A stretch of 64,000 bases of DNA from Pseudomonadota bacterium (GTDB taxonomy: Bacteria; Campylobacterota; Campylobacteria; Campylobacterales; Sulfurospirillaceae). The stretch lies in assembly GCA_017860615.1 (NCBI GenBank), contig JAGDMU010000001.1:1-64000 (forward strand), given 5' to 3'. Positions 1 through 64,000 of this stretch are shown here, piece after piece (the first letter of the stretch is position 1; every line of letters starts with the position of its first letter). Under the pieces are notes generated by a model. The model did not search any database. It worked only from the letters and a program-made list of their open reading frames with translations, and had not been told where the DNA came from. The translations under genes were made by a program, and so were the position numbers.

Positions 1-67
1 CTATTTTTATTTTAAGATAACAAAAAAGAAGATACAATAGGTTTTTTTAACACAAAGGATAGAGTGA

Positions 68-715
68 ATGAAGATAGCAAATGTTCTTATTGTGGCGTCA
101 TTGGTGGCTTTTATGAGCGGTTGTGCCTCTAAAGAGAAAGAGGTTTTCAATATGCCAGCAACCTATTGGTATGAGCAAATCGCCAAAGAGATTAAAAGTC
201 AAGATTTAGAAAAAGCAGACTCGTTTTACACCTCATTAGCCAGTGAGCATATCGAATCGCCACTTTTGCCCGATGCAATGATGATGCTTGCCAATGCACA
301 TATTCAAGATGAAGAGTATCTATTGGCAAATTTTTACCTTGATGAGTACCTTAAACGTTATGGTAATAAAGCCAATGCAGATCATGTTCGTTATATGAAA
401 ATCAAAGCAAACTACGAAGCATTCCCAAATCCGAATAGAAACCAACAACTTCTGATTGATACGATTGCTCAAACCAAAGATTTTCTAGCGCGTTATCCTG
501 ATTCAAAATTTCGACCTTTAGCAGAGACCGTTTTGGTACGTTTGGAACTAGGTGAGTACTTCTTAGATGAAAATATCAAAGATCTTTATACTCGTGTTGA
601 TAAACCAGAAGCTGCAAAATCTTATGAAGAAAAACTCAAAAAATCTTCTCTAGGTGAAGCTAAAATCATAGAGCCAAGCATCCCTTGGTATCGTTCTTGG
701 TTTGAAAAACAGTAA
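68..715 (+). CDS. bamD: Outer membrane assembly lipoprotein BamD
   Basis: This is the lipoprotein partner of BamA in folding beta-barrel proteins into the outer membrane. The N-terminus is a lipoprotein signal with lipobox MSGC followed by Ala-Ser, so Cys19 would be lipidated. The rest (about residues 30-190) is helical with tetratricopeptide-like pairs, for example around DAMMMLANAHIQDEEYLLAN. At 215 residues it is a little shorter than E. coli BamD (about 245), as is usual in this phylum. The start has an AAGGATAGAG ribosome site and a TACAAT-like -10 upstream. Its position before lon matches the order I recall in Campylobacter. Family assignment is from sequence reading only. Confidence 0.87.
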   Translation: MKIANVLIVASLVAFMSGCASKEKEVFNMPATYWYEQIAKEIKSQDLEKADSFYTSLASEHIESPLLPDAMMMLANAHIQDEEYLLANFYLDEYLKRYGNKANADHVRYMKIKANYEAFPNPNRNQQLLIDTIAQTKDFLARYPDSKFRPLAETVLVRLELGEYFLDENIKDLYTRVDKPEAAKSYEEKLKKSSLGEAKIIEPSIPWYRSWFEKQ

Positions 716-761
716 GCTCTATAACTTTTTATTTACTTCTTTACTATACAATCTAATTATC

Positions 762-784
762 GCATAAGAGCTTGGCTCTTATGC
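762..784. terminator. Hairpin between bamD and lon
   Basis: GCATAAGAGC and GCTCTTATGC form a perfect 10-bp stem around a TTG loop, 46 bases after the bamD stop. There is no T-run after it, so it may be a weak terminator or part of the lon leader. Confidence 0.5.
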
Positions 785-833
785 CCTTACCTGTAAAATA
801 TACAAAAAAAAGATAAACAACGGAGATTGAGCA

Positions 834-3257
834 ATGAAACTCAGCGACTATACCGCGTTTCCTGCGGACATACCCATTGTCGTAGAAGACAATCTATTTT
901 TATACCCTTTTATGATTTCCCCTCTTTTCTTAACCGATGAAGAGAATATTCGCGCAGCCAATGATGCACTAGATCATAATTCTTTGGTTATGGTCTGTAC
1001 CGCAAAAGTAGGCAATGAACATGGACGAGATTTTAATGCCATTTATCCAGCGGGAGTTATTGGTTCAATTATGCGTAAAGTAGACCTTCCTGATGGTAGG
1101 GTCAAAATTCTTTTCCAAGGAATGCAAAAAGGAAAAATTTTAAAAGAGCTTTCAACGACACCATTGCGTGCAACGATTGATCTTATCCCAACGCATCACT
1201 CTGAACCGATGAAAGTGGAAGCAACCTTAGCAGTATTGCGTGAAAAAATTGCACAGCTCTCATCTCTTGGCGGTCAATTTCCGCCTGATCTTATTAAAAC
1301 TATTGAAGATAATAGTGATATTCATCGTATCACTGATCTTGTGGCAAGCAGTATGAAGCTCAAAAAAGAGCAAGCGTATAAACTTTTTGTGGAAGCTGAT
1401 GATGAGACAAGACTTTTACAGCTCATTGATTATGTGATCGAAGAGATTGAGTCGAGTCGTCTTAAAAAAGAGATTAAAACGAAAGTCCATTCACAAATTG
1501 AAAAAGTGAATAAAGAGTATTTTCTCAAAGAACAGCTTAAACAGATTCAAAAAGAGCTAGGAACGGATAACCAAAGAGAAGAAGAGATCGAAGAGTATCG
1601 TAAAAAGCTTGAAGCTAAAAAAGAGTACATGGATGAAGATGCGTACAAAGAGATCAAAAAGCAGATTGATAAACTCTCTCGTATGCATCCAGACTCTGCG
1701 GATGCCAATTTGATTCAGAGTTATCTTGACTGGGTAATTGAGATTCCTTTTGGTAAAGCAGCCAAGAAAAATCTTGATGTTTTAGAAGTTAAATCACAAC
1801 TCGATAAAGATCATTATTCGCTTGAAAAGCCAAAAGAACGTATTGAAGAATTTTTTGCGGTGCGTGAACTTCTCTCAAAACGTGGTATTGCCGATAAATC
1901 AGCCAATGGTGCAATTCTCTGTTTTGCGGGCCCTCCAGGTGTAGGTAAAACCTCTCTTGCAAATTCGATTGCAAAAGCCCTTAAGCGTAAGCTTGTACGG
2001 ATCGCTTTGGGTGGACTTGAAGATGTCAATGAGCTAAGAGGTCACAGAAGAACCTATATTGGGGCGATGCCAGGGCGTATTGTTCAAGGCATTATCGAAG
2101 CGGGAGAGATGAATCCTGTGGTTGTTCTTGATGAAATTGATAAAGTCGCACGTAGTTTTAGAGGCGATCCTACAGCAGTTCTTTTGGAAGTACTTGATCC
2201 TGAGCAAAATAACAAGTTTAGAGACTATTACTTAAACTTCAACATTGATCTCAGCAAGGTTATTTTCATTGCAACAGCGAATGAAGTAGGCTCTATTCCA
2301 GCACCACTTCGAGATAGAATGGAGTTCATTTTTGTAAATTCCTATACACCACAAGAAAAATATGAGATTGCGAAGAAGTATTTAATTCCTCAAGAGCTTA
2401 AAAAGCATGGCCTTAAAAATAGTGAAGTGAATATCTCAAAGCCTACATTACAGTTGATTATCTCAAATTACACGAGAGAATCAGGGGTGAGAAATTTACG
2501 TCGTCGTATTGCAGACATTTTGAGAAAAGTTGCGAAACAGCTTTTGATGGATTCTTCCATTGATAAAGTGAGTATTTCACATACCAATCTTAAAGAGTAT
2601 CTGCCTAAAACTGTTTTTGAGATCGATGAAGTCGATAAAGAAAATAGTGTAGGTATTGTTAATGGCTTAGCATGGACAAGTGTAGGTGGCGACGTGCTTA
2701 AAGTTGAAGCGATTCGCATTCAAGGTAAAGGTGGCATTCAAATCACAGGCTCTCTCGGTGATGTTATGAAAGAGTCAGCCAAAATTGCGCTTAGTGTTGT
2801 CAAAGTCTTAATAGATAGCAAAAAGATCGACGTACCACTCTCCATCATTCCCACATCAGGGCTCGATAAAGAAGAGTGTGCAAAAGCAGTGGAACCAAGT
2901 GATGTTTACAGACGTTATGACCTTCACATTCACGTGCCAGAGGGTGCTACCCCCAAAGATGGTCCAAGTGCAGGTATAACGATGGCAACAGCGATTGCTT
3001 CGATACTTTGCGACAAAAAAGTCAAAAGTGATCTTGCAATGACGGGTGAGTTGACCTTAACGGGTAAAGTTCTTCCTATTGGTGGGCTTAAAGAAAAATT
3101 GATTGCAGCATACAAAGCGAAAATCAAAACAGCGTTAATTCCTAAGAAAAACTATGAAAAAGATTTGGATGAGATTCCTGATGAAGTCAAAGAGAAGATG
3201 AAAATCATCCCAGTGTCTCGTGTAGAAGAAGTATTAGAGTATGCGTTGGTGAAGTAA
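834..3257 (+). CDS. lon: ATP-dependent protease Lon (endopeptidase La)
   Basis: Cytoplasmic AAA+ serine protease that degrades misfolded and regulatory proteins. An N-terminal substrate domain covers about residues 10-200, followed by a coiled-coil linker to about 310. The ATPase module has Walker [10 protein letters not shown] near residue 366 and Walker [10 protein letters not shown] near 430. The C-terminal protease domain carries the catalytic serine in PKDGPSAG near residue 712 and the lysine in GGLKEK near 753, so the Ser-Lys dyad is intact. Its 807 residues are the normal length. The start follows CGGAGATTGAGC. No CIRCE or HAIR-type heat-shock operator was seen upstream. Confidence 0.97.
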
Positions 3258-3265
3258 GAAAGAGG

Positions 3266-3291
3266 AAGCTAGATGGGAGACCATCTAGCTT
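3266..3291 (-). terminator. Terminator hairpin between lon and rpsR
   Basis: An 11-bp perfect stem (AAGCTAGATGG with CCATCTAGCTT) closes on a GAGA loop. It lies between the convergent stops of lon and rpsR. On the minus strand it is followed by CCTCTTTCTT, so it most likely ends the rpsF-ssb-rpsR transcript and may also stop lon. Confidence 0.65.
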
Positions 3292-3299
3292 GATAAAGG

Positions 3300-3566
3300 C
3301 TATTGTTGTAATTGCTCGAAAGGCACAGCGACAACTTTTTGAGTGTCGATGATGTATGGGATAACTGCTGTAGCACGCGCGCGTTTGATCGCTAGTTCTA
3401 CCATCTCTTGATGTCTTTTGCAGTTACCAGTTAAACGACGAGGCATAATTTTGTATCTCTCAGAAAGAGAGTGTCTCAAAATTTTTGCATCTTTATAGTC
3501 AACATATTCTACTTTTGCTTCACAGTATTTGCAGTATTTACGTGCAAATTTTCTTTTCTCTGCCAT
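3300..3566 (-). CDS. rpsR: 30S ribosomal protein S18
   Basis: Small-subunit protein that pairs with S6 on the platform of the 30S subunit. The 88 residues contain the S18 core with [11 protein letters not shown]. Cysteines in KYCKYC plus the one in GNCKRH fit the zinc-binding form of S18. It is the last gene of rpsF-ssb-rpsR, 18 bases after ssb, and is followed by a hairpin. Confidence 0.96.
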
Positions 3567-3584
3567 TTTTTATCCTTTTATGTA

Positions 3585-4097
3585 CTAAAACGGTATTTCA
3601 TCATCGTTAATATCGATGTCTGGAATTTCATGACCACTATATTCAGGAGTAGATTGTCTTGGATATGCAGCTGGCTTTTGTTGGTTGGAGGCATTATAAC
3701 CTACGTTTGGTGTAGCTGAAGGCTCACCATAACTTCCACCCATCTCTGCACCGCCTTCTTGTCCAGCACCACGTGAATCAATCATCTGGAGTGTTTCAAC
3801 AGTGATAGAGTGCTTAGAGCGCTTTACACCTTGTTGATCAGTCCATTGATCGAGTTTTAAACGACCCTCTACCAATACTTTTTTGCCACGGCTAAGGTAT
3901 TGGTTAGCGATCTCTGCGGTACGTCCAAAAAAGGTGATGTCGATAAAGCATACTTCTTCACCTTGGCTTCCATCTTGCTTTTTGAAGCGACGATTGGTCG
4001 CAAGTCCAGTGGTACAAACTGCGCCACCATTGGGTAGATAACGAAGTTCGCAATCACGTGTGAGGTTACCAAGCATAATTACTCTATTGAACATCAT
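3585..4097 (-). CDS. ssb: Single-stranded DNA-binding protein
   Basis: Binds and protects single-stranded DNA in replication and repair and recruits partner proteins by its tail. Residues 1-110 are the OB fold, starting with FNRVIMLGNLTRD. A flexible Gly/Gln/Ser/Pro-rich linker leads to an acidic tip ending DDEIPF, the canonical partner-binding peptide. It sits between rpsF and rpsR, 10 bases after rpsF, the usual bacterial arrangement. Either of two adjacent ATGs could be the start. Confidence 0.96.
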   Translation of the reverse strand: MMFNRVIMLGNLTRDCELRYLPNGGAVCTTGLATNRRFKKQDGSQGEEVCFIDITFFGRTAEIANQYLSRGKKVLVEGRLKLDQWTDQQGVKRSKHSITVETLQMIDSRGAGQEGGAEMGGSYGEPSATPNVGYNASNQQKPAAYPRQSTPEYSGHEIPDIDINDDEIPF

Positions 4098-4107
4098 GGC
4101 TCCTTAA

Positions 4108-4515
4108 TTAAGCTTCAGTTGTAACAGTTTGCTCTTCTGCAATCTCTTTAGATTCAACAGCAGCAACAGGTGCATCACTTTTTTTAGTGATTTTCTCAAC
4201 TTGTTTGTTCCAGAATCTAAGTTCTTTTTGATTTTCAAATTTAACAGTCATAAAGCGAATAAACTCTTCAGAAATTCTGATAAGTCTCTCAACTTCAGCA
4301 ATAGCAGCTGTAGGAGCAGTAAAGTAGAATACTACGTATGTTCCACGTTCAAATTTATCGATTTGATACGCAAGTTTGCGTGTACCCATCTCAAGTGTTG
4401 CAGTGATCACTGCACCGTTTTTCTCTAAAATTTCTTTTAGATAAGTTAGTTTTGCTTGTAGTTCTTCTACGGTTAATGTAGGTTTTACTACAACAAGCAA
4501 CTCATAATGTCGCAT
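4108..4515 (-). CDS. rpsF: 30S ribosomal protein S6
   Basis: Small-subunit protein that forms a heterodimer with S18. The N-terminus [14 protein letters not shown] and the segment GTRKLAYQI are typical. The C-terminal 30 residues are an acidic Ala/Glu/Val-rich extension (135 residues in total, longer than the minimal S6 of about 95-100), which is common in this family. It heads the operon with ssb and rpsR and has a GAAGGAGAAACG ribosome site. Confidence 0.95.
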
Positions 4516-4538
4516 CGTTTCTCCTTCTGGATTTCACC

Positions 4539-4556
4539 CAAATAGATTAGTATTTG
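4539..4556 (-). promoter_or_regulatory. Leader hairpin before rpsF
   Basis: CAAATA and TATTTG pair around a 6-base loop in the 5' leader of rpsF. In other bacteria the S6:S18 complex binds an rpsF leader structure, but the diagnostic CCG bulge of that element was not recognised here, so a regulatory role is only a possibility. Confidence 0.3.
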
Positions 4557-4583
4557 AGTAAGGATTTTTTAGAATAGGCGTGG

Positions 4584-4589
4584 ATTATA
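4584..4589 (-). promoter_or_regulatory. Probable -10 box of the rpsF operon
   Basis: A perfect TATAAT on the minus strand, about 69 bases before the rpsF start codon. As is usual in this phylum, no clear -35 box is visible. Confidence 0.5.
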
Positions 4590-4633
4590 CTGTAATTCAC
4601 CTTATTCGTTTCTTATTTGTGGGTTAGAAAAAA

Positions 4634-5623
4634 TTATAAAGAACTTTGAAGTTTAATGAGGCAGGAGAGAAGATAGCTTGTTTTTTCGACATTGCCTGCT
4701 TTTTTAAGACGGTATTCTGCATCAATAAGTTGATTAGAAAGCTTGTGATATGTTGCTAAATCAATCTTTATTGAGTGCTGTGAGCGCTGAGCGGCAAGTT
4801 GAGGAGGAAGAGGGTACCCCAGAATGGCTTTGGCATCAAATGAGCCATGTAGCTTAATATAGGCATGAAATAAAAAGAGCTGTGTTACGTGCGCTTGAAT
4901 AGCATTGATAATGCGAATCTCCTCAACACCATCACCTTCGATGAGCCGTTCAAACTCCTCTTTAATATCTTTTTTTTCAAGAAGTTTGGTGATGAAATGA
5001 TCCATTGAAACACTGCCAAGTCCGTATACAAGGGTGTTAATATCATTGACCGTAATTTCTCTGTTTAAGACCAAAAGTTTTTCGCACTCATTAACACACA
5101 ATGAGAGATCTTCGGTGTGAATCATATAAAGATGTTGCAATGCATAGCGATCAATCGAAAGGCCAATGGAGCTTGTATGGTTTTGTAACAGTTGCATTGC
5201 TTCGTTAAATTCGGCTTTAAAGAGGCGCACAAAGGCACCATTGTTTTGCTTATCGAAGAGTTTGGTAAGTGGGGTTGCTTTTTTGTCTTCTCCAAAATAT
5301 TGGTAGATAAAATAGCTAGAATCATTCTTGGCACAAAGCCCAACGAGTGTTTCAATCTCTTTGGTAGGAATGGTTTTATCGGTTTTAACGATCAAGATAT
5401 TTCGATCACCAAAGAGGGACGATTGTGAGAGAAAATTTTTAGCAGAACTGAAGTTATACTCATCAAAATACATCATCACTTTCTCTTCACTCTCCGCCTT
5501 TAAAAGAGCCAAGAGTTGTTGTGAAAGGACGTTGTTTTGGTAAGCACATGCGCCGTATAAAAGTGTTGATTTTGGGGCTTTATTCGCTTTTAAAAGTCCT
5601 TCAAATTCTCTTTTATACATCAA
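4634..5623 (-). CDS. holA: DNA polymerase III subunit delta
   Basis: Clamp-loader subunit that opens the beta sliding clamp. The 329-residue protein has the delta layout: an N-terminal ATPase-like fold without a functional Walker A (LLYGACAYQNN in its place), a middle helical region and a C-terminal collar with a HAYIKLHG-like segment. It overlaps the end of rnr by 11 bases, so translation is coupled. Sequence conservation in holA is low; the call rests on length, fold pattern and context. Confidence 0.8.
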   Translation of the reverse strand: MMYKREFEGLLKANKAPKSTLLYGACAYQNNVLSQQLLALLKAESEEKVMMYFDEYNFSSAKNFLSQSSLFGDRNILIVKTDKTIPTKEIETLVGLCAKNDSSYFIYQYFGEDKKATPLTKLFDKQNNGAFVRLFKAEFNEAMQLLQNHTSSIGLSIDRYALQHLYMIHTEDLSLCVNECEKLLVLNREITVNDINTLVYGLGSVSMDHFITKLLEKKDIKEEFERLIEGDGVEEIRIINAIQAHVTQLFLFHAYIKLHGSFDAKAILGYPLPPQLAAQRSQHSIKIDLATYHKLSNQLIDAEYRLKKAGNVEKTSYLLSCLIKLQSSL

Positions 5624-7559
5624 AACTCCTGGTCACTCGTGCGTAAATTCTAGCGGTTGCTATGTTGCTTTCAACAATTTTAACTTCAATGCGTTGCAGT
5701 AAATGGACATCATTGTCGAGTAAAAAGATACGAGCACCCTTAAGTTCATCGTCTAATTTTGCAATAGGATTTTGTTCGGTTTCAACAACGATCGCTTTAA
5801 AATTATCGCCTGTACGCAATGCCATATAACGTGCAAATTTACGATCCATAAAATCCCACGCAACTTTGTCGCTCTCACGCTCTAAATTACTTATTTTTTC
5901 ACACAGTGGTGCAATGTCTTTGAGTAAGAATGTCAGCTTTTTCTCATCGTTTGCCATCTTCGCTTTTAAAAGACGGTGCAGTGTGAGGTCACTGTAACGA
6001 CGAATTGGAGAGGTGAAATGCGTATAAATGTCAAAACCAAGTCCAAAATGCCCTTTGTTTTCAGGTTCGTAAATCGCCTTTTTTTGGCTTTTAATGATAA
6101 GTTTATCGACTTCCTCACGAAGTCCTAAGACATCGGCTTTAGCTTGAATCCCTTGAATCATTTTGGGAATATCCGCGCTTAGTTTGGCGTTGATTCCAAT
6201 GAGGGCTAGATCGTTTAAAAGCATCTCCATGCGCTCATAGGAAGGGCTTTCATGGGTTCTAAAGATACCAAAGCCTAGCTTCTTTGCTGCGGCTTTATTG
6301 GCTAAAAGCATACAATCTTCAATCAAACCATGCGAAGGTGTCTCTTCTTCTACGGTGGTTGAGACTAAATTTTGGTTTTCATCAACCCTCATTCTCACTT
6401 CAGAAGAGCGAAAAGAGAAAGCATTTTCCAGTCTCATGTCACGAAGCTTTTGGGTAAGAGAATACAGAGGTAAAAGGTACTCTAAGATCGTTTTATCTGC
6501 GGCATCAGCATCGTCTGTTTTACCTTGTAAAAAAAGATCAATTTTCTCGTAAGTATAGCGTTTAGAAGAGTGAATAATACTCTCAAAAAGCTCCTCTTTA
6601 AGAGGTTTACAGGTAAGAGGATCAAGCGTAATTTTAAAGGTATACGCAAGGCGGTCTACATTGGGTTTGAGAGAACAGATATTTTCACTTAAAGAGCGTG
6701 GAAGCATCGGAATCGATTTGTGTGGGAAGTAGATCGAAAAGCCACGTTCTACTGCCTCTTTGTCAATAGGTCCCATCGGATACACATACTCAGTGACATC
6801 GGCAATAGCAACGTAAAGGGTGTGTTTAGCTACATCAAAGTAGATTGCATCATCAAAGTCTTTAGCATCGACTGGGTCAATGGTACAAAAAGGTAAATGC
6901 GTAAGATCTACACGATGTGGATAGTATGATTTGTCTACAAAGTCACCATGGCTTTTCGCTTCGCTCTCAGCTTCTTTGCTAAAAAATTCTTTTTTATCAA
7001 AGAGAGCCAAAGAGATTTTTTCATCGACCAGAGGATCATTTAAGACACCTAAAACTTCTTCGATAGCATTGGTAATATTGTCGATTTTTAAAACACTTCC
7101 TAACGGGAGCTGTTTAAGCGACTTCTGACTGGCTGTAATGTCAAACAAAGATTCATTTTTGACATTACAACCAACCACTTTGCCTTTACTCATTTTAGTG
7201 TAGACAATGCTTTTTGCAAAAGCGCGCTGTGCAATATAGACAACAACAGCTTTAGCCCGTCCACCTCGTTTGTTGGTGACACGTTTGGCTATGACTAAAT
7301 CACCACGCATAGCACCATGTAAGCCTGAAGCTTCAACAATAAGGTCTTTCGATCGTGAGGGTTCTAAGGAACTTAAATAGCCTGTTCCACTAAAGGCAAC
7401 ATCCATTTTTCCCACGGTATGCGAAGCATCGAGCACATAAAAGTCTTTTTTAGGAAGAAGAATTCCAAGTTGAACAAGCGTTTTAACATGGGGAAGAAAA
7501 GGAGCAGGCACATCAGCTTGTGCAACCCCTTCTTTAAGGCTGAGAAGAAAATTTTTCAC
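5613..7559 (-). CDS. rnr: Ribonuclease R (RNB-family 3'-5' exoribonuclease)
   Basis: Processive RNA-degrading enzyme. The RNB catalytic domain (about residues 225-550) contains FCTIDPVDAKDFDDAIYF, with the clustered Asp residues that bind the metal ions, and YTHFTSPIRRYSDLTLHR. N-terminal cold-shock-like OB folds precede it. At 648 residues it is shorter than E. coli RNase R (about 813) and ends soon after the RNB domain, with a reduced S1 region, as in Helicobacter and Campylobacter. It overlaps the HDOD gene by 4 bases and holA by 11. Confidence 0.93.
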   Translation of the reverse strand: MKNFLLSLKEGVAQADVPAPFLPHVKTLVQLGILLPKKDFYVLDASHTVGKMDVAFSGTGYLSSLEPSRSKDLIVEASGLHGAMRGDLVIAKRVTNKRGGRAKAVVVYIAQRAFAKSIVYTKMSKGKVVGCNVKNESLFDITASQKSLKQLPLGSVLKIDNITNAIEEVLGVLNDPLVDEKISLALFDKKEFFSKEAESEAKSHGDFVDKSYYPHRVDLTHLPFCTIDPVDAKDFDDAIYFDVAKHTLYVAIADVTEYVYPMGPIDKEAVERGFSIYFPHKSIPMLPRSLSENICSLKPNVDRLAYTFKITLDPLTCKPLKEELFESIIHSSKRYTYEKIDLFLQGKTDDADAADKTILEYLLPLYSLTQKLRDMRLENAFSFRSSEVRMRVDENQNLVSTTVEEETPSHGLIEDCMLLANKAAAKKLGFGIFRTHESPSYERMEMLLNDLALIGINAKLSADIPKMIQGIQAKADVLGLREEVDKLIIKSQKKAIYEPENKGHFGLGFDIYTHFTSPIRRYSDLTLHRLLKAKMANDEKKLTFLLKDIAPLCEKISNLERESDKVAWDFMDRKFARYMALRTGDNFKAIVVETEQNPIAKLDDELKGARIFLLDNDVHLLQRIEVKIVESNIATARIYARVTRSFDV

Positions 7560-8368
7560 TGTCTGAATTGCTCGATTGTTTGTAAAAATGGCTCATGCGT
7601 TAAGCCGTATTCATCTAAAAGTTTTAGTGAACGAGCAATCGAAGCATCATCAAGTTGTCCAAAGATGTTGATACTGTTTTTAACCACATTAAGTGCAGCA
7701 GAAAAGGCTCTAATATGTTCTTGTGCTTCAAAAGGATCGTTTGAAAATTTGATGGATTCAACAAGTTCACTCTCTAAGTTCCATTGTTCAAAGATTTTTG
7801 CTGTAATTTCTTCATTGGAAAAGCCGACATATTCTTTTTCGAGTGCTGAGAGTTCATGCGGTGTTTTAATGGAGGTCAGGGCGGCTTTAAAAGCCTCGTT
7901 TTTTTGTTGCTCAATAAGTTCATGTGCAATGATAATTTTTCCAACTTCCATCATAAAAGAAGCAGGTTGAAGTACGTCAAGCATCGCTTTGTTGACTTTG
8001 GAGTACCACTTGAACATAAACGTACTTTGAAGGGTACTAATCTCTAAAAAAGTTGCATTGGAGAGATGATAAGGATCAAGGTCAATTTTAATATTTTGTT
8101 TAATAGCACTTGAAAGAGCAAAACCACGTACGGTTGCCATACCAAATAATGAGACGGCATGAGCGATATTTTTAATCTCTCTGCTAAAGCCATACAGAGG
8201 TGAATTGGAAGATTTTAAAATATTAGCAGTGAGCATTGGATCACTCTCAACCACTTTGACAAGATCAGCTAAAGAGCTGTTTTTATCGACGCAAATACGC
8301 TGTATTTTCAATACCGTATCATCAAGAGGCGGAAGCGCTTTGATTTTTTTTAAAATATTTTCGTCCAT
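7556..8368 (-). CDS. HDOD-domain protein
   Basis: The whole protein (270 residues) is an HDOD domain, a helical relative of HD phosphohydrolases used in bacterial signalling. Segments typical of the family are LPPLDDTVLKIQ near the start, ESDPMLTANILKSSNSPLYG near residue 50 and AVSLFGMATVRGFALS near residue 85. The HD metal-binding pair is not evident, which is usual for HDOD proteins, so enzymatic activity is not expected. It is the first gene of a three-gene operon with rnr and holA, divergent from ilvC. The specific role is unknown. Confidence 0.85.
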   Translation of the reverse strand: MDENILKKIKALPPLDDTVLKIQRICVDKNSSLADLVKVVESDPMLTANILKSSNSPLYGFSREIKNIAHAVSLFGMATVRGFALSSAIKQNIKIDLDPYHLSNATFLEISTLQSTFMFKWYSKVNKAMLDVLQPASFMMEVGKIIIAHELIEQQKNEAFKAALTSIKTPHELSALEKEYVGFSNEEITAKIFEQWNLESELVESIKFSNDPFEAQEHIRAFSAALNVVKNSINIFGQLDDASIARSLKLLDEYGLTHEPFLQTIEQFRQ

Positions 8369-8506
8369 AACTGATTCCTAGTGATTTGTTTATATCCAAA
8401 TTCTATCTCGTGTTGGTTTATAGTTTCCTTTGTCCGTTGATATGTAAAGTTTTTAAGTAACTATTCTGTAAAATACCGACATTTAATATTACACGATAAG
8501 GATTGA

Positions 8507-9532
<1,026 letters not shown>

Positions 9533-9537
9533 GTTGT

Positions 9538-9563
9538 TTAGAGAGTTTTTAAGAACTCTCTAA
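9538..9563 (+). terminator. Hairpin after ilvC
   Basis: TTAGAGAGTT pairs perfectly with AACTCTCTAA around a 6-base loop, five bases after the ilvC stop. No T-run follows, so it may act as a processing or stability hairpin as much as a terminator. Confidence 0.55.
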
Positions 9564-9569
9564 TAACAC

Positions 9570-9640
9570 GTCAAAGGAGCAAAGCTCCCTTGACTACGCT
9601 AACCGCTAAGGTACTAAAGCTAGTCGACTTTGTCGACAGA
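9570..9640. repeat. Cluster of two further hairpins before minD
   Basis: GTCAAAGGAGC and GCTCCCTTGAC form a hairpin around AAA (9570-9594). About 35 bases on, the self-complementary GTCGAC occurs twice around TTT, giving a second short hairpin. With the ilvC hairpin this makes three in about 100 bases. Only one copy is present in the window, so whether it is a dispersed repeat cannot be told. Confidence 0.4.
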
Positions 9641-9677
9641 ATTTAAGATTTTAATTAATTGTAAATAATGAGGTTAC

Positions 9678-10487
9678 ATGGGCATTGTTATTACCGTAAC
9701 GTCTGGCAAGGGTGGTGTTGGTAAATCAACAACCACAGCAAACTTAGCCGTAGGACTTGCAAATTTAGGCAAAAAAGTTGTTGCGATTGACTTCGACATA
9801 GGTCTTAGAAATCTCGACATGATCTTAGGACTCGAAAATCGCATTGTGTACGATGTGGTTGATGTCATGGAAGGTCGTTGTAATCTTGCACAAGCTCTTA
9901 TAAATGACAAAAAGTCTAAAACACTCTATTTTTTACCTGCAAGTCAGACCAAAGATAAAGATATTTTGAATAAAGATAAAGTCAAAGCGTTGATTGAAAA
10001 TCTCAAAGAGAGTTTTGACATCGTTATGATCGATTCACCTGCGGGTATTGAAAGTGGATTTGAACACTCTATTTTCCTAGCAGATCGTGCACTCATTGTT
10101 TCGACTCCTGATGTGAGTTCTGTTCGTGATGCGGATCGCGTTATCGGTATCATTGATGCGAAGAGTGAGCGCGCTAAAAATGGTTTAGAAGTTGAAAAGC
10201 ATATTATTATTAACCGAATCAAGCCAGAGATGGTAGAAGCTGGCAATATGCTCAGCGTTGAAGATGTTTTAAGTATTTTGGCACTTCCTCTCATTGGTAT
10301 TGTTCCAGATGATGAAGATATTATTACATCAACCAATACAGGCTCACCGATTGTCAACAAAGACAAATCGCTTTCAGCGGAAGCGTATCGCAATATTGCA
10401 CGTCGCATTTTAGGTGAAGAGGTTGAATTTTTAGATATTAGAGCCAAGAAAGGACTTATGGCGACCCTGAAAGGAATCTTCAAATGA
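9678..10487 (+). CDS. minD: Septum site-determining ATPase MinD
   Basis: Membrane-associated ATPase that, with MinE, keeps the division septum at mid-cell. The deviant Walker A motif [19 protein letters not shown] is at residues 10-28 and the switch region has DSPAGIE. The C-terminal amphipathic helix that targets the membrane ([13 protein letters not shown]) is present. It overlaps minE by 4 bases. No minC lies nearby in the window. Confidence 0.97.
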
Positions 10488-10723
10488 GTTTCTTTGATAG
10501 TTTTTTCGGACGCAATAAACCTACAGCAGATGTGGCAAAAAATCGTTTAAAAATTATGCTTGCACATGAGAGAGCAAGTTGTAAATTGCCTTATATGGAT
10601 GATCTTCGCAATGACTTAATTGCAGTTATTCGCAAATACACAAAAGTTGAAGATGTTAAAATTACCTCTCAAACCAATCAAAATCTTGAGTTATTAGAAG
10701 TCGAAGTCATTCTTGGAAAGTAA
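10484..10723 (+). CDS. minE: Cell division topological specificity factor MinE
   Basis: Stimulates the MinD ATPase and drives it off the membrane. The 79 residues have the N-terminal membrane-targeting and MinD-binding segment with [11 protein letters not shown], and the C-terminal topological domain ending in [12 protein letters not shown]. It overlaps minD by 4 bases (ATGA). Confidence 0.95.
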
Positions 10724-10731
10724 TTGCATTT

Positions 10732-11871
10732 ATGGTAAAAAAGATTAAAGAAAAACGACCTAAAAAAGAGTCCCCTTCGTTTAATGAGATAAGATCAGCG
10801 CAGCTTAAAAAGTACAGTCTGATCTTAATGCTCATTCTAACCCTCTCCATGATTGCGTTTGGAACCTATTTGTATATGACGACCTCGTATCAGCATTACA
10901 AAACAATTCAAAAAGATCAAACGTCATCCAGTGATGAATTGATGCGCAAAATGAAGCAGATGCTAGAGGATGAGAAATCTCGTCAAGCAACACTGCCACC
11001 CGTTCCTTCGGTTGAAGCCAATGTGTCTGCTGTTTTGGAAAACAATCAAAGCAATGAAACAACCCTTGAAAACAATGAAACACAAGCGACTACTGTGGTT
11101 CAACAGACTCCTGAAGAAGAGAGCAAGACGCAAGAACTTTCTGAAGTACACGAGTATCAGCGAAGCCTTAAGGATAATGGGAAAATTCATAAACCAAGTG
11201 AAGTTATTCGTAAAAAATATCCTGAAGGTACGACACCAAAACTTGCTATTATCATCGATGATGTCTCTTTCCCTTGGCAAACACGCATGATGAAAGAGAT
11301 CCCTTACAAAGTGACGCCAGCTTTTTTCCCTCCAACAAAAGGACATCCTGAAACCGTGCGTCTTTCACATGAGTTTCCATTTGCAATGGTGCATTTACCT
11401 CTAGAAGCAAAATATTACAGTAAACCAGAAGAAGATACACTCAATGCTACGGATTCGATTGAGGTTATAGAAAGACGTATTAAACGTATAAAAGAGTGGT
11501 TCCCTCATATTGTTTATTATAACAACCATACAGGGGGTTATTTTACAGCAGATTACAATGCTATGGATAAATTGGTAAAAACAATGAAAGAAAAGGGTCT
11601 TATTTTTGTTGATAGTCGCACTATCGGTAACAGTAAAGCTCCCGAAATTACTAAAAAATATGATATGTTTCTCTATTCTCGTGATGTCTTCTTAGATAAT
11701 TCACTTGAAAAAAGTTTGATACGAACACAACTTAGAGAAGCGGTTATGAAAGCTAAAAAACATGGCTATGCCATTGCGATTGGGCATCCGCACAAAAACA
11801 CCTTGGAGGTTCTACGAGATTCCAAAGATCTTTTAGAGGGTGTTGATATGGTCTATCTGAAAGACCTATAA
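10732..11871 (+). CDS. Divergent polysaccharide deacetylase family protein
   Basis: Membrane-anchored protein of 379 residues. It has a basic cytoplasmic N-terminus, one transmembrane helix at about residues 28-50, a low-complexity Glu/Thr/Asn-rich linker to about 150, and a C-terminal domain of the divergent polysaccharide deacetylase type (COG2861). The domain starts KLAIIIDDVSFPWQT and includes MVHLPLEA, NNHTGGYFTA, FVDSRT and AIAIGHPHK, which fit the NodB-like barrel. Substrate is unknown. It lies 8 bases after minE and overlaps dprA by one base, so it is inserted in an otherwise conserved min-dprA gene order. Confidence 0.85.
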   Translation: MVKKIKEKRPKKESPSFNEIRSAQLKKYSLILMLILTLSMIAFGTYLYMTTSYQHYKTIQKDQTSSSDELMRKMKQMLEDEKSRQATLPPVPSVEANVSAVLENNQSNETTLENNETQATTVVQQTPEEESKTQELSEVHEYQRSLKDNGKIHKPSEVIRKKYPEGTTPKLAIIIDDVSFPWQTRMMKEIPYKVTPAFFPPTKGHPETVRLSHEFPFAMVHLPLEAKYYSKPEEDTLNATDSIEVIERRIKRIKEWFPHIVYYNNHTGGYFTADYNAMDKLVKTMKEKGLIFVDSRTIGNSKAPEITKKYDMFLYSRDVFLDNSLEKSLIRTQLREAVMKAKKHGYAIAIGHPHKNTLEVLRDSKDLLEGVDMVYLKDL

Positions 11872-12641
11872 TGATCCAAACAATAGACTTTCATGTTCCT
11901 GAATTGGAAAAGATGAAAGTCTATCCCAAACCGCTTTACTACCTCGGTAATTCTGATATGCTTAAACGTCCCAAAATCTCTATAGTAGGCACACGTCATC
12001 CCATTACATACACCAAAATTTACACGCAAGAACTCGCCCGAAAACTTTCTCTTGCTGGTGTGTGTCTTGTCAGTGGTGGTGCGCAAGGCGTTGATGGTAT
12101 TGTACATCAAGCAGCAGGCGTTTCCAATACAATTATGGTAGCAGGAACAGGTCTTGATATTCGCTATCCTGCGATCCATCAAAAACTTATTGTTGAAATC
12201 GAAAAAGAAGGGTTGGTACTTAGTCAGTTTGAAGCAGGTCAACCCTCTTTAAAATGGAATTTTCCGCTGCGAAATGAACTTGTTGTGGCGCTTGGAGATC
12301 TCCTCATTGTTACGCAAGCCGATCTGAAAAGCGGAACAATGCACAGCATTGAATTTGCACTTAAAATGCAAAAGTCTATTTATGTCTTACCCCATCATTT
12401 AGGCGAGAGCGAAGGGACAAATTGGCTTTTGGCACAAGGCTTAGCAACCCCTATCTACAATATTGATAGCTTTGTCTCACAATTTGGTCAAGTGGATGTT
12501 GACAGAAGCGATGATTTTATGATTTACTGTGATACGCATCCTCTTTACCACGATGCCGTGGCAAAATTTGCACAAAAAGTATTTGAATATGAATGTTTAG
12601 GTAAAATTAGGGTTGAAAATGGACGCATTAAACGCGCATAA
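11871..12641 (+). CDS. dprA: DNA-processing protein DprA
   Basis: Binds incoming single-stranded DNA and loads RecA during natural transformation. The Rossmann fold is clear: ISIVGTRHPI near residue 36, SGGAQGVDGIVHQAA near 67 and GTGLDIRYPAIHQKL near 86. At 256 residues it is short but similar in size to the Helicobacter protein. It lies directly after the deacetylase gene and 8 bases before the TauE gene. It suggests, but does not prove, natural competence. Confidence 0.93.
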   Translation: MIQTIDFHVPELEKMKVYPKPLYYLGNSDMLKRPKISIVGTRHPITYTKIYTQELARKLSLAGVCLVSGGAQGVDGIVHQAAGVSNTIMVAGTGLDIRYPAIHQKLIVEIEKEGLVLSQFEAGQPSLKWNFPLRNELVVALGDLLIVTQADLKSGTMHSIEFALKMQKSIYVLPHHLGESEGTNWLLAQGLATPIYNIDSFVSQFGQVDVDRSDDFMIYCDTHPLYHDAVAKFAQKVFEYECLGKIRVENGRIKRA

Positions 12642-12649
12642 GGGAAAAC

Positions 12650-13453
12650 ATGGGTTTTGAGTGGATTTTGGCATTTTTAGCCTTAGGTTTAGTGGTTGGT
12701 TTTATGGCGGGATTGCTTGGTATTGGAGGAGGGGGTATTATGGTACCTGTTCTTACTTCGATTTTCTTGGCGCAAGGCGTTCCTGTTGAACAAGTTGTCC
12801 ATATGGCACTTGGTACTTCAATGGCATCGATTGTGATTACGTCTTTTGCTAGTATGCGTGCTCACCATAAAAAGGGTGCTGTAATGTGGAATGTGGTAAA
12901 AGTAATGGCAGGTGGTGTCATCATTGGAACATTTGCAGCAACATTTTTAGCAACCTACATGAAATCAGTGCAACTTGCCATCTTTTTTGCTATCTTTATG
13001 GCATACGTCTCCATTCAAATGGCAATCGATAAAAAGCCAAAGCCAAGTCGTGAACTCTCATCTTCAGCATCGCTTTTCAGTGTTGGTTCACTGATTGGTA
13101 TTGTCTCAGCACTTGTATCTATTGGCGGAGGTTCTCTCACGGTGCCGTATCTTGTGTGGCAAAATGTTGATCTTAAAAAAGCAATTGCAACATCAGCTGC
13201 TATAGGCTTTCCTCTCTCCATTGCAGGTACGGTTGGATACATCGTTAATGGCATGATGCATTCTTCTTCTGGTTCGGAAATGATGTTAGGGTTTGTGTAT
13301 CTTCCTGGGGTTGTGCTTATTTCAATCGTGAGCTATTTTACAGCACCTTTGGGCGCGAAGATGGCACATACCCTTCCTGTGGGCAAACTCAAAAAGATTT
13401 TTGCTTTACTTTTGATGACACTGAGCATTAAAATGCTTACTTCTGTTATCTAA
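12650..13453 (+). CDS. TauE/SafE-family sulfite or organosulfonate exporter
   Basis: Inner-membrane protein of 267 residues with about 8 predicted helices. The two family signature loops are present: GLLGIGGGGIMVPVL near residue 21 and ALVSIGGGSLTVPYL near 157, reflecting the internal repeat of TauE/SafE proteins. The transported anion cannot be deduced from sequence. It lies 8 bases after dprA and is likely in the same transcript. Confidence 0.9.
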   Translation: MGFEWILAFLALGLVVGFMAGLLGIGGGGIMVPVLTSIFLAQGVPVEQVVHMALGTSMASIVITSFASMRAHHKKGAVMWNVVKVMAGGVIIGTFAATFLATYMKSVQLAIFFAIFMAYVSIQMAIDKKPKPSRELSSSASLFSVGSLIGIVSALVSIGGGSLTVPYLVWQNVDLKKAIATSAAIGFPLSIAGTVGYIVNGMMHSSSGSEMMLGFVYLPGVVLISIVSYFTAPLGAKMAHTLPVGKLKKIFALLLMTLSIKMLTSVI

Positions 13454-13481
13454 AATGTTTTGATGTATAAAAGGAAACAGT

Positions 13482-14006
13482 ATGCACAAAGTTTTTTTAT
13501 CAGCTCTTTTGTTACCTTCGCTGCTTTTGTGCGCAAGCAATCTGTTTGAAGAAAATCCGACTACCGTAGTTACGAACGGTTGTATGGAACGTATTGAGAT
13601 TAAAAATAGCCATACGCCAGTTGATTTGTTTAAATCCAGTGCTGTGTGTATTGAAGAGCAAAAATACTCACAGGCAGTTGAACTTTATCTTGTTGCTACA
13701 GCTTATGGCTATTTTGATAGTGCAAGAGTGATTGATAAAAGCACACGGCAAACGTTAGAATCGCTCAAAACAGAGATCTTTGGACCACTTGATGCCATTA
13801 AACGTAATCAATTTGCTGAAATGTTGCGTACGCGCTTGGATGATATGAAATCGAGTTGTTCATTCCTTGCTAAACTAGGAAGTCCAACGTATTATCCTGA
13901 GTATATGGTGCAAAACGGTGTTACACGCGGTGATGGACTTATTCTTAATTATGATGCTAAAGTATTGTGGCAAGATACTCGCGTTAATTATCTACGTTGT
14001 CCGTAA
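13482..14006 (+). CDS. Secreted hypothetical protein
   Basis: Not recognised as a named family. The first 18 residues are a Sec signal peptide ending near LLCAS. The mature part has four cysteines (in NGCMERIE, AVCIEEQ, SSCSFL and the C-terminal LRCP), which suits disulfides in the periplasm. A Sel1/TPR-like helical segment SQAVELYLVATAYGYFDSARVI lies mid-protein. It starts with AAAGGAAACAG upstream and converges with the serine dehydratase gene, leaving a 3-base gap. Confidence 0.7.
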   Translation: MHKVFLSALLLPSLLLCASNLFEENPTTVVTNGCMERIEIKNSHTPVDLFKSSAVCIEEQKYSQAVELYLVATAYGYFDSARVIDKSTRQTLESLKTEIFGPLDAIKRNQFAEMLRTRLDDMKSSCSFLAKLGSPTYYPEYMVQNGVTRGDGLILNYDAKVLWQDTRVNYLRCP

Positions 14007-14009
14007 CCT

Positions 14010-15200
14010 TTAAAGATAGCGTTTTGCCAGACCTCCTAGAGAGGTTTCTTTGTACTTCGTGTTCATATCTTTTCCCGTTTCGACCATCGTTTGAATAATC
14101 TCATCAAAACTGACTTTATGTGCTCCATCGGTGTACGAAGTGTATTCTGCTGCGTCAATGGCACGAATGGCTGCCACCGCGTTACGTTCAATACAAGGCA
14201 CTTGTACGTATCCTGCTATGGGATCACACGTCATGCCAAGATGATGCTCTAAGCCCATCTCTGCGGCATAATCAATCTGTTGTAAATTGCCGCCAAAAAG
14301 GTATGATGCCATGCCAGCTGCCATGGAACATGCCACACCCACTTCGCCTTGACAGCCCACTTCCGCACCTGAGATAGAGCCGTTAAATTTCACGATATTT
14401 CCCAAAAGTCCCGCAACAGCAAGAGCACGTAAACAATCGGTTTGATCCAAGTTATAAAGTTCTTTGAGGTAGCGAAGTACCGCAGGAACAACCCCGCAAG
14501 CTCCGCACGTTGGTGCTGTTACGACCACATTCCCAGAGGCATTTTCTTCACTGGTCGCTAGGGCGTAAGCGAAGATAATACCGTGTGCACGCTTTTCTTC
14601 TTTACGTGCTTTGGCAAAAAACATTGGGGCTTTTCTAGGGTATTGAAGGATGCCAGGTAATACACCTGTCTGTTTTAATCCTCGATCAATCGCGGTTTGC
14701 ATCGTCGTCCACACCTCTTCAAGATAGTTCCAAATCTCTTTACCTTCGTACTCTTCGACGTATTGCCAAAGCTCTTTATGTTCATCTTGACACCATTTTA
14801 TAATCGCATTCATCGTGCTCAGTGGATAAATAGAAGGCTCAGAAATAGGGCTTTCGTTTGCCTCTTTTAGCGCGCTGCCACCAACACTATAGACTTCCCA
14901 TGAGCCTAGAAGTTCTTGTTTTTCATTAAATGCTTCGAAAAACATGCCATTGGAGTGAAACGGTTTGGTGATGTCAGGACGAAAAATAATTTCAACACCC
15001 TCTGTTGCTAGGGCTTGACGGAGTGCGTCATCGGTTAAGTGACCTTTGCCTGTGGCTGCCAGTGAGCCAAAAAGGGTTACACGATATAAAGAAGCGTTAG
15101 GAAAGCGTTTTTTAAAGTGGGTTCCAGCATTGAAAGGTCCCATCGTATGGCTTGAAGAAGGTCCATGTCCAATACAGTAAAATGATCTGAGTGATTGCAT
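14010..15200 (-). CDS. sdaA: L-serine ammonia-lyase (iron-sulfur type)
   Basis: Converts L-serine to pyruvate and ammonia with a [4Fe-4S] cluster. The beta-like domain starts FYCIGHGPSSSHTMGP. The alpha-like domain has APTCGACGVVPAVL, GCQGEVGVACSMAA and LGMTCDPIAGYVQVPC, which supply the cluster cysteines and active-site residues. The chosen ATG at 15200 follows AGAGGTTATT and gives 396 residues; an in-frame extension to 15248 lacks a good ribosome site. No serine transporter is adjacent. Serine is a major carbon source in Campylobacterota, so a catabolic role is likely. Confidence 0.93.
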   Translation of the reverse strand: MQSLRSFYCIGHGPSSSHTMGPFNAGTHFKKRFPNASLYRVTLFGSLAATGKGHLTDDALRQALATEGVEIIFRPDITKPFHSNGMFFEAFNEKQELLGSWEVYSVGGSALKEANESPISEPSIYPLSTMNAIIKWCQDEHKELWQYVEEYEGKEIWNYLEEVWTTMQTAIDRGLKQTGVLPGILQYPRKAPMFFAKARKEEKRAHGIIFAYALATSEENASGNVVVTAPTCGACGVVPAVLRYLKELYNLDQTDCLRALAVAGLLGNIVKFNGSISGAEVGCQGEVGVACSMAAGMASYLFGGNLQQIDYAAEMGLEHHLGMTCDPIAGYVQVPCIERNAVAAIRAIDAAEYTSYTDGAHKVSFDEIIQTMVETGKDMNTKYKETSLGGLAKRYL

Positions 15201-15337
15201 AATAACCTCTATGGTTGGCGAAAAATTGTGGTGGATTATAGCACACAAATCAATTTTTTATGGGGTAATGTATCACGCAAAGAGCGCTTTAAATCAATCT
15301 TTGATAGAATAAAATAATTCTAACAAAGAGTAGATTC

Positions 15338-15745
15338 GTGAAAAAAATAGCAAGTATTGATATTGGACTAAAACGTATTGGTGTTGCACTCTGCTTGGCG
15401 GCAGACATTGTTACACCACAAGAAGCGATACTGCGTAAAAATCGTGACCAAGCTGCGCGTGATGTCGATGCTTTTTTAAATGAGTGGAGTATAGAGCTTT
15501 TAGTTGTAGGTTTACCCAAAGGTGGCAGTAGCAGCGAAGAGATGGAGAGACGTATCAAACATTTTGTAAGCCTTTTGACTTTCAGTGGTGAAGTAGCATA
15601 CCAGGATGAATATGGTTCAAGTAATGAAGCCAAAGAGATGATGCAAGGGGTTATTCGTCAAAAAAGAGATGGTAGAATAGACTCTATGGCGGCAAAAGTG
15701 ATTTTAGAGCGTTATTTAGATGCACAAAAGGGTTGCCATGGTTGA
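15338..15745 (+). CDS. ruvX: Holliday junction resolvase-like RuvX (YqgF family)
   Basis: RNase H-fold nuclease proposed to process Holliday junctions or 16S rRNA 5' ends. The N-terminus IASIDIGLKRIGVALC holds the first catalytic Asp, and LLVVGLPKGG and YQDEYGSSNEAKEMM match the YqgF pattern. The length of 135 residues is normal. It overlaps the next gene by 8 bases. Confidence 0.92.
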   Translation: MKKIASIDIGLKRIGVALCLAADIVTPQEAILRKNRDQAARDVDAFLNEWSIELLVVGLPKGGSSSEEMERRIKHFVSLLTFSGEVAYQDEYGSSNEAKEMMQGVIRQKRDGRIDSMAAKVILERYLDAQKGCHG

Positions 15746-16346
15746 ACTCATGGTAGCTGAAATCATCGGCACAGTTGCTTTTGCACTGAGTGGTTTTTAC
15801 GTTGCTGTTAAAGAAAAGCTTGATTTACTCGGTGTTTTTATCGCTTCATTTTTAACAGCACTTGGCGGAGGGTTAGTACGTGATATGCTCTCAGATCGAC
15901 CTCCTTACACCTTTACACATTTAATGCCTACTTTTTTGGTTTTAGGGGTCATCATTTTTAGTATTTTGTTTAAATTGCACCAAAAAGATGAGATAGAAAA
16001 AAAGTTTTATTTTATCATTAGTGACACTTTAGGGTTAGTCTCTTTTTCGATTTCTGGGGCACTCATAGGTCTGCAAGCTGGGTTTAATTTCTTTGGCGTG
16101 ATACTGCTTGCACTCATTACCGCTGTGGGTGGTGGTGTGGTACGTGATATTTTACTTAACCGTGTACCACTTCTTTTAACCAGCGAGTTTTACGGCACAG
16201 TTTCACTTTTAGTTGGGGCGATTTTATTTGTTTTTGCGCAGTTTGATATTAGTGGATATGTGCCTTTGATGGTGGTATTTGCTTTTGGTGTAGCATTAAG
16301 ATTATTGGCGTATTATAAACAGTGGAATTTGCCCAAAATCGGGTAA
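15738..16346 (+). CDS. Trimeric intracellular cation channel family protein (UPF0126)
   Basis: Inner-membrane protein of 202 residues with about 7 helices in two UPF0126 repeats. The repeats are visible as FALSGFYVAVKEKLDLLGVF with TALGGGLVRDML, and SISGALIGLQAGFNFFGVIL with TAVGGGVVRDIL. Bacterial members are TRIC-like channels and some are linked to glycine uptake; the substrate here is unknown. The ATG at 15738 overlaps the ruvX stop by 8 bases and gives a natural start. Confidence 0.9.
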   Translation: MVELMVAEIIGTVAFALSGFYVAVKEKLDLLGVFIASFLTALGGGLVRDMLSDRPPYTFTHLMPTFLVLGVIIFSILFKLHQKDEIEKKFYFIISDTLGLVSFSISGALIGLQAGFNFFGVILLALITAVGGGVVRDILLNRVPLLLTSEFYGTVSLLVGAILFVFAQFDISGYVPLMVVFAFGVALRLLAYYKQWNLPKIG

Positions 16347-16358
16347 GGTTTTTTTCGC

Positions 16359-16364
16359 TATAAT
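16359..16364 (+). promoter_or_regulatory. Probable -10 box for argD
   Basis: Perfect TATAAT about 25 bases before the argD start codon, in a T-rich stretch typical of Campylobacterota promoters. Confidence 0.5.
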
Positions 16365-16388
16365 TGCGTTTTTTTAGAGGAGTAAGTT

Positions 16389-17576
16389 ATGGATTTTGAA
16401 ACAATGGATAAAGAGTATGTGTTGCAGACGTATGCAAGAAACTATGTCAATTTTAAACACGGTCTTAACGCAACCCTTTTTGATGATAAAGGAAGAGATT
16501 ATATCGATTTTACCAGTGGTATTGGTGTTGTGAGTGTAGGACATGGCAATCAAAGACTGGCCGATGCTATCAGCGATCAAGCACGTAACATCATTCATAC
16601 GTCGAATCTTTACATGATCGAACCACAAGCGAAGTTAGCCAAAAAAATCAATGAACTCACAGGCTTTGATGTTGGCGTCTTTTTTGGAAACTCAGGAGCA
16701 GAGGCGAATGAGGGAGCGATAAAACTAGCCCGTAAATATGGTGAGAAAAAATTTGCCAATAAAAAATATAAAGTCCTAACGCTCGAGCACTCGTTTCACG
16801 GAAGAACCATAACAACAGTGAAAGCGACAGGTCAGGAGAGCTTTCATAAAACGGCTTTTGCGCCGTATCCTGAAGGATTTTCATACACAAAAGAGATCGC
16901 TGATCTTTACAATGCCATTGATGATGAAACCGTTGCCGTTATGATCGAACTTGTACAAGGCGAAGGCGGTGTAAAGGCATTTCCTAAAAAAGATATTCAA
17001 GATTTAGCGAAGTTTTTAAAAGAGAAAGAGATTTTGCTTATTATCGACGAAGTGCAAAGTGGCGTCTTTAGAAGCGGCGAGTTTTTAGCGACATCACTCT
17101 ATGAGATTGAGCCAGACATCATCACGCTTGCAAAAGGTTTGGCAGGCGGTGTACCTATCGGTGCAGTGGTGACTAAACATAAAGATATTTTTGAAGCAGG
17201 AGATCATGGCAGCACCTTTGGAGGAAATTTTCTCTCCACACGTGCAGGACTTGAAGCGCTTGCTATTTTAGATGAGTACAAACAAAGTGGCATGCTGGAT
17301 GAAGCACTGATCTATTTTGATGGCAAATTAAAAGCGACATGTGCAGCATTTCCAACATTGTTTGAGAGTGTTGAAGGCCTTGGTTTGATGCGTGGTATGC
17401 GATGTTTGAATGGTGATATTTTAGCCAGTGTCATCAAAAAAGCGTTTGAGCATGGCGTATTGGTTTTAAAAGCGGGTAAAAATACACTTCGTTTCTTGCC
17501 ACCACTTACGATCTCTAAAGAAGAGATGGATGAGGGCTTTAAACGTTTAGAAAGTGCGTGTAAAGCGCTTTTGTAA
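16389..17576 (+). CDS. argD: Acetylornithine aminotransferase (class III)
   Basis: PLP-dependent aminotransferase of arginine synthesis; the same enzyme often also serves lysine synthesis as succinyldiaminopimelate aminotransferase. Family motifs are FTSGIGVVSVGHG, FGNSGAEANEGAIKLAR, EPxQGEGG-like ELVQGEGGVKAF, LLIIDEVQSGVFR and the PLP lysine in ITLAKGLAGGVPIGA near residue 245. Length 395 is normal. The start has AGAGGAGTAAGTT. The next gene follows after 9 bases. Confidence 0.95.
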   Translation: MDFETMDKEYVLQTYARNYVNFKHGLNATLFDDKGRDYIDFTSGIGVVSVGHGNQRLADAISDQARNIIHTSNLYMIEPQAKLAKKINELTGFDVGVFFGNSGAEANEGAIKLARKYGEKKFANKKYKVLTLEHSFHGRTITTVKATGQESFHKTAFAPYPEGFSYTKEIADLYNAIDDETVAVMIELVQGEGGVKAFPKKDIQDLAKFLKEKEILLIIDEVQSGVFRSGEFLATSLYEIEPDIITLAKGLAGGVPIGAVVTKHKDIFEAGDHGSTFGGNFLSTRAGLEALAILDEYKQSGMLDEALIYFDGKLKATCAAFPTLFESVEGLGLMRGMRCLNGDILASVIKKAFEHGVLVLKAGKNTLRFLPPLTISKEEMDEGFKRLESACKALL

Positions 17577-17585
17577 AAGAGATAC

Positions 17586-18620
17586 GTGAAATTTAGTGCT
17601 TATATGCAAGAGTGGCTCTATGGCAATGTAGGCTACTACACTAAAGAGCGAACTATTGGAAAAGAGGGTGACTTTTACACTGCTGTGAGTACGAGTATGT
17701 TCTTTGGTGGTTCCATTGCCAAACGGCTGATTTCAACGATTGAGAGTGGATTTTTAAGTCCTACTTGCAGTGTGGTTGAGATCGGCGCACATAAAGGCTA
17801 TCTACTGGCTGATATGATTCAGTTTATCTATACCCTCAAATCTGAACTTCTCCAAACGCTTACGTTTGTTATTGTTGAACCTTTTGAGACAAATCAGAGA
17901 ATGCAAAAAGCCTATTTTGAAGAGGCTTTTGGTGATGCTATTGCACTGTTTTATGTCAAAAGTTTGGATGAGTTTCAATGTGAAGAGGCCTTTTTTGTTG
18001 CCAATGAGATTTTTGATGCTTTCTCCTGTGAAGTTATTAATGATGAGCAGATGCTTTTTATTGAAAAGGGGAAAGCTTTTTTTGATGTGATGGATGATGA
18101 AACAAGAAAAAAAGCAGATGACTATGGCATCAAAAAAGGTGAGCTTTGCTTAGGTTATGAGCCTTTTGCTGAGACGATGAGTCAGTGTTGCAAGCGTTTT
18201 GAGTTTGTGACGTTTGACTATGGTGATAAAGAAGAAAGGGGTGATTTTTCACTACGTGTTTATGCGAACCATCAGGTCTATCCTTTTTTTGCACTCACCG
18301 ATTTGGTCGAAGAAAAATTGCGAGAAACTCGCGAATTGAATGCTTTATATGCACGCTCAGATATCACGTATGATGTGAACTTTAGCCATCTCTTTAAGGC
18401 TTTTGAAAAAAGTGGCATTACCGTATATGATTACAGTACTCAAGTGAAAGCTTTAGTTGATTTTGGATTAGTTGAGCTTTTGGAACTTTTCGCAAAAAAT
18501 GTTTCAGAAAAGCAGTATGAAACTGAGATGAATAAAGTTAAAATATTGATCGATCCTTCTTTTATGGGAGAGCGGTTTAAAATGGCGTGTTTTCGTAAAG
18601 GAGAAGTAAAATGCAACTAA
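17586..18620 (+). CDS. SAM-dependent methyltransferase, MidA/NDUFAF7 family
   Basis: The 344-residue protein matches COG1565, whose eukaryotic member methylates an arginine in respiratory complex I. Seen here: N-terminal YMQEWLYGNVGYYTK, GDFYTAVSTSMFFGG, the SAM-binding VVEIGAHKGYLLADMI and the acidic FFVANEIFDAFSCEVI. Starts at a GTG with AAAGAGATAC before it. It overlaps the ThiS-like gene by 10 bases. The target in bacteria is not established. Confidence 0.85.
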   Translation: MKFSAYMQEWLYGNVGYYTKERTIGKEGDFYTAVSTSMFFGGSIAKRLISTIESGFLSPTCSVVEIGAHKGYLLADMIQFIYTLKSELLQTLTFVIVEPFETNQRMQKAYFEEAFGDAIALFYVKSLDEFQCEEAFFVANEIFDAFSCEVINDEQMLFIEKGKAFFDVMDDETRKKADDYGIKKGELCLGYEPFAETMSQCCKRFEFVTFDYGDKEERGDFSLRVYANHQVYPFFALTDLVEEKLRETRELNALYARSDITYDVNFSHLFKAFEKSGITVYDYSTQVKALVDFGLVELLELFAKNVSEKQYETEMNKVKILIDPSFMGERFKMACFRKGEVKCN

Positions 18621-18811
18621 TTATTAACGGTGAAACAAAAGAGAGCAGGGCTAGAACCATTCAAGAGCTGATTGATGAACTCAGCATTGAAAGCAAAGTG
18701 ATGGCAGCAGCGGTAAACATGAATGTCGTCAAAAAAGAGTTGTGGGAAAGTCACATACTGTGTGAAAATGATAAAGTAGAGTTTTTACAGTTTGTGGGTG
18801 GTGGCGCTTAA
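18611..18811 (+). CDS. ThiS/HcyS-like sulfur carrier protein with C-terminal alanine
   Basis: A 66-residue beta-grasp protein of the ThiS family. Such proteins are thiocarboxylated at a terminal Gly-Gly and donate sulfur to thiazole (ThiS) or, in Wolinella, to homocysteine (HcyS). Here the end reads FLQFVGGGA then TAA, so the glycines are capped by Ala66. ThiS needs a free Gly; Wolinella HcyS is made as an Ala-capped precursor that the metalloprotease HcyD trims. No thiF, thiG, hcyD or metY is within the window, so which pathway it serves is open. It overlaps the methyltransferase gene by 10 bases and has AAAGGAGAAGTAAA before the ATG. Confidence 0.8.
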   Translation: MQLIINGETKESRARTIQELIDELSIESKVMAAAVNMNVVKKELWESHILCENDKVEFLQFVGGGA

Positions 18812-19182
18812 TGCCAAAGTTGTTGAGTACTTTTTTTACCTTCAATGACCGCTACTGCGATAGCAAAACCATTGTCGTGTGTAATTGAGAGTGAAAAATC
18901 AGTAATCTCATACGCTTCGATTAAATGACGTGAAAGTGTAAAATAGGGTGCATTTCGTGCATCTTTGTAAATTTTTATATCAAAAAATCCACATTTCTCG
19001 CTAATACCAATACCAAGAGCTTTAGATATAGCCTCTTTTGCCGCATAAAATCCAGCAGCCGTAGCATCACTTTTAGCTAAAACAATTTCTTCAGGGGATA
19101 AAAATTTTAAAAGCGCCTTGTCTCCAAAGCGCTCTTTGAGTTTTGTGATGCGTTCTATCGAAACGAGGTCTATACCGATCAT
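18808..19182 (-). CDS. acpS: Holo-[acyl-carrier-protein] synthase
   Basis: Transfers phosphopantetheine from CoA to apo-ACP for fatty acid synthesis. The N-terminus MIGIDLVSIERI has the metal-binding Asp, and FYAAKEAISKALG holds the second conserved Glu and Lys. SITHDNGFAIAVAV is the last motif. Length 124 is normal. It overlaps fliL by 4 bases on its 5' side and the ThiS-like gene by 4 bases, tail to tail. Confidence 0.94.
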   Translation of the reverse strand: MIGIDLVSIERITKLKERFGDKALLKFLSPEEIVLAKSDATAAGFYAAKEAISKALGIGISEKCGFFDIKIYKDARNAPYFTLSRHLIEAYEITDFSLSITHDNGFAIAVAVIEGKKSTQQLWH

Positions 19183-19718
19183 TGAACCACGAAGTCTGTA
19201 AAGTAGATGTTTTTAACTTGTCCATCAGAGAGATTTTCATTGATCTTATCAAGGACCTCTTCTTTAAGCTTATCTTTACCTTTGAGTGTACTGATCTCTT
19301 CAAAAGTTTTAGACGAGAAGGTGCGGATAATGATGTCACGAATCAACGATTTTTTATGATCCATCTCTGGTTGAAGTTTTGGATCGCTCAGTTCTAAATC
19401 AATAGAGACTTTCAAGAAACGGTTACCGCTTTCACTGAGCAAGTTAACAACAAATTGTGCCATTGGGTACATTGGACCGATGGCTAAATGATCCGTTGAT
19501 TTTTTGCTACTACTTTTTTTCTTCTCAGTTTTAACATCCTGTTGTGTGGTTGTTGGCGCTGCTGCTGCTTCGTCATGGCTTCCTAAAAGTAAAAAAGCTG
19601 CTGCTCCTCCACCTATAAGGAGTACCACCAACAATACGACGACAATAATAAGCACCATATTGCTTTTAGGTTTCTTTTCAACTGTTGCATCGCCATCTTC
19701 AGGTTTTTTACCAGCCAT
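19179..19718 (-). CDS. fliL: Flagellar basal-body protein FliL
   Basis: Inner-membrane protein that associates with the flagellar stator. It has a charged N-terminus, one helix at about residues 20-47 (VLIIVVVLLVVLLIGGG), a low-complexity Ala/Thr/Lys linker, and the periplasmic FliL domain from about residue 75 with YPMAQFVVNLLSESGNRFLK and DIIIRTFSSKTFEEI. At 179 residues it is typical. A TTTACATGTAAA palindrome lies 15 bases upstream of its start. Other flagellar genes are not in this window. Confidence 0.9.
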   Translation of the reverse strand: MAGKKPEDGDATVEKKPKSNMVLIIVVVLLVVLLIGGGAAAFLLLGSHDEAAAAPTTTQQDVKTEKKKSSSKKSTDHLAIGPMYPMAQFVVNLLSESGNRFLKVSIDLELSDPKLQPEMDHKKSLIRDIIIRTFSSKTFEEISTLKGKDKLKEEVLDKINENLSDGQVKNIYFTDFVVQ

Positions 19719-19732
19719 TCTTCTATCCTTTG

Positions 19733-19744
19733 TTTACATGTAAA
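19733..19744. repeat. Palindrome TTTACATGTAAA, copy 1
   Basis: Exact 12-base palindrome just upstream of the fliL ribosome site. The same sequence recurs at four other places in the window. Confidence 0.8.
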
Positions 19745-19782
19745 AACACTTTTCCTCTATATCGTTTTATTTTAGGAAAAAT

Positions 19783-21138
19783 TTACATCCATTCGATCAA
19801 TTTTGAAACTTCATCAATATTATAACACTTGATACCGTCAATTTGCTCTAGGGGGAGCGATGGAACGACTGCTTTTTCAAACTGCTGAGATTTGGCTTCT
19901 TTGAGGCGAAGATCTAGGTTGAAAATGTCACGTACATCGCCAATTAAAGAGACTTCACCGATGAAAATGGTGTCTTTACTGATAGGACGGTTACGGTAGG
20001 AGCTAATAATTGCTGCAATAATGGCAAGATCCGCTGATGTTTCGCTAATTTTAATGCCACCAGCAATGTTAATATAGACATCGTACTGGTTAAAAGGAAG
20101 GTCAAGTTTACGCTCTAATAGCGCTAAAAGCATCGTAAGACGATTAAGTTCATAGCCTGTGGCACTGCGTTTGGGGTTGGGATAGCCACTGTCACTCACC
20201 AATGCTTGCACTTCCAAGACAATCGGGCGACTACCTTCCATTAAGACTGTAATCGCCGAGCCTGCTTGCGCTTTGCCCCGTGTGAAAAACTTTTTGGAGA
20301 TGTCTTTGGCACTGACCAATCCTGCTTTGGTCATCTCAAAAATGCCCACTTCACTGGTCGTACCAAAACGGTTTTTAAAACCACGAAGAAGGCGTAGTTC
20401 ACGTGAAGAATCGCCTTCAAAATAAAGAACCGTATCGACCATGTGTTCCAGTACACGAGGTCCTGCGATAGAGCCTTCTTTGGTGATATGACCGATGATA
20501 AAAATAGCAATATTTTTATCTTTTCCATAACGCATGAGTTCAAACGTGATCTCACGAACTTGTGAAACACTGCCAGGTGCTGAAGCAATCTTCTCGCTGT
20601 AAATGGTTTGAATCGAGTCAATAATAAGCACTTCAAAAGAGTGTGTTTCGAGTTCTTTAAAAATCGTATCAAGTCTGATTTCAGAAAGCAGGTAAAGATT
20701 AGGATAGTTACTGTCCACACGGTTGGCTCGAAGTTTGATTTGACTCGAAGACTCTTCGCCACTCACGTAAAGAACTTTTTTCCCCTCTTTCGCAAGGTTA
20801 CCTGCAATTTTGAGAAGCAGGGTGGATTTACCTACTCCTGGGCTTCCTCCGATGAGAGTAAGGCTTCCTTGAACGATGCCTCCACCAAGGACTAAATCAA
20901 GCTCGGTATCGCCAGAGCTGTAACGCTCAATCTGCTCAAAACTGACTTCCGTGATGGGAATTGCATTACTTTGGGTATGGGTCGTAGGTTTGGAGTTGAT
21001 CTCTTTAAGGACTTCAATCTGTTTATCACTCAGTTCAATGTACTCGTCCCATGCCCCACAATTGGGGCATTTTCCAAGCCATTTGGCACTCTGGTGCCCA
21101 CAGGCTTGGCATTCAAAAAGAATCTGTTTTTTAGCCAT
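19783..21138 (-). CDS. radA: DNA repair protein RadA
   Basis: RecA-related ATPase that promotes branch migration in recombination. It starts with a four-cysteine zinc finger (CQACG and CPNCG), then Walker [11 protein letters not shown] near residue 93, Walker B-like [10 protein letters not shown], the RadA-specific KNRFG motif near residue 252 and a C-terminal Lon-protease-like domain. Length 451 is normal. It overlaps ftsY by 8 bases. Confidence 0.96.
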
Positions 21139-22018
21139 TGGTATTGGTGAAAATAGAGTCTAAAATGGTGTCGATGTAGTCATCAGCGTTAAATGGTATC
21201 AAATCATCTCTTCCTTCTCCCACGCCCACGTAGATGATAGGAAGCTCTAGCGCTTTGGCAATACCAAAGAGTGAACCACCTTTGGCGGTACCGTCAAGCT
21301 TCGTGATGATAATAGCATCAATGCTGATCATCTCATGAAACGCTTTGGCTTGATTGATAGCGGATGTGCCTTGTGTACCATCTAAAATGAGAATTTTGCG
21401 GTGAGGTGCCCCCGTAAGCGCTTTGTCGCAGATACGAACAATCTTTTTAAGTTCGTTAGCAAGATTGACCTGGTTATGCAAACGACCCGCTGTATCGATG
21501 ATGACATGGTCAATTTTTTTAGCAACCGCTGAACTGATAGTATCGTATGCAACGGCTGAGGGATCATGCCCTTGCTGTGTGTAGATGATGCCCACATCAA
21601 TTTTCTCAGCCCAACTTTTGAGCTGTTCAATGGCTGCGGCTCGAAAGGTATCAGCAGCACCCAAAAGCACACTCTGGTTCTCTTTTTTGTAGTTGTGCGC
21701 TAGCTTAGCAATGGTTGTGGTTTTGCCTGCACCATTGACACCGATGATTAGCTCAACAAAAGGCGCTTGTTGTATTGGCGTTAACAAAGTTGTATCGTAT
21801 TTAAAATAGGCTTTTAGAACGCGTTTGACATCTTCGTGTGCTACTGTTTGGGCAGGGGGAAGATAATAGATAATCTCTTCAACCAATTCATAAGGAATGT
21901 CAGACTCGATTAAGATCTCTTCTAAAAGCGTTTTGTCGATTTTTTCGACTTTTTCGGGCAAGATCTCTTTGATAGCCCCAAGCGTTTTGTCAAGTCCTTT
22001 TTTAATAAAGCTAAACAT
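21131..22018 (-). CDS. ftsY: Signal recognition particle receptor FtsY
   Basis: SRP-receptor GTPase that delivers ribosomes to the Sec translocon. The NG domain is complete: G1 [15 protein letters not shown] near residue 93, DTAGRLHNQ, and [10 protein letters not shown]. The acidic N-terminal A domain is very short, so the protein has only 295 residues, as in other Campylobacterota. It shares one base with the upstream thioredoxin-like gene and overlaps radA by 8. Confidence 0.96.
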
Positions 22019-22566
22019 TAGAGTACTTTTTTGATGTCAGCGTCGATCATCTCTTCTGGGATGGCACCTACGTAGTGTGTAGAGTATTTACCGTTTTTGT
22101 CATATAAAAACATAAGGGGGATATTTTTAACACCACCTGCACTTTGTGCCAATTTAAAGTTTTCAAGACTGTTGGTTATGACATAATTGATATTGTTGTA
22201 TTTCATAAAGCTGTTGATCTCTTCATTGGATTTATTCTCTTCTAAAAGAACGCTAATGATGACAAAATTCTCTTTATATTTTTCTTGAAGATTTACAAGG
22301 TGAGGAATTTCGGCTTTACACGGTGGGCACCATGTGGTAAAAAAATTCACTAAAACAATTTTATTCTCAAATCCAGCAAAGCTAAAACCTTTTTCCAAAG
22401 GTGTAACGACAATCTCTTTACCTGAAATGTCTTGAAGTACAATTTTTTCATTTTGAATCGCTTCTTTGGCTTTAGAAGAATTTTCATCTGTTTTTTTCTT
22501 TTCGGATGAACAGCCACTCAAAAAGAGCATTGAGCAAGAGATAAACAGAGCAAACCAAAATTTCAT
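22018..22566 (-). CDS. TlpA-like thioredoxin-fold lipoprotein
   Basis: Periplasmic thiol-disulfide protein of 182 residues. The signal ends in the lipobox FLSGC, so it is likely membrane-anchored. The thioredoxin domain spans about 50-180 with active site WCPPC in [17 protein letters not shown] and a cis-Pro segment [10 protein letters not shown]. Such proteins reduce apocytochromes or other periplasmic thiols; the partner here is unknown. First gene of the operon with ftsY and radA. Confidence 0.88.
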
Positions 22567-22723
22567 TATGATCCTTTATTAAGAGCTCCTAAAGAACTCT
22601 GTATTACATATTTTTTGTTAGCCATAAAGGCACTGAAACCTACCTCAAGTGAGGTAAAGACTTCTTGCAAAACAGCACGAAGTCTATTATAATGGCTATG
22701 ATTGTATTCAAACAAGCCTTAAA

Positions 22724-23327
22724 GTGACAACAATGCAAAAAATTAAGTTTGAAAGTAAGTCGGAATTTCGCTCTTATGCACGTGAAAAATTGTGTTCGGT
22801 TCACAATTCTTATAAGCGTGATAAAATAGTTGAAAAACACGTTTTAGCGATGTTGAAACATGTCCATGCCCGTTCTATTTTACTCTATGTTTCACTCCCT
22901 ATGGAAGCCAATACGCGGGGCATTATTGCTACATGCAGGCGAAGAAAATGTAGGGTCTATGTTCCGTTTATGGAAGGCGTCAGTTTCAAGATGGTAAAAT
23001 GGAGATTGCCTTCAAGTAGAAAAAAATTTAACATAGAATGATGGGGCATTCAAAAGAATTGGTTTTGGTAAAGGGATGTATGATCGTTTTTTTGCATCGC
23101 TTGAACCTAAACCTCCAATATTATTTGTTCAAAGGGAGTTTTGTATGACACAAAGCCTTTTATCTGAAGCACATGATATTGCAGCTGATATTTATTTAAC
23201 CCCCTATAAAACTATTATCAAAAGAGGGACAAATGGTCTTAGAGTCATTAGCGGTCGGTGGAGCTGCTCTAGCAAGCGGCGTTGCAGGATTTTTCATCGC
23301 AAAGAAGATGGAAGCTGCAAATTATGA
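22724..23327 (+). pseudogene. 5-formyltetrahydrofolate cyclo-ligase, disrupted
   Basis: The intact enzyme recycles 5-formyl-THF to methenyl-THF. Here the N-terminal part reads to residue 106 (GTG start, or ATG at 22733), with MEANTRGI and FKMVKWRLPSSRKKFNIE, then hits TGA at 23039. The C-terminal part resumes one frame over from 23040 as DGAFKRIGFGKGMYDRFF and runs to a stop at 23327. Compared with the family, about 25-30 residues between FNIE and DGAF are gone, so this is an internal deletion (length 2 mod 3), not a single-base slip. The rny start lies inside the remnant. Confidence 0.85.
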
Positions 23328-24789
23328 GATACACGTTGCTCAAGCAAGAGCCAAGGCGAAAGCCATTGAACACGAAGCGGAGTTAATCCTTAGTAGTAGT
23401 AACATTAAGGTTAAAGAAGCAGAGCTCGAGGCAAAACGTAAATACGAAGATCGTACGATCACACTTAAAAAAGAGCATTCTGAAAAAATGCTAGAGCTTG
23501 ATAAAAAAGAGCGTGGGTATAAAGAAGAACTCAAAAAAATCACGAAGGAACGTGAAGATTTACAACTGTTGCAAACCAATGCCTCCTCTTTGTTTGATGA
23601 GGGAGCACAACTTAAAGAAGAGTATAACATTAAGGTCAATGAAGCCCTTTTAGTTTTAGAGCGCTCCGCAGGGCTTACTCAAAATGAAGCCAAAGAGATC
23701 GTTTTAGCCAAAGTGGAAGAGCAATCTCGCGCAGAAATTGCCCATACCGTAAGACGTCTTGAAGAAGAAGCCAAACAAGATATCAAACGTCGTGTTAACT
23801 ACATCTTAGCACAAGCAACAACCCGTTTTGCAGGTGAATTTGCGGCGGAGCGTCTTATCAATGTGGTTAATATTAAAGATGATGAACTTAAAGGTCGTAT
23901 TATTGGTAAAGAGGGGCGCAATATTAAGACCCTTGAGATGCTTTTAGGAGTCGATATCATCATCGATGATACACCAAATGCAATTATCTTGAGTAGCTTT
24001 AACCTCTATCGTCGTGCGATTGCTACTAAAGTGATTGAGCTTTTAGTTCAAGATGGTAGAATTCAACCTGCTAGAATCGAAGGCATTTATGAGAAAGTGA
24101 AAGATGAATTTGACCAAAGCTTAACCGAAGAGGGCGAAAATATCATCATTGATCTTGGTATTTCGAAAATGCATCCAGAGCTGGTTAAACTCATCGGTCG
24201 TCTTAAATTTAGAGCAAGCTACGGTCAAAATGCACTGGGTCACTCACTTGAAGTGGCACATTTAGCAGGTATTATTGCTGCTGAAACAGGTGGCGATGTT
24301 TTACTGGCTCGTCGTGCAGGTATACTCCATGACATCGGTAAAGCTTTAACCCATGAAACTGCTGGTAGCCACGTTGATTTGGGTGCTGAAATTTGTCGCC
24401 GTTATAAAGAACACGATGTGGTTATTAATGCTATCTTCGCACACCACGGACATGAAGAACCAACATCGGTTGAATCTGCTGCTGTTTGTGCAGCCGATAC
24501 ACTTTCTGCTGCTCGCCCAGGTGCGCGTAGAGAAGTACTTGAAAGCTTCCTAAAACGTGTTCAAGATATTGAAGAGATTGCTAAAAGCAAACCAGGCATT
24601 AAACAAGTGTATGCGATTAATGCGGGTCGTGAGATTCGTGTTATTGCCAATGCAAAACTGATCAATGATGATGAAGCGGTACTTCTTGCTAAAGAGATTG
24701 CTCAAGAGATTGAGAGTAAAGTTCAATACCCTGGTGAAATTAAAGTTAATGTCATTAGAGAACTTCGCGCTGTCGACTTCGCACGTTAA
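23233..24789 (+). CDS. rny: Ribonuclease Y
   Basis: Membrane-anchored endoribonuclease that initiates mRNA decay. A transmembrane helix at about residues 4-22 is followed by a long charged coiled coil to about 190, a KH domain with GRIIGKEGRNIKTLE, and an HD domain with HSLEVAHLAG and LLHDIGKA-type metal ligands (ILHDIGKALTHE). Length 518 is normal. The ATG has AAAGAGGGACAA before it and lies within the end of the broken cyclo-ligase gene. Confidence 0.96.
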   Translation: MVLESLAVGGAALASGVAGFFIAKKMEAANYEIHVAQARAKAKAIEHEAELILSSSNIKVKEAELEAKRKYEDRTITLKKEHSEKMLELDKKERGYKEELKKITKEREDLQLLQTNASSLFDEGAQLKEEYNIKVNEALLVLERSAGLTQNEAKEIVLAKVEEQSRAEIAHTVRRLEEEAKQDIKRRVNYILAQATTRFAGEFAAERLINVVNIKDDELKGRIIGKEGRNIKTLEMLLGVDIIIDDTPNAIILSSFNLYRRAIATKVIELLVQDGRIQPARIEGIYEKVKDEFDQSLTEEGENIIIDLGISKMHPELVKLIGRLKFRASYGQNALGHSLEVAHLAGIIAAETGGDVLLARRAGILHDIGKALTHETAGSHVDLGAEICRRYKEHDVVINAIFAHHGHEEPTSVESAAVCAADTLSAARPGARREVLESFLKRVQDIEEIAKSKPGIKQVYAINAGREIRVIANAKLINDDEAVLLAKEIAQEIESKVQYPGEIKVNVIRELRAVDFAR

Positions 24790-24800
24790 ACACTTTTAAA

Positions 24801-24824
24801 TGTAGAGGCATTTTTGCCTCTACA
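24801..24824 (+). terminator. Terminator after rny
   Basis: TGTAGAGGCA and TGCCTCTACA form a perfect 10-bp stem around TTTT, 12 bases after the rny stop, with CTTTTT shortly beyond. Confidence 0.7.
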
Positions 24825-24847
24825 TACCGCTTTTTAATGGATACAGA

Positions 24848-26653
24848 ATGCACACACTTTACAGCTTCAAAACCCTTTTTCAAGAGATAAGAACGTATAA
24901 AAAAGAGCTCATTGTTGCCAATGTGATTGCTTTTTTAGCGGTACTTGTCAGTACCCCTGTACCACTGTTTATGCCGATGTTGGTGGATGAAGTTCTTTTA
25001 GGTCAAAAAGGATTTATGACACATTTTGTGGATAGTGTGTTTGGCGTTTCAAATCCTGCTTATCTCTATATTATTGTAATCCTAGCCATTGTTATTTTAC
25101 TCAGACTTGTGTTCTTTCTTTTAAACTATTTGCAGACCAAGCTTTTTACGATTGTGTCCAAAAATATTGCCTTTAAAATACGCAAAGATGTTTTAGACCA
25201 TTTAAGTCGCGTTAGCATGAACCAATTTGAGTTTTTTGGTTCAGGGAAAGCTGCTTCACTGCTGGTAACGGATGTGGAAACCATCGATAATTTTTTGGGT
25301 GTTTTTGTCAGTCGTCTGATTATTTCTGTATTGACCATTTTTGGTGTGGGTGCCGTTCTTTTGATGATTCATTGGCAACTGGGGCTTTTTATCTTAATTC
25401 TCAACCCTATTGTTATTCTTTTTACGACAAAGCTTGCCAAGAAAGTAGCAAAGCTTAAAAAAGAACAAAATAAAGCTTACGAGCTTTTTCAAGAGGCACT
25501 TTCTGAAACACTGGATATGTTCGTTCAGATTCGTGCCACCAATAAAGAGCGACTTTTTTTTGATAAAGTTGAAACACATGCAAAGAGTATAAAAGAGCGT
25601 TCAATTATTTTTGGTTACAAAAGTGATGGTGCGAGTCGTCTCTCTTTTCTCATTTTTCTCTCAGGCTTTGAACTTTTTCGTGCTGCAAGTATTTTTGTGG
25701 TTGCTTACTCTGATCTTAGCATTGGCTCGATGCTTGCAATTTTTGGTTATTTGTGGGTGATGATGCCTCCCATCCAAGATATTTTAAATATCCAATACAC
25801 CTACCACAATGCTGGCAAAGCATTGGATCGTATTAATGAGATTTTGAGTTTGAAAACTGAAGAGAGAGGATTGCATGTGAAGAATCCTTTTGAACAAACG
25901 AGTACCAATGCTATTGATGTTAAAGAGGTGAGTTTTAGTTATGATGGTGGAAAGAGCATTCTTGAAGAGATCAATCTGCATATTCCAAAAGGCTCAAAAA
26001 TCGCTATAATAGGCGCGAGTGGAAGTGGAAAAACGACGCTTGCCCATTTGCTTGTTGGACTTTATCCCTTAGAGTCTGGCGATATTTTATTTGATGGCAT
26101 TTCGGTTAAAGAGATAGGTTTGGATGTGGTTCGAGATCATCTCTTTTTGGTTTTACAAAATCCTCAACTCTTCAATGCTTCGATGGCTCAAAATCTGATG
26201 ATCGATGAAAAAACCGATAAAGCTTTGATTCATCAAGCACTGCGCATTGCGCAATTAGAGAGTTTTGTGGATGAGTTACCTGATGGTATTCAAACACAAA
26301 TAGGAAAGCACGGCATTAAACTCTCAGGCGGACAAAGACAGCGCCTCAGCATTGCTCGCATGGTGCTTCAAAACCCCAATGTGGTTATCTTAGATGAATC
26401 AACATCGGCTTTGGATGTTCATACGGAAGCGAAGCTTTTTGATGCGCTTGAAAATTATCTTGAAGGTAAAACGACGATTATCATCGCACATCGTCTTAGT
26501 ACCATTAAAAAGGCTGATTTCATCTATGTTATGGATAAAGGAAAAATTGTTGAGTCTGGAACTCAAGAGGATCTGATGCGCCAAGAGGGCGCATTTTATG
26601 AATACGTTGTACAAAATAGAAGGAGTAAAGATAATGAAAAAAATATGGCTTAG
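24848..26653 (+). CDS. ABC exporter, fused permease and ATPase (MsbA type)
   Basis: A 601-residue half-transporter. About residues 1-330 hold six membrane helices of an ABC type-1 exporter. The ATPase domain has Walker A GASGSGKTTLAHLL near residue 395, signature LSGGQRQRLSIARM near 498 and Walker B VVILDESTSALD. This layout fits lipid, drug or peptide export; the substrate is unknown. It overlaps the SYLF gene by 20 bases, suggesting coupled expression. Confidence 0.9.
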   Translation: MHTLYSFKTLFQEIRTYKKELIVANVIAFLAVLVSTPVPLFMPMLVDEVLLGQKGFMTHFVDSVFGVSNPAYLYIIVILAIVILLRLVFFLLNYLQTKLFTIVSKNIAFKIRKDVLDHLSRVSMNQFEFFGSGKAASLLVTDVETIDNFLGVFVSRLIISVLTIFGVGAVLLMIHWQLGLFILILNPIVILFTTKLAKKVAKLKKEQNKAYELFQEALSETLDMFVQIRATNKERLFFDKVETHAKSIKERSIIFGYKSDGASRLSFLIFLSGFELFRAASIFVVAYSDLSIGSMLAIFGYLWVMMPPIQDILNIQYTYHNAGKALDRINEILSLKTEERGLHVKNPFEQTSTNAIDVKEVSFSYDGGKSILEEINLHIPKGSKIAIIGASGSGKTTLAHLLVGLYPLESGDILFDGISVKEIGLDVVRDHLFLVLQNPQLFNASMAQNLMIDEKTDKALIHQALRIAQLESFVDELPDGIQTQIGKHGIKLSGGQRQRLSIARMVLQNPNVVILDESTSALDVHTEAKLFDALENYLEGKTTIIIAHRLSTIKKADFIYVMDKGKIVESGTQEDLMRQEGAFYEYVVQNRRSKDNEKNMA

Positions 26654-27302
26654 TCTCATAATAGGTCTCTTAATGACCACAACACTCTTCGCATCAGCAG
26701 AAGAAAAAGTATTGGATTCATCCAATGCGCTTAAAAATATGATACGCGATTCTAAAATCAAGATTCCCCAAAAAGTCCTTGAAAATGCACAAGCAATTGC
26801 TATTTTCCCTGGAACAATTGAAATTAGCATGTTTTTAGGTGGAAAGACAGGCAATGGTGTTATGGTTGTACGTAAAAGTGATGGCTCTTGGAGTTATCCA
26901 TTTTTTGTGAAGCTTGGTGGTGCAGGGCTAGGTTTTCAACTCGGTGTTGAGAAAAAAGATATCTTGATGATCTTTCAAAGCAAAGACAGTGTTCAGAAAC
27001 TCATGAACAACAAAATCACTCTGGGTGTTGACGCTTCAGTCGCTGCGGGCCCTGCTGGTGAAAGTGCGGGCAGAGGAAGCGAAACAGATTTTAAATCAGA
27101 AGTCTATACTTATACCAAGACACAAGGAGCATTTGTAGGTGTCTCTTTTGATGGCTCTGTTATGAACCATGACTATGACCAAAATATTGAGTTATATGGC
27201 AATAATATCACGCCTGAGCAAATTATAGAGTCTGATGGATTGCTTTCTTCGTATGCGATTGAGGATTTTCTCAAAGCAATACAGAAGCTAACAAGCTATT
27301 AA
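26634..27302 (+). CDS. SYLF-domain lipid-binding-like protein, secreted
   Basis: A 222-residue protein with a Sec signal (MKKIWLSLIIGLLMTTTLFAS) followed by a SYLF domain, with KVLENAQAIAIFP, GGKTGNGVMVVRKSDGSWSYP and GVDASVAAGPAGESAGRG. Eukaryotic SYLF domains bind lipids; the bacterial role is unclear. The ATG at 26634 follows AAGGAGTAAAGATA, so the 12-residue in-frame extension was not used. Coupled to the ABC exporter in front, which hints at an envelope lipid function. Confidence 0.88.
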   Translation: MKKIWLSLIIGLLMTTTLFASAEEKVLDSSNALKNMIRDSKIKIPQKVLENAQAIAIFPGTIEISMFLGGKTGNGVMVVRKSDGSWSYPFFVKLGGAGLGFQLGVEKKDILMIFQSKDSVQKLMNNKITLGVDASVAAGPAGESAGRGSETDFKSEVYTYTKTQGAFVGVSFDGSVMNHDYDQNIELYGNNITPEQIIESDGLLSSYAIEDFLKAIQKLTSY

Positions 27303-27310
27303 GGATTGAT

Positions 27311-27874
27311 GTGGAAGATATATTAAGCTCCCTCTCAACCTACGGTTATATTCTTTTATTTGCCTATTCTTTTGGTGGAGGTATGATTGCTATTATTGCA
27401 GCAGGTGTCCTTTCCTATGCAGGGAAAATGGACTTAACGGCATCTATCGTTGTTGCTGCGTTTGCCAATGTAATAGGTAGCTCTTTTCTATTTTATATGG
27501 GGCGCTATAACAAGAAGGCTTTAATGCCCTATATTAGGGATCATCGAAGAAAATTGGCGTTGAGTCATATTTTGATGAAAAAGTATGGTGATAAGATTAT
27601 TTTTATTCAAAAATTTATTTATGGGTTGAAAACGTTGGTGCCAATGACCATTGGGTTAACAAAATACCCACAAGCAAAATTTCACCTACTCAATACCATC
27701 TCAGCAAGTGTCTGGGCAGTGGTTTTAGGTGTTGGGAGTTTTATGGCAGGTGAGCTTTTAATGCGCATTGCTGCTTATTTCTCTGACAATACTTTTTTAG
27801 CACCACTGATTTTATTCTCTATCATTGGACTGATCTGGTTTTATTTCCAAACAGCTACGAAAAAGAAAAACTAA
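27311..27874 (+). CDS. DedA/SNARE-associated family membrane protein
   Basis: Polytopic inner-membrane protein of 187 residues. The DedA pattern is seen in LLFAYSFGGGMIAIIAAGVLS, FANVIGSSFLFYMGRY and the re-entrant QKFIYGLKTLVPMTIGL. Members of this family flip lipid carriers or maintain membrane potential. The GTG start has AAGGATTGAT before it, 8 bases after the SYLF stop. A hairpin terminator follows. Confidence 0.85.
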   Translation: MEDILSSLSTYGYILLFAYSFGGGMIAIIAAGVLSYAGKMDLTASIVVAAFANVIGSSFLFYMGRYNKKALMPYIRDHRRKLALSHILMKKYGDKIIFIQKFIYGLKTLVPMTIGLTKYPQAKFHLLNTISASVWAVVLGVGSFMAGELLMRIAAYFSDNTFLAPLILFSIIGLIWFYFQTATKKKN

Positions 27875-27890
27875 AGCAACACTTTTTTAA

Positions 27891-27921
27891 AGACTTCCTA
27901 CTAAAAAATCGTAGGAAGTCT
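27891..27921 (+). terminator. Terminator after the DedA gene
   Basis: AGACTTCCTAC pairs with GTAGGAAGTCT around a 9-base A-rich loop. It lies between the DedA stop and the end of a small divergent ORF, and could serve both strands. Confidence 0.7.
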
Positions 27922-27927
27922 ATTGTC

Positions 27928-28032
27928 TTAAAATATCTTATTGCTTAAAACAAGCATCTTTTGCTCAAAACGGTTCATAAACTCATTGTAAACTTTGCGT
28001 GAGTGACTGATCGTACAGATTAAACTTTTCAT
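27928..28032 (-). CDS. Candidate small protein, 34 residues
   Basis: Not matched to any family. The ORF starts at an ATG with a strong ribosome site (AGAGGAG, 6 bases before) and encodes MKSLICTISHSRKVYN through a C-terminus LSNKIF. It is basic and mixed hydrophobic, with no evident membrane helix. It is divergent from the S24 regulator gene and ends at the DedA terminator. A TACAAT on the minus strand could serve as its -10. The strong ribosome site and defined position support it, but length makes it uncertain. Confidence 0.45.
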   Translation of the reverse strand: MKSLICTISHSRKVYNEFMNRFEQKMLVLSNKIF

Positions 28033-28051
28033 AGAAGGCTCCTCTGTTATA

Positions 28052-28114
28052 AAATTTTCATTATTGTAATAAAATTTAAAAATATGCTATAATAATATTT
28101 CAAAATGAAATATT
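28052..28114. promoter_or_regulatory. Promoter and palindromic operator of the S24 regulator
   Basis: TATAAT (28088-28093) is followed directly by the perfect inverted repeat AATATTTCA, AAA, TGAAATATT (28094-28114), which covers the likely transcription start. A second, imperfect inverted repeat (AAATTTTCATTA with TAATAAAATTT) lies at about 28052-28077, towards the small divergent ORF. Position and symmetry suit autoregulation by the neighbouring repressor-like protein. Confidence 0.55.
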
Positions 28115-28124
28115 GGAGGATAAA

Positions 28125-28784
28125 ATGCCAGATATTTTAGCTGTTTTGCATAAAGTTAAAGATATTCTCTCGCAAGAGTTGGGTGAACGCAAAGTATTTG
28201 ACAAAGATGTGGCGGAAGCGCTTGGTATCAATCAGCTGACGTTAGCGACTATGAAAAACCGTGCCAAAATTCCATATAAAGAGATTCTTGAATTTTGCGC
28301 GAAACGTAAAATTTCCATCAATTGGCTTTTATTTGATCAAGTGGTTGAAAGCTTACAAGCTGAGACAGATAAATTTGCGCGTGTTCATTATTTTAGAGAT
28401 ATCTATGCTTCTGCAGGGGGAGGCGCACTCAATGAAGAAGAAGAGGGTGAAATGATGTATCTTGATGATGAGATTGTTCAAAAACTTGGTGGACTTGGAA
28501 TGATTAAACATATTCAAGCGATCAATGTTTTAGGAGATTCGATGGAACCAACGCTTTACAGTGGTGATGTGGTTTTCATTAACAAAGAATATACCAATGC
28601 TCTAAAATCGGGTATCTATGTTGTCTCTACGCCTGTGGGATTGTTTATCAAACGGCTTCAACTACATGCCAATGGCACCGTAGCATTGGTATCGGATAAT
28701 GAAGCGTATTCTCCTGAGATCATTAATGCAGAAGATGTTCAAGTACTTGGAAAAGTCGTTGGTAAACTCTCTGCAAATATCTAA
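28125..28784 (+). CDS. CI/LexA-like transcriptional regulator with S24 peptidase domain
   Basis: A 219-residue protein. The N-terminal helix-turn-helix (about residues 20-70, KDVAEALGINQLTLATMKNR) is of the phage CI type. The C-terminal S24 domain has Ser139 in VLGDSMEPTLYSGD and Lys176 in LFIKRL, the catalytic pair of LexA/CI self-cleavage; an Ala97-Gly98 pair in YASAGGG is a possible cleavage site. The ATG at 28125 follows TTGGAGGATAAA. No other phage gene is nearby, so it is probably a domesticated stress or phage-type regulator. Targets are unknown apart from its own likely operator. Confidence 0.85.
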   Translation: MPDILAVLHKVKDILSQELGERKVFDKDVAEALGINQLTLATMKNRAKIPYKEILEFCAKRKISINWLLFDQVVESLQAETDKFARVHYFRDIYASAGGGALNEEEEGEMMYLDDEIVQKLGGLGMIKHIQAINVLGDSMEPTLYSGDVVFINKEYTNALKSGIYVVSTPVGLFIKRLQLHANGTVALVSDNEAYSPEIINAEDVQVLGKVVGKLSANI

Positions 28785-28824
28785 AATATATCAGTATATC
28801 ACGGAATTGACATGTATAAAATAT

Positions 28825-29730
28825 CTATTTTTGTCGTGACCAAAAAGCTGCTAATAGAGCACCTGAAATATTTTGCCAGACACTAAAAATAGCTCCAATA
28901 AGGGCACTAAGCGGTGTAAAGTATTTTATTGCCAATGCAACAGCTAAGCCAGAGTTTTGCATTCCTACTTCAATTGCAACTGTTTTACAAATGGTGTGAT
29001 TGTATCCTAACCATTTAGCAACGAAATAACCACTCGCAAGTCCCATACTATTGTGAAGCATAACTCCAAAAACACTCAAAAGTCCTATGGTGGAGATATG
29101 CTCTTGATTAATGGAAACGATAATGGCAATAATATAAACAATAGAAAGCATTGAAAAAGTTGCTAAATAGGGTTCATAACGCTTAATAATGTTTTGTAAA
29201 AAATAATTGATAATAACCCCTAAAATAACAGGTACGACAACAATTTGTAAAATACTAAGAAGCATCTCATTAGATGGTACGGCAACACTTTGTCCTACGT
29301 ACAAAAGTGTTAAAAGTGGTGTGACAATAACTGAAAGTAGGGTTGATGTCATTGTCATTGTAATGGAAAGAGCGACATCTCCTTTGGCCAAATAAGTAAT
29401 GACATTGGACGCTGTTCCTCCCGAGACAGAACCTACAAGTATCATGCCAATGAACAATTCAGTTGAAAAACCTAATATTTTTGAGATCATCAATGCTGAA
29501 AGTGGCATAATGAAAAATTGCAACGCAACAGTGACTGCAATCGGTTTAGGTTGTTTAAGAACACGTGTAAAATCTTCCAAACGCAAGGTCACTCCCATAA
29601 AAAACATAATTGCAATAAGAAGTGGTGTAATGTATCCCTTAAAAGGAATGAAGAACTGAGGCAGTATATACGCAAAGAACGATAAAAGCAAAACCCATAA
29701 AGGGAAGAGGGTATTGATACGACCAATCAT
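28825..29730 (-). CDS. Bile acid:sodium symporter family (BASS) transporter
   Basis: A 301-residue inner-membrane protein with about 10 helices. It shows the family segments GGTASNVITYLAKGDVALS (near residue 103), VGMQNSGLAVALA and FSVWQNISGALLA. In bacteria this family carries organic anions such as pantoate or other carboxylates with sodium; the substrate here cannot be deduced. It stands alone between terminator-like sequences. Confidence 0.9.
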   Translation of the reverse strand: MIGRINTLFPLWVLLLSFFAYILPQFFIPFKGYITPLLIAIMFFMGVTLRLEDFTRVLKQPKPIAVTVALQFFIMPLSALMISKILGFSTELFIGMILVGSVSGGTASNVITYLAKGDVALSITMTMTSTLLSVIVTPLLTLLYVGQSVAVPSNEMLLSILQIVVVPVILGVIINYFLQNIIKRYEPYLATFSMLSIVYIIAIIVSINQEHISTIGLLSVFGVMLHNSMGLASGYFVAKWLGYNHTICKTVAIEVGMQNSGLAVALAIKYFTPLSALIGAIFSVWQNISGALLAAFWSRQK

Positions 29731-29804
29731 TGCAATCCTTGAGTGGAAAGATGGAAAAAATTATAACAAAATGGGGTGCATAGTTCATGGATGAAAAGGA
29801 GAAT

Positions 29805-29835
29805 AACAAGTAAAGAGTTTAACTCTTTACTTGTT
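29805..29835 (-). terminator. Terminator between the cyclophilin and symporter genes
   Basis: AACAAGTAAAGAGTT and AACTCTTTACTTGTT form a perfect 15-bp stem with almost no loop. It is just after the cyclophilin stop on the minus strand, and a T-rich stretch follows. Confidence 0.7.
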
Positions 29836-29842
29836 AAAATTT

Positions 29843-30337
29843 TTAAAGCTTATCTTTGATCTCAATAGTGATCATTTTATCATTTTGAGTAATGCTATCA
29901 AGCACTTTGAAGCTCTCTTTGTCATCTTTGTCAATTGCTCCAAAAACAGTGTGAACGCCATCTAAATGAGGACAATCCACAAAACAGATAAAGAATTGGC
30001 TACCGCCTGTATTTGGACCAGCGTGTGCCATTGAAAGAGAACCACGTTTGTGTTTGCTCTTTTGACCTCTGCATTCACATGCAATGTTCCAACCCGGTCC
30101 TCCCGTTCCTCTTCCACTTGGACAACCGCCTTGTGCCATAAAGTTTTTGATAACACGGTGGAAGATGAGTCCATCGTAAAATTTATCATTGGCAAGCGTT
30201 GCGAAGTTAGCTACCGCAATTGGAGTCTCTTCAGGATTGAGCTTAATAACAATATCGCCTTTTTCCGTTTTGATAATGGCATATTGAAAAGCGCTTAATT
30301 GCTCTTTTGTGTAGTCATACGTTTTTAGTTTACTCAT
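29843..30337 (-). CDS. Peptidyl-prolyl cis-trans isomerase, cyclophilin type
   Basis: A single-domain cytoplasmic cyclophilin of 164 residues. Active-site segments are FHRVIKNFMAQGGCP, GGPGWNIACE, SMAHAGPNTGGSQFFI and HLDGVHTVFG, including the catalytic Arg and the Phe/His of the proline pocket. There is no signal peptide, so it acts in the cytoplasm. Confidence 0.94.
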   Translation of the reverse strand: MSKLKTYDYTKEQLSAFQYAIIKTEKGDIVIKLNPEETPIAVANFATLANDKFYDGLIFHRVIKNFMAQGGCPSGRGTGGPGWNIACECRGQKSKHKRGSLSMAHAGPNTGGSQFFICFVDCPHLDGVHTVFGAIDKDDKESFKVLDSITQNDKMITIEIKDKL

Positions 30338-30407
30338 GGTTTAAAACCCTTTATGATTAAGTTTAAGGATGGATTATAACAAGCGATTCCTATAAGCTCT
30401 ATTAATT

Positions 30408-30483
30408 AGACTTCTTTCTTAATCCATTGAAAAAAGAGTATCGTTTGTAGCACATCACTTTTCAAGGGTTAAGAAAGAAGTCT
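30408..30483. repeat. Long-armed inverted repeat after the signalling operon
   Basis: AGACTTCTTTCTTAA at 30408-30422 is matched by its perfect complement at 30469-30483. The pairing continues imperfectly inward (TTGAAAA with TTTTCAA), giving arms of about 26 bases around a loop of about 20. It lies directly after the stop of the WD40-like gene. It may be a large terminator or a remnant of a small mobile repeat. Confidence 0.6.
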
Positions 30484-30485
30484 CC

Positions 30486-32630
30486 TCATTTTTTAGCAGA
30501 TGTGTTTAGGTATGTCAGTGCTTTTTTGGGATAGATTGGATTCTCAGGTGGAGGTGAAGAGAGGATGATGTGTTGAAGGACATCCATTTTTTGGCTCTCT
30601 TTTGCAAAGTCGACCAAGAGCTTATCGGCTTTAAAAAATTGCAGATACGTTAAGAATGATTTTTCCCAATCCACAGCTTTGTCCATAGTGGCATAAGCAT
30701 CTTTAAATTCTGCAATATAGATTTTTTTCATTATCGTAGCAATGTTTTGTTTGCAAATAGAGATCTTCATATAAGGTTCAATGTTTTTAAAGATTTTGTC
30801 ATATGCTTTAGTCTCAATCAGCGCCATTTGTTCGTTATGAAAGAGTTGCTTCATGCGCTCTAGCTCGCTGATAAGCGCATAATGGCTCTGAAGCTGGAAT
30901 TGATCTTGTGTTTTGACCGCCTCAAAGAGCATATTATGTTCGATTTGGTGCTCTAAAATGAGCAGTGCTTTTGAAACTTCTTTGAGTCTATTTGCTTGGT
31001 TTTGGTACGGTCTGAATTGATGCAAAATATCTGCTAAGATAAGGGATTGCTTGTAGTTTTTTTCTTCAAGATATTTGAGTGTTTCTTGCTGCAAACGCTC
31101 TCCAACTTGGAGTACTTTTTGATAGAGTGGTGTGGATTCTAAAAAGATATTTTGAGCTACAAGACGAAAGTAAAAGTTAAAATGCTTCTCTTTCACTGCT
31201 GTTTCTGCCATGGTAAAGATACCTGAGCGTTTGAGCATATTTTCAATGAGTGGCTTTTTCTCTTCCACGTCCAAAAAGGCGCGCAAACTCTCTTTTGCAG
31301 CCTCTTTGTTAAGCAGAGGTTCACGTGCAAGTAAAATCTGTGCTTTTTGGAGATTTTTATTCCAAAGTGCTTCCATTTGTGCAAAGAGTGAGCTTTTTCT
31401 AAGCTCTGGTTTGAGATTGATAAGATCGTATGCAGGGGCATAGCTCATACTTCTTATATAGCGTTGTAGCGCCATTAAATCAGGCTGTAGCTCTTCAATT
31501 TCTGCAAATTCAATCTTACATTTAGGATGAAATAAAAAAGGCTCAGCAATTTTTTGTGCTTGCTCAATCTCGCCACGTGAAAGCAGATTCATAATGGTCT
31601 CTTTTTCTTCCAACCAGTACTCATAAATCTTTTTTGTTTCACGATGGGACATTAAAAAGATATTTTTCTGAAAAATCAGACAGGCTTCTTTAACCTGTTT
31701 GAGTTTGATATAAGTAATAAATTGCTCTTCAAACTCACGGTGGTTGTAAAAAAGGAGCTCTCCTGTTTTAAATCCCATGATGAAATACTTTTGTGTGCGC
31801 GAAAGCGTGGTCACACCATGGTAAGGGAGTTTAACTTGGTAGAGTGTATCAAGAGTTTTGACGTAAACTGCAAAAAGGATGGACTCTCTTGTTCCAATAT
31901 AGACAAATTTTTTACTATGGGAAAGCACCATAACCGAAGGCCAAACACTTTGATCAAGAAGCTTTTCTTGGGTCACTTTGCCTTTAAAAAGATCAATTTT
32001 GAGAATTTTACCATTGCGGGTGATGGCAAGCAGTGTATTTTCATCCAAAAAAGTCATCATTTCAATGACTGCACTGATCTTTTGTTCAAAAGCAATGCTA
32101 AAACTATTCATTTTATAAACAATGAGCTCTCGTGAAAAAGAGGCATAAGCGGCTCGTTGATACTCATCCGAAATGGCTACAGCACTAATGGCATCACTGG
32201 TTGTGGGAAGTTCCGCTTGAATCGTGCCATCTTCAGGACTGATGATATAGCTACGTCCACGCTCATTTCCAGTAATGAGATACCGATCATTTTCACTTAG
32301 TGCTGCTTTACTAACCATCTCATTTTGATTGTAGCGAAATGAATTGATGGTCAAAAACTTGGATTGTGTGTCGATGACATGCTCTAAACCTTGTTGTGAG
32401 AATGCAATATACGCTAGATTTTGCCCTACTGCAAAAGGGCGTTTGTAGTAATCAAAAAGGTTTTGTGTAGCAAGGTTTGAAAGTGGTGTGCTCTTAATAA
32501 TTTTGAGTTCATTCAGATCAATTGTGTGCAGATGGCACTGATTGTCGATGATATGAAGGGTTGATTCATTGGCGACACTCGCGTAGGAGATCGCAGTATG
32601 AAATGCTATCTCTCTTGAACTTGGCAACAT
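30486..32630 (-). CDS. WD40-like beta-propeller protein of unknown function
   Basis: A 714-residue protein with no signal peptide. The first about 320 residues read as beta-propeller blades (LSENDRYLITGNERGRSYI, AISDEYQRAAYASFSREL, LSHSKKFVYIGTRESIL, TQKYFIMGFKTGELLFYN). The last about 390 are helical and charged, resembling tetratricopeptide scaffolds. I recognise no catalytic motif. Its start overlaps the REC-PAS gene by 25 bases, so it is a member of the signalling operon and may be a scaffold or sensor there. Function is not known. Confidence 0.75.
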   Translation of the reverse strand: MLPSSREIAFHTAISYASVANESTLHIIDNQCHLHTIDLNELKIIKSTPLSNLATQNLFDYYKRPFAVGQNLAYIAFSQQGLEHVIDTQSKFLTINSFRYNQNEMVSKAALSENDRYLITGNERGRSYIISPEDGTIQAELPTTSDAISAVAISDEYQRAAYASFSRELIVYKMNSFSIAFEQKISAVIEMMTFLDENTLLAITRNGKILKIDLFKGKVTQEKLLDQSVWPSVMVLSHSKKFVYIGTRESILFAVYVKTLDTLYQVKLPYHGVTTLSRTQKYFIMGFKTGELLFYNHREFEEQFITYIKLKQVKEACLIFQKNIFLMSHRETKKIYEYWLEEKETIMNLLSRGEIEQAQKIAEPFLFHPKCKIEFAEIEELQPDLMALQRYIRSMSYAPAYDLINLKPELRKSSLFAQMEALWNKNLQKAQILLAREPLLNKEAAKESLRAFLDVEEKKPLIENMLKRSGIFTMAETAVKEKHFNFYFRLVAQNIFLESTPLYQKVLQVGERLQQETLKYLEEKNYKQSLILADILHQFRPYQNQANRLKEVSKALLILEHQIEHNMLFEAVKTQDQFQLQSHYALISELERMKQLFHNEQMALIETKAYDKIFKNIEPYMKISICKQNIATIMKKIYIAEFKDAYATMDKAVDWEKSFLTYLQFFKADKLLVDFAKESQKMDVLQHIILSSPPPENPIYPKKALTYLNTSAKK

Positions 32631-33895
32631 AACTCAAAATCCTCTTGTTTGACGATGCATACCATGTAGCGGTTGGGTTCGTATTGACTAATGCGCACTA
32701 AAACTTCGAGCATATGTCCTATTGATTTGATAATGCCTTTAAATGTAATATCCCCATCATAAGGCCAGTTGTTTTTGATCTCCTCAATGCTGGTAAAAAG
32801 ATCCATCTCTTCAAAATCAATCAACTCTTTAAGATGAAGTGTTTGCTGTGTAAGCTTCAGCAGTAAGCTCTCATCAATATGATTGTTGACAATCTCTTCA
32901 AAAAGTTTATTGTAGGTTTGAAATGTGAGACCATTATCTATGAGTACTGAAGGAAAGGGAATGTGTTTTAAGAGTTCGTTTTCTTTGACGTTAAGGGCAA
33001 GATGCAGATTATCTTGACTTTTTTGCTCATTAAGGTTATGAAGCTCCGTAAAATCTTGGAGAATACCAATAAACTCAATAATTTCACCCTCATTGTCTAA
33101 AATGGGTACAATGGTTGTGTATTGATACAGAGGTGTGAAGTTTTTAGTTTGGTTAAGAATGATTCCCTGCCACGTTTTTTTGGCTAAGATTGTTTGCCAA
33201 AGGTCTTGATATACAGCTTTACTGGTTGATGGATGACTGATAAAATGGTGTGTTTTTCCTACAATTTCTTCTTTACTGTAGCCTGTCGCTTTACAGAAAT
33301 TTTCATTGACATCGGTAATGATGCCTTCTTTGTTGGTCATAGAGACAATGGTTGCCTTATCCAAAGCTTCTTTATAGGCTCTTAAAAAAGAGGATTTAAG
33401 ATCAAGGGACTTGGTCTGCATCTGAGCAAATTTTTTGAGTTTTTCGTTGGCGACTTCTAAATCATGCTTATATTGATTGAGTGCTTTTTCATGATGAATT
33501 TGCTCTACGATGGAATGCAGAACATTTAAAATTTGCTTGCTTTGAAGTGGTTTGGTGATAAAATCACTGACCCCTAGGTTAATAAGTTTAACAAGATACT
33601 CACTCTCATTGTGTGCAGATGTAACGAGAATAGGCTGTTTAGGATAAAGCTCTTTGATCTTTTCAATCATTTCGATGCCATCCATAATGGGCATACGAAT
33701 ATCGGTAATGACAAGATGATAGTGGTTTTGCGAAAGTTTGAAAAGTCCTTCTTCTCCATTACTCGCCAAGTCGATTTGTGGAAAAATATCACTTAGAAAA
33801 AGGCTGATTTCTTCACGTAGGGCAGGGTCATCTTCAACGTATAAAACCTTTAACTCTTTACTCCAAGCGATAAGCTGGTTTACCACATTTTCCAT
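32606..33895 (-). CDS. Response regulator receiver-PAS protein
   Basis: A 429-residue cytoplasmic protein. A receiver domain at about 10-130 has VLYVEDD, the phospho-acceptor Asp in LVITDIRMPIMDG and the Lys in DFITKPLQ. A PAS domain follows at about 185-300 (ITDVNENFCKATGYSKEEIVG), then about 120 residues resembling a second PAS fold. There is no DNA-binding or enzymatic output domain, so it probably works by protein contact. The ATG at 33895 follows AGGGGAGTCGCC; a 9-residue in-frame extension is rejected. Confidence 0.85.
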   Translation of the reverse strand: MENVVNQLIAWSKELKVLYVEDDPALREEISLFLSDIFPQIDLASNGEEGLFKLSQNHYHLVITDIRMPIMDGIEMIEKIKELYPKQPILVTSAHNESEYLVKLINLGVSDFITKPLQSKQILNVLHSIVEQIHHEKALNQYKHDLEVANEKLKKFAQMQTKSLDLKSSFLRAYKEALDKATIVSMTNKEGIITDVNENFCKATGYSKEEIVGKTHHFISHPSTSKAVYQDLWQTILAKKTWQGIILNQTKNFTPLYQYTTIVPILDNEGEIIEFIGILQDFTELHNLNEQKSQDNLHLALNVKENELLKHIPFPSVLIDNGLTFQTYNKLFEEIVNNHIDESLLLKLTQQTLHLKELIDFEEMDLFTSIEEIKNNWPYDGDITFKGIIKSIGHMLEVLVRISQYEPNRYMVCIVKQEDFELCCQVQER

Positions 33896-33965
33896 GGCGA
33901 CTCCCCTTATGGATTTATCCATTTATTATATACTCTTGACGTTGTATTTGTGTTGTTTTTTTTGC

Positions 33966-33971
33966 TATACT
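33966..33971 (+). promoter_or_regulatory. Probable -10 box for the OmpR-type regulator
   Basis: TATACT preceded by a T-run, 51 bases before the GTG start of the regulator at 34022, in the divergent spacer with the REC-PAS gene. Confidence 0.35.
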
Positions 33972-34021
33972 TAGCGAAGTATGTGGCTATTTAGGGCAAA
34001 TTTACTCATTGAGGAACAAAA

Positions 34022-34714
34022 GTGCGTGAATCGTTATCTTTACTCCTTGTGGAAGATGATCTCTCTTTAAATGAAGAGTTAGGCATCTTTTTATCTGATT
34101 TTTTTGATAAGATTGATTCTGTTGATTCAGCAGAAGATGCTTACGAAAAGTACCTTACTTCCATATATGATTTGGTGATCACCGATATTCAACTTCCGCA
34201 TCAAAATGGTCTTAGTTTAGTTGAAAAGATCAAGAAAAAAAATCCTTCTCAAATGGTCATTGTTATCTCTGCTTATAAAGAAGTAGATTATTTTCTTAAA
34301 AGCATTGATCTTGGCATTTACAGTTTTTTGACCAAACCATTTGATTCACAACTGCTGATTAACACCATGATCAAAGCAACTAATCAATTGCAGCAGCAAA
34401 AGGGTAAACCTGATTCTACGATGGTTACATTACATGAAGGGGTAAGTTTTGATTTGAAAACCAAAACCTTAGTTCTTAAGGGTACGCCTCAGGAACTAAC
34501 TGCTAAAGAAGAGCTATTACTCTTTATTTTAGTCAAAAATGTCAATGCTTTTGTACGTAATGAACAGCTTTGTCAAGCGATTTGGCAGAGTGATGAGGTC
34601 AATAACTCAACTCTTCGGGCACTTGTCAAGCGTGTGAGAGACAAGCTTGGGTATGAAGAGTGCATTATCAACCTTAAAAACAGAGGTTATAAGCTTACAG
34701 CGCATCCTTCATAG
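34022..34714 (+). CDS. OmpR/PhoB-family response regulator
   Basis: A 230-residue transcription factor. The receiver domain (about 1-120) has LLLVEDD, the phospho-Asp in LVITDIQLPHQNG and Lys in FLTKPFD. The C-terminal winged helix (about 135-228) has ELTAKEELLLFILVKN and RALVKRVRDKLG. GTG start with TGAGGAACAAA upstream. It is the only plus-strand gene in the signalling island and its end overlaps the end of the EAL gene by 20 bases. Its kinase is likely one of the two nearby. Confidence 0.92.
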   Translation: MRESLSLLLVEDDLSLNEELGIFLSDFFDKIDSVDSAEDAYEKYLTSIYDLVITDIQLPHQNGLSLVEKIKKKNPSQMVIVISAYKEVDYFLKSIDLGIYSFLTKPFDSQLLINTMIKATNQLQQQKGKPDSTMVTLHEGVSFDLKTKTLVLKGTPQELTAKEELLLFILVKNVNAFVRNEQLCQAIWQSDEVNNSTLRALVKRVRDKLGYEECIINLKNRGYKLTAHPS

Positions 34715-36434
34715 GAAGCTCTAATGGGGCATTAAAAAAGAAGCCTTGTGAGTAATTTACACCCAGTTTTTTAACCATCTCAAACTCCTCTTTGTTTGAG
34801 ACAAATTCGGCTATAACCTCTAACCCAATTTTTTTTGCCATGGATGCAATAGACTCTACAATGTCTTGGTTTCGAGGATTGGTGTCGATTCCTTTGATGA
34901 ATTGACCATCAATTTTCAGAAAATCCACACCTAAAGTTTCCAAACGGCTGAAGTTGGAACGATCACTTCCAAAATCATCCAGTGCAAGCAGATAACCCAT
35001 ATCTTTGAGCACATGCAGGTTTTGGAGTGGTTCACGGTTAATATCGCTAATGATAATATCTTCTAAGATTTCAAACGTTACAAGGGAAGGGTCAATTTTA
35101 TAAAGATTCTGTTTCGTGTATAAAAAGTCAATAAAGGTTTGATTGAGCAGATCTTCATTGGTAATATTGATCGAAAAGGCAACATGTTGTCCTGAGAAAA
35201 TTTTAAAAGATTTGTTGATGATGGTGCGTGTAAGATTGCTCATAAGTCCGCTGCGTCTAGCAGCTTCTAAAAAATGAGCAGGGGAGATGATCTCGCCATC
35301 ATCTTCAATGCGTGCCAAACATTCGTATTTGACAATTTCTTCGGTTTCATTATCGATGATAGGTTGAAAGTAGGGAACAACACGATCTTCTTCCAAGGCA
35401 ATACGAAATTTTTGAATCCATGTGGTTTCAATTTTGGAACGTTTGAGAAAAACATCTTGGGTATTATAGATATTGTATTGATTTGGAACACCTCGCATAC
35501 GAGCTTCGCGAAGGGCTATACGCGCGTTTGGCAGAAGCGATGCAGGGCTGGCTGCTGTTGCAATACCACAAGAGAGCGTAATGTATACAGGTTTTTCGTC
35601 ATTTTCTCCAATAGGGGTTTCTTTGAAAAAAGCTTGAATTTGAATAGCCACAAACTCAGGGTTAATAATTTGAGGATCGAAGATAATGACAAATTCATCA
35701 GAGTTATAACGATAGAGATGCACCTCTTTAGAGAGATTGTACTGTAGATACTCGCCTACTTTAAAAAGCGCTTCATCGGCAAACTCTGCACCATATGTTT
35801 GGTTAATAAAGCTGAAATTATCAATATTATAGAGCATAATTGTCAGAGGATGATCTTGGGTAAAGTTATCTAAAAAATTATAGAGCATCGTGGCATTTTG
35901 GAGCTTTGTGACTTTGTCGATAGTTAAAAATTCATGCACGAGTTGCGAATTTTCAGCAAGTTGTTTACTCTGCTCATCAAGTTTTTGTTGTAATTTTGCT
36001 TGCATTGAAGCTTTCGTTAAGCGCTCTTTGACTAAAGAAGAGACTTTAAAAAGTGTCTCTAATAGCTGGTCAAAGTCAATGGGTTTGAGGATGTAGCCAC
36101 TGACATTGTTTCGAATACTTTCTAAAAAAAATTCCGTTTCATTGTGTGCGGAGACTACAATGATAGGTTGTTTTGGGTTAATGGATTGAATATTTTTGAT
36201 CAAGTCCATACCATTCATGTGTGGCATGTTAAGGTCGGTAATAACGATGTCATACCCATTGGGATGATCTTTATAACATTTAAGCGCTTCGGCTCCGTCA
36301 CCTGCTTCGTCAATTTCACTGAAAAGATCACGCAAGAGTGCTACAGTGTTTTCACGCAATATCACATCATCTTCAGCGTATAAAACACGTAATTTTGAGG
36401 TGATATTCAGAAGATCGGTAAGACTAATTTGCAC
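34695..36434 (-). CDS. REC-GGDEF-EAL protein, probable c-di-GMP phosphodiesterase
   Basis: A 579-residue protein with three domains. The receiver (about 10-125) has VLYAEDD and VITDLNMPHMNG. The GGDEF domain (about 180-330) is degenerate: the signature reads YNSDEF, so synthesis of c-di-GMP is unlikely. The EAL domain (about 345-575) has ECLAR in place of EALxR but keeps the Glu, plus LALDDFG, FLKIDG and IAEFV, so hydrolysis remains plausible. The GTG at 36434 overlaps the kinase stop by 11 bases, with GGAG six bases ahead; the longer in-frame ORF to 36638 runs through the kinase gene and is rejected. Confidence 0.88.
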   Translation of the reverse strand: MQISLTDLLNITSKLRVLYAEDDVILRENTVALLRDLFSEIDEAGDGAEALKCYKDHPNGYDIVITDLNMPHMNGMDLIKNIQSINPKQPIIVVSAHNETEFFLESIRNNVSGYILKPIDFDQLLETLFKVSSLVKERLTKASMQAKLQQKLDEQSKQLAENSQLVHEFLTIDKVTKLQNATMLYNFLDNFTQDHPLTIMLYNIDNFSFINQTYGAEFADEALFKVGEYLQYNLSKEVHLYRYNSDEFVIIFDPQIINPEFVAIQIQAFFKETPIGENDEKPVYITLSCGIATAASPASLLPNARIALREARMRGVPNQYNIYNTQDVFLKRSKIETTWIQKFRIALEEDRVVPYFQPIIDNETEEIVKYECLARIEDDGEIISPAHFLEAARRSGLMSNLTRTIINKSFKIFSGQHVAFSINITNEDLLNQTFIDFLYTKQNLYKIDPSLVTFEILEDIIISDINREPLQNLHVLKDMGYLLALDDFGSDRSNFSRLETLGVDFLKIDGQFIKGIDTNPRNQDIVESIASMAKKIGLEVIAEFVSNKEEFEMVKKLGVNYSQGFFFNAPLELPMKDAL

Positions 36435-38598
36435 TGTATTCTCCACGAATTTTGATGATAAATTTTGCACCCGCAGGAGTGTTTTCGACGTATAAAGAAC
36501 CATGGCAATGCTCTTCAATAATCGTTTTTGACATGTAAAGTCCAAGACCCGTACCGTTTCGCTCCGTTTTGGTCGAAAAATAAGGATCAAAGATTTTGGT
36601 GATGATTGCTTCAGGAATACCGCCAGCATTATCCTCAATAGTGATCACAAAAAACGCATTCTCTTCATACGCATACAGCCATATAGTACCATTTTCTAAC
36701 TTTTTTTCGAGTATGACATCTTGTGCATTTTTTAAAATATTGATGATAACTTGCATCACCTGTGTCTCGTAAGTAACGAGGTCATTTTTGGATGTGTTGT
36801 TGACATGTAAAGCAATTTTGTGTACCTCTAAGCTTTTCCCAATGAGATTAACTGCTCGTTCGATGATGATTTTGAGTGAACTTCTCTCTTGCTGTTGTTC
36901 AGGTCTAAAAAAGTTTCTAAAATCATCAATCGTCGTGGTAAGGAACTGAATATAGTTGTCTATTTTACCGATGGAGGTTGTCAAAAACACTTCTTGATCC
37001 ATCCTGCCTTGCTCACTCTCTAAGTCAAATTTTTTAAGACTTTGTTTGAGCTTGACACTGGCGGTTATGGCTGAAATAGAACCAAGAGGTTGTCGCCATT
37101 GATGGGCAATCATACTGATCATTTCACCCATTTGTGCCAAACGCGACTGATAGATCATCATTTTTTGAGTTTCCATATTTTCAATGACGCCCTCTTTGAT
37201 CTTTTTGTCCATAGAGTCGTAAAGTTCTTGAAGCTCTTGGCTCATGGCTGTGAAGTTATCTAAGAGTGTATTAATTTCTAAGATGTTAGAGCGTTCAATG
37301 GTTGTGGTTGTGAGTTTATCTTTGAATTTCTTAGTTGCTTCTATAAGCTCATACAGCGGGGAGAGAATTTGGTTTGAAAATTGATTGGCACGGCTAAGGA
37401 GCGCAAAAAGAAAAATCAGATAAAAAAGTGCCATAAGCCCCAGTGCCACAAAACCGATAAAATTTGTTTTTGCTTTGAGTTTTGTGCTGTTGGCAAGCAA
37501 GGAGTCTTGATCGAGTAAAAGAACAAATTTCCAGCGTGTCTGAGGAATACTATGTTGTGTGATGAGAAAATCAACCGTATCACCATGAAATTCTGACATG
37601 CCATTGTTCTCTTGTAAAATACGGCTCAGTGACATTGCCAGTAGGTTGGTTTTATTGGTGAACAGATTGAAGTCTTGTGGTTTGCTCATCGTTGTTTCAA
37701 TAGGGGCATTATAACGATGGGATGTTAACTCTTGAATGCCTAGATATGCTTCTAATGCTTTACTCATTCCAAGGATGTTTCCCTTTTCATCCACAAGCAT
37801 TGCCATAGAGGTATATGGAAGTTGGATGGAGAGAATGTTTGTGATGAGTTGATCGATGGTAACATCAATGCCTACTACGCCCTCTAAAAAATCTTCTTTA
37901 TACACAGGGGCAATAGCACTAATCATCCAGCCAAGTCCCGCAGGATCTAAATAGGCATCTGTCCAGACCACTTTTTTCAAAGGATTATGGGCTTGATCTG
38001 CAAGGTAGTAAAAATTAAATGTTGGAATGTTGATGTCATGCGCATACTGATTTAAGGCATCGGGCATAAAAGGGCAGAGGCGGTTCATGGAGTCGTGCGA
38101 ATTAAAATAGACTTGTGCAATGTTGGCATTGGTATTTAAAACCGCATTGTAAAAAGAGTCCAGTTTTTCGGTTGCAATAGCTTTTTCAAGGCGGTATGGC
38201 ATCTGCTTGTTAACATTGGAGAAAAAGAGCGTGCAGGAGTCTTCGCGCTTTTGAATGTTACTGATAACACCAGTGCCACTCAGTGAATAGGCACTATCTT
38301 TGAGATTGATTTGCGAAGGAGTGTAAGAGGCAAAAAAGTTTTCATGTTCTTTTTGAAAGAGAGAAGTAATGTCTGAGATCGTTTTAAATTCATTATTGAT
38401 GATGGTCGCTGAGCGTTTACTGATCTCTTTAATATGCACTTTACTCTCTTCAATGAGGGCATTTTTGGTGGTTTCATTTACATAGGCATTGCTCCAAAAG
38501 TAAGCACCCAGTAACATTGCTTCGATAAGAAACAACGGATAAATAATAGACTTGATGTACTCTTTTTTAATGAGCTTGGAAAGTGTGTTTTGAATCAT
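36424..38598 (-). CDS. Membrane sensor histidine kinase with periplasmic Cache domain
   Basis: A 724-residue kinase. A first helix at about 17-37 and a second at about 385-407 flank a large periplasmic domain that reads as Cache-like (PTFNFYYLADQAHNPLKKVVWTDAYLDPA is split by strands; GLGWMISAIAPVYKEDF and GVVGIDVTIDQL are typical). The cytoplasmic part has a HAMP-like linker, His499 in ISMIAHQWRQPLGSI, and the ATPase domain with NILKNAQDVI, IEDNAGGIP and NGTGLGLYM. Ligands of such domains are often small carboxylates or amino acids. It overlaps the EAL gene by 11 bases. Confidence 0.9.
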   Translation of the reverse strand: MIQNTLSKLIKKEYIKSIIYPLFLIEAMLLGAYFWSNAYVNETTKNALIEESKVHIKEISKRSATIINNEFKTISDITSLFQKEHENFFASYTPSQINLKDSAYSLSGTGVISNIQKREDSCTLFFSNVNKQMPYRLEKAIATEKLDSFYNAVLNTNANIAQVYFNSHDSMNRLCPFMPDALNQYAHDINIPTFNFYYLADQAHNPLKKVVWTDAYLDPAGLGWMISAIAPVYKEDFLEGVVGIDVTIDQLITNILSIQLPYTSMAMLVDEKGNILGMSKALEAYLGIQELTSHRYNAPIETTMSKPQDFNLFTNKTNLLAMSLSRILQENNGMSEFHGDTVDFLITQHSIPQTRWKFVLLLDQDSLLANSTKLKAKTNFIGFVALGLMALFYLIFLFALLSRANQFSNQILSPLYELIEATKKFKDKLTTTTIERSNILEINTLLDNFTAMSQELQELYDSMDKKIKEGVIENMETQKMMIYQSRLAQMGEMISMIAHQWRQPLGSISAITASVKLKQSLKKFDLESEQGRMDQEVFLTTSIGKIDNYIQFLTTTIDDFRNFFRPEQQQERSSLKIIIERAVNLIGKSLEVHKIALHVNNTSKNDLVTYETQVMQVIINILKNAQDVILEKKLENGTIWLYAYEENAFFVITIEDNAGGIPEAIITKIFDPYFSTKTERNGTGLGLYMSKTIIEEHCHGSLYVENTPAGAKFIIKIRGEYSAN

Positions 38599-38604
38599 GA
38601 AAGA

Positions 38605-39822
38605 TTAACCTTCTTTGAGTTTAAGCGTAAATTTTGCACCTGTTGCAGTGTTTGAAGCTAAAATTTCGCCACCACAGTGTTCTTCAATAATGGTCTTGGA
38701 CATATAAAGCCCCAATCCTGTACCATTTTTTTCGCTTTTTGTTGAGAAATAAGGCTCAAAAATATGCGGTAAAACATGCTTTGGTATGCCTCCCGCATTG
38801 TCTTCAATACTGATGGTTTGCCAATGCTCTTCCTCTTCAATGGTAATGATAATCTGCGCATTGTGTATTTCACGCTCTTTGATAACATCTTCTGCATTTT
38901 TGAGAATATTGAGGATGACTTGAGTGACTTCATTAGCATAAGTAAAAATTTCGCGTGTTGCGTGTGTTTCAATTTTAATGGTAATCCCGTTGATTTCTAA
39001 AGCTTTACCGATAATTTCAAGGGTTCGATTAACCAGTTGGGAGAGCGTAACACTCTCTTTTTGCTTGTTGGGTTTAAAGAAGTTACGAAAATCATCAATG
39101 GTATGGGTCAGGAATTGAACGTACGATTCGATTTTACTCATTGCTTCACTGATAAAGCGTTTGCTCTCTTCTTGCCCTTCAGGTGTTGAATAGTCAAAAC
39201 GGTTCAGTGTGGTTTTGAGTTTAATAGAAGCAGAAACGGCTGAGATAGAGCCTAAAGGCTGACGCCATTGGTGGGCAATCATGCTGATCATTTCGCCCAT
39301 TTGTGCCAGACGTGATTGTTGCAAGATATGCTGATCTTTCTCTCTGTTTTTAGAGACTTCTTCGTCAATACGGCGCTCTAAAGTTTGGTTGATTTCGATG
39401 AGTTCAAGATGGTTTTTGCAGGCATGTACGGCATTTTCAAGCTTCGATGCAAAAGAAGAGATAATGGCTTTAATCAGCTCTAACTCTTCATGTGTCGCTT
39501 GAAATACAAAGACGATCCAGTCTTCTCCAATTTTTATATGTAAAAGGTGTTTGTCACTCTTCTCATCATAGGTGATTGCTTCATTTTGCATGGAAGAAGT
39601 AGGGATGCAAAAAAGCTCTTGAAAGGCTTTTTTGCCATGCAAACAGAGCTGTTTATAACTGTGAGTGTGTTTGTCATATTCCCAATAAATAGAAGCCAGC
39701 GTACCTGTTTTACGCGAAAAAACTTTTAAAAAGTGCTTGACCATCTCTTCAAGTTGGAGTGATGTACCGATAGCGCTAACGCACTCAAAAGTAATGAGAA
39801 GTTGTTCGTTGAGTTGTTGCAT
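38605..39822 (-). CDS. Cytoplasmic histidine kinase with GAF-like sensor
   Basis: A 405-residue soluble kinase. About residues 1-140 look like a GAF-type domain (FECVSAIGTSLQLEEMVKHF). A short coiled coil leads to His184 in ISMIAHQWRQPLGSI and an ATPase domain with NILKNAEDVI, IEDNAGGIP and NGTGLGLYM. The core is strikingly like that of the next gene. The ATG at 39822 follows GAGGGGGTCTTTG; a GTG six codons earlier is possible. It lies 6 bases before the Cache kinase gene and about 100 after the FIST gene. Confidence 0.88.
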   Translation of the reverse strand: MQQLNEQLLITFECVSAIGTSLQLEEMVKHFLKVFSRKTGTLASIYWEYDKHTHSYKQLCLHGKKAFQELFCIPTSSMQNEAITYDEKSDKHLLHIKIGEDWIVFVFQATHEELELIKAIISSFASKLENAVHACKNHLELIEINQTLERRIDEEVSKNREKDQHILQQSRLAQMGEMISMIAHQWRQPLGSISAVSASIKLKTTLNRFDYSTPEGQEESKRFISEAMSKIESYVQFLTHTIDDFRNFFKPNKQKESVTLSQLVNRTLEIIGKALEINGITIKIETHATREIFTYANEVTQVILNILKNAEDVIKEREIHNAQIIITIEEEEHWQTISIEDNAGGIPKHVLPHIFEPYFSTKSEKNGTGLGLYMSKTIIEEHCGGEILASNTATGAKFTLKLKEG

Positions 39823-39923
39823 CAAAGACCCCCTCGACACAGAGTAAATAAAGAATAACGCGAATGATTAATGAAGGGTAAGATACCATAAAGATACTGA
39901 TATACGCAAGGCATAGAAGTTTT

Positions 39924-40979
39924 TTAGAGTGTACCAACAACGCAGGTGTTATTGTAAAATTCAATACCCTCTTGGTTGGCGTTGGCGATTTCTCCAAGGC
40001 TTAACATTCCCCAAACAACAGTCTTAGGAGGGTAGGCATTGGTTATGGCTTGAATCTCGTGTTTAAATAATCTATCTAACAAGAAGAAACGTGAAATGCA
40101 ATCAATCAATAATGCCGATTGGATGGTTTCTCCTTCCATATCGGCACGTGAAATTTGAGCCGCTTCTTTGGCCGCTTCAATAAGTTCATCATTTTCGCTT
40201 TTGAGAATGGATAACACAGAGTTCTCATCCAGCTTTCCAACTAAGACAATATTGGAGCCATTGGTTGTGACAGGTTCTCTGACTAAAAAATCTTTGTTAT
40301 AACGTACAATGCCGAGCGGATAGCGTTGGGAAATTTTAAAAAACGGCGTACTTTCAAAGCGCAAATCGCTGTCTTTTTCGATAGCTTCTTTATATACACC
40401 AAAGGCATCATGATAGTTGATCTTTTCTAAACAATTTCCTTGGCATGAAGTGGCTATAAAAGGACCTACGAGAGGTTTCCATCCATGTTTTACCCCTAAT
40501 CCTATAGGGCTAACAGATGTGACGATAATGGCAGCATTCATGTAAAAACGATACATATCCAAAATCACGGGTTCTTGAATGAGGTTTGTTTTGCCAGCTC
40601 CTCCGCCGATAAGCTTTGTTTTTTCGGGTAAAAGTGAGTAAAACTCTTCTAAAAAATCATCAATCTGCGTTGAAAAGCCATCGACGATTGTTAAAATAGA
40701 GTTGATCTCTTGAGTGGGATGAAATTGGTGTGGTGTATCCATATCAATAATATGCATCGTAGATGTAGGGTTTAGTTTTGCAGCAATGATACCCTTTTTA
40801 TAGGTTTTACCTTTAAAAATAATCCTTGGAAAAATAGCACCACACACGTTTACATCGTCTCGTTTAGGTATCTCTAAAAAAGGGGTTTCTTCGGCAATCA
40901 GCAGGAGGTAGGAAGCACCTTTTTTAAGCTTTATTTGTAAATCATCTGTGTGCTTAAAAAAAGAGATACGTTCAAACAT
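39924..40979 (-). CDS. FIST-domain signal sensor protein
   Basis: A 351-residue cytoplasmic protein matching the FIST N and C sensory domains, which are thought to bind small ligands such as amino acids. Supporting segments are ILTIVDGFSTQIDDFLEEFYSLLP and LIGGGAGKTNLIQEPV in the N part, and GVKHGWKPLVGPFIATSC and AFGVYKEAIEKDS in the C part. FIST proteins are usually encoded beside histidine kinases or cyclic-di-GMP proteins, as here. It is first in the minus-strand island. The ligand is unknown. Confidence 0.83.
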   Translation of the reverse strand: MFERISFFKHTDDLQIKLKKGASYLLLIAEETPFLEIPKRDDVNVCGAIFPRIIFKGKTYKKGIIAAKLNPTSTMHIIDMDTPHQFHPTQEINSILTIVDGFSTQIDDFLEEFYSLLPEKTKLIGGGAGKTNLIQEPVILDMYRFYMNAAIIVTSVSPIGLGVKHGWKPLVGPFIATSCQGNCLEKINYHDAFGVYKEAIEKDSDLRFESTPFFKISQRYPLGIVRYNKDFLVREPVTTNGSNIVLVGKLDENSVLSILKSENDELIEAAKEAAQISRADMEGETIQSALLIDCISRFFLLDRLFKHEIQAITNAYPPKTVVWGMLSLGEIANANQEGIEFYNNTCVVGTL

Positions 40980-41050
40980 CGCTTTCTCCCAAATTTTTCT
41001 TGGGCATATTTTATAGTATAAGTGTGATAAACGCGTTGCAAAATAGACGT

Positions 41051-41530
41051 TTAAATTTTTGTGAGTACCTCACAGGTAGCATGAGACGCTTGTATCAGCA
41101 CATCAGGTGTAAGGCAGAGTTGAATACCACGAAGACCTGCACTTACGTAAACTTTTTCATGCTCTTTGATGGAAGCATCGATAAATGTAGGATAAATTTT
41201 TTTCATCGCAAGCGGTGAACAACCCCCTCGAATGTAACCCGTAAGCCCTAAGAGTTCCTTAACCGCAACCAATTCACAACGTTTGACTTTGGCAATACGA
41301 GCCAGTGCTTTAAGGTCGATTTCTGCTGCCGCTGGAATACATGCAACCACAATATGTTTGGCATCATCCCTTGCTACCAGTGTTTTAAAGACACATGATG
41401 CATCAACCCCAAGAGATTTGGCAGCGTGGATAGCACTAAGATCATCTTCATCAACTTCATACGATGTCATTTCATAAGAGAGTTTGAGCGTGTCCAAAAA
41501 ACGCGCAGCATTGGTCTTTTTAAGGCTCAT
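41051..41530 (-). CDS. ybaK: Cys-tRNA(Pro)/Cys-tRNA(Cys) deacylase YbaK
   Basis: Editing enzyme that hydrolyses Cys-tRNA(Pro). The 159 residues match YbaK/EbsC: ARFLDTLKLSYEMTSYEVDE, the catalytic Lys region VFKTLVARDD, and GYIRGGCSPLAMKK. It overlaps the upstream membrane-protein gene by 4 bases (ATGA). Confidence 0.93.
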   Translation of the reverse strand: MSLKKTNAARFLDTLKLSYEMTSYEVDEDDLSAIHAAKSLGVDASCVFKTLVARDDAKHIVVACIPAAAEIDLKALARIAKVKRCELVAVKELLGLTGYIRGGCSPLAMKKIYPTFIDASIKEHEKVYVSAGLRGIQLCLTPDVLIQASHATCEVLTKI

Positions 41531-42141
41531 TTTTCGACCTTTTTGTAAGTGGTTTTGATACCTAAAAGGTTGTTTTCAATGGTTTTGTCATCTTTGATAT
41601 AAAACATAATGCCAGTGTTGGTTGCTGGATCTATGACATTCACTTTCGTGTCATCAATATCATACTTCACAATCGTTGAAAGGTTGTTCGCTTGAAATTT
41701 ATCTTTAGCAAACTCAATATCACCCACAGGTAAAAAGATATTTTTACCCTGAGGTCGCCATTTTCCGATGAGAGGATTAGGCGTTTCATGCAATGCGATT
41801 GCTACCACAACAGCACTAATAAGAATCACAGCCATACCTATAAGGATTTTTGGGTGATGTTTTGGATTCCAATCGCGCTCTTTCATGCATTGGCGCATTC
41901 TTTCTAAAACAGATTCTCTTGAAGCATTGTTTTTAGGAGTTGTTTGTGATTCTTCATGGGTATTGAGATGGTCGATAAAGTGCTCTTCCATTTCTAGTTG
42001 ACGAAAAAATTCATCTTCATCTTCTTGATTTAAAGGGTCTTTGAGGACTTTTTTTTTGTTTTTAAGCAGTTTGTCTGGATCCATATAATCAAGTGTCTCA
42101 TCGGGTTTAATTTCAAAAAATTTCATAAATTTAGAAAACAT
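41527..42141 (-). CDS. Single-pass membrane protein, hypothetical (paralogue A)
   Basis: A 204-residue protein of no family known to me. The first about 105 residues are charged and cytoplasmic, with a lysine- and aspartate-rich stretch; one helix follows at about 108-126 (ILIGMAVILISAVVVAIAL). The exported domain starts NPLIGKWRPQ and ends NNLLGIKTTYKKVEK. This last domain resembles that of the divergent gene at 42303. It overlaps ybaK by 4 bases. Confidence 0.7.
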   Translation of the reverse strand: MFSKFMKFFEIKPDETLDYMDPDKLLKNKKKVLKDPLNQEDEDEFFRQLEMEEHFIDHLNTHEESQTTPKNNASRESVLERMRQCMKERDWNPKHHPKILIGMAVILISAVVVAIALHETPNPLIGKWRPQGKNIFLPVGDIEFAKDKFQANNLSTIVKYDIDDTKVNVIDPATNTGIMFYIKDDKTIENNLLGIKTTYKKVEK

Positions 42142-42302
42142 AGTCTGCCTTGTGTCATAAGTTCTAATCTTAAAAATTATAGCATTTGAAACTTTTAATG
42201 ACGATGAGAAGGGCTAAAAGTGCTTATATGCCAGACAAAATAGTAAGATTATTTCAAAGTGCTATAATGATGATACTGTAATACACTAGAATAAGGGATT
42301 GA

Positions 42303-42761
42303 ATGCTTCAAAACGAGTTAGCTAAAAAAAAGAGCAGAGCGAATACAATGCGCTCGACCCGCTCAAAAACAACGGCAAAAAAGACAACTCCCAAACCCAA
42401 GAGTGGAGGTTCAAAAAGCCCTAAGCACCGATCATTGCTCTTAAATCTCTTAGCAAGCTGTGTGGTTCTTTTCTTTGTAGGTTTTGGTATCAAATATGCA
42501 ATTGACCATACGATCAACTATAACCCTCTTTTAGGTAAATGGAGAGCACAAACGGTTTTGGGTATTATGGAAATAGAGTTTGACCGTGCTTCCATGTCCT
42601 CTTTTGGTACTAAAAACCCTGTTACGTACGATGTTTCAGAAAATAAAGTCATCGTCATGGACGATACCATCAAAGTCGGCAGCACGTACAAAATCGTTGA
42701 TGAAAACACTATTTCTTCCGAAGCTGGTGGTTTTAAAACGGTTTACAAACGAGTCAAGTAA
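42303..42761 (+). CDS. Single-pass membrane protein, hypothetical (paralogue B)
   Basis: A 152-residue protein: a very basic N-terminal 40 residues (KTTAKKTTPKPKSGGSKSPK), one helix at about 48-70, then a small exported domain NPLLGKWRAQ to GGFKTVYKRVK. That domain aligns by eye with the end of paralogue A (GKWR, an IEF strand, NKVxVxD and a final KTxYK). The basic tail could contact nucleic acid or phospholipid heads. Start ATG follows AAGGGATTGA. Function unknown. Confidence 0.7.
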   Translation: MLQNELAKKKSRANTMRSTRSKTTAKKTTPKPKSGGSKSPKHRSLLLNLLASCVVLFFVGFGIKYAIDHTINYNPLLGKWRAQTVLGIMEIEFDRASMSSFGTKNPVTYDVSENKVIVMDDTIKVGSTYKIVDENTISSEAGGFKTVYKRVK

Positions 42762-42802
42762 ATAACTCTATAGACGCAATTAAGAAAAGTAAGGTATTTG
42801 AA

Positions 42803-43180
42803 ATGCATCATAAAGAACATAAGACGCTTGATTTATTAGGACAATTTTCCCAAAAAAATCAAAAAATGAACCATGTAACAGAAGATAAAGAGAAGATTTT
42901 ATTTATGGAATTAGGGCAATTGATCTCATCAGCAGATAAAAGAGGAAGTGATAGTAATGCTACGTTTGGAATACCACATTTTATTTGGTATCTTGTTATG
43001 GCAGGTATGTTTTTTTATCTCATCAAAGAAATCTTTTTTCTAAATCAAATAAATGACGTATCAGGTGTTGTATCAACCATCCATAAAGGTGTCACCGAAG
43101 GAACACATAAAGTTGCTGAAGAGATGGAAGAAATAAAAAGTACAGCCCATAAAGCTTTAGAAAATGCTAAAAAAGAATAA
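42803..43180 (+). CDS. Small membrane protein, hypothetical
   Basis: A 125-residue protein with no recognised family. Residues 1-50 are hydrophilic, one helix lies at about 55-73 (FIWYLVMAGMFFYLIKEIFF) and the C-terminal 45 residues form a charged amphipathic helix with KGVTEGTHKVAEEMEEIKST. The start has AAGGTATTTGAA. It lies 41 bases after paralogue B and may be in the same transcript. Confidence 0.6.
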   Translation: MHHKEHKTLDLLGQFSQKNQKMNHVTEDKEKILFMELGQLISSADKRGSDSNATFGIPHFIWYLVMAGMFFYLIKEIFFLNQINDVSGVVSTIHKGVTEGTHKVAEEMEEIKSTAHKALENAKKE

Positions 43181-43382
43181 AAATAAATAGAGTGTGAATT
43201 GGAAAGACACACTAAATGGCTGAGAATCTTTTGATATCGACATTTACAATAATGTACTAATAATATAGGTAGAGAATCCAAACACACTATAGTCTTGTTC
43301 AATGTGAGAAAGAAACACAAAAAGGAATTGATAAAATTTGAAAGTATAAAATATGGATTTGAAGGATTTGAAAGAAAATATA

Positions 43383-43458
<76 letters not shown>

Positions 43459-43475
43459 ACGGAAGATGTAAAAGG

Positions 43476-43550
43476 TGGATGGGGTAAAGGGATTCGAACC
43501 CCTGAATGACTGGACCAAAACCAGTTGCCTTACCGCTTGGCTATACCCCA
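43476..43550 (-). tRNA. tRNA-Gln (anticodon TTG)
   Basis: The minus strand gives a 75-base cloverleaf with acceptor stem TGGGGTA and TACCCCA, an anticodon loop with TTG, T arm GGGGTTCGAATCCC and an encoded CCA. The discriminator base reads T. It lies 17 bases upstream of the initiator tRNA, so the two are probably co-transcribed. Confidence 0.92.
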
Positions 43551-43641
43551 ATGCCTTTAACGAGGTGAAATTATAGTCACTTTTAATTTGTTTGTCAAGG
43601 GGAATTTACTATAATCGATTAAATTTATTTTTGGAGCGAAA

Positions 43642-44664
43642 ATGCCTATTCAAAGAGTCAAACAAGCGATAGAAGATATTAAGCATGGCAAGATGGTAAT
43701 GATGGTTGATGATGAGGATCGAGAGAACGAGGGAGACCTTGTTTATGCTGCAACATTCTCTACTCCTGAAAAGGTTAATTTTATGGCTTCAGAAGCCAAA
43801 GGTTTGATTTGTGTTTCACTTAATGAAGAGATCGCGAGACGTCTTGATCTGACACCTATGGTGAAAAACAATGACTCTCAACATGAAACAGCATTTACCG
43901 TTTCAGTTGATGCACGTGTTTGCGCTACAGGTATTTCAGCATATGAGCGTGATATTACCATCAAAATTCTCGCTGACTCTCTAAGCCGCCCATCAGAACT
44001 TGTAAAACCAGGTCATATCTTCCCTCTAATAGCCCGTAAAGGCGGAACACTGGTTCGTACAGGACATACAGAGGGTTCCGTTGACCTTTGCCGTTTAGCA
44101 GGCCTTTGTGAAGTTTCTGTGATCTGTGAAGTGATGAAAGAAGATGGACACATGGCACGCCGTGATGATCTTGACCTTTTTTGTAAAAAACATGATATTA
44201 ATATAGTATACATCTCAGACATCGTAGCGTATCGTATGCAGTCTGAGTCATTGGTGCGCGAAGTAGCTTCGGGTCTTGTAGAATTTTTTGGCACAGAAGC
44301 GCGTAAGATTGACATGGTCGACCATGAAGGAAATCACCACATTGTTTACGCATTTGGTGAAATCGGTAAAACCAGTGCAGTGAAGTTTCACCACATTTTA
44401 CCCGACAATGAGCTTTTAGCCAATGAGAAAAAATTTCAAGGTGTCTTAAAAGCGATTGAGTATCTTAAACAAAACAACGGCATTTTTGTCTTTATCGACA
44501 ATGAATATACCACCAATCAAGAACTGAGAGAGTTTGGTATTGGTGCGCAAATCCTCAAAAAACTGGGCATTGAGAACATCAACTTGCTTTCAACAACTAA
44601 GCGCAAAGACTATGTGGGCTTGTCAGGTTTTGGACTTAATATTCACCAAGAGATTGTATTGTAA
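43642..44664 (+). CDS. ribBA: 3,4-dihydroxy-2-butanone 4-phosphate synthase with degenerate RibA-like domain
   Basis: Makes the four-carbon precursor of riboflavin from ribulose 5-phosphate. The N-terminal domain (about 1-200) is intact, with DDEDRENEGDLVYAA and RTGHTEGSVDLCRLAG. The C-terminal domain (about 205-340) has the position of GTP cyclohydrolase II but lacks its zinc-binding cysteines and the GECLTGD-type motif, so it is probably not catalytic. This matches what is known in Helicobacter and Campylobacter, which have a separate RibA. It heads a transcript with the antiporter gene. Confidence 0.92.
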   Translation: MPIQRVKQAIEDIKHGKMVMMVDDEDRENEGDLVYAATFSTPEKVNFMASEAKGLICVSLNEEIARRLDLTPMVKNNDSQHETAFTVSVDARVCATGISAYERDITIKILADSLSRPSELVKPGHIFPLIARKGGTLVRTGHTEGSVDLCRLAGLCEVSVICEVMKEDGHMARRDDLDLFCKKHDINIVYISDIVAYRMQSESLVREVASGLVEFFGTEARKIDMVDHEGNHHIVYAFGEIGKTSAVKFHHILPDNELLANEKKFQGVLKAIEYLKQNNGIFVFIDNEYTTNQELREFGIGAQILKKLGIENINLLSTTKRKDYVGLSGFGLNIHQEIVL

Positions 44665-44688
44665 ATATTCATATGGAAAAGGGTGTGC

Positions 44689-46383
44689 ATGGATTTTTTC
44701 TTACTCTCCGCACTGGTACTTTTAGCAGTAACCGCGATTATGGTGACTATCTCCAAGCACATGGGGCTTGGCTCTATTTTGGGACTGCTTATTGCGGGTA
44801 TCATTGTAGGTCCTAACACCCCTGGTCCTATTGTTACCAGTGAAGTTGAAACGTTACGCCATTTCACTGAATTTGGTGTTGTACTGTTGTTATTTATTAT
44901 CGGCCTTGAGATGCAACCTTCCAAACTTTGGTCGATGCGAAAAGAGGTTTTTGGATTAGGTTCTCTTCAAGTCATTGCTTCGGGTGTTGTCCTTGGTTTT
45001 TACATGAATTTTTTTGTAGAGAGCCTAGGTGTGGCAATGCTCATAGGCTTTACACTGGCGCTTTCTTCCACAGCCCTTGTAATGCAACTGTTACAAGAAA
45101 AGGGAAAACTCAATACCGAACATGGTAAAAATGCTTTTGCCATTTTACTGCTTCAAGACTTAGCGGTTGTGCCTCTTTTAGCCGTTCTCCCTTGGCTCTC
45201 AACCCAAGAACAAAGCACAGATGTTTCTTGGATTGAGTCCTTGATAACGGTTGTTGCCATGTTTGCACTTTTAATTGCATTTGGTCGTTATATCATTCCA
45301 AAAGCGCTTGATAAAGTGGCTAAACAGCGCAATAAAGATGCCTTTTTACTTCTAACACTGCTCAGTGTTGTGCTATCTGCTTATCTGATGGATCATGCAG
45401 GGCTTTCGATGGCTCTGGGTGCTTTTTTAATGGGTATGTTTCTCTCCACTTCGCGTTATAGCTTCCAGATAGAGTCCAGCCTTGAACCTTTTAAAGGTAT
45501 CTTGATGAGCCTTTTCTTTATTGCGGTTGGTATGTCGATTGATTTTAATGCCATTTTCAAAAATCCTTGGATTTTTAGTACGCATATTGTTGTGATTTTA
45601 GTGCTAAAAGCGTTGGTTGTATTTGTGTTAGTTCTTCTCTTTGGGGGCAATAAAAGCGGTGCGATCAAATTGGCGTTTTTACTCAATCAAAGTGGTGAGT
45701 TTGGTTTTGTGCTCTTTGGTGCGGCAAAAGCCCTTGGCATCATCGATGATAATCTCTTTGTTGTGGGTATCGGAGTGATCTCCATTAGTATGCTTGTAAC
45801 CCCTGTACTCTACAGTTTTGGCTGTACTATTGCGAACAAACTTGCCAATCTCTCTCAATTTTCTTACTTCAATACAGAAAATGCGAGTATGGAGCAAAAG
45901 GTTGTGGTTGCAGGCTATGGAAGTACGGGAAAAGTCATTGCTAAGATGCTCAAAAACAGTGCGATTCCTTTTATGGTTTTTGATATTAACACCAACGAAG
46001 TAGCCCATGGTCGCAAAGAAGGTTTACCCGTCTTTTTTGGCGATATCACCGATATGAAACTACTCAGTACCATTAAGCTTGATCAAGCTTCAATGGTCAT
46101 TGTCTCAATCGACCATAGTCTGAATGCCATTAAAGTGGTTAAACATATCAAAGAAAACTATCCTCACATCAAGATTTTGGCACGTGCCTTAGATATCAAA
46201 GCGATGGATAAAATGCTCTATGCAGGAGCGAGTTGGGTCATCGCAGAAACGTTGGAAAGTAGTATTCGTACAGGTGAAGAGGCACTGAGTCAAATGGGTG
46301 TGCCCATGGATGAAATTGCGACATTGCTTGAAGCTTTGCGTAAAAATGAGTATGAACTCATCCGTGAAATGACCAAGGAGTGA
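44689..46383 (+). CDS. Kef-type monovalent cation:proton antiporter
   Basis: A 564-residue membrane protein. About residues 1-380 hold 12 or so helices of the CPA2 family, with GLLIAGIIVGPNTPGPI and LLLFIIGLEMQPSKLW. The C-terminal RCK/TrkA-N domain has VVVAGYGSTGKVIAKML, a nucleotide-binding motif. It resembles KefB/C, which exchange K+ for H+ under electrophile stress; no KefF/G partner is adjacent. The ATG at 44689 is preferred over a GTG two codons earlier. It overlaps the next ORF only if a GTG start is used. Confidence 0.9.
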   Translation: MDFFLLSALVLLAVTAIMVTISKHMGLGSILGLLIAGIIVGPNTPGPIVTSEVETLRHFTEFGVVLLLFIIGLEMQPSKLWSMRKEVFGLGSLQVIASGVVLGFYMNFFVESLGVAMLIGFTLALSSTALVMQLLQEKGKLNTEHGKNAFAILLLQDLAVVPLLAVLPWLSTQEQSTDVSWIESLITVVAMFALLIAFGRYIIPKALDKVAKQRNKDAFLLLTLLSVVLSAYLMDHAGLSMALGAFLMGMFLSTSRYSFQIESSLEPFKGILMSLFFIAVGMSIDFNAIFKNPWIFSTHIVVILVLKALVVFVLVLLFGGNKSGAIKLAFLLNQSGEFGFVLFGAAKALGIIDDNLFVVGIGVISISMLVTPVLYSFGCTIANKLANLSQFSYFNTENASMEQKVVVAGYGSTGKVIAKMLKNSAIPFMVFDINTNEVAHGRKEGLPVFFGDITDMKLLSTIKLDQASMVIVSIDHSLNAIKVVKHIKENYPHIKILARALDIKAMDKMLYAGASWVIAETLESSIRTGEEALSQMGVPMDEIATLLEALRKNEYELIREMTKE

Positions 46384-46385
46384 AA

Positions 46386-46871
46386 ATGAGTCGATTATCG
46401 ATTGTGTTAAGTACACTTATCGGCGCATGTATGTTAGTTGGCTGTGCGTCATCTGTACCACAAGAAAAACCTGTCGAGGCGAATAGTGTGGAAGCGGTAT
46501 CTGAAGTTGTTGTGCCAGCAACAAGGATACAAGAAGTCTATTGGAAACTTATTGGCGTGTCTGGGAAAGCGGTGATTGAAGATGCGAATGGACGCGAAGC
46601 CTACATTATTTTAAGAATTGAAGATCGCCGCTTACAAGGCTTTGGCGGGTGTAACATCTTGCTGGGAAGTTATGAATTAAATGAAGCAACTCATAAAGTG
46701 AAATTTTCACGTGTTGCTTCAACGATGATGGCGTGCCCAAGGCTACGCGATGAGTCAGAATTTTTCAAAGCTTTGGAAAAAGTCGAAGAGTACAGCATCG
46801 AAGAGGGTGTTTTATTACTGCAAAAAGAAGGAAAAACCGTAGCAACATTTGAGGCGGTATATCAGCCTTAA
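46386..46871 (+). CDS. META-domain lipoprotein
   Basis: A 161-residue exported lipoprotein. The signal ends in lipobox MLVGC and is followed by a Pro/Glu/Val linker. The C-terminal part (about 55-160) fits a META domain (HslJ-like): YWKLIGVSGKAV, LQGFGGCNILLGSYEL, ASTMMACPR and EFFKALEKVEEY. HslJ-type proteins are linked to envelope stress and antibiotic tolerance. Start ATG has AAGGAGTGAAA. Its end overlaps, tail to tail, the truncated kinase by 4 bases. Confidence 0.85.
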   Translation: MSRLSIVLSTLIGACMLVGCASSVPQEKPVEANSVEAVSEVVVPATRIQEVYWKLIGVSGKAVIEDANGREAYIILRIEDRRLQGFGGCNILLGSYELNEATHKVKFSRVASTMMACPRLRDESEFFKALEKVEEYSIEEGVLLLQKEGKTVATFEAVYQP

Positions 46872-47545
46872 GTTGCGACTTTTTGAGTGCAAAAAGCCTT
46901 TCGTATCTCAAGAAGCGTTTTGGTGTGTTCGCCTAACTCCTCAAGCTCATGTTGCGTCTCCAATGCATTGTATTCTGCAAGAAACAGTAGGTCTTCTATC
47001 AGTTTTTGAAGCGTTTGAATCTCCTCTAATTGTGTTTCCAAAATCGTTTTATACTCTTGCTCTGAGCGCTCTTTTCGCAGGGCTATCTCGATTTCTCCAC
47101 GCATAATGGTCAGAGGCGTGCGTAGTTCATGCGACGCATGGGTGTTAAACTCTTTGACACCATGAAACGCTTTTTCAAGGCGGTCAAGCATTTCATTAAA
47201 GGCAATGGCGAGGTGATTGATCTCATCATTGTAAGGACGTTGCTGTATGCGAAGTGAGAGGTTTTTAGGCGTAATGGTTTTAATCTCTTTGAGCATACTT
47301 TGAATGGGTTGAAAGTATTTTGTGACCAAAACATAGCCGCCAATACTGGATAACAGCAAGATAAAAGGGGTTAATATCCACATTCTCGATAAAAAATGTT
47401 CAACCATTTCATGCGTTTGGTGTGTTTCATAAAATTTTTCATTGAGGTGGTGCTCTATATTGAGGGAAAGTGCGTAGTTGAAACTCGCTAAAATAAGTGC
47501 TTGAATGAGCAAAAACCACAGCAATAATTTAATCTTAATCTGCAT
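46868..47545 (-). CDS. Truncated sensor histidine kinase lacking the ATPase domain
   Basis: A 225-residue protein with two membrane helices (about 6-26 and 57-75), a HAMP segment and a dimerisation domain with His139 in HASHELRTPLTIMRGE. The reading frame ends soon after the second dimerisation helix. The N, G1 and G2 boxes of an HATPase domain are missing, and the following DNA codes for the convergent META lipoprotein. No response regulator is adjacent. It may be a gene remnant or a non-autonomous phosphoacceptor. It overlaps the phosphoesterase gene by 11 bases. Confidence 0.75.
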   Translation of the reverse strand: MQIKIKLLLWFLLIQALILASFNYALSLNIEHHLNEKFYETHQTHEMVEHFLSRMWILTPFILLLSSIGGYVLVTKYFQPIQSMLKEIKTITPKNLSLRIQQRPYNDEINHLAIAFNEMLDRLEKAFHGVKEFNTHASHELRTPLTIMRGEIEIALRKERSEQEYKTILETQLEEIQTLQKLIEDLLFLAEYNALETQHELEELGEHTKTLLEIRKAFCTQKVAT

Positions 47546-48299
47546 GATCGCCCTTTGTTAATGTCACGATTACTACTTCGCTGGGAGCATTAAAACGAAA
47601 GTCAAAACCCCAACTGCCATACCCTGTGGTGACAAAGATTTGCGTTTTGCCTTGTCGGTGTAAGCCTTTTATATAAGGCTGAAAAAGCCGTACGATGTAG
47701 CCAAAAGGGTAAATCTGCCCACCATGGGTATGGCCACTTAGTTGTAGATCAACCGAAAACTGTTGTGCAAAACGAATATCTTTGGGTTGGTGCGCGAGTA
47801 AGATGGACGGCAGTTTTGTGTTCAGTTGTGCAAAAAGCTCTTTTTCGTGACGCTTGATGCCAAAATACCTGCTAAACGCATCGCTAAGACCGATGAGTTG
47901 AAGCGACTCATCGCCTCGATTGAGCGTGATGATACGGTTATCTAAGAGGGTAAAGCCAAGTTTTGAAACCTCAGACGTAAGCTGTTTTCGTGTATAAGCA
48001 AGGTCATGGTTGCCGCTGACAAAATAGACAGGATGCTTGATGCGACTGAGTATTTCAAGGGGTTCTTTGATGTATTTAGCTCTTGCATCGAAAAGATCCC
48101 CCGTAAGAGCGACCATATCGATGTCACGTTCATTGATCTTTGTTACCAAGTTTTCAAGCGCATGTAAGGGCGTTTTAGCGTTTACATGTAAATCACTGAG
48201 ATGTACAATGGTAAAGTTTTCAAAAGAGGTTGGCAGGTTTTTGATGCCAATCCTCAGACTTTTGAAATTCAGCCTCACATACGCTTTTTCAAACATCAT
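47535..48299 (-). CDS. Calcineurin-like metallophosphoesterase, YkuE/UDP-hydrolase-like
   Basis: A 254-residue protein with all metal-binding motifs: HLSDLHVN near residue 33, ALTGDLFDA, VSGNHD and LSGHTHGGQ. The C-terminal TGYGSWGFDFRFNAPSEVVIVTL is typical of the membrane-associated YkuE-like group, which acts on phospholipid or nucleotide-sugar diphosphates. Substrate unknown. It lies 8 bases after the YceI gene. Confidence 0.88.
   Translation of the reverse strand: MMFEKAYVRLNFKSLRIGIKNLPTSFENFTIVHLSDLHVNAKTPLHALENLVTKINERDIDMVALTGDLFDARAKYIKEPLEILSRIKHPVYFVSGNHDLAYTRKQLTSEVSKLGFTLLDNRIITLNRGDESLQLIGLSDAFSRYFGIKRHEKELFAQLNTKLPSILLAHQPKDIRFAQQFSVDLQLSGHTHGGQIYPFGYIVRLFQPYIKGLHRQGKTQIFVTTGYGSWGFDFRFNAPSEVVIVTLTKGDHAD
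48181..48192. repeat. Palindrome TTTACATGTAAA, copy 2
   Basis: Exact copy, inside the phosphoesterase coding region. A near copy (TTTACATGTAAC) lies in the neighbouring YceI gene at 48573-48584. Confidence 0.8.
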
Positions 48300-48307
48300 T
48301 GACTCTT

Positions 48308-48847
48308 TTATTTTTTTGCTAAAGCTAGGTCGTAAGAGATGGCAACTTCATCACGTACACTTAAAAAAAGTAAGGTTGGTGGCTCGATGCCAAAGTCTGT
48401 CATTTTGATGCTAAAGCCACCTTTGAGTTTTAGAAGATCGTTTTGCTCTGTAATATCAGCTTTTGTGTCAATCTCTTTGATCTGTTTGTTGAGGGAGAGT
48501 ACGCCTAGAAGATGGTAGCCATCCGCCTCTTTTTTGACCTCTTTCAGCGTAAACGTCGTGATGGGATGTTCTTTTACATGTAACGTTTCGTGCATGTGTT
48601 CATCACGCTTTTCATTCTCGCTTTTAAGGTTTATAAGCTCCATTGAGATATCACCCTTAAGCGATTCTAGCGTTTCGTTCATAGTGAGTTTGGTTGTAAT
48701 GTGGCTGCATTTTGGTGCAATGTTGCTGTCGCCTAAAATCTCTGTTTGGGCCCCAATAAAACCCTCTTTATAATTAACCTCACGAGCGAAAGAGGCACTG
48801 GTAAGAAGGGAGGTTGCAAGAACGGCTAACGCGATTTTACTGAACAT
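48308..48847 (-). CDS. YceI-family periplasmic protein
   Basis: A 179-residue secreted protein: signal peptide to about residue 19 (TSASFA), then a lipocalin-like YceI domain. Family members bind polyisoprenoids or other long-chain lipids in the periplasm. Typical segments are the strand pattern around KGDISMELINLKSEN, HETLHVKEHPITTFTL and GVLSLNKQIKEID. The ATG at 48847 follows AAAAAAGGATCAACA and overlaps the preceding gene by 11 bases. Confidence 0.88.
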   Translation of the reverse strand: MFSKIALAVLATSLLTSASFAREVNYKEGFIGAQTEILGDSNIAPKCSHITTKLTMNETLESLKGDISMELINLKSENEKRDEHMHETLHVKEHPITTFTLKEVKKEADGYHLLGVLSLNKQIKEIDTKADITEQNDLLKLKGGFSIKMTDFGIEPPTLLFLSVRDEVAISYDLALAKK

Positions 48848-49838
48848 TGTTGATCCTTTTTTGAGAAGTTTGATAAATAAAACTATAAAATTCGGTACAT
48901 AAAAGCACACAAATCATCATAACACCCACATAGGTGTAGCCTCCTAGCGCACTCATAAGTCCGCCACCACCTGCGATCCAGCCTGTAAAGACCATAATCA
49001 TGCCAAGCAATCTAAGATTGCCTAGTTTTGAGAGTCGTTTCATAATGATAAAGTTGTAGTATGAGATGACAAAAGGGTAAATCATACTTAAAAGCACTGC
49101 TTCACGCGCGGCGTAGAGCATGTAACTGAGTGCAAATAAAAGAGCGATGATAAACGAGTGATGCTCCCTAAGTGTGTCACGAACCAGATACGCCACCCCC
49201 ATTCCCACGAGGTGAAACATCAAAATGATGTGCCATGTCTCCGCCCTCCAAATAGAGATGTCAGAACTTCGTGACAGTGTTTCAAAAAGATTGGCATCTA
49301 AAAATGCCCAAACCGCCATCGCTAAAACTGCATAGATACTCAGGCTTTCAGGCTCAATTTCTACGTCAAGATTTGGCAAACGGTGGATAAAAAAGCTACA
49401 TGTAAACGCAATAAGTGAGAGTGCAATGGCAAGATTGCCCCGCAAAATGGGATCATACGTAAAGAGTGCCGTAGCAAGGGCATAGGTAACCCCAAGGGCT
49501 ATGGCGATTTCTGTGTAGCGACCTTTGGTAAATTTAATGAGCAGTGGTGCGCTCATGCCAAGGCTGATGCCAAGAGCGCCCAAAACCACAAGGTTCAAAG
49601 AGGGGTAAAAGAGCGAACAGAGTGCTTGAAGCCCTACAAAAAAGATGATCTTTTTCTGATCGGTATTCAGCCAGCCAAATGAACGATACACCAGTAAACT
49701 TCCCAGAATGCCACCGAGTGGAAGGGTAAAGAAGGCGTGGATGTCTGAGTGAAACACTTCAATAATTCCTGTTTGTGCGATGAGCAAATAGTAACAAAAC
49801 TCACTCGCGACAAAGAGTGTAAAAAGGGCATTAAACAT
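48837..49838 (-). CDS. Polytopic membrane protein, function unknown
   Basis: A 333-residue inner-membrane protein with about 10 helices and an arrangement resembling a short major-facilitator protein, though I recognise no family signature. Histidines sit at helix ends (HSDIHAFF, ETWHIILMFH, REHHSFI). ATG at 49838 follows GAAAGGAGGCTTT, and the gene overlaps its neighbours by 8 and 11 bases, so it is firmly within the operon. It may assist the heme-copper-like protein encoded just before it, but that is inference. Confidence 0.7.
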   Translation of the reverse strand: MFNALFTLFVASEFCYYLLIAQTGIIEVFHSDIHAFFTLPLGGILGSLLVYRSFGWLNTDQKKIIFFVGLQALCSLFYPSLNLVVLGALGISLGMSAPLLIKFTKGRYTEIAIALGVTYALATALFTYDPILRGNLAIALSLIAFTCSFFIHRLPNLDVEIEPESLSIYAVLAMAVWAFLDANLFETLSRSSDISIWRAETWHIILMFHLVGMGVAYLVRDTLREHHSFIIALLFALSYMLYAAREAVLLSMIYPFVISYYNFIIMKRLSKLGNLRLLGMIMVFTGWIAGGGGLMSALGGYTYVGVMMICVLLCTEFYSFIYQTSQKRINNVQ

Positions 49839-51408
49839 AAAGCCTCCTTTCAAATTTTGATGCAAACATAACATAAACAGATGCAAAGACGAGGTCATAC
49901 ACAGCGATGAGCATCGCTTCAATGCCCAATTGATGGGAAAGATAAAGCGATAAAAACATAGCTGAAACGGCGATGCGGTTAAATGCGCTTATTTTGGCGA
50001 GGATGAGCGCATTGGAGGGTTGTAGCAAACCAAAGAGGTGAATGATGCCCGTTGTTGTCATAAATGCAAAGACGATGTACTCGTACTTTCCTTCAAATCC
50101 AAATCCCAAAAGTGGGTAAAGTGTTGCGGCAAAAACAAATAAAAAGATACCACCAAGAGCATCAGAAAGAAAGCCCGTAAGATGGTAGAGTCTTAGCGCA
50201 TCAAGTTTTTCCACACCAAGCCCTAACTGCGGATAGAAAAAGCCGATGGTCACGAGAATGATGAACAAACCACACAGCATTCGAATCGTCCACAAAAGGT
50301 TGATGTCCGCTTGCATAAAGCCCGCTTCCATCATGCCAGCTATAGAAAGCGCAATGAGCATGAGCGTAAAGCCTAGTGTGTAAAAGAAGCTAAAAGCTTT
50401 TTGGTTGAGCTTTGTAAGATACGGTGAAACAACAGCCATTGCCATAAAAAAGATGTTAACACCCATCGCGATGTGTGCGTGTGCCACAACAAGGTCATTG
50501 CGGTGAAATAGCCAGCGAATGGAAGGGATAAACAAAATATTTCCCTCGATGTCCACAAATAAAAATGAATAGACAGCGATGATGAGGAAAGGATTGTTTT
50601 TAAACGTGATCTTCGCATCACTGAGCCATTTAATCAAAAGAGGCACATAACAAAGGGTAAGGTACTGGAAAAACCACTCTTGGTTGTAGCTAAGATCATC
50701 TATAAAAATGCGGTGTGCAACCGAAGCGATGTACCCCACAAGAGGGATAATCCACATAGCAAGGTACTTCGCCACAAACGTCTCTTTGGCATGGAGTTTG
50801 ATAAGCAGGTAAAAGAGTGGAATAAGCGTATAACTCATACCCAGTGTATTGTCTCCATGCGGTCCTACGATGGTTTTTTCCACTTGTCCGATAACGGGGT
50901 TCATAAGTACCAAAAGCGCGATAGGCGAAGCGATGACAAGGTATAAAGAGACTTTGATCCAGAGCGGAATGACCTTGTACTCTTTGATGTAGTCATACAG
51001 CGCTAAGATGTAAAAAACACCTGAAAAGGCGAGAATGAAGTTGAGTTCATACGCAAAGTCATAAAAGACTAGCCCACGGTGAACGCCCATCAAAAGGCTA
51101 ATGGTCATAAAGACTAAAAAGATGCACCAGAGCGTAAAGTAGGTTTTTAGTTTTTCAAGCCCTTTTTCGCTGTGGATGTTCTCTTTTTCCATCAAAACAA
51201 ACGGTAAAAAAGAGAGCATTAACGGCACAAAGCCATAGAGCATCAACGAGACATGCACACTTCTAGCATTGACCGCTGAGAGTGTAGAGGAGGGCAGAAA
51301 GTGTCCCAAAAGATTGAGCGAATACTCGAACCCAAATGCCAAGCCAAGCACTAAAAAGAGTGCGCTTATCGCAAAAGCTTTTTGTATAAAACTAGAGAAT
51401 TTTTCCAT
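49831..51408 (-). CDS. Heme-copper oxidase subunit I-like membrane protein, atypical
   Basis: A 525-residue protein with about 12-14 helices. Compared by eye with CcoN and NorB, heme ligands are kept: His52 in NARSVHVSLMLYGF, and His310 and His312 in VVAHAH, with a further His302 at the same spacing as in NorB. Of the three copper or iron ligands, His184 (GPHGDN) and His232 (VAHRIF) fit, but the second His of the usual HH pair is Arg233. So heme binding looks likely, while oxygen or NO reduction is in doubt. No cytochrome c subunit is nearby. Start follows GAGGTAAAAG. Confidence 0.7.
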   Translation of the reverse strand: MEKFSSFIQKAFAISALFLVLGLAFGFEYSLNLLGHFLPSSTLSAVNARSVHVSLMLYGFVPLMLSFLPFVLMEKENIHSEKGLEKLKTYFTLWCIFLVFMTISLLMGVHRGLVFYDFAYELNFILAFSGVFYILALYDYIKEYKVIPLWIKVSLYLVIASPIALLVLMNPVIGQVEKTIVGPHGDNTLGMSYTLIPLFYLLIKLHAKETFVAKYLAMWIIPLVGYIASVAHRIFIDDLSYNQEWFFQYLTLCYVPLLIKWLSDAKITFKNNPFLIIAVYSFLFVDIEGNILFIPSIRWLFHRNDLVVAHAHIAMGVNIFFMAMAVVSPYLTKLNQKAFSFFYTLGFTLMLIALSIAGMMEAGFMQADINLLWTIRMLCGLFIILVTIGFFYPQLGLGVEKLDALRLYHLTGFLSDALGGIFLFVFAATLYPLLGFGFEGKYEYIVFAFMTTTGIIHLFGLLQPSNALILAKISAFNRIAVSAMFLSLYLSHQLGIEAMLIAVYDLVFASVYVMFASKFERRLYV

Positions 51409-52018
51409 CTTTTACCTCGATAATTTTGTCTGCATACTCGGACACCTTTCGGTCATGTGTCGCGATGATAATGGTTGTGCCACTTTTGGAGAGCGTTTTG
51501 AAAAGCTCATAGATATTTTGCGAATTGTGTGAGTCTAGGTTACCTGTTGGCTCATCGGCGAAGAGAATTTTGGGTGAGTTCACCAATGCCCTGACAATGG
51601 CGGCACGTTGGCGTTGACCGCCAGAAATCTCATCGGGGTATTTGTCTTTGATGGCTTCGATGCCACATTGTTTAAAGAGTGTGTCGATGTAGGTGCTTTT
51701 TTTGTTAATGGCAGCAAGCTTGATGTTCTCTAAAATCGTTAAATATCCGATGAGGTAGTGAAACTGGAAGATAAACCCCACCTCTTTTTGACGAAACGCA
51801 TCGATGTCTTTGATAAGTGTGTACGCCTTGCCCTCGAAAAAGAGTTCGCCATGACTTGGGCGTAACAGTGAAGAAAGGATAGAGAGTAGGGTGGATTTAC
51901 CACTGCCACTTTCTCCCACAATAGCGATAAAGTCGCCACGTCTGGCTTCAAAGTTGACGTTATCTAGGGCTAGGTCATTTTTGTAGTAGTGTGTAATGCC
52001 GCCAGCTTGAAGTATCAT
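51392..52018 (-). CDS. ABC transporter ATPase, LolD/MacB type
   Basis: A 208-residue ATPase with Walker A GESGSGKSTLLSILS, Q-loop FIFQFHYLIGYLTILENI, signature ISGGQRQRAAIVRAL and Walker B ILFADEPTGNLDS. The pattern is that of LolD/MacB/FtsE ATPases that pull on the envelope rather than move solutes through the membrane. It overlaps the permease gene by 4 bases and the oxidase-like gene by 17. Confidence 0.92.
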   Translation of the reverse strand: MILQAGGITHYYKNDLALDNVNFEARRGDFIAIVGESGSGKSTLLSILSSLLRPSHGELFFEGKAYTLIKDIDAFRQKEVGFIFQFHYLIGYLTILENIKLAAINKKSTYIDTLFKQCGIEAIKDKYPDEISGGQRQRAAIVRALVNSPKILFADEPTGNLDSHNSQNIYELFKTLSKSGTTIIIATHDRKVSEYADKIIEVKDGKIL

Positions 52019-53097
52019 AGCGCACCCCTTTGAATAAGGATGATCGGGTCGATCTTTGATGCGCTATACGCTGGAAGAAGTGCGCCTAAAAGTGCCATAA
52101 ATAGAGAGAAGCAAAAAACAGAAATGATAGTTTCTAAACTCAGCTCTCCATTCACATAGCCTTGAAACTTCTCGATGTGTGCGATCATAAACAGAAGCGC
52201 TTTAGAGAAGAGCAGTGCTGAGATAAAGCCAACGCACGTGATAACAAACGTCTCACCAACGACCATCGTTATGATGAAATTCGACGATTTACCAATGGCT
52301 CTTAAAATGCCAAACTCGCTTCTTCGCTCATTGATCGTAATGCTAATGAGGCTCGCAATCCCAAGCAGTCCCATCAAAAAAGCCACGGCACTAATGACAT
52401 TGGATGAGGTTTCGATGATCTTGAATTGATTGTAATTGTCCACAAACTCATGCGTGGTTTTGGCTTCAATGTCTAAGCTTAACGCGTTGATGTTTTCAAT
52501 AAGTGTGTTGGCTTCATGTCCTCGCTCCATACTCACAAGCAAGATAGACGCTTCTTTGTTAAAGATGGCACTCGCATCCTCACGGTTTAAAACAGCACCA
52601 CCGTCTTCAAAGCCCACGCCGTTTTCAAAGATGCCTGAAACGCTGAACGTTTTGTTTGAAATAGAGACAAATTTGGGTGCATGAAGTCTTGCATTGATAT
52701 TTTTACCAAGAATGACTTCGCCCTTTTTTGGGTAAGCTCCTTCAGTAAGAGTGTAGGTTTTAAAGCGGTTTTCACTGACACCATAGATCGCTGCGATGGG
52801 TAGGTCGTTAATCGGGGAAGCCCCTAAAATGAGCGCATAGACCTCTTTAACCCCTGAGATAGTTTTGATTTTATCTGCGAGTGAGACGTTGACATCGCTG
52901 AAAAAGGTATCGGCGATTTTGGCTTGTGTGACGATGATGTCACCCTCGGTTTTAAGCATCGTGGAGTACATACCGATGATGCCCCGTGAAATCGACGTTA
53001 TCATAAAGATAGCCGTGATAGCAACGGTGATGCTTGTGTAAATAAGAAATGTTTTAAAGCGATTACGATTCAGCGCTTTGAAAAAAAGTCCAATCAA
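52015..53097 (-). CDS. ABC transporter permease, MacB/LolC (FtsX-like) family
   Basis: A 360-residue permease: first helix at about 17-40, a periplasmic MacB core domain to about 235, then three helices (SAVAFLMGLLGIASLISI, a middle one, and MALLGALLPAYSASKIDPI at the end). ERRSEFGILRAIGKS is the coupling motif. Such pumps extrude lipoproteins, peptides or siderophores. I chose the TTG at 53097 because AAGGA lies 6 bases ahead and the longer ORF to 53220 adds a non-homologous stretch. First gene of the operon. Confidence 0.85.
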   Translation of the reverse strand: MIGLFFKALNRNRFKTFLIYTSITVAITAIFMITSISRGIIGMYSTMLKTEGDIIVTQAKIADTFFSDVNVSLADKIKTISGVKEVYALILGASPINDLPIAAIYGVSENRFKTYTLTEGAYPKKGEVILGKNINARLHAPKFVSISNKTFSVSGIFENGVGFEDGGAVLNREDASAIFNKEASILLVSMERGHEANTLIENINALSLDIEAKTTHEFVDNYNQFKIIETSSNVISAVAFLMGLLGIASLISITINERRSEFGILRAIGKSSNFIITMVVGETFVITCVGFISALLFSKALLFMIAHIEKFQGYVNGELSLETIISVFCFSLFMALLGALLPAYSASKIDPIILIQRGAL

Positions 53098-53166
53098 GAA
53101 AATTCCTTGCGAGTAATAATTTAATGACAATTTTAGAAAACAAAGATGAACTGAGTATGAATTTTG

Positions 53167-53178
53167 TTTACATGTAAA
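53167..53178. repeat. Palindrome TTTACATGTAAA, copy 3
   Basis: Exact copy in the divergent spacer between the ABC permease and exonuclease genes, about 70 bases before the permease start, where an operator could sit. Confidence 0.8.
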
Positions 53179-53235
53179 ACATTTGAAAGCAAGATTGACG
53201 TACAATGAGATGATAATCACGCACGAAGGCGCGCC

Positions 53236-54123
53236 ATGAAAATAATAGTTTTAGACACCGAAACCACAGGCATGATGGAAAAAGACCGCATCTGTCAGCT
53301 GAGTTACTTAGTGTTAAACGAAGAGTTTGAGATTGAGGAGATTCATAACGATCTGTGTATGCCGCCACTTCCTATCGCATTTGAGGCAATGGCGATTCAC
53401 CACATCACCCCTGAAATGGTTGAAGGTGAACCAAGTTGCGTGCAAACCAAAGCCTATAAAAGGCTGTGCGAGCTCAACATACCGACCAACATCCTTGTCA
53501 TTCAAAATGCCGCGTTTGACCTTGGAATGCTTGCCAAAGAGGGCTTTACCTCGCAGATGAATCTCATCGACACCTTTCGCATTTTACGCGCCTACTATCC
53601 TCTTGATGGCTCTTCCTTTAGTTTGCAATACAAACGCTACCAATGGGGACTTTACAAAGAAGAAGAGGGTGTAGCTAAAAAGCTTGGCATCACCATCAAC
53701 GCGCATGATGCACTAAGCGATGTCATCGTGCTTAAACACCTCTTTGAAAGGCTCTGCGAAGAGCACTCCATGCCAAAGATGATACTCTTGTGCTCCGAGC
53801 CCATCGTGCTAAGTCACATTCCTTACGGAAAAAACAAAGGCAAAAAGTTTGTCGATGTTGCCCACACGGATCGCCAAGACCTCCACTATATGCTAAACGC
53901 CAACGGACTAGATGCAGATGTAAAAGCCTCCATACTCCACGCCCTCGAAGCCACCAAAGAGAACGTCACTTTGACTATCGGCTTTGGCAAATACGCAGGC
54001 AAAACACCTCTTGAGGTTTTAGAAATAGATCGTAATTATCTTTTATGGATGGTCAATAAGATGGATAACCTCAATGCTGAGTTAAAAGAGGCAATAGAGA
54101 AGGTTTTGGTTTCGTATCCGTAG
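53236..54123 (+). CDS. DnaQ-type 3'-5' exonuclease with duplicated C-terminal module
   Basis: A 295-residue protein. The exonuclease domain (about 1-178) has all acidic motifs: VLDTETTGM, NAAFDLGML and NAHDALSDVIVL. The remaining 110 residues are two copies of an ExoX C-terminal or DUF3820-like module, IPYGKNKGKKFVDVA with DLHYMLN and IGFGKYAGKTPLEVL with YLLWMVN. Such modules are usually single. It probably trims DNA in repair. It starts a divergent region after the seven-gene operon. Confidence 0.87.
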   Translation: MKIIVLDTETTGMMEKDRICQLSYLVLNEEFEIEEIHNDLCMPPLPIAFEAMAIHHITPEMVEGEPSCVQTKAYKRLCELNIPTNILVIQNAAFDLGMLAKEGFTSQMNLIDTFRILRAYYPLDGSSFSLQYKRYQWGLYKEEEGVAKKLGITINAHDALSDVIVLKHLFERLCEEHSMPKMILLCSEPIVLSHIPYGKNKGKKFVDVAHTDRQDLHYMLNANGLDADVKASILHALEATKENVTLTIGFGKYAGKTPLEVLEIDRNYLLWMVNKMDNLNAELKEAIEKVLVSYP

Positions 54124-54246
54124 GTTTATATGTAAAGCTATTTTGCAATTAAATATAGTTGGAGTATTAGAGTTTAAAGTTTAGCCAGACTCTTTTTTTC
54201 TCTGGCTTGAATGATTGAAAAATAAAAATAGTGGAATGGATTTGTT

Positions 54247-55257
54247 ATGACGGTAACCTATGAAGAACTTTCAAAATTAAAATATTTTAGTTTTACAAAA
54301 GAAGATTTGAGAGATAGATTTGTTCCTTTGTTTGTTATTTATGATGATGAATGGAAAATGTATGCTAATACAGAAAAAGGGTTAATCCCTCTAAAAGTTG
54401 TAGATATGGCAGATGGATTTTATATCTCTCAAAAACCTGTTAGACAGGCGGATTTAAAATTAGAATTTTTCAATATGATGCTAAGAAAAAATAATTTTAA
54501 AGAAAATTGGGAGACCATAAAACACATATACGATGATATGTATAATTTATCTGCGAGTATAGAAAAAATAAATTTTTTTAGTGAACTATACAGTCAAAAA
54601 GACCATTTAAGACTGTGTAAATATGCTTCTGTGGAGCTAGAAACTATCTTTCAAAACAGTAGAGCTATTTTTGAAAATCTTCAAAAAATTCAAAATTATT
54701 TGATGAAAAATACTGTTTCTGCAAATAAAGATGGAGATAACTTTTTTACAGAAAACTTAGTACAGTTTGGAACTGGAGAAAATAAAAAAAATAAAAAAAC
54801 ATTAACAGTCCAAGAATATCAAGAAAAATATAAAATACCTGAACTATTAGCGAAGTTTTATGTAAATTTTCAAGATTTTTTCTTTTTTATTCTTGAGAAT
54901 AGAAATGATATTTTTCATAGTAGACAATCTTTTACTCTTTTTTTAGGAGAAGAAGGATTTTCAATTTCTTTAAATGAATATAATTTAAAAGATTTACATT
55001 TTTGGGATGAAAAAAATACTTTAAAAAATGACTTAGGTTCTGTTAAAGCATTAATCGCATATATTACATTAAATACGATTTATGCATTAGAAGAATATGC
55101 CAAAACAATAAGTTTGATAATAAAACTTCCTGATGATATATTGATAGATTGTCATATATTCGTGAGAAGCCAGTTTAATGAAACATTGAAAGATTTACCT
55201 ACTTATGTAGATGAAAATGCTTGGAATAAAAAAGAACAGAATGAGAGAATGGGCTAA
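54247..55257 (+). CDS. AT-rich orphan protein with HEPN-like motif
   Basis: A 336-residue protein of no known family. It is strongly AT-rich with long A and T runs, unlike its neighbours, which suggests recent transfer. The protein is rich in Lys, Asn, Phe and Ile and mostly helical. R219-N-D-I-F-H224 within ILENRNDIFHSRQSF fits the Rx4H motif of HEPN ribonucleases, which are common in defence and toxin systems. No antitoxin or helper gene lies beside it. The HEPN reading is tentative. Confidence 0.6.
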   Translation: MTVTYEELSKLKYFSFTKEDLRDRFVPLFVIYDDEWKMYANTEKGLIPLKVVDMADGFYISQKPVRQADLKLEFFNMMLRKNNFKENWETIKHIYDDMYNLSASIEKINFFSELYSQKDHLRLCKYASVELETIFQNSRAIFENLQKIQNYLMKNTVSANKDGDNFFTENLVQFGTGENKKNKKTLTVQEYQEKYKIPELLAKFYVNFQDFFFFILENRNDIFHSRQSFTLFLGEEGFSISLNEYNLKDLHFWDEKNTLKNDLGSVKALIAYITLNTIYALEEYAKTISLIIKLPDDILIDCHIFVRSQFNETLKDLPTYVDENAWNKKEQNERMG

Positions 55258-55312
55258 CCTTTTAACTTTTAAAATCCCTTTCAAACACATTCACAAACTG
55301 CTCAAAAATGCC

Positions 55313-55324
55313 TTTACATGTAAA
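55313..55324. repeat. Palindrome TTTACATGTAAA, copy 4
   Basis: Exact copy in the 220-base spacer after the AT-rich orphan gene. The rest of this spacer shows no gene. Confidence 0.8.
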
Positions 55325-55479
55325 GCCATTCTCCCTCACACAAAATTAAAATAGTGTCATAAATAACCACGATAGAAAAGGTTTTGTAGCATATTTGTTC
55401 AGAGGCTATGTAGAGCTTTTCTTTTAAGTTTGGTTGTGTTAGCATGAATGCAATGTTCCTTTATGGGAGGATCAAACTG

Positions 55480-56631
55480 ATGATTAAGCATATTGAACTA
55501 TCATTGCGTAAATGCGTTGCTCCCGAGTTTGTGTTTGGTGTAGATGCTCGAAAAATGGCAGGAAAATATGCCAAAAATTTAGGTATAAAAAAGGTTTTAA
55601 TCGTTACCGATCCAGGAGTGATTCGCGCTGGTTGGGTTGAAGATGTTACGAAAGCATTGGAAGCGGAAAATATTTACTCTATACTCTTTGATGATGTCGT
55701 CCCCAATCCAAGAGATACCAACGTTTTAGCAGGTGTGAAGCTTTACCGTGAGCACAAATGCGATGGCATTGTGACCATTGGTGGTGGAAGTCCTATGGAT
55801 TGTGCTAAAGGCATTGGAATTGTTGTTGCCAACATGGGTGATGTCTTAGCCTATGAAGGTGTCGATAAAATTCGCTACCCTTTGCCACCACTTATTTGTA
55901 TTCCTACAACGGCAGGAACGGCAGCAGATGTTTCTCAATTTGCCATTATTAACGATATCAAACGGCATGTGAAGATTGCTATTATTAGTAAGTCTATCGT
56001 GCCAGATGTCTCATTGATTGACCCTGAAACAACGATGAGTATGGATAAAGAGCTCACCATCAACACAGGGCTTGATGCGCTGACCCATGCTTTTGAGGCG
56101 TATGTTTCCAATGCCAACTCTGCGATTACCGATTTGTACTCTTTGGAAGCGATTGCACTTTTAGGCAAAAATTTACCCCGTGTTGTGGAACAGCCTTTTG
56201 ATATACAAGCGCGTGCTTCAGTAATGATGGCAAGTCTTCTTGCAGGTCTTGCTTTTTCCAATGCTTCGCTTGGGGTTATTCATGCCATGGCGCACTCTTT
56301 GGGGGGATGGCTTGATTTACCGCATGGGCTTTGCAACGCGATTTTACTGGATTCTGCGGTTGCGTATAACTTTGCCCATGCAAAAGAGCGGTATCAGACG
56401 ATTGCCTCGCATATGGGGCTGAGAGGAACTCTTACTTGCGATGAGATGGTGCATACTATTCATGAGTTTAAACTCTCTCTAGGATTGACACAGCGTTTAG
56501 GTGCTTTGGGCGTTAGCCGTGAGATCATTCCCCATCTTGCTTCGATGGCACTGCAAGATGCGTGTATCGTTACCAACCCTATTATGCCAAGCCAGCACGA
56601 TGTTGAGGAGATTTTGATCCATGCCTTATGA
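55480..56631 (+). CDS. Iron-containing alcohol dehydrogenase, ErcA-like
   Basis: A 383-residue group III dehydrogenase. Seen: VLIVTDPGVI, GGGSPMDCAKG (nucleotide loop), IPTTAGTAADVSQF, and metal ligands in GLDALTHAFEAY, VIHAMAHSLGG and LPHGLCNAIL. The N-terminal LRKCVAPEFVFGVDARKMAGKY resembles ErcA, an alcohol-dehydrogenase-like protein that works in signal transduction in Pseudomonas and is encoded beside PAS sensors. Here it overlaps a PAS-GGDEF-EAL gene by 11 bases, which fits. ATG at 55480 follows GGGAGGATCAAACTG; two upstream in-frame ATGs are weaker. Confidence 0.85.
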   Translation: MIKHIELSLRKCVAPEFVFGVDARKMAGKYAKNLGIKKVLIVTDPGVIRAGWVEDVTKALEAENIYSILFDDVVPNPRDTNVLAGVKLYREHKCDGIVTIGGGSPMDCAKGIGIVVANMGDVLAYEGVDKIRYPLPPLICIPTTAGTAADVSQFAIINDIKRHVKIAIISKSIVPDVSLIDPETTMSMDKELTINTGLDALTHAFEAYVSNANSAITDLYSLEAIALLGKNLPRVVEQPFDIQARASVMMASLLAGLAFSNASLGVIHAMAHSLGGWLDLPHGLCNAILLDSAVAYNFAHAKERYQTIASHMGLRGTLTCDEMVHTIHEFKLSLGLTQRLGALGVSREIIPHLASMALQDACIVTNPIMPSQHDVEEILIHAL

Positions 56632-58384
56632 AAACAGTGACGACTTACGCACTAAAATTATTGGCTTAGGGGAAAGCTCTGTTCGTAAAAGCTACTATCC
56701 TCAACTTCAAGATAGAATCATGGAACTTGAGCGTTTTCATGGTCTTTTGGATCGCTCTAGGGAGTTAATTTTTTTAGTCGATGCTCAGAGTTTACGCATT
56801 ATCGATAGTAATGCCATTGTCTGTTCAACCTTTGAAGCATCCAAAGAGAGTTTAATGGGAAGTGAGCTTGCGCAGTGGTTTTCTCCCACTTTCATGGATG
56901 CCTTGAATGCTTCGTCTCAGGAGCGTGAACATTGTTCTATCGTAGAGACGATCATTGAAAATTCAAGTGGCGCAGTTCCCATGGAGTTTGTACTGCAATA
57001 TGTCAACTTTAGTGCGCAAAATTATTATGTCATTTTGGGCAAAGATATATCTGAGCGCAAGAGGGCAGAGTCTAAGATTCATACTTTGGCTTTTTATGAC
57101 TCACTAACCCACCTTCCCAATCGCCAACTGCTTCATGATCGTATGGCAATGGCTCTGGCTAAAAGTCAACGGCATCACAAAGTAGGTGCGCTTTTGATGA
57201 TAGATCTTGACAATTTTAAAGCGTTAAATGACACGAAAGGGCATCACATTGGGGATGAGCTTTTGATTCAAGTGGCGAGTAGGCTTCAAAGCGTTCTGCG
57301 TGAAGGCGATACATTAGCACGTATGAGCGGTGATGAGTTCATCATTTTACTGGAAGGGCTTGATTTAGAAGAAGACAAAGCGGCATTGGAGGCTGAAAAG
57401 TTTGCTTTGCGCATCAAATACCTCCTAAACGAGCCATACAATCTTTTAGGCTATGAGCATACATGCTCTTCGAGTATTGGTATTGCGCTGTTTAACTCTA
57501 AACCAAAAAGTAAAGAGACGTTACTCAAGCAAGCAGATATAGCCATGTATCAAGCTAAAAAACTGGGGCGGAATCGTATCTGTTTTTATGACCCTGTGAT
57601 GCAAGAGAGTATTGAGCAAAAAACAACGATGGAGCATGAACTTAGAATTGCGCTCTTACACGAAGAGTTGGTACTTTTTTACCAGCCACAAGTCAACTTA
57701 AGGGGTAAAATCGTTGGTGTTGAAGCACTGGTTCGGTGGAATCATCCTCAAAAAGGGCTGGTGCCACCCAATGCGTTTATCCCGTTAGCGGAAGAGACGG
57801 GGCTGATTATTCCTGTTGGTAGTTGGGTGTTACACAAGGCATGTGACCAACTCAGCCTTTGGACAAAGATGTATCCAGATCGACATTTACATGTATCGAT
57901 TAATGTGAGTGTTAAACAGTTTCAAGAGGCCTCTTTTTGCGACACGGTTGCTGAGGTTATTACCAAGAGTAGGGTAGAGCCTGGGCGGATAAAATTGGAG
58001 TTAACCGAGAGTTTAATTGTCGAAAATATCCACGAAACGATTGTGAAGATAGAATCACTTCGTTCTCTTGGCATAGGCTTTTCATTAGACGATTTTGGTA
58101 CAGGGTACTCTTCGCTTTCCTACTTGAAGCGCTTACCGTTGGATGAACTCAAAATCGACCAATCCTTTGTTCGTGACATTGGCAATGACAACAATGATGC
58201 GATGATTGTTAAGACCATTATAGAGATGGCACGCAACTTTGATTTGGATGTCATTGCTGAAGGTGTTGAAGATCAAGAACAATTTAATTTTTTAGAAGAG
58301 AATGGTTGTACGTTGTTTCAAGGGTATTTCTTTGGAAAACCAATGCCCGCTAAAGAGATAGAACGCCTCTTCTTAGATAAGTAA
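56621..58384 (+). CDS. PAS-GGDEF-EAL cyclic-di-GMP protein
   Basis: A 587-residue cytoplasmic protein. A PAS domain (about 40-150) is followed by a GGDEF domain (about 160-325) with SGDEF at the active site (acceptable in active cyclases) and an EAL domain (about 345-580) with EALVRWNHP, LELTESLIV, SLDDFGTGYSS, KIDQSFVRD and AEGVE, all intact. It can probably hydrolyse, and perhaps also make, c-di-GMP. Translation is coupled to the ErcA-like gene, so an alcohol- or redox-linked signal is likely. Confidence 0.92.
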   Translation: MPYENSDDLRTKIIGLGESSVRKSYYPQLQDRIMELERFHGLLDRSRELIFLVDAQSLRIIDSNAIVCSTFEASKESLMGSELAQWFSPTFMDALNASSQEREHCSIVETIIENSSGAVPMEFVLQYVNFSAQNYYVILGKDISERKRAESKIHTLAFYDSLTHLPNRQLLHDRMAMALAKSQRHHKVGALLMIDLDNFKALNDTKGHHIGDELLIQVASRLQSVLREGDTLARMSGDEFIILLEGLDLEEDKAALEAEKFALRIKYLLNEPYNLLGYEHTCSSSIGIALFNSKPKSKETLLKQADIAMYQAKKLGRNRICFYDPVMQESIEQKTTMEHELRIALLHEELVLFYQPQVNLRGKIVGVEALVRWNHPQKGLVPPNAFIPLAEETGLIIPVGSWVLHKACDQLSLWTKMYPDRHLHVSINVSVKQFQEASFCDTVAEVITKSRVEPGRIKLELTESLIVENIHETIVKIESLRSLGIGFSLDDFGTGYSSLSYLKRLPLDELKIDQSFVRDIGNDNNDAMIVKTIIEMARNFDLDVIAEGVEDQEQFNFLEENGCTLFQGYFFGKPMPAKEIERLFLDK

Positions 58385-58387
58385 CGT

Positions 58388-58399
58388 TTTACATGTAAA
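58388..58399. repeat. Palindrome TTTACATGTAAA, copy 5
   Basis: Exact copy 3 bases after the PAS-GGDEF-EAL stop, in a 30-base convergent spacer. A one-mismatch copy lies at 58907-58918. Confidence 0.8.
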
Positions 58400-58414
58400 G
58401 ATTTATTGTGGAAG

Positions 58415-58855
58415 TTAGAGTATAAAAGGGATGATTTTTTTTGTTTGTTGCATGTAGGTTTTGTACTTGTTAGATTGTTCCATCCACAGCACTTCTTCTT
58501 TTTGAGCTTTCAAAAACAGCGTTACAACTAAAAGCGCGTAGATAAAAAGACTGAGCAACGTTGGTTTAGACACCACAACCCCAAACATCATAATAAGCAC
58601 TGAAAAGTACATAGGATGCCTGATGTATCGGTACGCTCCTGTAGTGATGAGCGAGGCGTTTTCTTTGATTTCGGGGGTGACGTTAAAGTTGCCTAGTTTG
58701 TTATGTCTCACCGTATAGAGTCCAAAGCCACAGCCTACGAGAAAAATGAGTAAAGCAAAGTTGCTTGGTGTCTGCAAACCATGTGTTATCAGTAAGATTG
58801 CGATGAGGATGAATTGTAACGATACTAAGATGTAAGAGTAGTTTTTGCTCTTCAT
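58415..58855 (-). CDS. Isoprenylcysteine carboxyl methyltransferase-like membrane protein
   Basis: A 146-residue membrane protein with about 4 helices. It has the ICMT/PEMT-type signature TGAYRYIRHPMYFSVLIMMFG and the C-terminal EEVLWMEQSNKYKTYMQQTKKIIPF. This family methylates lipids or small molecules with S-adenosylmethionine; the bacterial substrate is unknown. Confidence 0.85.
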   Translation of the reverse strand: MKSKNYSYILVSLQFILIAILLITHGLQTPSNFALLIFLVGCGFGLYTVRHNKLGNFNVTPEIKENASLITTGAYRYIRHPMYFSVLIMMFGVVVSKPTLLSLFIYALLVVTLFLKAQKEEVLWMEQSNKYKTYMQQTKKIIPFIL

Positions 58856-58906
58856 TTCAACTCTTTATATGAACATTGCAAAGCCCCAATTTTAAGGTGT
58901 TGAAGC

Positions 58907-58918
58907 TTTACATGTAAC
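58907..58918. repeat. Near copy of the palindrome (TTTACATGTAAC)
   Basis: One mismatch from TTTACATGTAAA, located between the DUF6172-like gene and the methyltransferase gene, about 50 bases before the latter's start. Confidence 0.65.
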
Positions 58919-58920
58919 GT

Positions 58921-59229
58921 TTATTTTGTCTCTTCTACCTTAGCAGGTGCAACAGGTTTTTTAGCAGGTTTGGCGATGATCTCAACATAACATTCGCTCC
59001 ATTTTTCACTGTGAGCTTTGTCGATTTCTGCGGTGAAGTCAGCGTGGTGGATGACGTGCGCTGTTTCGCTAGTTTGTCCGAATTTGCAGTCAAAGTCCCA
59101 GTAATGGAAGCCTTCAGGTGTTTTTTTGGCACGTTCACGTTTGAGGTATTTGCGGATTTCATGTTTGATGGACTCTACAAGTCGGTCACTGTTTTTGTTT
59201 TCTTCTTGAATAAGAAATATTTTTTTCAA
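58921..59229 (-). CDS. DUF6172-like conserved protein
   Basis: A 102-residue protein of unknown function. The conserved part is ESIKHEIRKYLKRERAK then FHYWDFDCKFG and CYVEIIAKP, as in DUF6172 proteins, which start with a short basic strand. I chose the TTG at 59229 because it gives that start (L/M-KKIFLIQ), has AAAAGG six bases ahead and does not run into the next gene. The longer ORF to 59334 overlaps the thioredoxin gene by 38 bases. The last 15 residues are Ala/Pro/Lys-rich. Confidence 0.8.
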   Translation of the reverse strand: MKKIFLIQEENKNSDRLVESIKHEIRKYLKRERAKKTPEGFHYWDFDCKFGQTSETAHVIHHADFTAEIDKAHSEKWSECYVEIIAKPAKKPVAPAKVEETK

Positions 59230-59296
59230 GGATTGCCTTTTAGGGTGTTTATTTTTGAGTTTCTTATTGTACTTAATTTCACCTTTGAATGCCTCT

Positions 59297-59689
59297 TTAT
59301 TTAAACTCTGCTTTGTACACATTTTCGAGTACACTCATAAACGATGCTGCATCCATATAGCCTGTATAGCCTTCGATGATGCTATGGCGCGTTGGGGAAA
59401 GAATGGCGTTTGCAGGAGTATATTTGGTACGCAAATCTGCTGGTAGGGCAGGATCATAAAGATCGATGGAGACAAAAACAAATTTTTGCTCTATCTGTTT
59501 TCGATAGGTTGTATTGCTAAATATTTCTCGCTCCATCTTCTTACAGTAAGGACAGTTTTCTGTCACAATGTTGACAAGAATGAGCTTTTTTTCTTTAATG
59601 GCTCTTGCACTCTCTTCTTCTAAAAAACTGGCGTGAAGCATCGTCATGCTCATAAAGACTATAAAAAGAAGTTTTAAAAGCGTGTGCAT
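59297..59689 (-). CDS. Periplasmic thioredoxin-fold protein (CPYC)
   Basis: A 130-residue secreted protein. The signal peptide ends near LHASF. The thioredoxin-like domain has ILVNIVTENCPYCKKMEREIF with active site CPYC and a later YTPANAILSP where the cis-Pro would lie (here P-A). It resembles SoxW and thioredoxin_7 proteins that reduce periplasmic disulfides. Partner unknown. Confidence 0.85.
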   Translation of the reverse strand: MHTLLKLLFIVFMSMTMLHASFLEEESARAIKEKKLILVNIVTENCPYCKKMEREIFSNTTYRKQIEQKFVFVSIDLYDPALPADLRTKYTPANAILSPTRHSIIEGYTGYMDAASFMSVLENVYKAEFK

Positions 59690-59769
59690 GATTTATCCTT
59701 CGTTGGAAAATTGAGTTTCATCAAAACTCTAACACACGCTTTATAAAATCCTATTGAACTATGTGAGGA

Positions 59770-61878
59770 TTAAAAAGAGTACCTCATAGACAACATAGCA
59801 TTTCTAGGTGCTCCATAGACCATCAAGTTTGTTCCGATTCCTTCATAATAGGTCTTATCAAAAAGGTTGTTGATGTTGAGTTGAAGCTCGGTATGTTTAT
59901 CGAGTTGATATTTTGCCATCAGATTTGCAAGGGTAAACGCCTCTTGTTCGATGTAGGTATTTCCACTGCCTGTATAAAATTTGCTGTAATAATTGACTCC
60001 ACCGCCAAGGCTTAGTGCATTGGTGATTTTGTATTTGGTAAAGGCTGACATGGTTGTTCTGGATGCTTTTGTGTTAAATGTATCACCTTTTGCATCTTCG
60101 GCTGAAAAATTTGCCAACCCAAAAATAAGGCTCCAATTCTCTGTCAAATCGCCCGATGCTCCCACTTCAAAACCTTTACTTGTAACACCTTTCGCGGCTT
60201 CATAGACGTATTCGCCACTTGGCAAGGTGACACCATTGACCAATTTGGCGACATTGTCTTGGACAATTTTAAAGAGCGTAAATGAGGTATTGAGCTTTCC
60301 TCCAAAATACTCCCCTTTGATGCCCGTTTCATAGTTTTTTCCCACAATTGGGTCTAAGTAGTCACCATTAATATCTTTCACACTTTGAGGTCTAAAGATG
60401 TCGGTATAGCTGATATAGACTGAGTGGTAGCTATCGAGATTATACACAAGCCCTGCATAAGGTGTTAATTCGTTTCTAAACGTTCTCTCTGGCACTGTGG
60501 GGTCATCTTTGTGGTATTTCCAGTCAGAGACCCTAAGCCCTGAGATAAGCTTGAGGTTTTCACTGAGTGAGAAACGCCCTGCTAGGTAGGTTCCTAACTG
60601 CTTTGTATCTTCATCGGGCCTGTTAGTATACGCTACTGAGTCAAGCGTATTGGGAATGGTGAAGGTATAGAAATTAACAGCAGGCCATGGTAATACTTGT
60701 TTATCTTTCAGCTCTTTGGTTCGGTCATTGTACGAAAGACCTGTGATGATCTCTTGCGAAAGGTTGTTAAGCGTAAATGGAAAATTTAGGTATGAGTCAA
60801 AATTGATTTCATCATAAATAATTTTAGCGGCATAATTATTGTATGAAAGTCCTGTACCTGTTGTTTTATTGATGCTATTGCCACGAATTTGCACAGTATT
60901 GGAATCTTGGTTTGTGCGTATAAAAGAAGAAGAGAGATTTAAAGAAATGTCATTATAAAGGTACTGTTTGAGGTTCGCAAATACCTCTTTTGTTTCTAGG
61001 TTAATGTGTGTCCACTCAGGGGTAAGTGACGTGGAACGTGAGAAATTGGTGTGGGTGCCATCGGAGTAAAATGCGGGTAAGCCCCAACTCCAAGCACCAT
61101 GATTTTTCAAGTCTTGGTAGGTTGCGCCAATGGAGAGTGTTGTGAGATCACCCAAATCAGCATCAACAATGCCATAAAACAATTTATTGTTTTTATCGTA
61201 ATTGTCATAAAACGCTTTAGAATCTTCATTTTTGACAATAAAACGGCTTCTGATATGTTTATCTTCCGTAACAGGTGTTGAAATGTCAAGTGCTTGCGAG
61301 TAGGAGTCCCATGAACCTGCATTTAGCGCTATAGAGCCTTCCATCTCTTTACTGTTGGCATGTTTACGAATAAAATTCATTGCTAAAGAAGGTTCACCTT
61401 GACCTGTTGTAAGACCATTGGCTCCTTTGACGATTTCGATGTGATCGTAGATGATAGGGTCAAAATTATTGTGATTGACAGTTGAATATGTTGGAACACC
61501 ATCAATTTTAAAATAGGTCAAATCAAAACCTCGTACAGATGAGACAAGATTGTCGCCTCTGTTGTTGATCGTTAAACCTGCAATATTGGCTAAAACATCA
61601 TGAAATGAATTGATTTGTTTATCTTCTATCTCTTGGGACGTAATGACACTAATACTCTGAGGCGTCTCTTTAATGGATAAATCTAATTTTGTTGAGGTAT
61701 TCATAGAGCCGATGGTATAAGAATCCACTTCTTCAGTTACTCCTGTTGATGTTGACTTTTTTTGCGCTGTTACTTCAATAGGTTCTAATGATATGACCTC
61801 ATTGGAGATAAGTTGAGTGGAAAGTACTATGATAGCTACGATAGAGAGAGGGATACTTTTACTGCAATTTATAGGCAT
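59770..61878 (-). CDS. TonB-dependent siderophore receptor
   Basis: A 702-residue outer-membrane receptor. After a signal peptide (to about residue 26) comes the TonB box-like region SLEPIEVTAQ, the plug (about 50-170, with PQSISVITSQEIED and NRGDNLVSSVRGFD) and a 22-strand barrel ending MLSMRYSF with terminal Phe. The plug details match the FhuE/FecA-type siderophore group, so it likely imports a ferric siderophore. The ligand is unknown. No siderophore operon is nearby. An AT-rich palindrome lies just upstream. Confidence 0.93.
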   Translation of the reverse strand: MPINCSKSIPLSIVAIIVLSTQLISNEVISLEPIEVTAQKKSTSTGVTEEVDSYTIGSMNTSTKLDLSIKETPQSISVITSQEIEDKQINSFHDVLANIAGLTINNRGDNLVSSVRGFDLTYFKIDGVPTYSTVNHNNFDPIIYDHIEIVKGANGLTTGQGEPSLAMNFIRKHANSKEMEGSIALNAGSWDSYSQALDISTPVTEDKHIRSRFIVKNEDSKAFYDNYDKNNKLFYGIVDADLGDLTTLSIGATYQDLKNHGAWSWGLPAFYSDGTHTNFSRSTSLTPEWTHINLETKEVFANLKQYLYNDISLNLSSSFIRTNQDSNTVQIRGNSINKTTGTGLSYNNYAAKIIYDEINFDSYLNFPFTLNNLSQEIITGLSYNDRTKELKDKQVLPWPAVNFYTFTIPNTLDSVAYTNRPDEDTKQLGTYLAGRFSLSENLKLISGLRVSDWKYHKDDPTVPERTFRNELTPYAGLVYNLDSYHSVYISYTDIFRPQSVKDINGDYLDPIVGKNYETGIKGEYFGGKLNTSFTLFKIVQDNVAKLVNGVTLPSGEYVYEAAKGVTSKGFEVGASGDLTENWSLIFGLANFSAEDAKGDTFNTKASRTTMSAFTKYKITNALSLGGGVNYYSKFYTGSGNTYIEQEAFTLANLMAKYQLDKHTELQLNINNLFDKTYYEGIGTNLMVYGAPRNAMLSMRYSF

Positions 61879-61902
61879 ATATACTCCTTAAATAAAATTA
61901 AT

Positions 61903-61925
61903 AAATATAAATTAAATTTATATTT
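61903..61925 (-). promoter_or_regulatory. AT palindrome upstream of the siderophore receptor
   Basis: AAATATAAATT and AATTTATATTT are perfect 11-base complements around a single A, starting 25 bases before the receptor start codon. Position and symmetry suit a repressor site; Fur is the obvious candidate, but the match to a Fur box is loose. Confidence 0.5.
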
Positions 61926-62027
61926 TAAAAGCATGGATTTTTGCCAAAAAGAATTAATTTAGTGTTAAATAAGTGCCTATCTAAGATAATCGTAAACATG
62001 AAAAGAAGCATTAAAGAGAGAGTTTTA

Positions 62028-62033
62028 TATAAT
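62028..62033 (+). promoter_or_regulatory. Probable -10 box of the thioesterase gene
   Basis: TATAAT 28 bases before the TTG at 62061. It makes an upstream start codon for this gene unlikely. Confidence 0.5.
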
Positions 62034-62060
62034 CTATGGATATCAAGAGGGAGTTGCATT

Positions 62061-62435
62061 TTGAAAACGAGAGTTTACTATGATGATACCGATGCGGGCG
62101 GTGTGGTTTACCATGCCAATTACCTCAAATTTTGTGAGAGAGCGAGAAGCGATCTTTTTTACGAGAATGGTAGAAGTCCTGCCGTAAATGGCGGTCATTT
62201 TGTGGTGCGCCACCTTGAAGCAGATTTTATAAAGTCAGCAAAGCTAGGCGATTTGATAGAGGTCAAAAGCGAGATGATAGAACTCAAAAATGCTTCGCTT
62301 ATTTTAAAACAAGAAGTTTGGAGAGAGGATGTAAAACTCTTTGCGATGACTTCCACTCTTGCGTATGTTAAAGAGGGAAAGCCATGCAAAATAGATGAAG
62401 AGACCAAAGCCTTTTTTAGGCAATGCCTTATTTAA
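62061..62435 (+). CDS. Acyl-CoA thioesterase, YbgC family
   Basis: A 125-residue hot-dog-fold thioesterase. The catalytic Asp lies in YYDDTDAGGVVYHANYLKFCERAR. YbgC proteins hydrolyse acyl-CoA or acyl-ACP and in some bacteria are linked to the Tol-Pal system. I chose the TTG at 62061: AGAGGGAG precedes it, TATAAT is 28 bases ahead and family members start right before TRVYY. The longer ORF to 61941 has no ribosome site. It overlaps the next gene's end by 4 bases. Confidence 0.88.
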   Translation: MKTRVYYDDTDAGGVVYHANYLKFCERARSDLFYENGRSPAVNGGHFVVRHLEADFIKSAKLGDLIEVKSEMIELKNASLILKQEVWREDVKLFAMTSTLAYVKEGKPCKIDEETKAFFRQCLI

Positions 62436-63733
62436 TTTCCGCGAATAAACTCGCCGCGACCAGGTTGATATAACGAGGTGTTGTAGACTACTTGGTTGCC
62501 AGAGATGTTCTCTTTAAACGCCCGTGTGATTTTGCCATCAAAGAACTGCTGACACAAATAATCCGCCCCAATCGACGTGGAGTAATTCACCCAGTCATAG
62601 ACAATGTCATGTCCAAACATCGTATTGATCTCTTCGAGTGCTGGAGGTGCTTTTTGGATAGAGTTTGCGATGTACATTTTGTCACGATCTTCATACTGTG
62701 TGAGTGTTAAAAGTAGAGGATTGTAATTGACTTGTGTTGAAAGTAGGGTGTAGGGACGAATATCATTGGCGCGAAGTTGTGAAGCAATTAAACTGGCTGT
62801 AACAAGCTGCGTGTTGAGGTACAGTGAAGCGTTGTTGAGTGAGCTGTTGCCTTTAAACATCTGTTTGAAGTTTGCTTTTGGACTCTCAACACGTTTTTCA
62901 TAAAAGACACGGTTGCTGTTCTTTTTTACATACCCATTGAGTTGATAGCTGAGGCTGCTACCATCTTCAAAGGTTCCTACACGCTCATTGGCTTTTTCTG
63001 CAAGCATCGCGATTTGTTGGTCATAGTCGATGCCACCAAAGATGATGTTTGAGCCAGCACTTCGTACGTTGGAGCGGTGCAGTGTTGGAATGAATACCAG
63101 TGTATCTGACACACGGCTTGCAATAATATTGGCGCCATCGGCTGTTACAGGCGCTATGATGTAGTGGTAGCCTCCTGCTTGAATGTCGGAGAGTGCTTTG
63201 GCAATCGACTCTTCTCTCTCATCGCCCGAATTAAAGACGTTAAGATCAAAATAGTAGTTTTTATACAAAAGATACGAAATAACCGAGTTGACAGAGGTAA
63301 TGGCGTATTTTTTGATGGTTTTTTGAGGTACTAAAACAGCGATTTTAATCATGGTACTGTCGTCATTAAGTGGACGAGGCATGGGTGACGCGATGACAGG
63401 CTCAAGAGGTTGATCGGGTGTTTTTTCAACCGTTGTGCTAGGTGTTGGTGTTGCCATTGCCAAGGTTGTTGAGCTAATAGCTGTATTGTCAATAATCACA
63501 GGAGAAGAAGATGGCAGCGTCTCTGTTTGCGTTGTTGACGTACTTGGGGTTGGAGCTGATTTTACTTTTTCAGACCCAGGATATGTTGCAGTACTTTTTT
63601 GATTGATTGTTGCACCTTTTTTAGCGCTTGATGAAAGATTATAGGTACTTTGTTTGTAGGGCTCGGGGGTTGTTGCGGTCGTGCATCCTGTAAAAATGAA
63701 TAAACTGATGGCTAGGGGCAACCAAAATTTCAT
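62432..63733 (-). CDS. Periplasmic-binding-fold lipoprotein, LpoA-like
   Basis: A 433-residue lipoprotein. Lipobox IFTGC is followed by a long Thr/Ser/Pro-rich linker to about residue 120. The C-terminal part (about 128-433) has a type I periplasmic-binding fold: MIKIAVLVPQKTIKKYA, HYIIAPVTADGANIIAS, TLVFIPTLHRSNVRSAGSNI is a strand-loop run, and later repeats. This matches penicillin-binding-protein activators such as LpoA, though the assignment is by fold only. It overlaps the UDG gene by 4 bases. Confidence 0.75.
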   Translation of the reverse strand: MKFWLPLAISLFIFTGCTTATTPEPYKQSTYNLSSSAKKGATINQKSTATYPGSEKVKSAPTPSTSTTQTETLPSSSPVIIDNTAISSTTLAMATPTPSTTVEKTPDQPLEPVIASPMPRPLNDDSTMIKIAVLVPQKTIKKYAITSVNSVISYLLYKNYYFDLNVFNSGDEREESIAKALSDIQAGGYHYIIAPVTADGANIIASRVSDTLVFIPTLHRSNVRSAGSNIIFGGIDYDQQIAMLAEKANERVGTFEDGSSLSYQLNGYVKKNSNRVFYEKRVESPKANFKQMFKGNSSLNNASLYLNTQLVTASLIASQLRANDIRPYTLLSTQVNYNPLLLTLTQYEDRDKMYIANSIQKAPPALEEINTMFGHDIVYDWVNYSTSIGADYLCQQFFDGKITRAFKENISGNQVVYNTSLYQPGRGEFIRGN

Positions 63734-64000
63734 AACATGCTCCTTACTTTTAGCATATCTGCAAAAACCTCTTTTTTGCTACTGGGGTTTCGCAGTAAAA
63801 AACTGGGGTGGAACGTTGGGATCAATTTGGCTTCGCCAAAGTTGAGAACCGTGCCACGTATTTTATCGATAGGTGTATCATACTCTCCTGTGAGATGATG
63901 AAAACTGGTTGATCCAAGGGCAACGATGATTTGCGGTCGAATGGTTTGGATCTGCTGCATGATATACGGCTTACAACAGGCAACTTCTTCAGGCGTTGGA
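63730..64000 (-). CDS. Uracil-DNA glycosylase family 4, partial
   Basis: The 3' end of a gene that continues past the window edge; the reading frame stays open to base 64000. Visible residues include the iron-sulfur cysteine pair context VACCKPYIMQQI, IIVALGSTSFHHLTG and the DNA-binding loop LIPTFHPSFLLRNPSSKKEV, all typical of family 4 (or 5) uracil-DNA glycosylases. The ATG at 63960 is internal, not the start. Removes uracil from DNA. Confidence 0.85.
   Translation of the reverse strand, partial: PTPEEVACCKPYIMQQIQTIRPQIIVALGSTSFHHLTGEYDTPIDKIRGTVLNFGEAKLIPTFHPSFLLRNPSSKKEVFADMLKVRSML

Follow-up and report, generated by a model that had tools for sequence, protein, structure and literature searches.

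A co-inherited operon of Campylobacterota encodes an ABC pair, an oxidase-fold membrane protein and a YceI lipocalin

What task is served by an operon that places a lipid-type ABC pump beside a protein resembling a respiratory oxidase? The locus lies in the window, the whole 64,000-nucleotide stretch of DNA that was analysed, from a genome placed in the same genus as Sulfurospirillum diekertiae and S. cavolei. Seven minus-strand open reading frames, all of them present, occupied positions 53097 to 46868. Six of the junctions were overlaps or gaps of at most 8 bp, which bore out the earlier note's description of a tightly packed seven-gene operon. In the order of the operon, the features were as follows.

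53098..53235, no strand: divergent intergenic region of 138 bp between the operon and an exonuclease gene, with a TTACATGTAA palindrome at 53168-53177
52015..53097, minus strand: ABC permease of the FtsX/MacB_PCD type, 360 aa (Pfam FtsX 1.4e-18, MacB_PCD 2.6e-9); 4 bp overlap with the ATPase gene
51392..52018, minus strand: LolD-like ABC ATPase, 208 aa (ABC_tran 9.3e-33); 17 bp overlap with the oxidase-like gene
49831..51408, minus strand: oxidase-fold (COX1/CcoN-like) membrane protein, 525 aa (Pfam COX1 8e-10); 8 bp overlap with the polytopic gene
48837..49838, minus strand: polytopic protein, 333 aa, predicted compact MFS fold (no Pfam family); 11 bp overlap with the YceI gene
48308..48847, minus strand: periplasmic lipocalin of the YceI family with an apparent signal peptide, 179 aa (Pfam YceI 1.3e-15); 8 bp gap to the phosphoesterase gene
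47535..48299, minus strand: calcineurin-like phosphoesterase (YaeI/LpxG-like), 254 aa (Metallophos 1.5e-17); 11 bp overlap with the kinase stub gene
46868..47545, minus strand: sensor-kinase stub, 225 aa, HAMP and HisKA without HATPase_c (Pfam domains)

The permease start at 53097 was a TTG codon, giving a length common to several relatives; the frame was extendable to 53220. The core products were predicted from their sequences to be inner-membrane and periplasmic proteins, plus the cytoplasmic ATPase.

Of 397 Campylobacterota genomes sampled (one genome per species), 60 had strong homologues of the oxidase-like protein, and a threshold of E<=0.001 gave 62, two of them marginal. No match was found among plasmid records. 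Neighbouring genes were scored by tblastn within 6 kb of the oxidase-like gene in 60 loci. Some of these are duplicates, one genome being represented in two collections, and the independent genomes are somewhat fewer. The permease, ATPase and polytopic genes were all near the oxidase-like gene in 59 loci, and the sixtieth (L091) lay at a contig end and began inside the oxidase-like gene. YceI was nearby in 58 loci. Of two further enzymes, a calcineurin-like phosphoesterase and an MBL-fold hydrolase, 57 loci had one or the other nearby and none had both. With neighbours this constant, the gene order is not due to chance. Absence of co-occurrence elsewhere had been named beforehand as the result that would speak against the operon; instead, the oxidase-fold protein, YceI and a phosphoesterase proved to be widely associated and co-inherited with the MacB/Lol-type pump. 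In 20 sampled genomes of the same families without the oxidase-like gene, FtsX matches were weak, none exceeding 37 bits, and the polytopic protein had no convincing orthologue, so the core genes are retained or lost together. The divergence of the oxidase-like protein correlated with that of the permease (r=0.96), the polytopic protein (0.95) and YceI (0.86), against permutation maxima below 0.24; these correlations reflect common ancestry in part because the loci are related by descent. As judged by these comparisons of sequences, the core of permease, ATPase, oxidase-fold protein, MFS-fold protein and YceI is co-inherited. Literature searches for the gene combination gave no match among the papers covered, in agreement with the earlier note, which could not assign it to a known system. 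A protein of about 150 aa without a family was encoded at many loci and was absent from Sulfurospirillum. At single loci, the polytopic gene was broken up by inserted ORFs (L097) or the oxidase-like gene was split in two pieces (L094).

The oxidase-like protein was modelled with AlphaFold2 from 12 sequences (pLDDT 72, pTM 0.70). VIA-align matched the model to 4xyd_A (Z 25.4, rmsd 4.3, 372 aligned) and 9g6b_A (Z 24.3, rmsd 4.5, 383 aligned). The CcoN/cNOR match was confined to residues 1-406 (about 1-400), in which the predicted structure had the 12-TM subunit I fold of the haem-copper superfamily, and the C-terminal extension, of some four helices, lay outside it. Six histidines (52, 184, 302, 310, 312 and 457) were invariant across 58 homologues, and they included the haem ligands expected in TM2 (H52) and in the HxH of TM10 (H310 and H312). 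In a profile alignment with Campylobacterota CcoN, whose local registers are approximate (global mode, 57% probability), H52, H302, D305, H310 and H312 fell on haem-site residues, D186 took the position of the Cu_B histidine of TM6, and the histidine pair of TM7 was unmatched. Independently of this alignment, no conserved histidine was found between residues 185 and 301 among the 58 homologues. The interval from H184 to H302 thus lacks the three Cu_B (or Fe_B) histidines of TM6/TM7. In the haem-copper superfamily, the binuclear site is the defining feature. The label “heme-copper-like” was misleading, because conserved Cu_B histidines are absent, and a classical O2 or NO reductase is unlikely on these sequences. 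The retained ligands suggest two haems. Fully invariant residues made up 30% of the periplasmic third of the core vs 10% of the cytoplasmic third, under an assumed N-in topology.

Membership of a characterised reductase family, the other counter-result named beforehand, was likewise not borne out: the protein scored only 21.4 bits against the NCBIfam ccoN equivalog TIGR00780 (cut-off 583) and had no match among PDB sequences. True CcoN was found in 381 of the 397 genomes, including relatives with the operon. The oxidase-like protein is thus no substitute for the oxidase, and replacement of a lost CcoN was rejected as its general role. The source genome itself (G000) had no detected ccoN, which could mean loss or an assembly gap; all other sampled Sulfurospirillum were positive. 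Apparent ATPase-oxidase fusions, seen as long open frames in G074, G237 and G393, were an artefact of overlapping frames. A second COX1-like protein of 425 aa with a weak Pfam match was encoded elsewhere in the genome (L099, 961-2238).

The ABC pair resembled LolCDE and MacB-type systems in its FtsX-type permease with MacB_PCD and its LolD-like ATPase, in which the Walker A/B and signature motifs were visible. Unlike those systems, it had a single permease, which scored 52 bits against the LolC/E equivalog (cut-off 362) and did not reach the MacB cut-off. The ATPase matched the LolD profile at 2.8e-57, with 194 bits against an equivalog cut-off of 308. The N-terminal NBD fused to the permease and the MacA partner that mark MacB were not found in the operon, where the ATPase was separate. 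Better MacB-like and LolCE-like permeases were located elsewhere in the source genome, which also had other pairs of FtsX-type permease and ATPase (L142, 485-3293; L105, 794-3369); one of these two pairs adjoined a protein whose CPICGM motif resembles that of NosL.

The polytopic protein gave no family in profile searches. Its AlphaFold2 model (pLDDT 78.5) aligned with SotB (6kki; VIA-align Z 25.7, rmsd 3.0, 303 aligned), so the protein listed earlier simply as polytopic can be described more precisely as having a predicted MFS fold. The closest solved chains to YceI were PA0423, E. coli YceI and the polyisoprenoid-binding protein 5w37. The phosphoesterase matched the YaeI (2.3e-31) and LpxG (3e-27) profiles, both under the cut-off. 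Downstream, an EptA-type phosphoethanolamine transferase followed the operon in 8 Arcobacteraceae-type loci, accompanied in 5 of them by a small candidate DgkA, judged by its appearance. At two loci (L058 and L062), a candidate cytochrome b561, likewise judged by appearance, followed the kinase.

The last gene of the operon had been called a kinase remnant. The stub was indeed truncated relative to full-length kinases, with two TM segments, a shrunk sensor loop, HAMP and a HisKA with its H-box, and HATPase_c was absent. The same reduced form, with an invariant SHELRTPLT box in HisKA, was found in 11 Sulfurospirillum sequences. Pairwise dN/dS against the window was 0.07-0.17 where calculable, with dS often near saturation. 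A decaying pseudogene was therefore rejected, and the alignment and dN/dS indicate that purifying selection acts on the stub in the Sulfurospirillum sequences compared. A full response regulator and kinase closed the operon in Arcobacteraceae and in L067, a genome from the same family as the window. The Arcobacteraceae pair scored best against the CzcR/CopR and CzcS/CopS models, under the subfamily cut-offs, and its kinase, to which the stub aligned, carried its own periplasmic loop. The likeness to CopRS/CusRS-type systems thus held for Arcobacteraceae, whereas Sulfurospirillum had no adjacent response regulator, no HATPase_c and a reduced loop. Of the regulators left in the genome that contains the window, the best was 55% identical to that of L067 and adjoined a kinase and an EptA-type transferase, so the operon's own regulator appears to have been lost. 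At many loci, the core was present without an adjacent regulator or kinase.

Taken as a whole, the operon probably encodes an uncharacterised envelope-maintenance system and not a respiratory enzyme. The nearest precedent was LcoA (cytochrome b561) and BcnA (YceI lipocalin) of Burkholderia, which protect against lipid peroxyl radicals (PMC9113575). Both systems would pair a membrane haem-b protein with a periplasmic YceI lipocalin. The haem protein of the present operon has the oxidase fold and not that of b561, no cytochrome b561 partner was matched by Pfam in the window's operon, and the operon adds an ABC pump, an MFS-fold protein and a phosphoesterase. By this analogy, we tentatively read the operon as a module for envelope lipid redox or repair, with a probability somewhat short of even. 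The working model takes LcoA-BcnA, exchanges its haem protein for another and adds a pump. The oxidase-fold protein would be a di-haem b protein lacking Cu_B; its electrons would come from menaquinol and would be handed over at the periplasmic face. YceI would carry a polyisoprenoid, quinone or damaged lipid to be reduced, and the ABC pair would drive extraction or transfer, out of the inner membrane, of this lipid or of whatever carries it. A lipid phosphoester would be processed by the phosphoesterase or, in other lineages, by the MBL hydrolase, and in Arcobacteraceae the CopRS-like pair may regulate the operon. More doubtful is the specific proposal that an oxidase scaffold, having lost its copper site, now works solely as a membrane electron donor when the lipocalin and the pump handle lipids or quinones. 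The redox or lipid-quinone task suggested by the earlier note is plausible. The lipid reading is favoured by the conserved, all-or-none core with matching divergence, by the CcoN/cNOR fold with haem ligands but no Cu_B and with its invariant periplasmic residues, and by the LcoA-BcnA precedent together with the EptA/DgkA-like lipid context. The EptA adjacency, seen in part of Arcobacteraceae only, could be incidental, and the model leaves the ~150-aa protein and the MFS-fold protein without a role.

The CopRS-like regulator could equally be a sign of metal stress, and it supports homeostasis of metals or metal cofactors, in which the ABC pair and the oxidase-fold and MFS-fold proteins would handle envelope copper or haem. 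Directly upstream, L067 also had a further ABC gene and a gene weakly resembling NosL. However, the NosL link occurred at this one locus, the regulator and kinase fell short of the subfamily cut-offs, regulators of this type serve many stresses, and YceI proteins bind isoprenoid lipids; we consider metal handling rather unlikely. The same two-component genes would take another meaning if the oxidase-fold protein bound O2 or NO at an open high-spin haem and reported to them, with the pump as output. The retained proximal ligand without Cu_B, the full pair in Arcobacteraceae and the selected TM-HAMP-HisKA stub are consistent with such a sensor, but persistence of the core where no regulator or kinase adjoins it, and the full kinase's own periplasmic loop, make it unlikely.

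The permease and ATPase domains alone would suit an exporter of drugs or peptides of the MacB type, whose neighbours would then be incidental. This is improbable, since the operon holds neither MacA nor TolC, the NBD is unfused and the neighbours are evidently not incidental, given their constancy and their joint absence from the 20 relatives. A haem-copper terminal oxidase or NO reductase, such as a gNOR-like one, shares the fold of residues 1-400 and the haem ligands of CcoN/NorB, and yet it is the least credible reading and very improbable. The Cu_B/Fe_B histidines are missing, D186 stands in TM6, C-terminal helices are added, and no cytochrome c subunit gene was recognised in the operon, whose context is ABC and YceI. 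A strictly conserved branch with haem but not copper ligands, and bound to an ABC pump of the lipid type, would put the fold to a new use. The operon also offers a testable candidate for the way in which envelope lipids are protected or moved in free-living Campylobacterota.

The TTACATGTAA palindrome of the intergenic region was not confined to it. It occurred at window positions 19734, 48182, 48574, 53168, 55314, 58389 and 58908 (7 vs 0.15 expected) and 238 times in the genome, vs 4 for the reversed control. Sulfurospirillum loci carried roughly 50 copies per 100 kb; L067 had 3 copies, and the loci of other families had none. As with highly iterated palindromes, some copies lay within genes.
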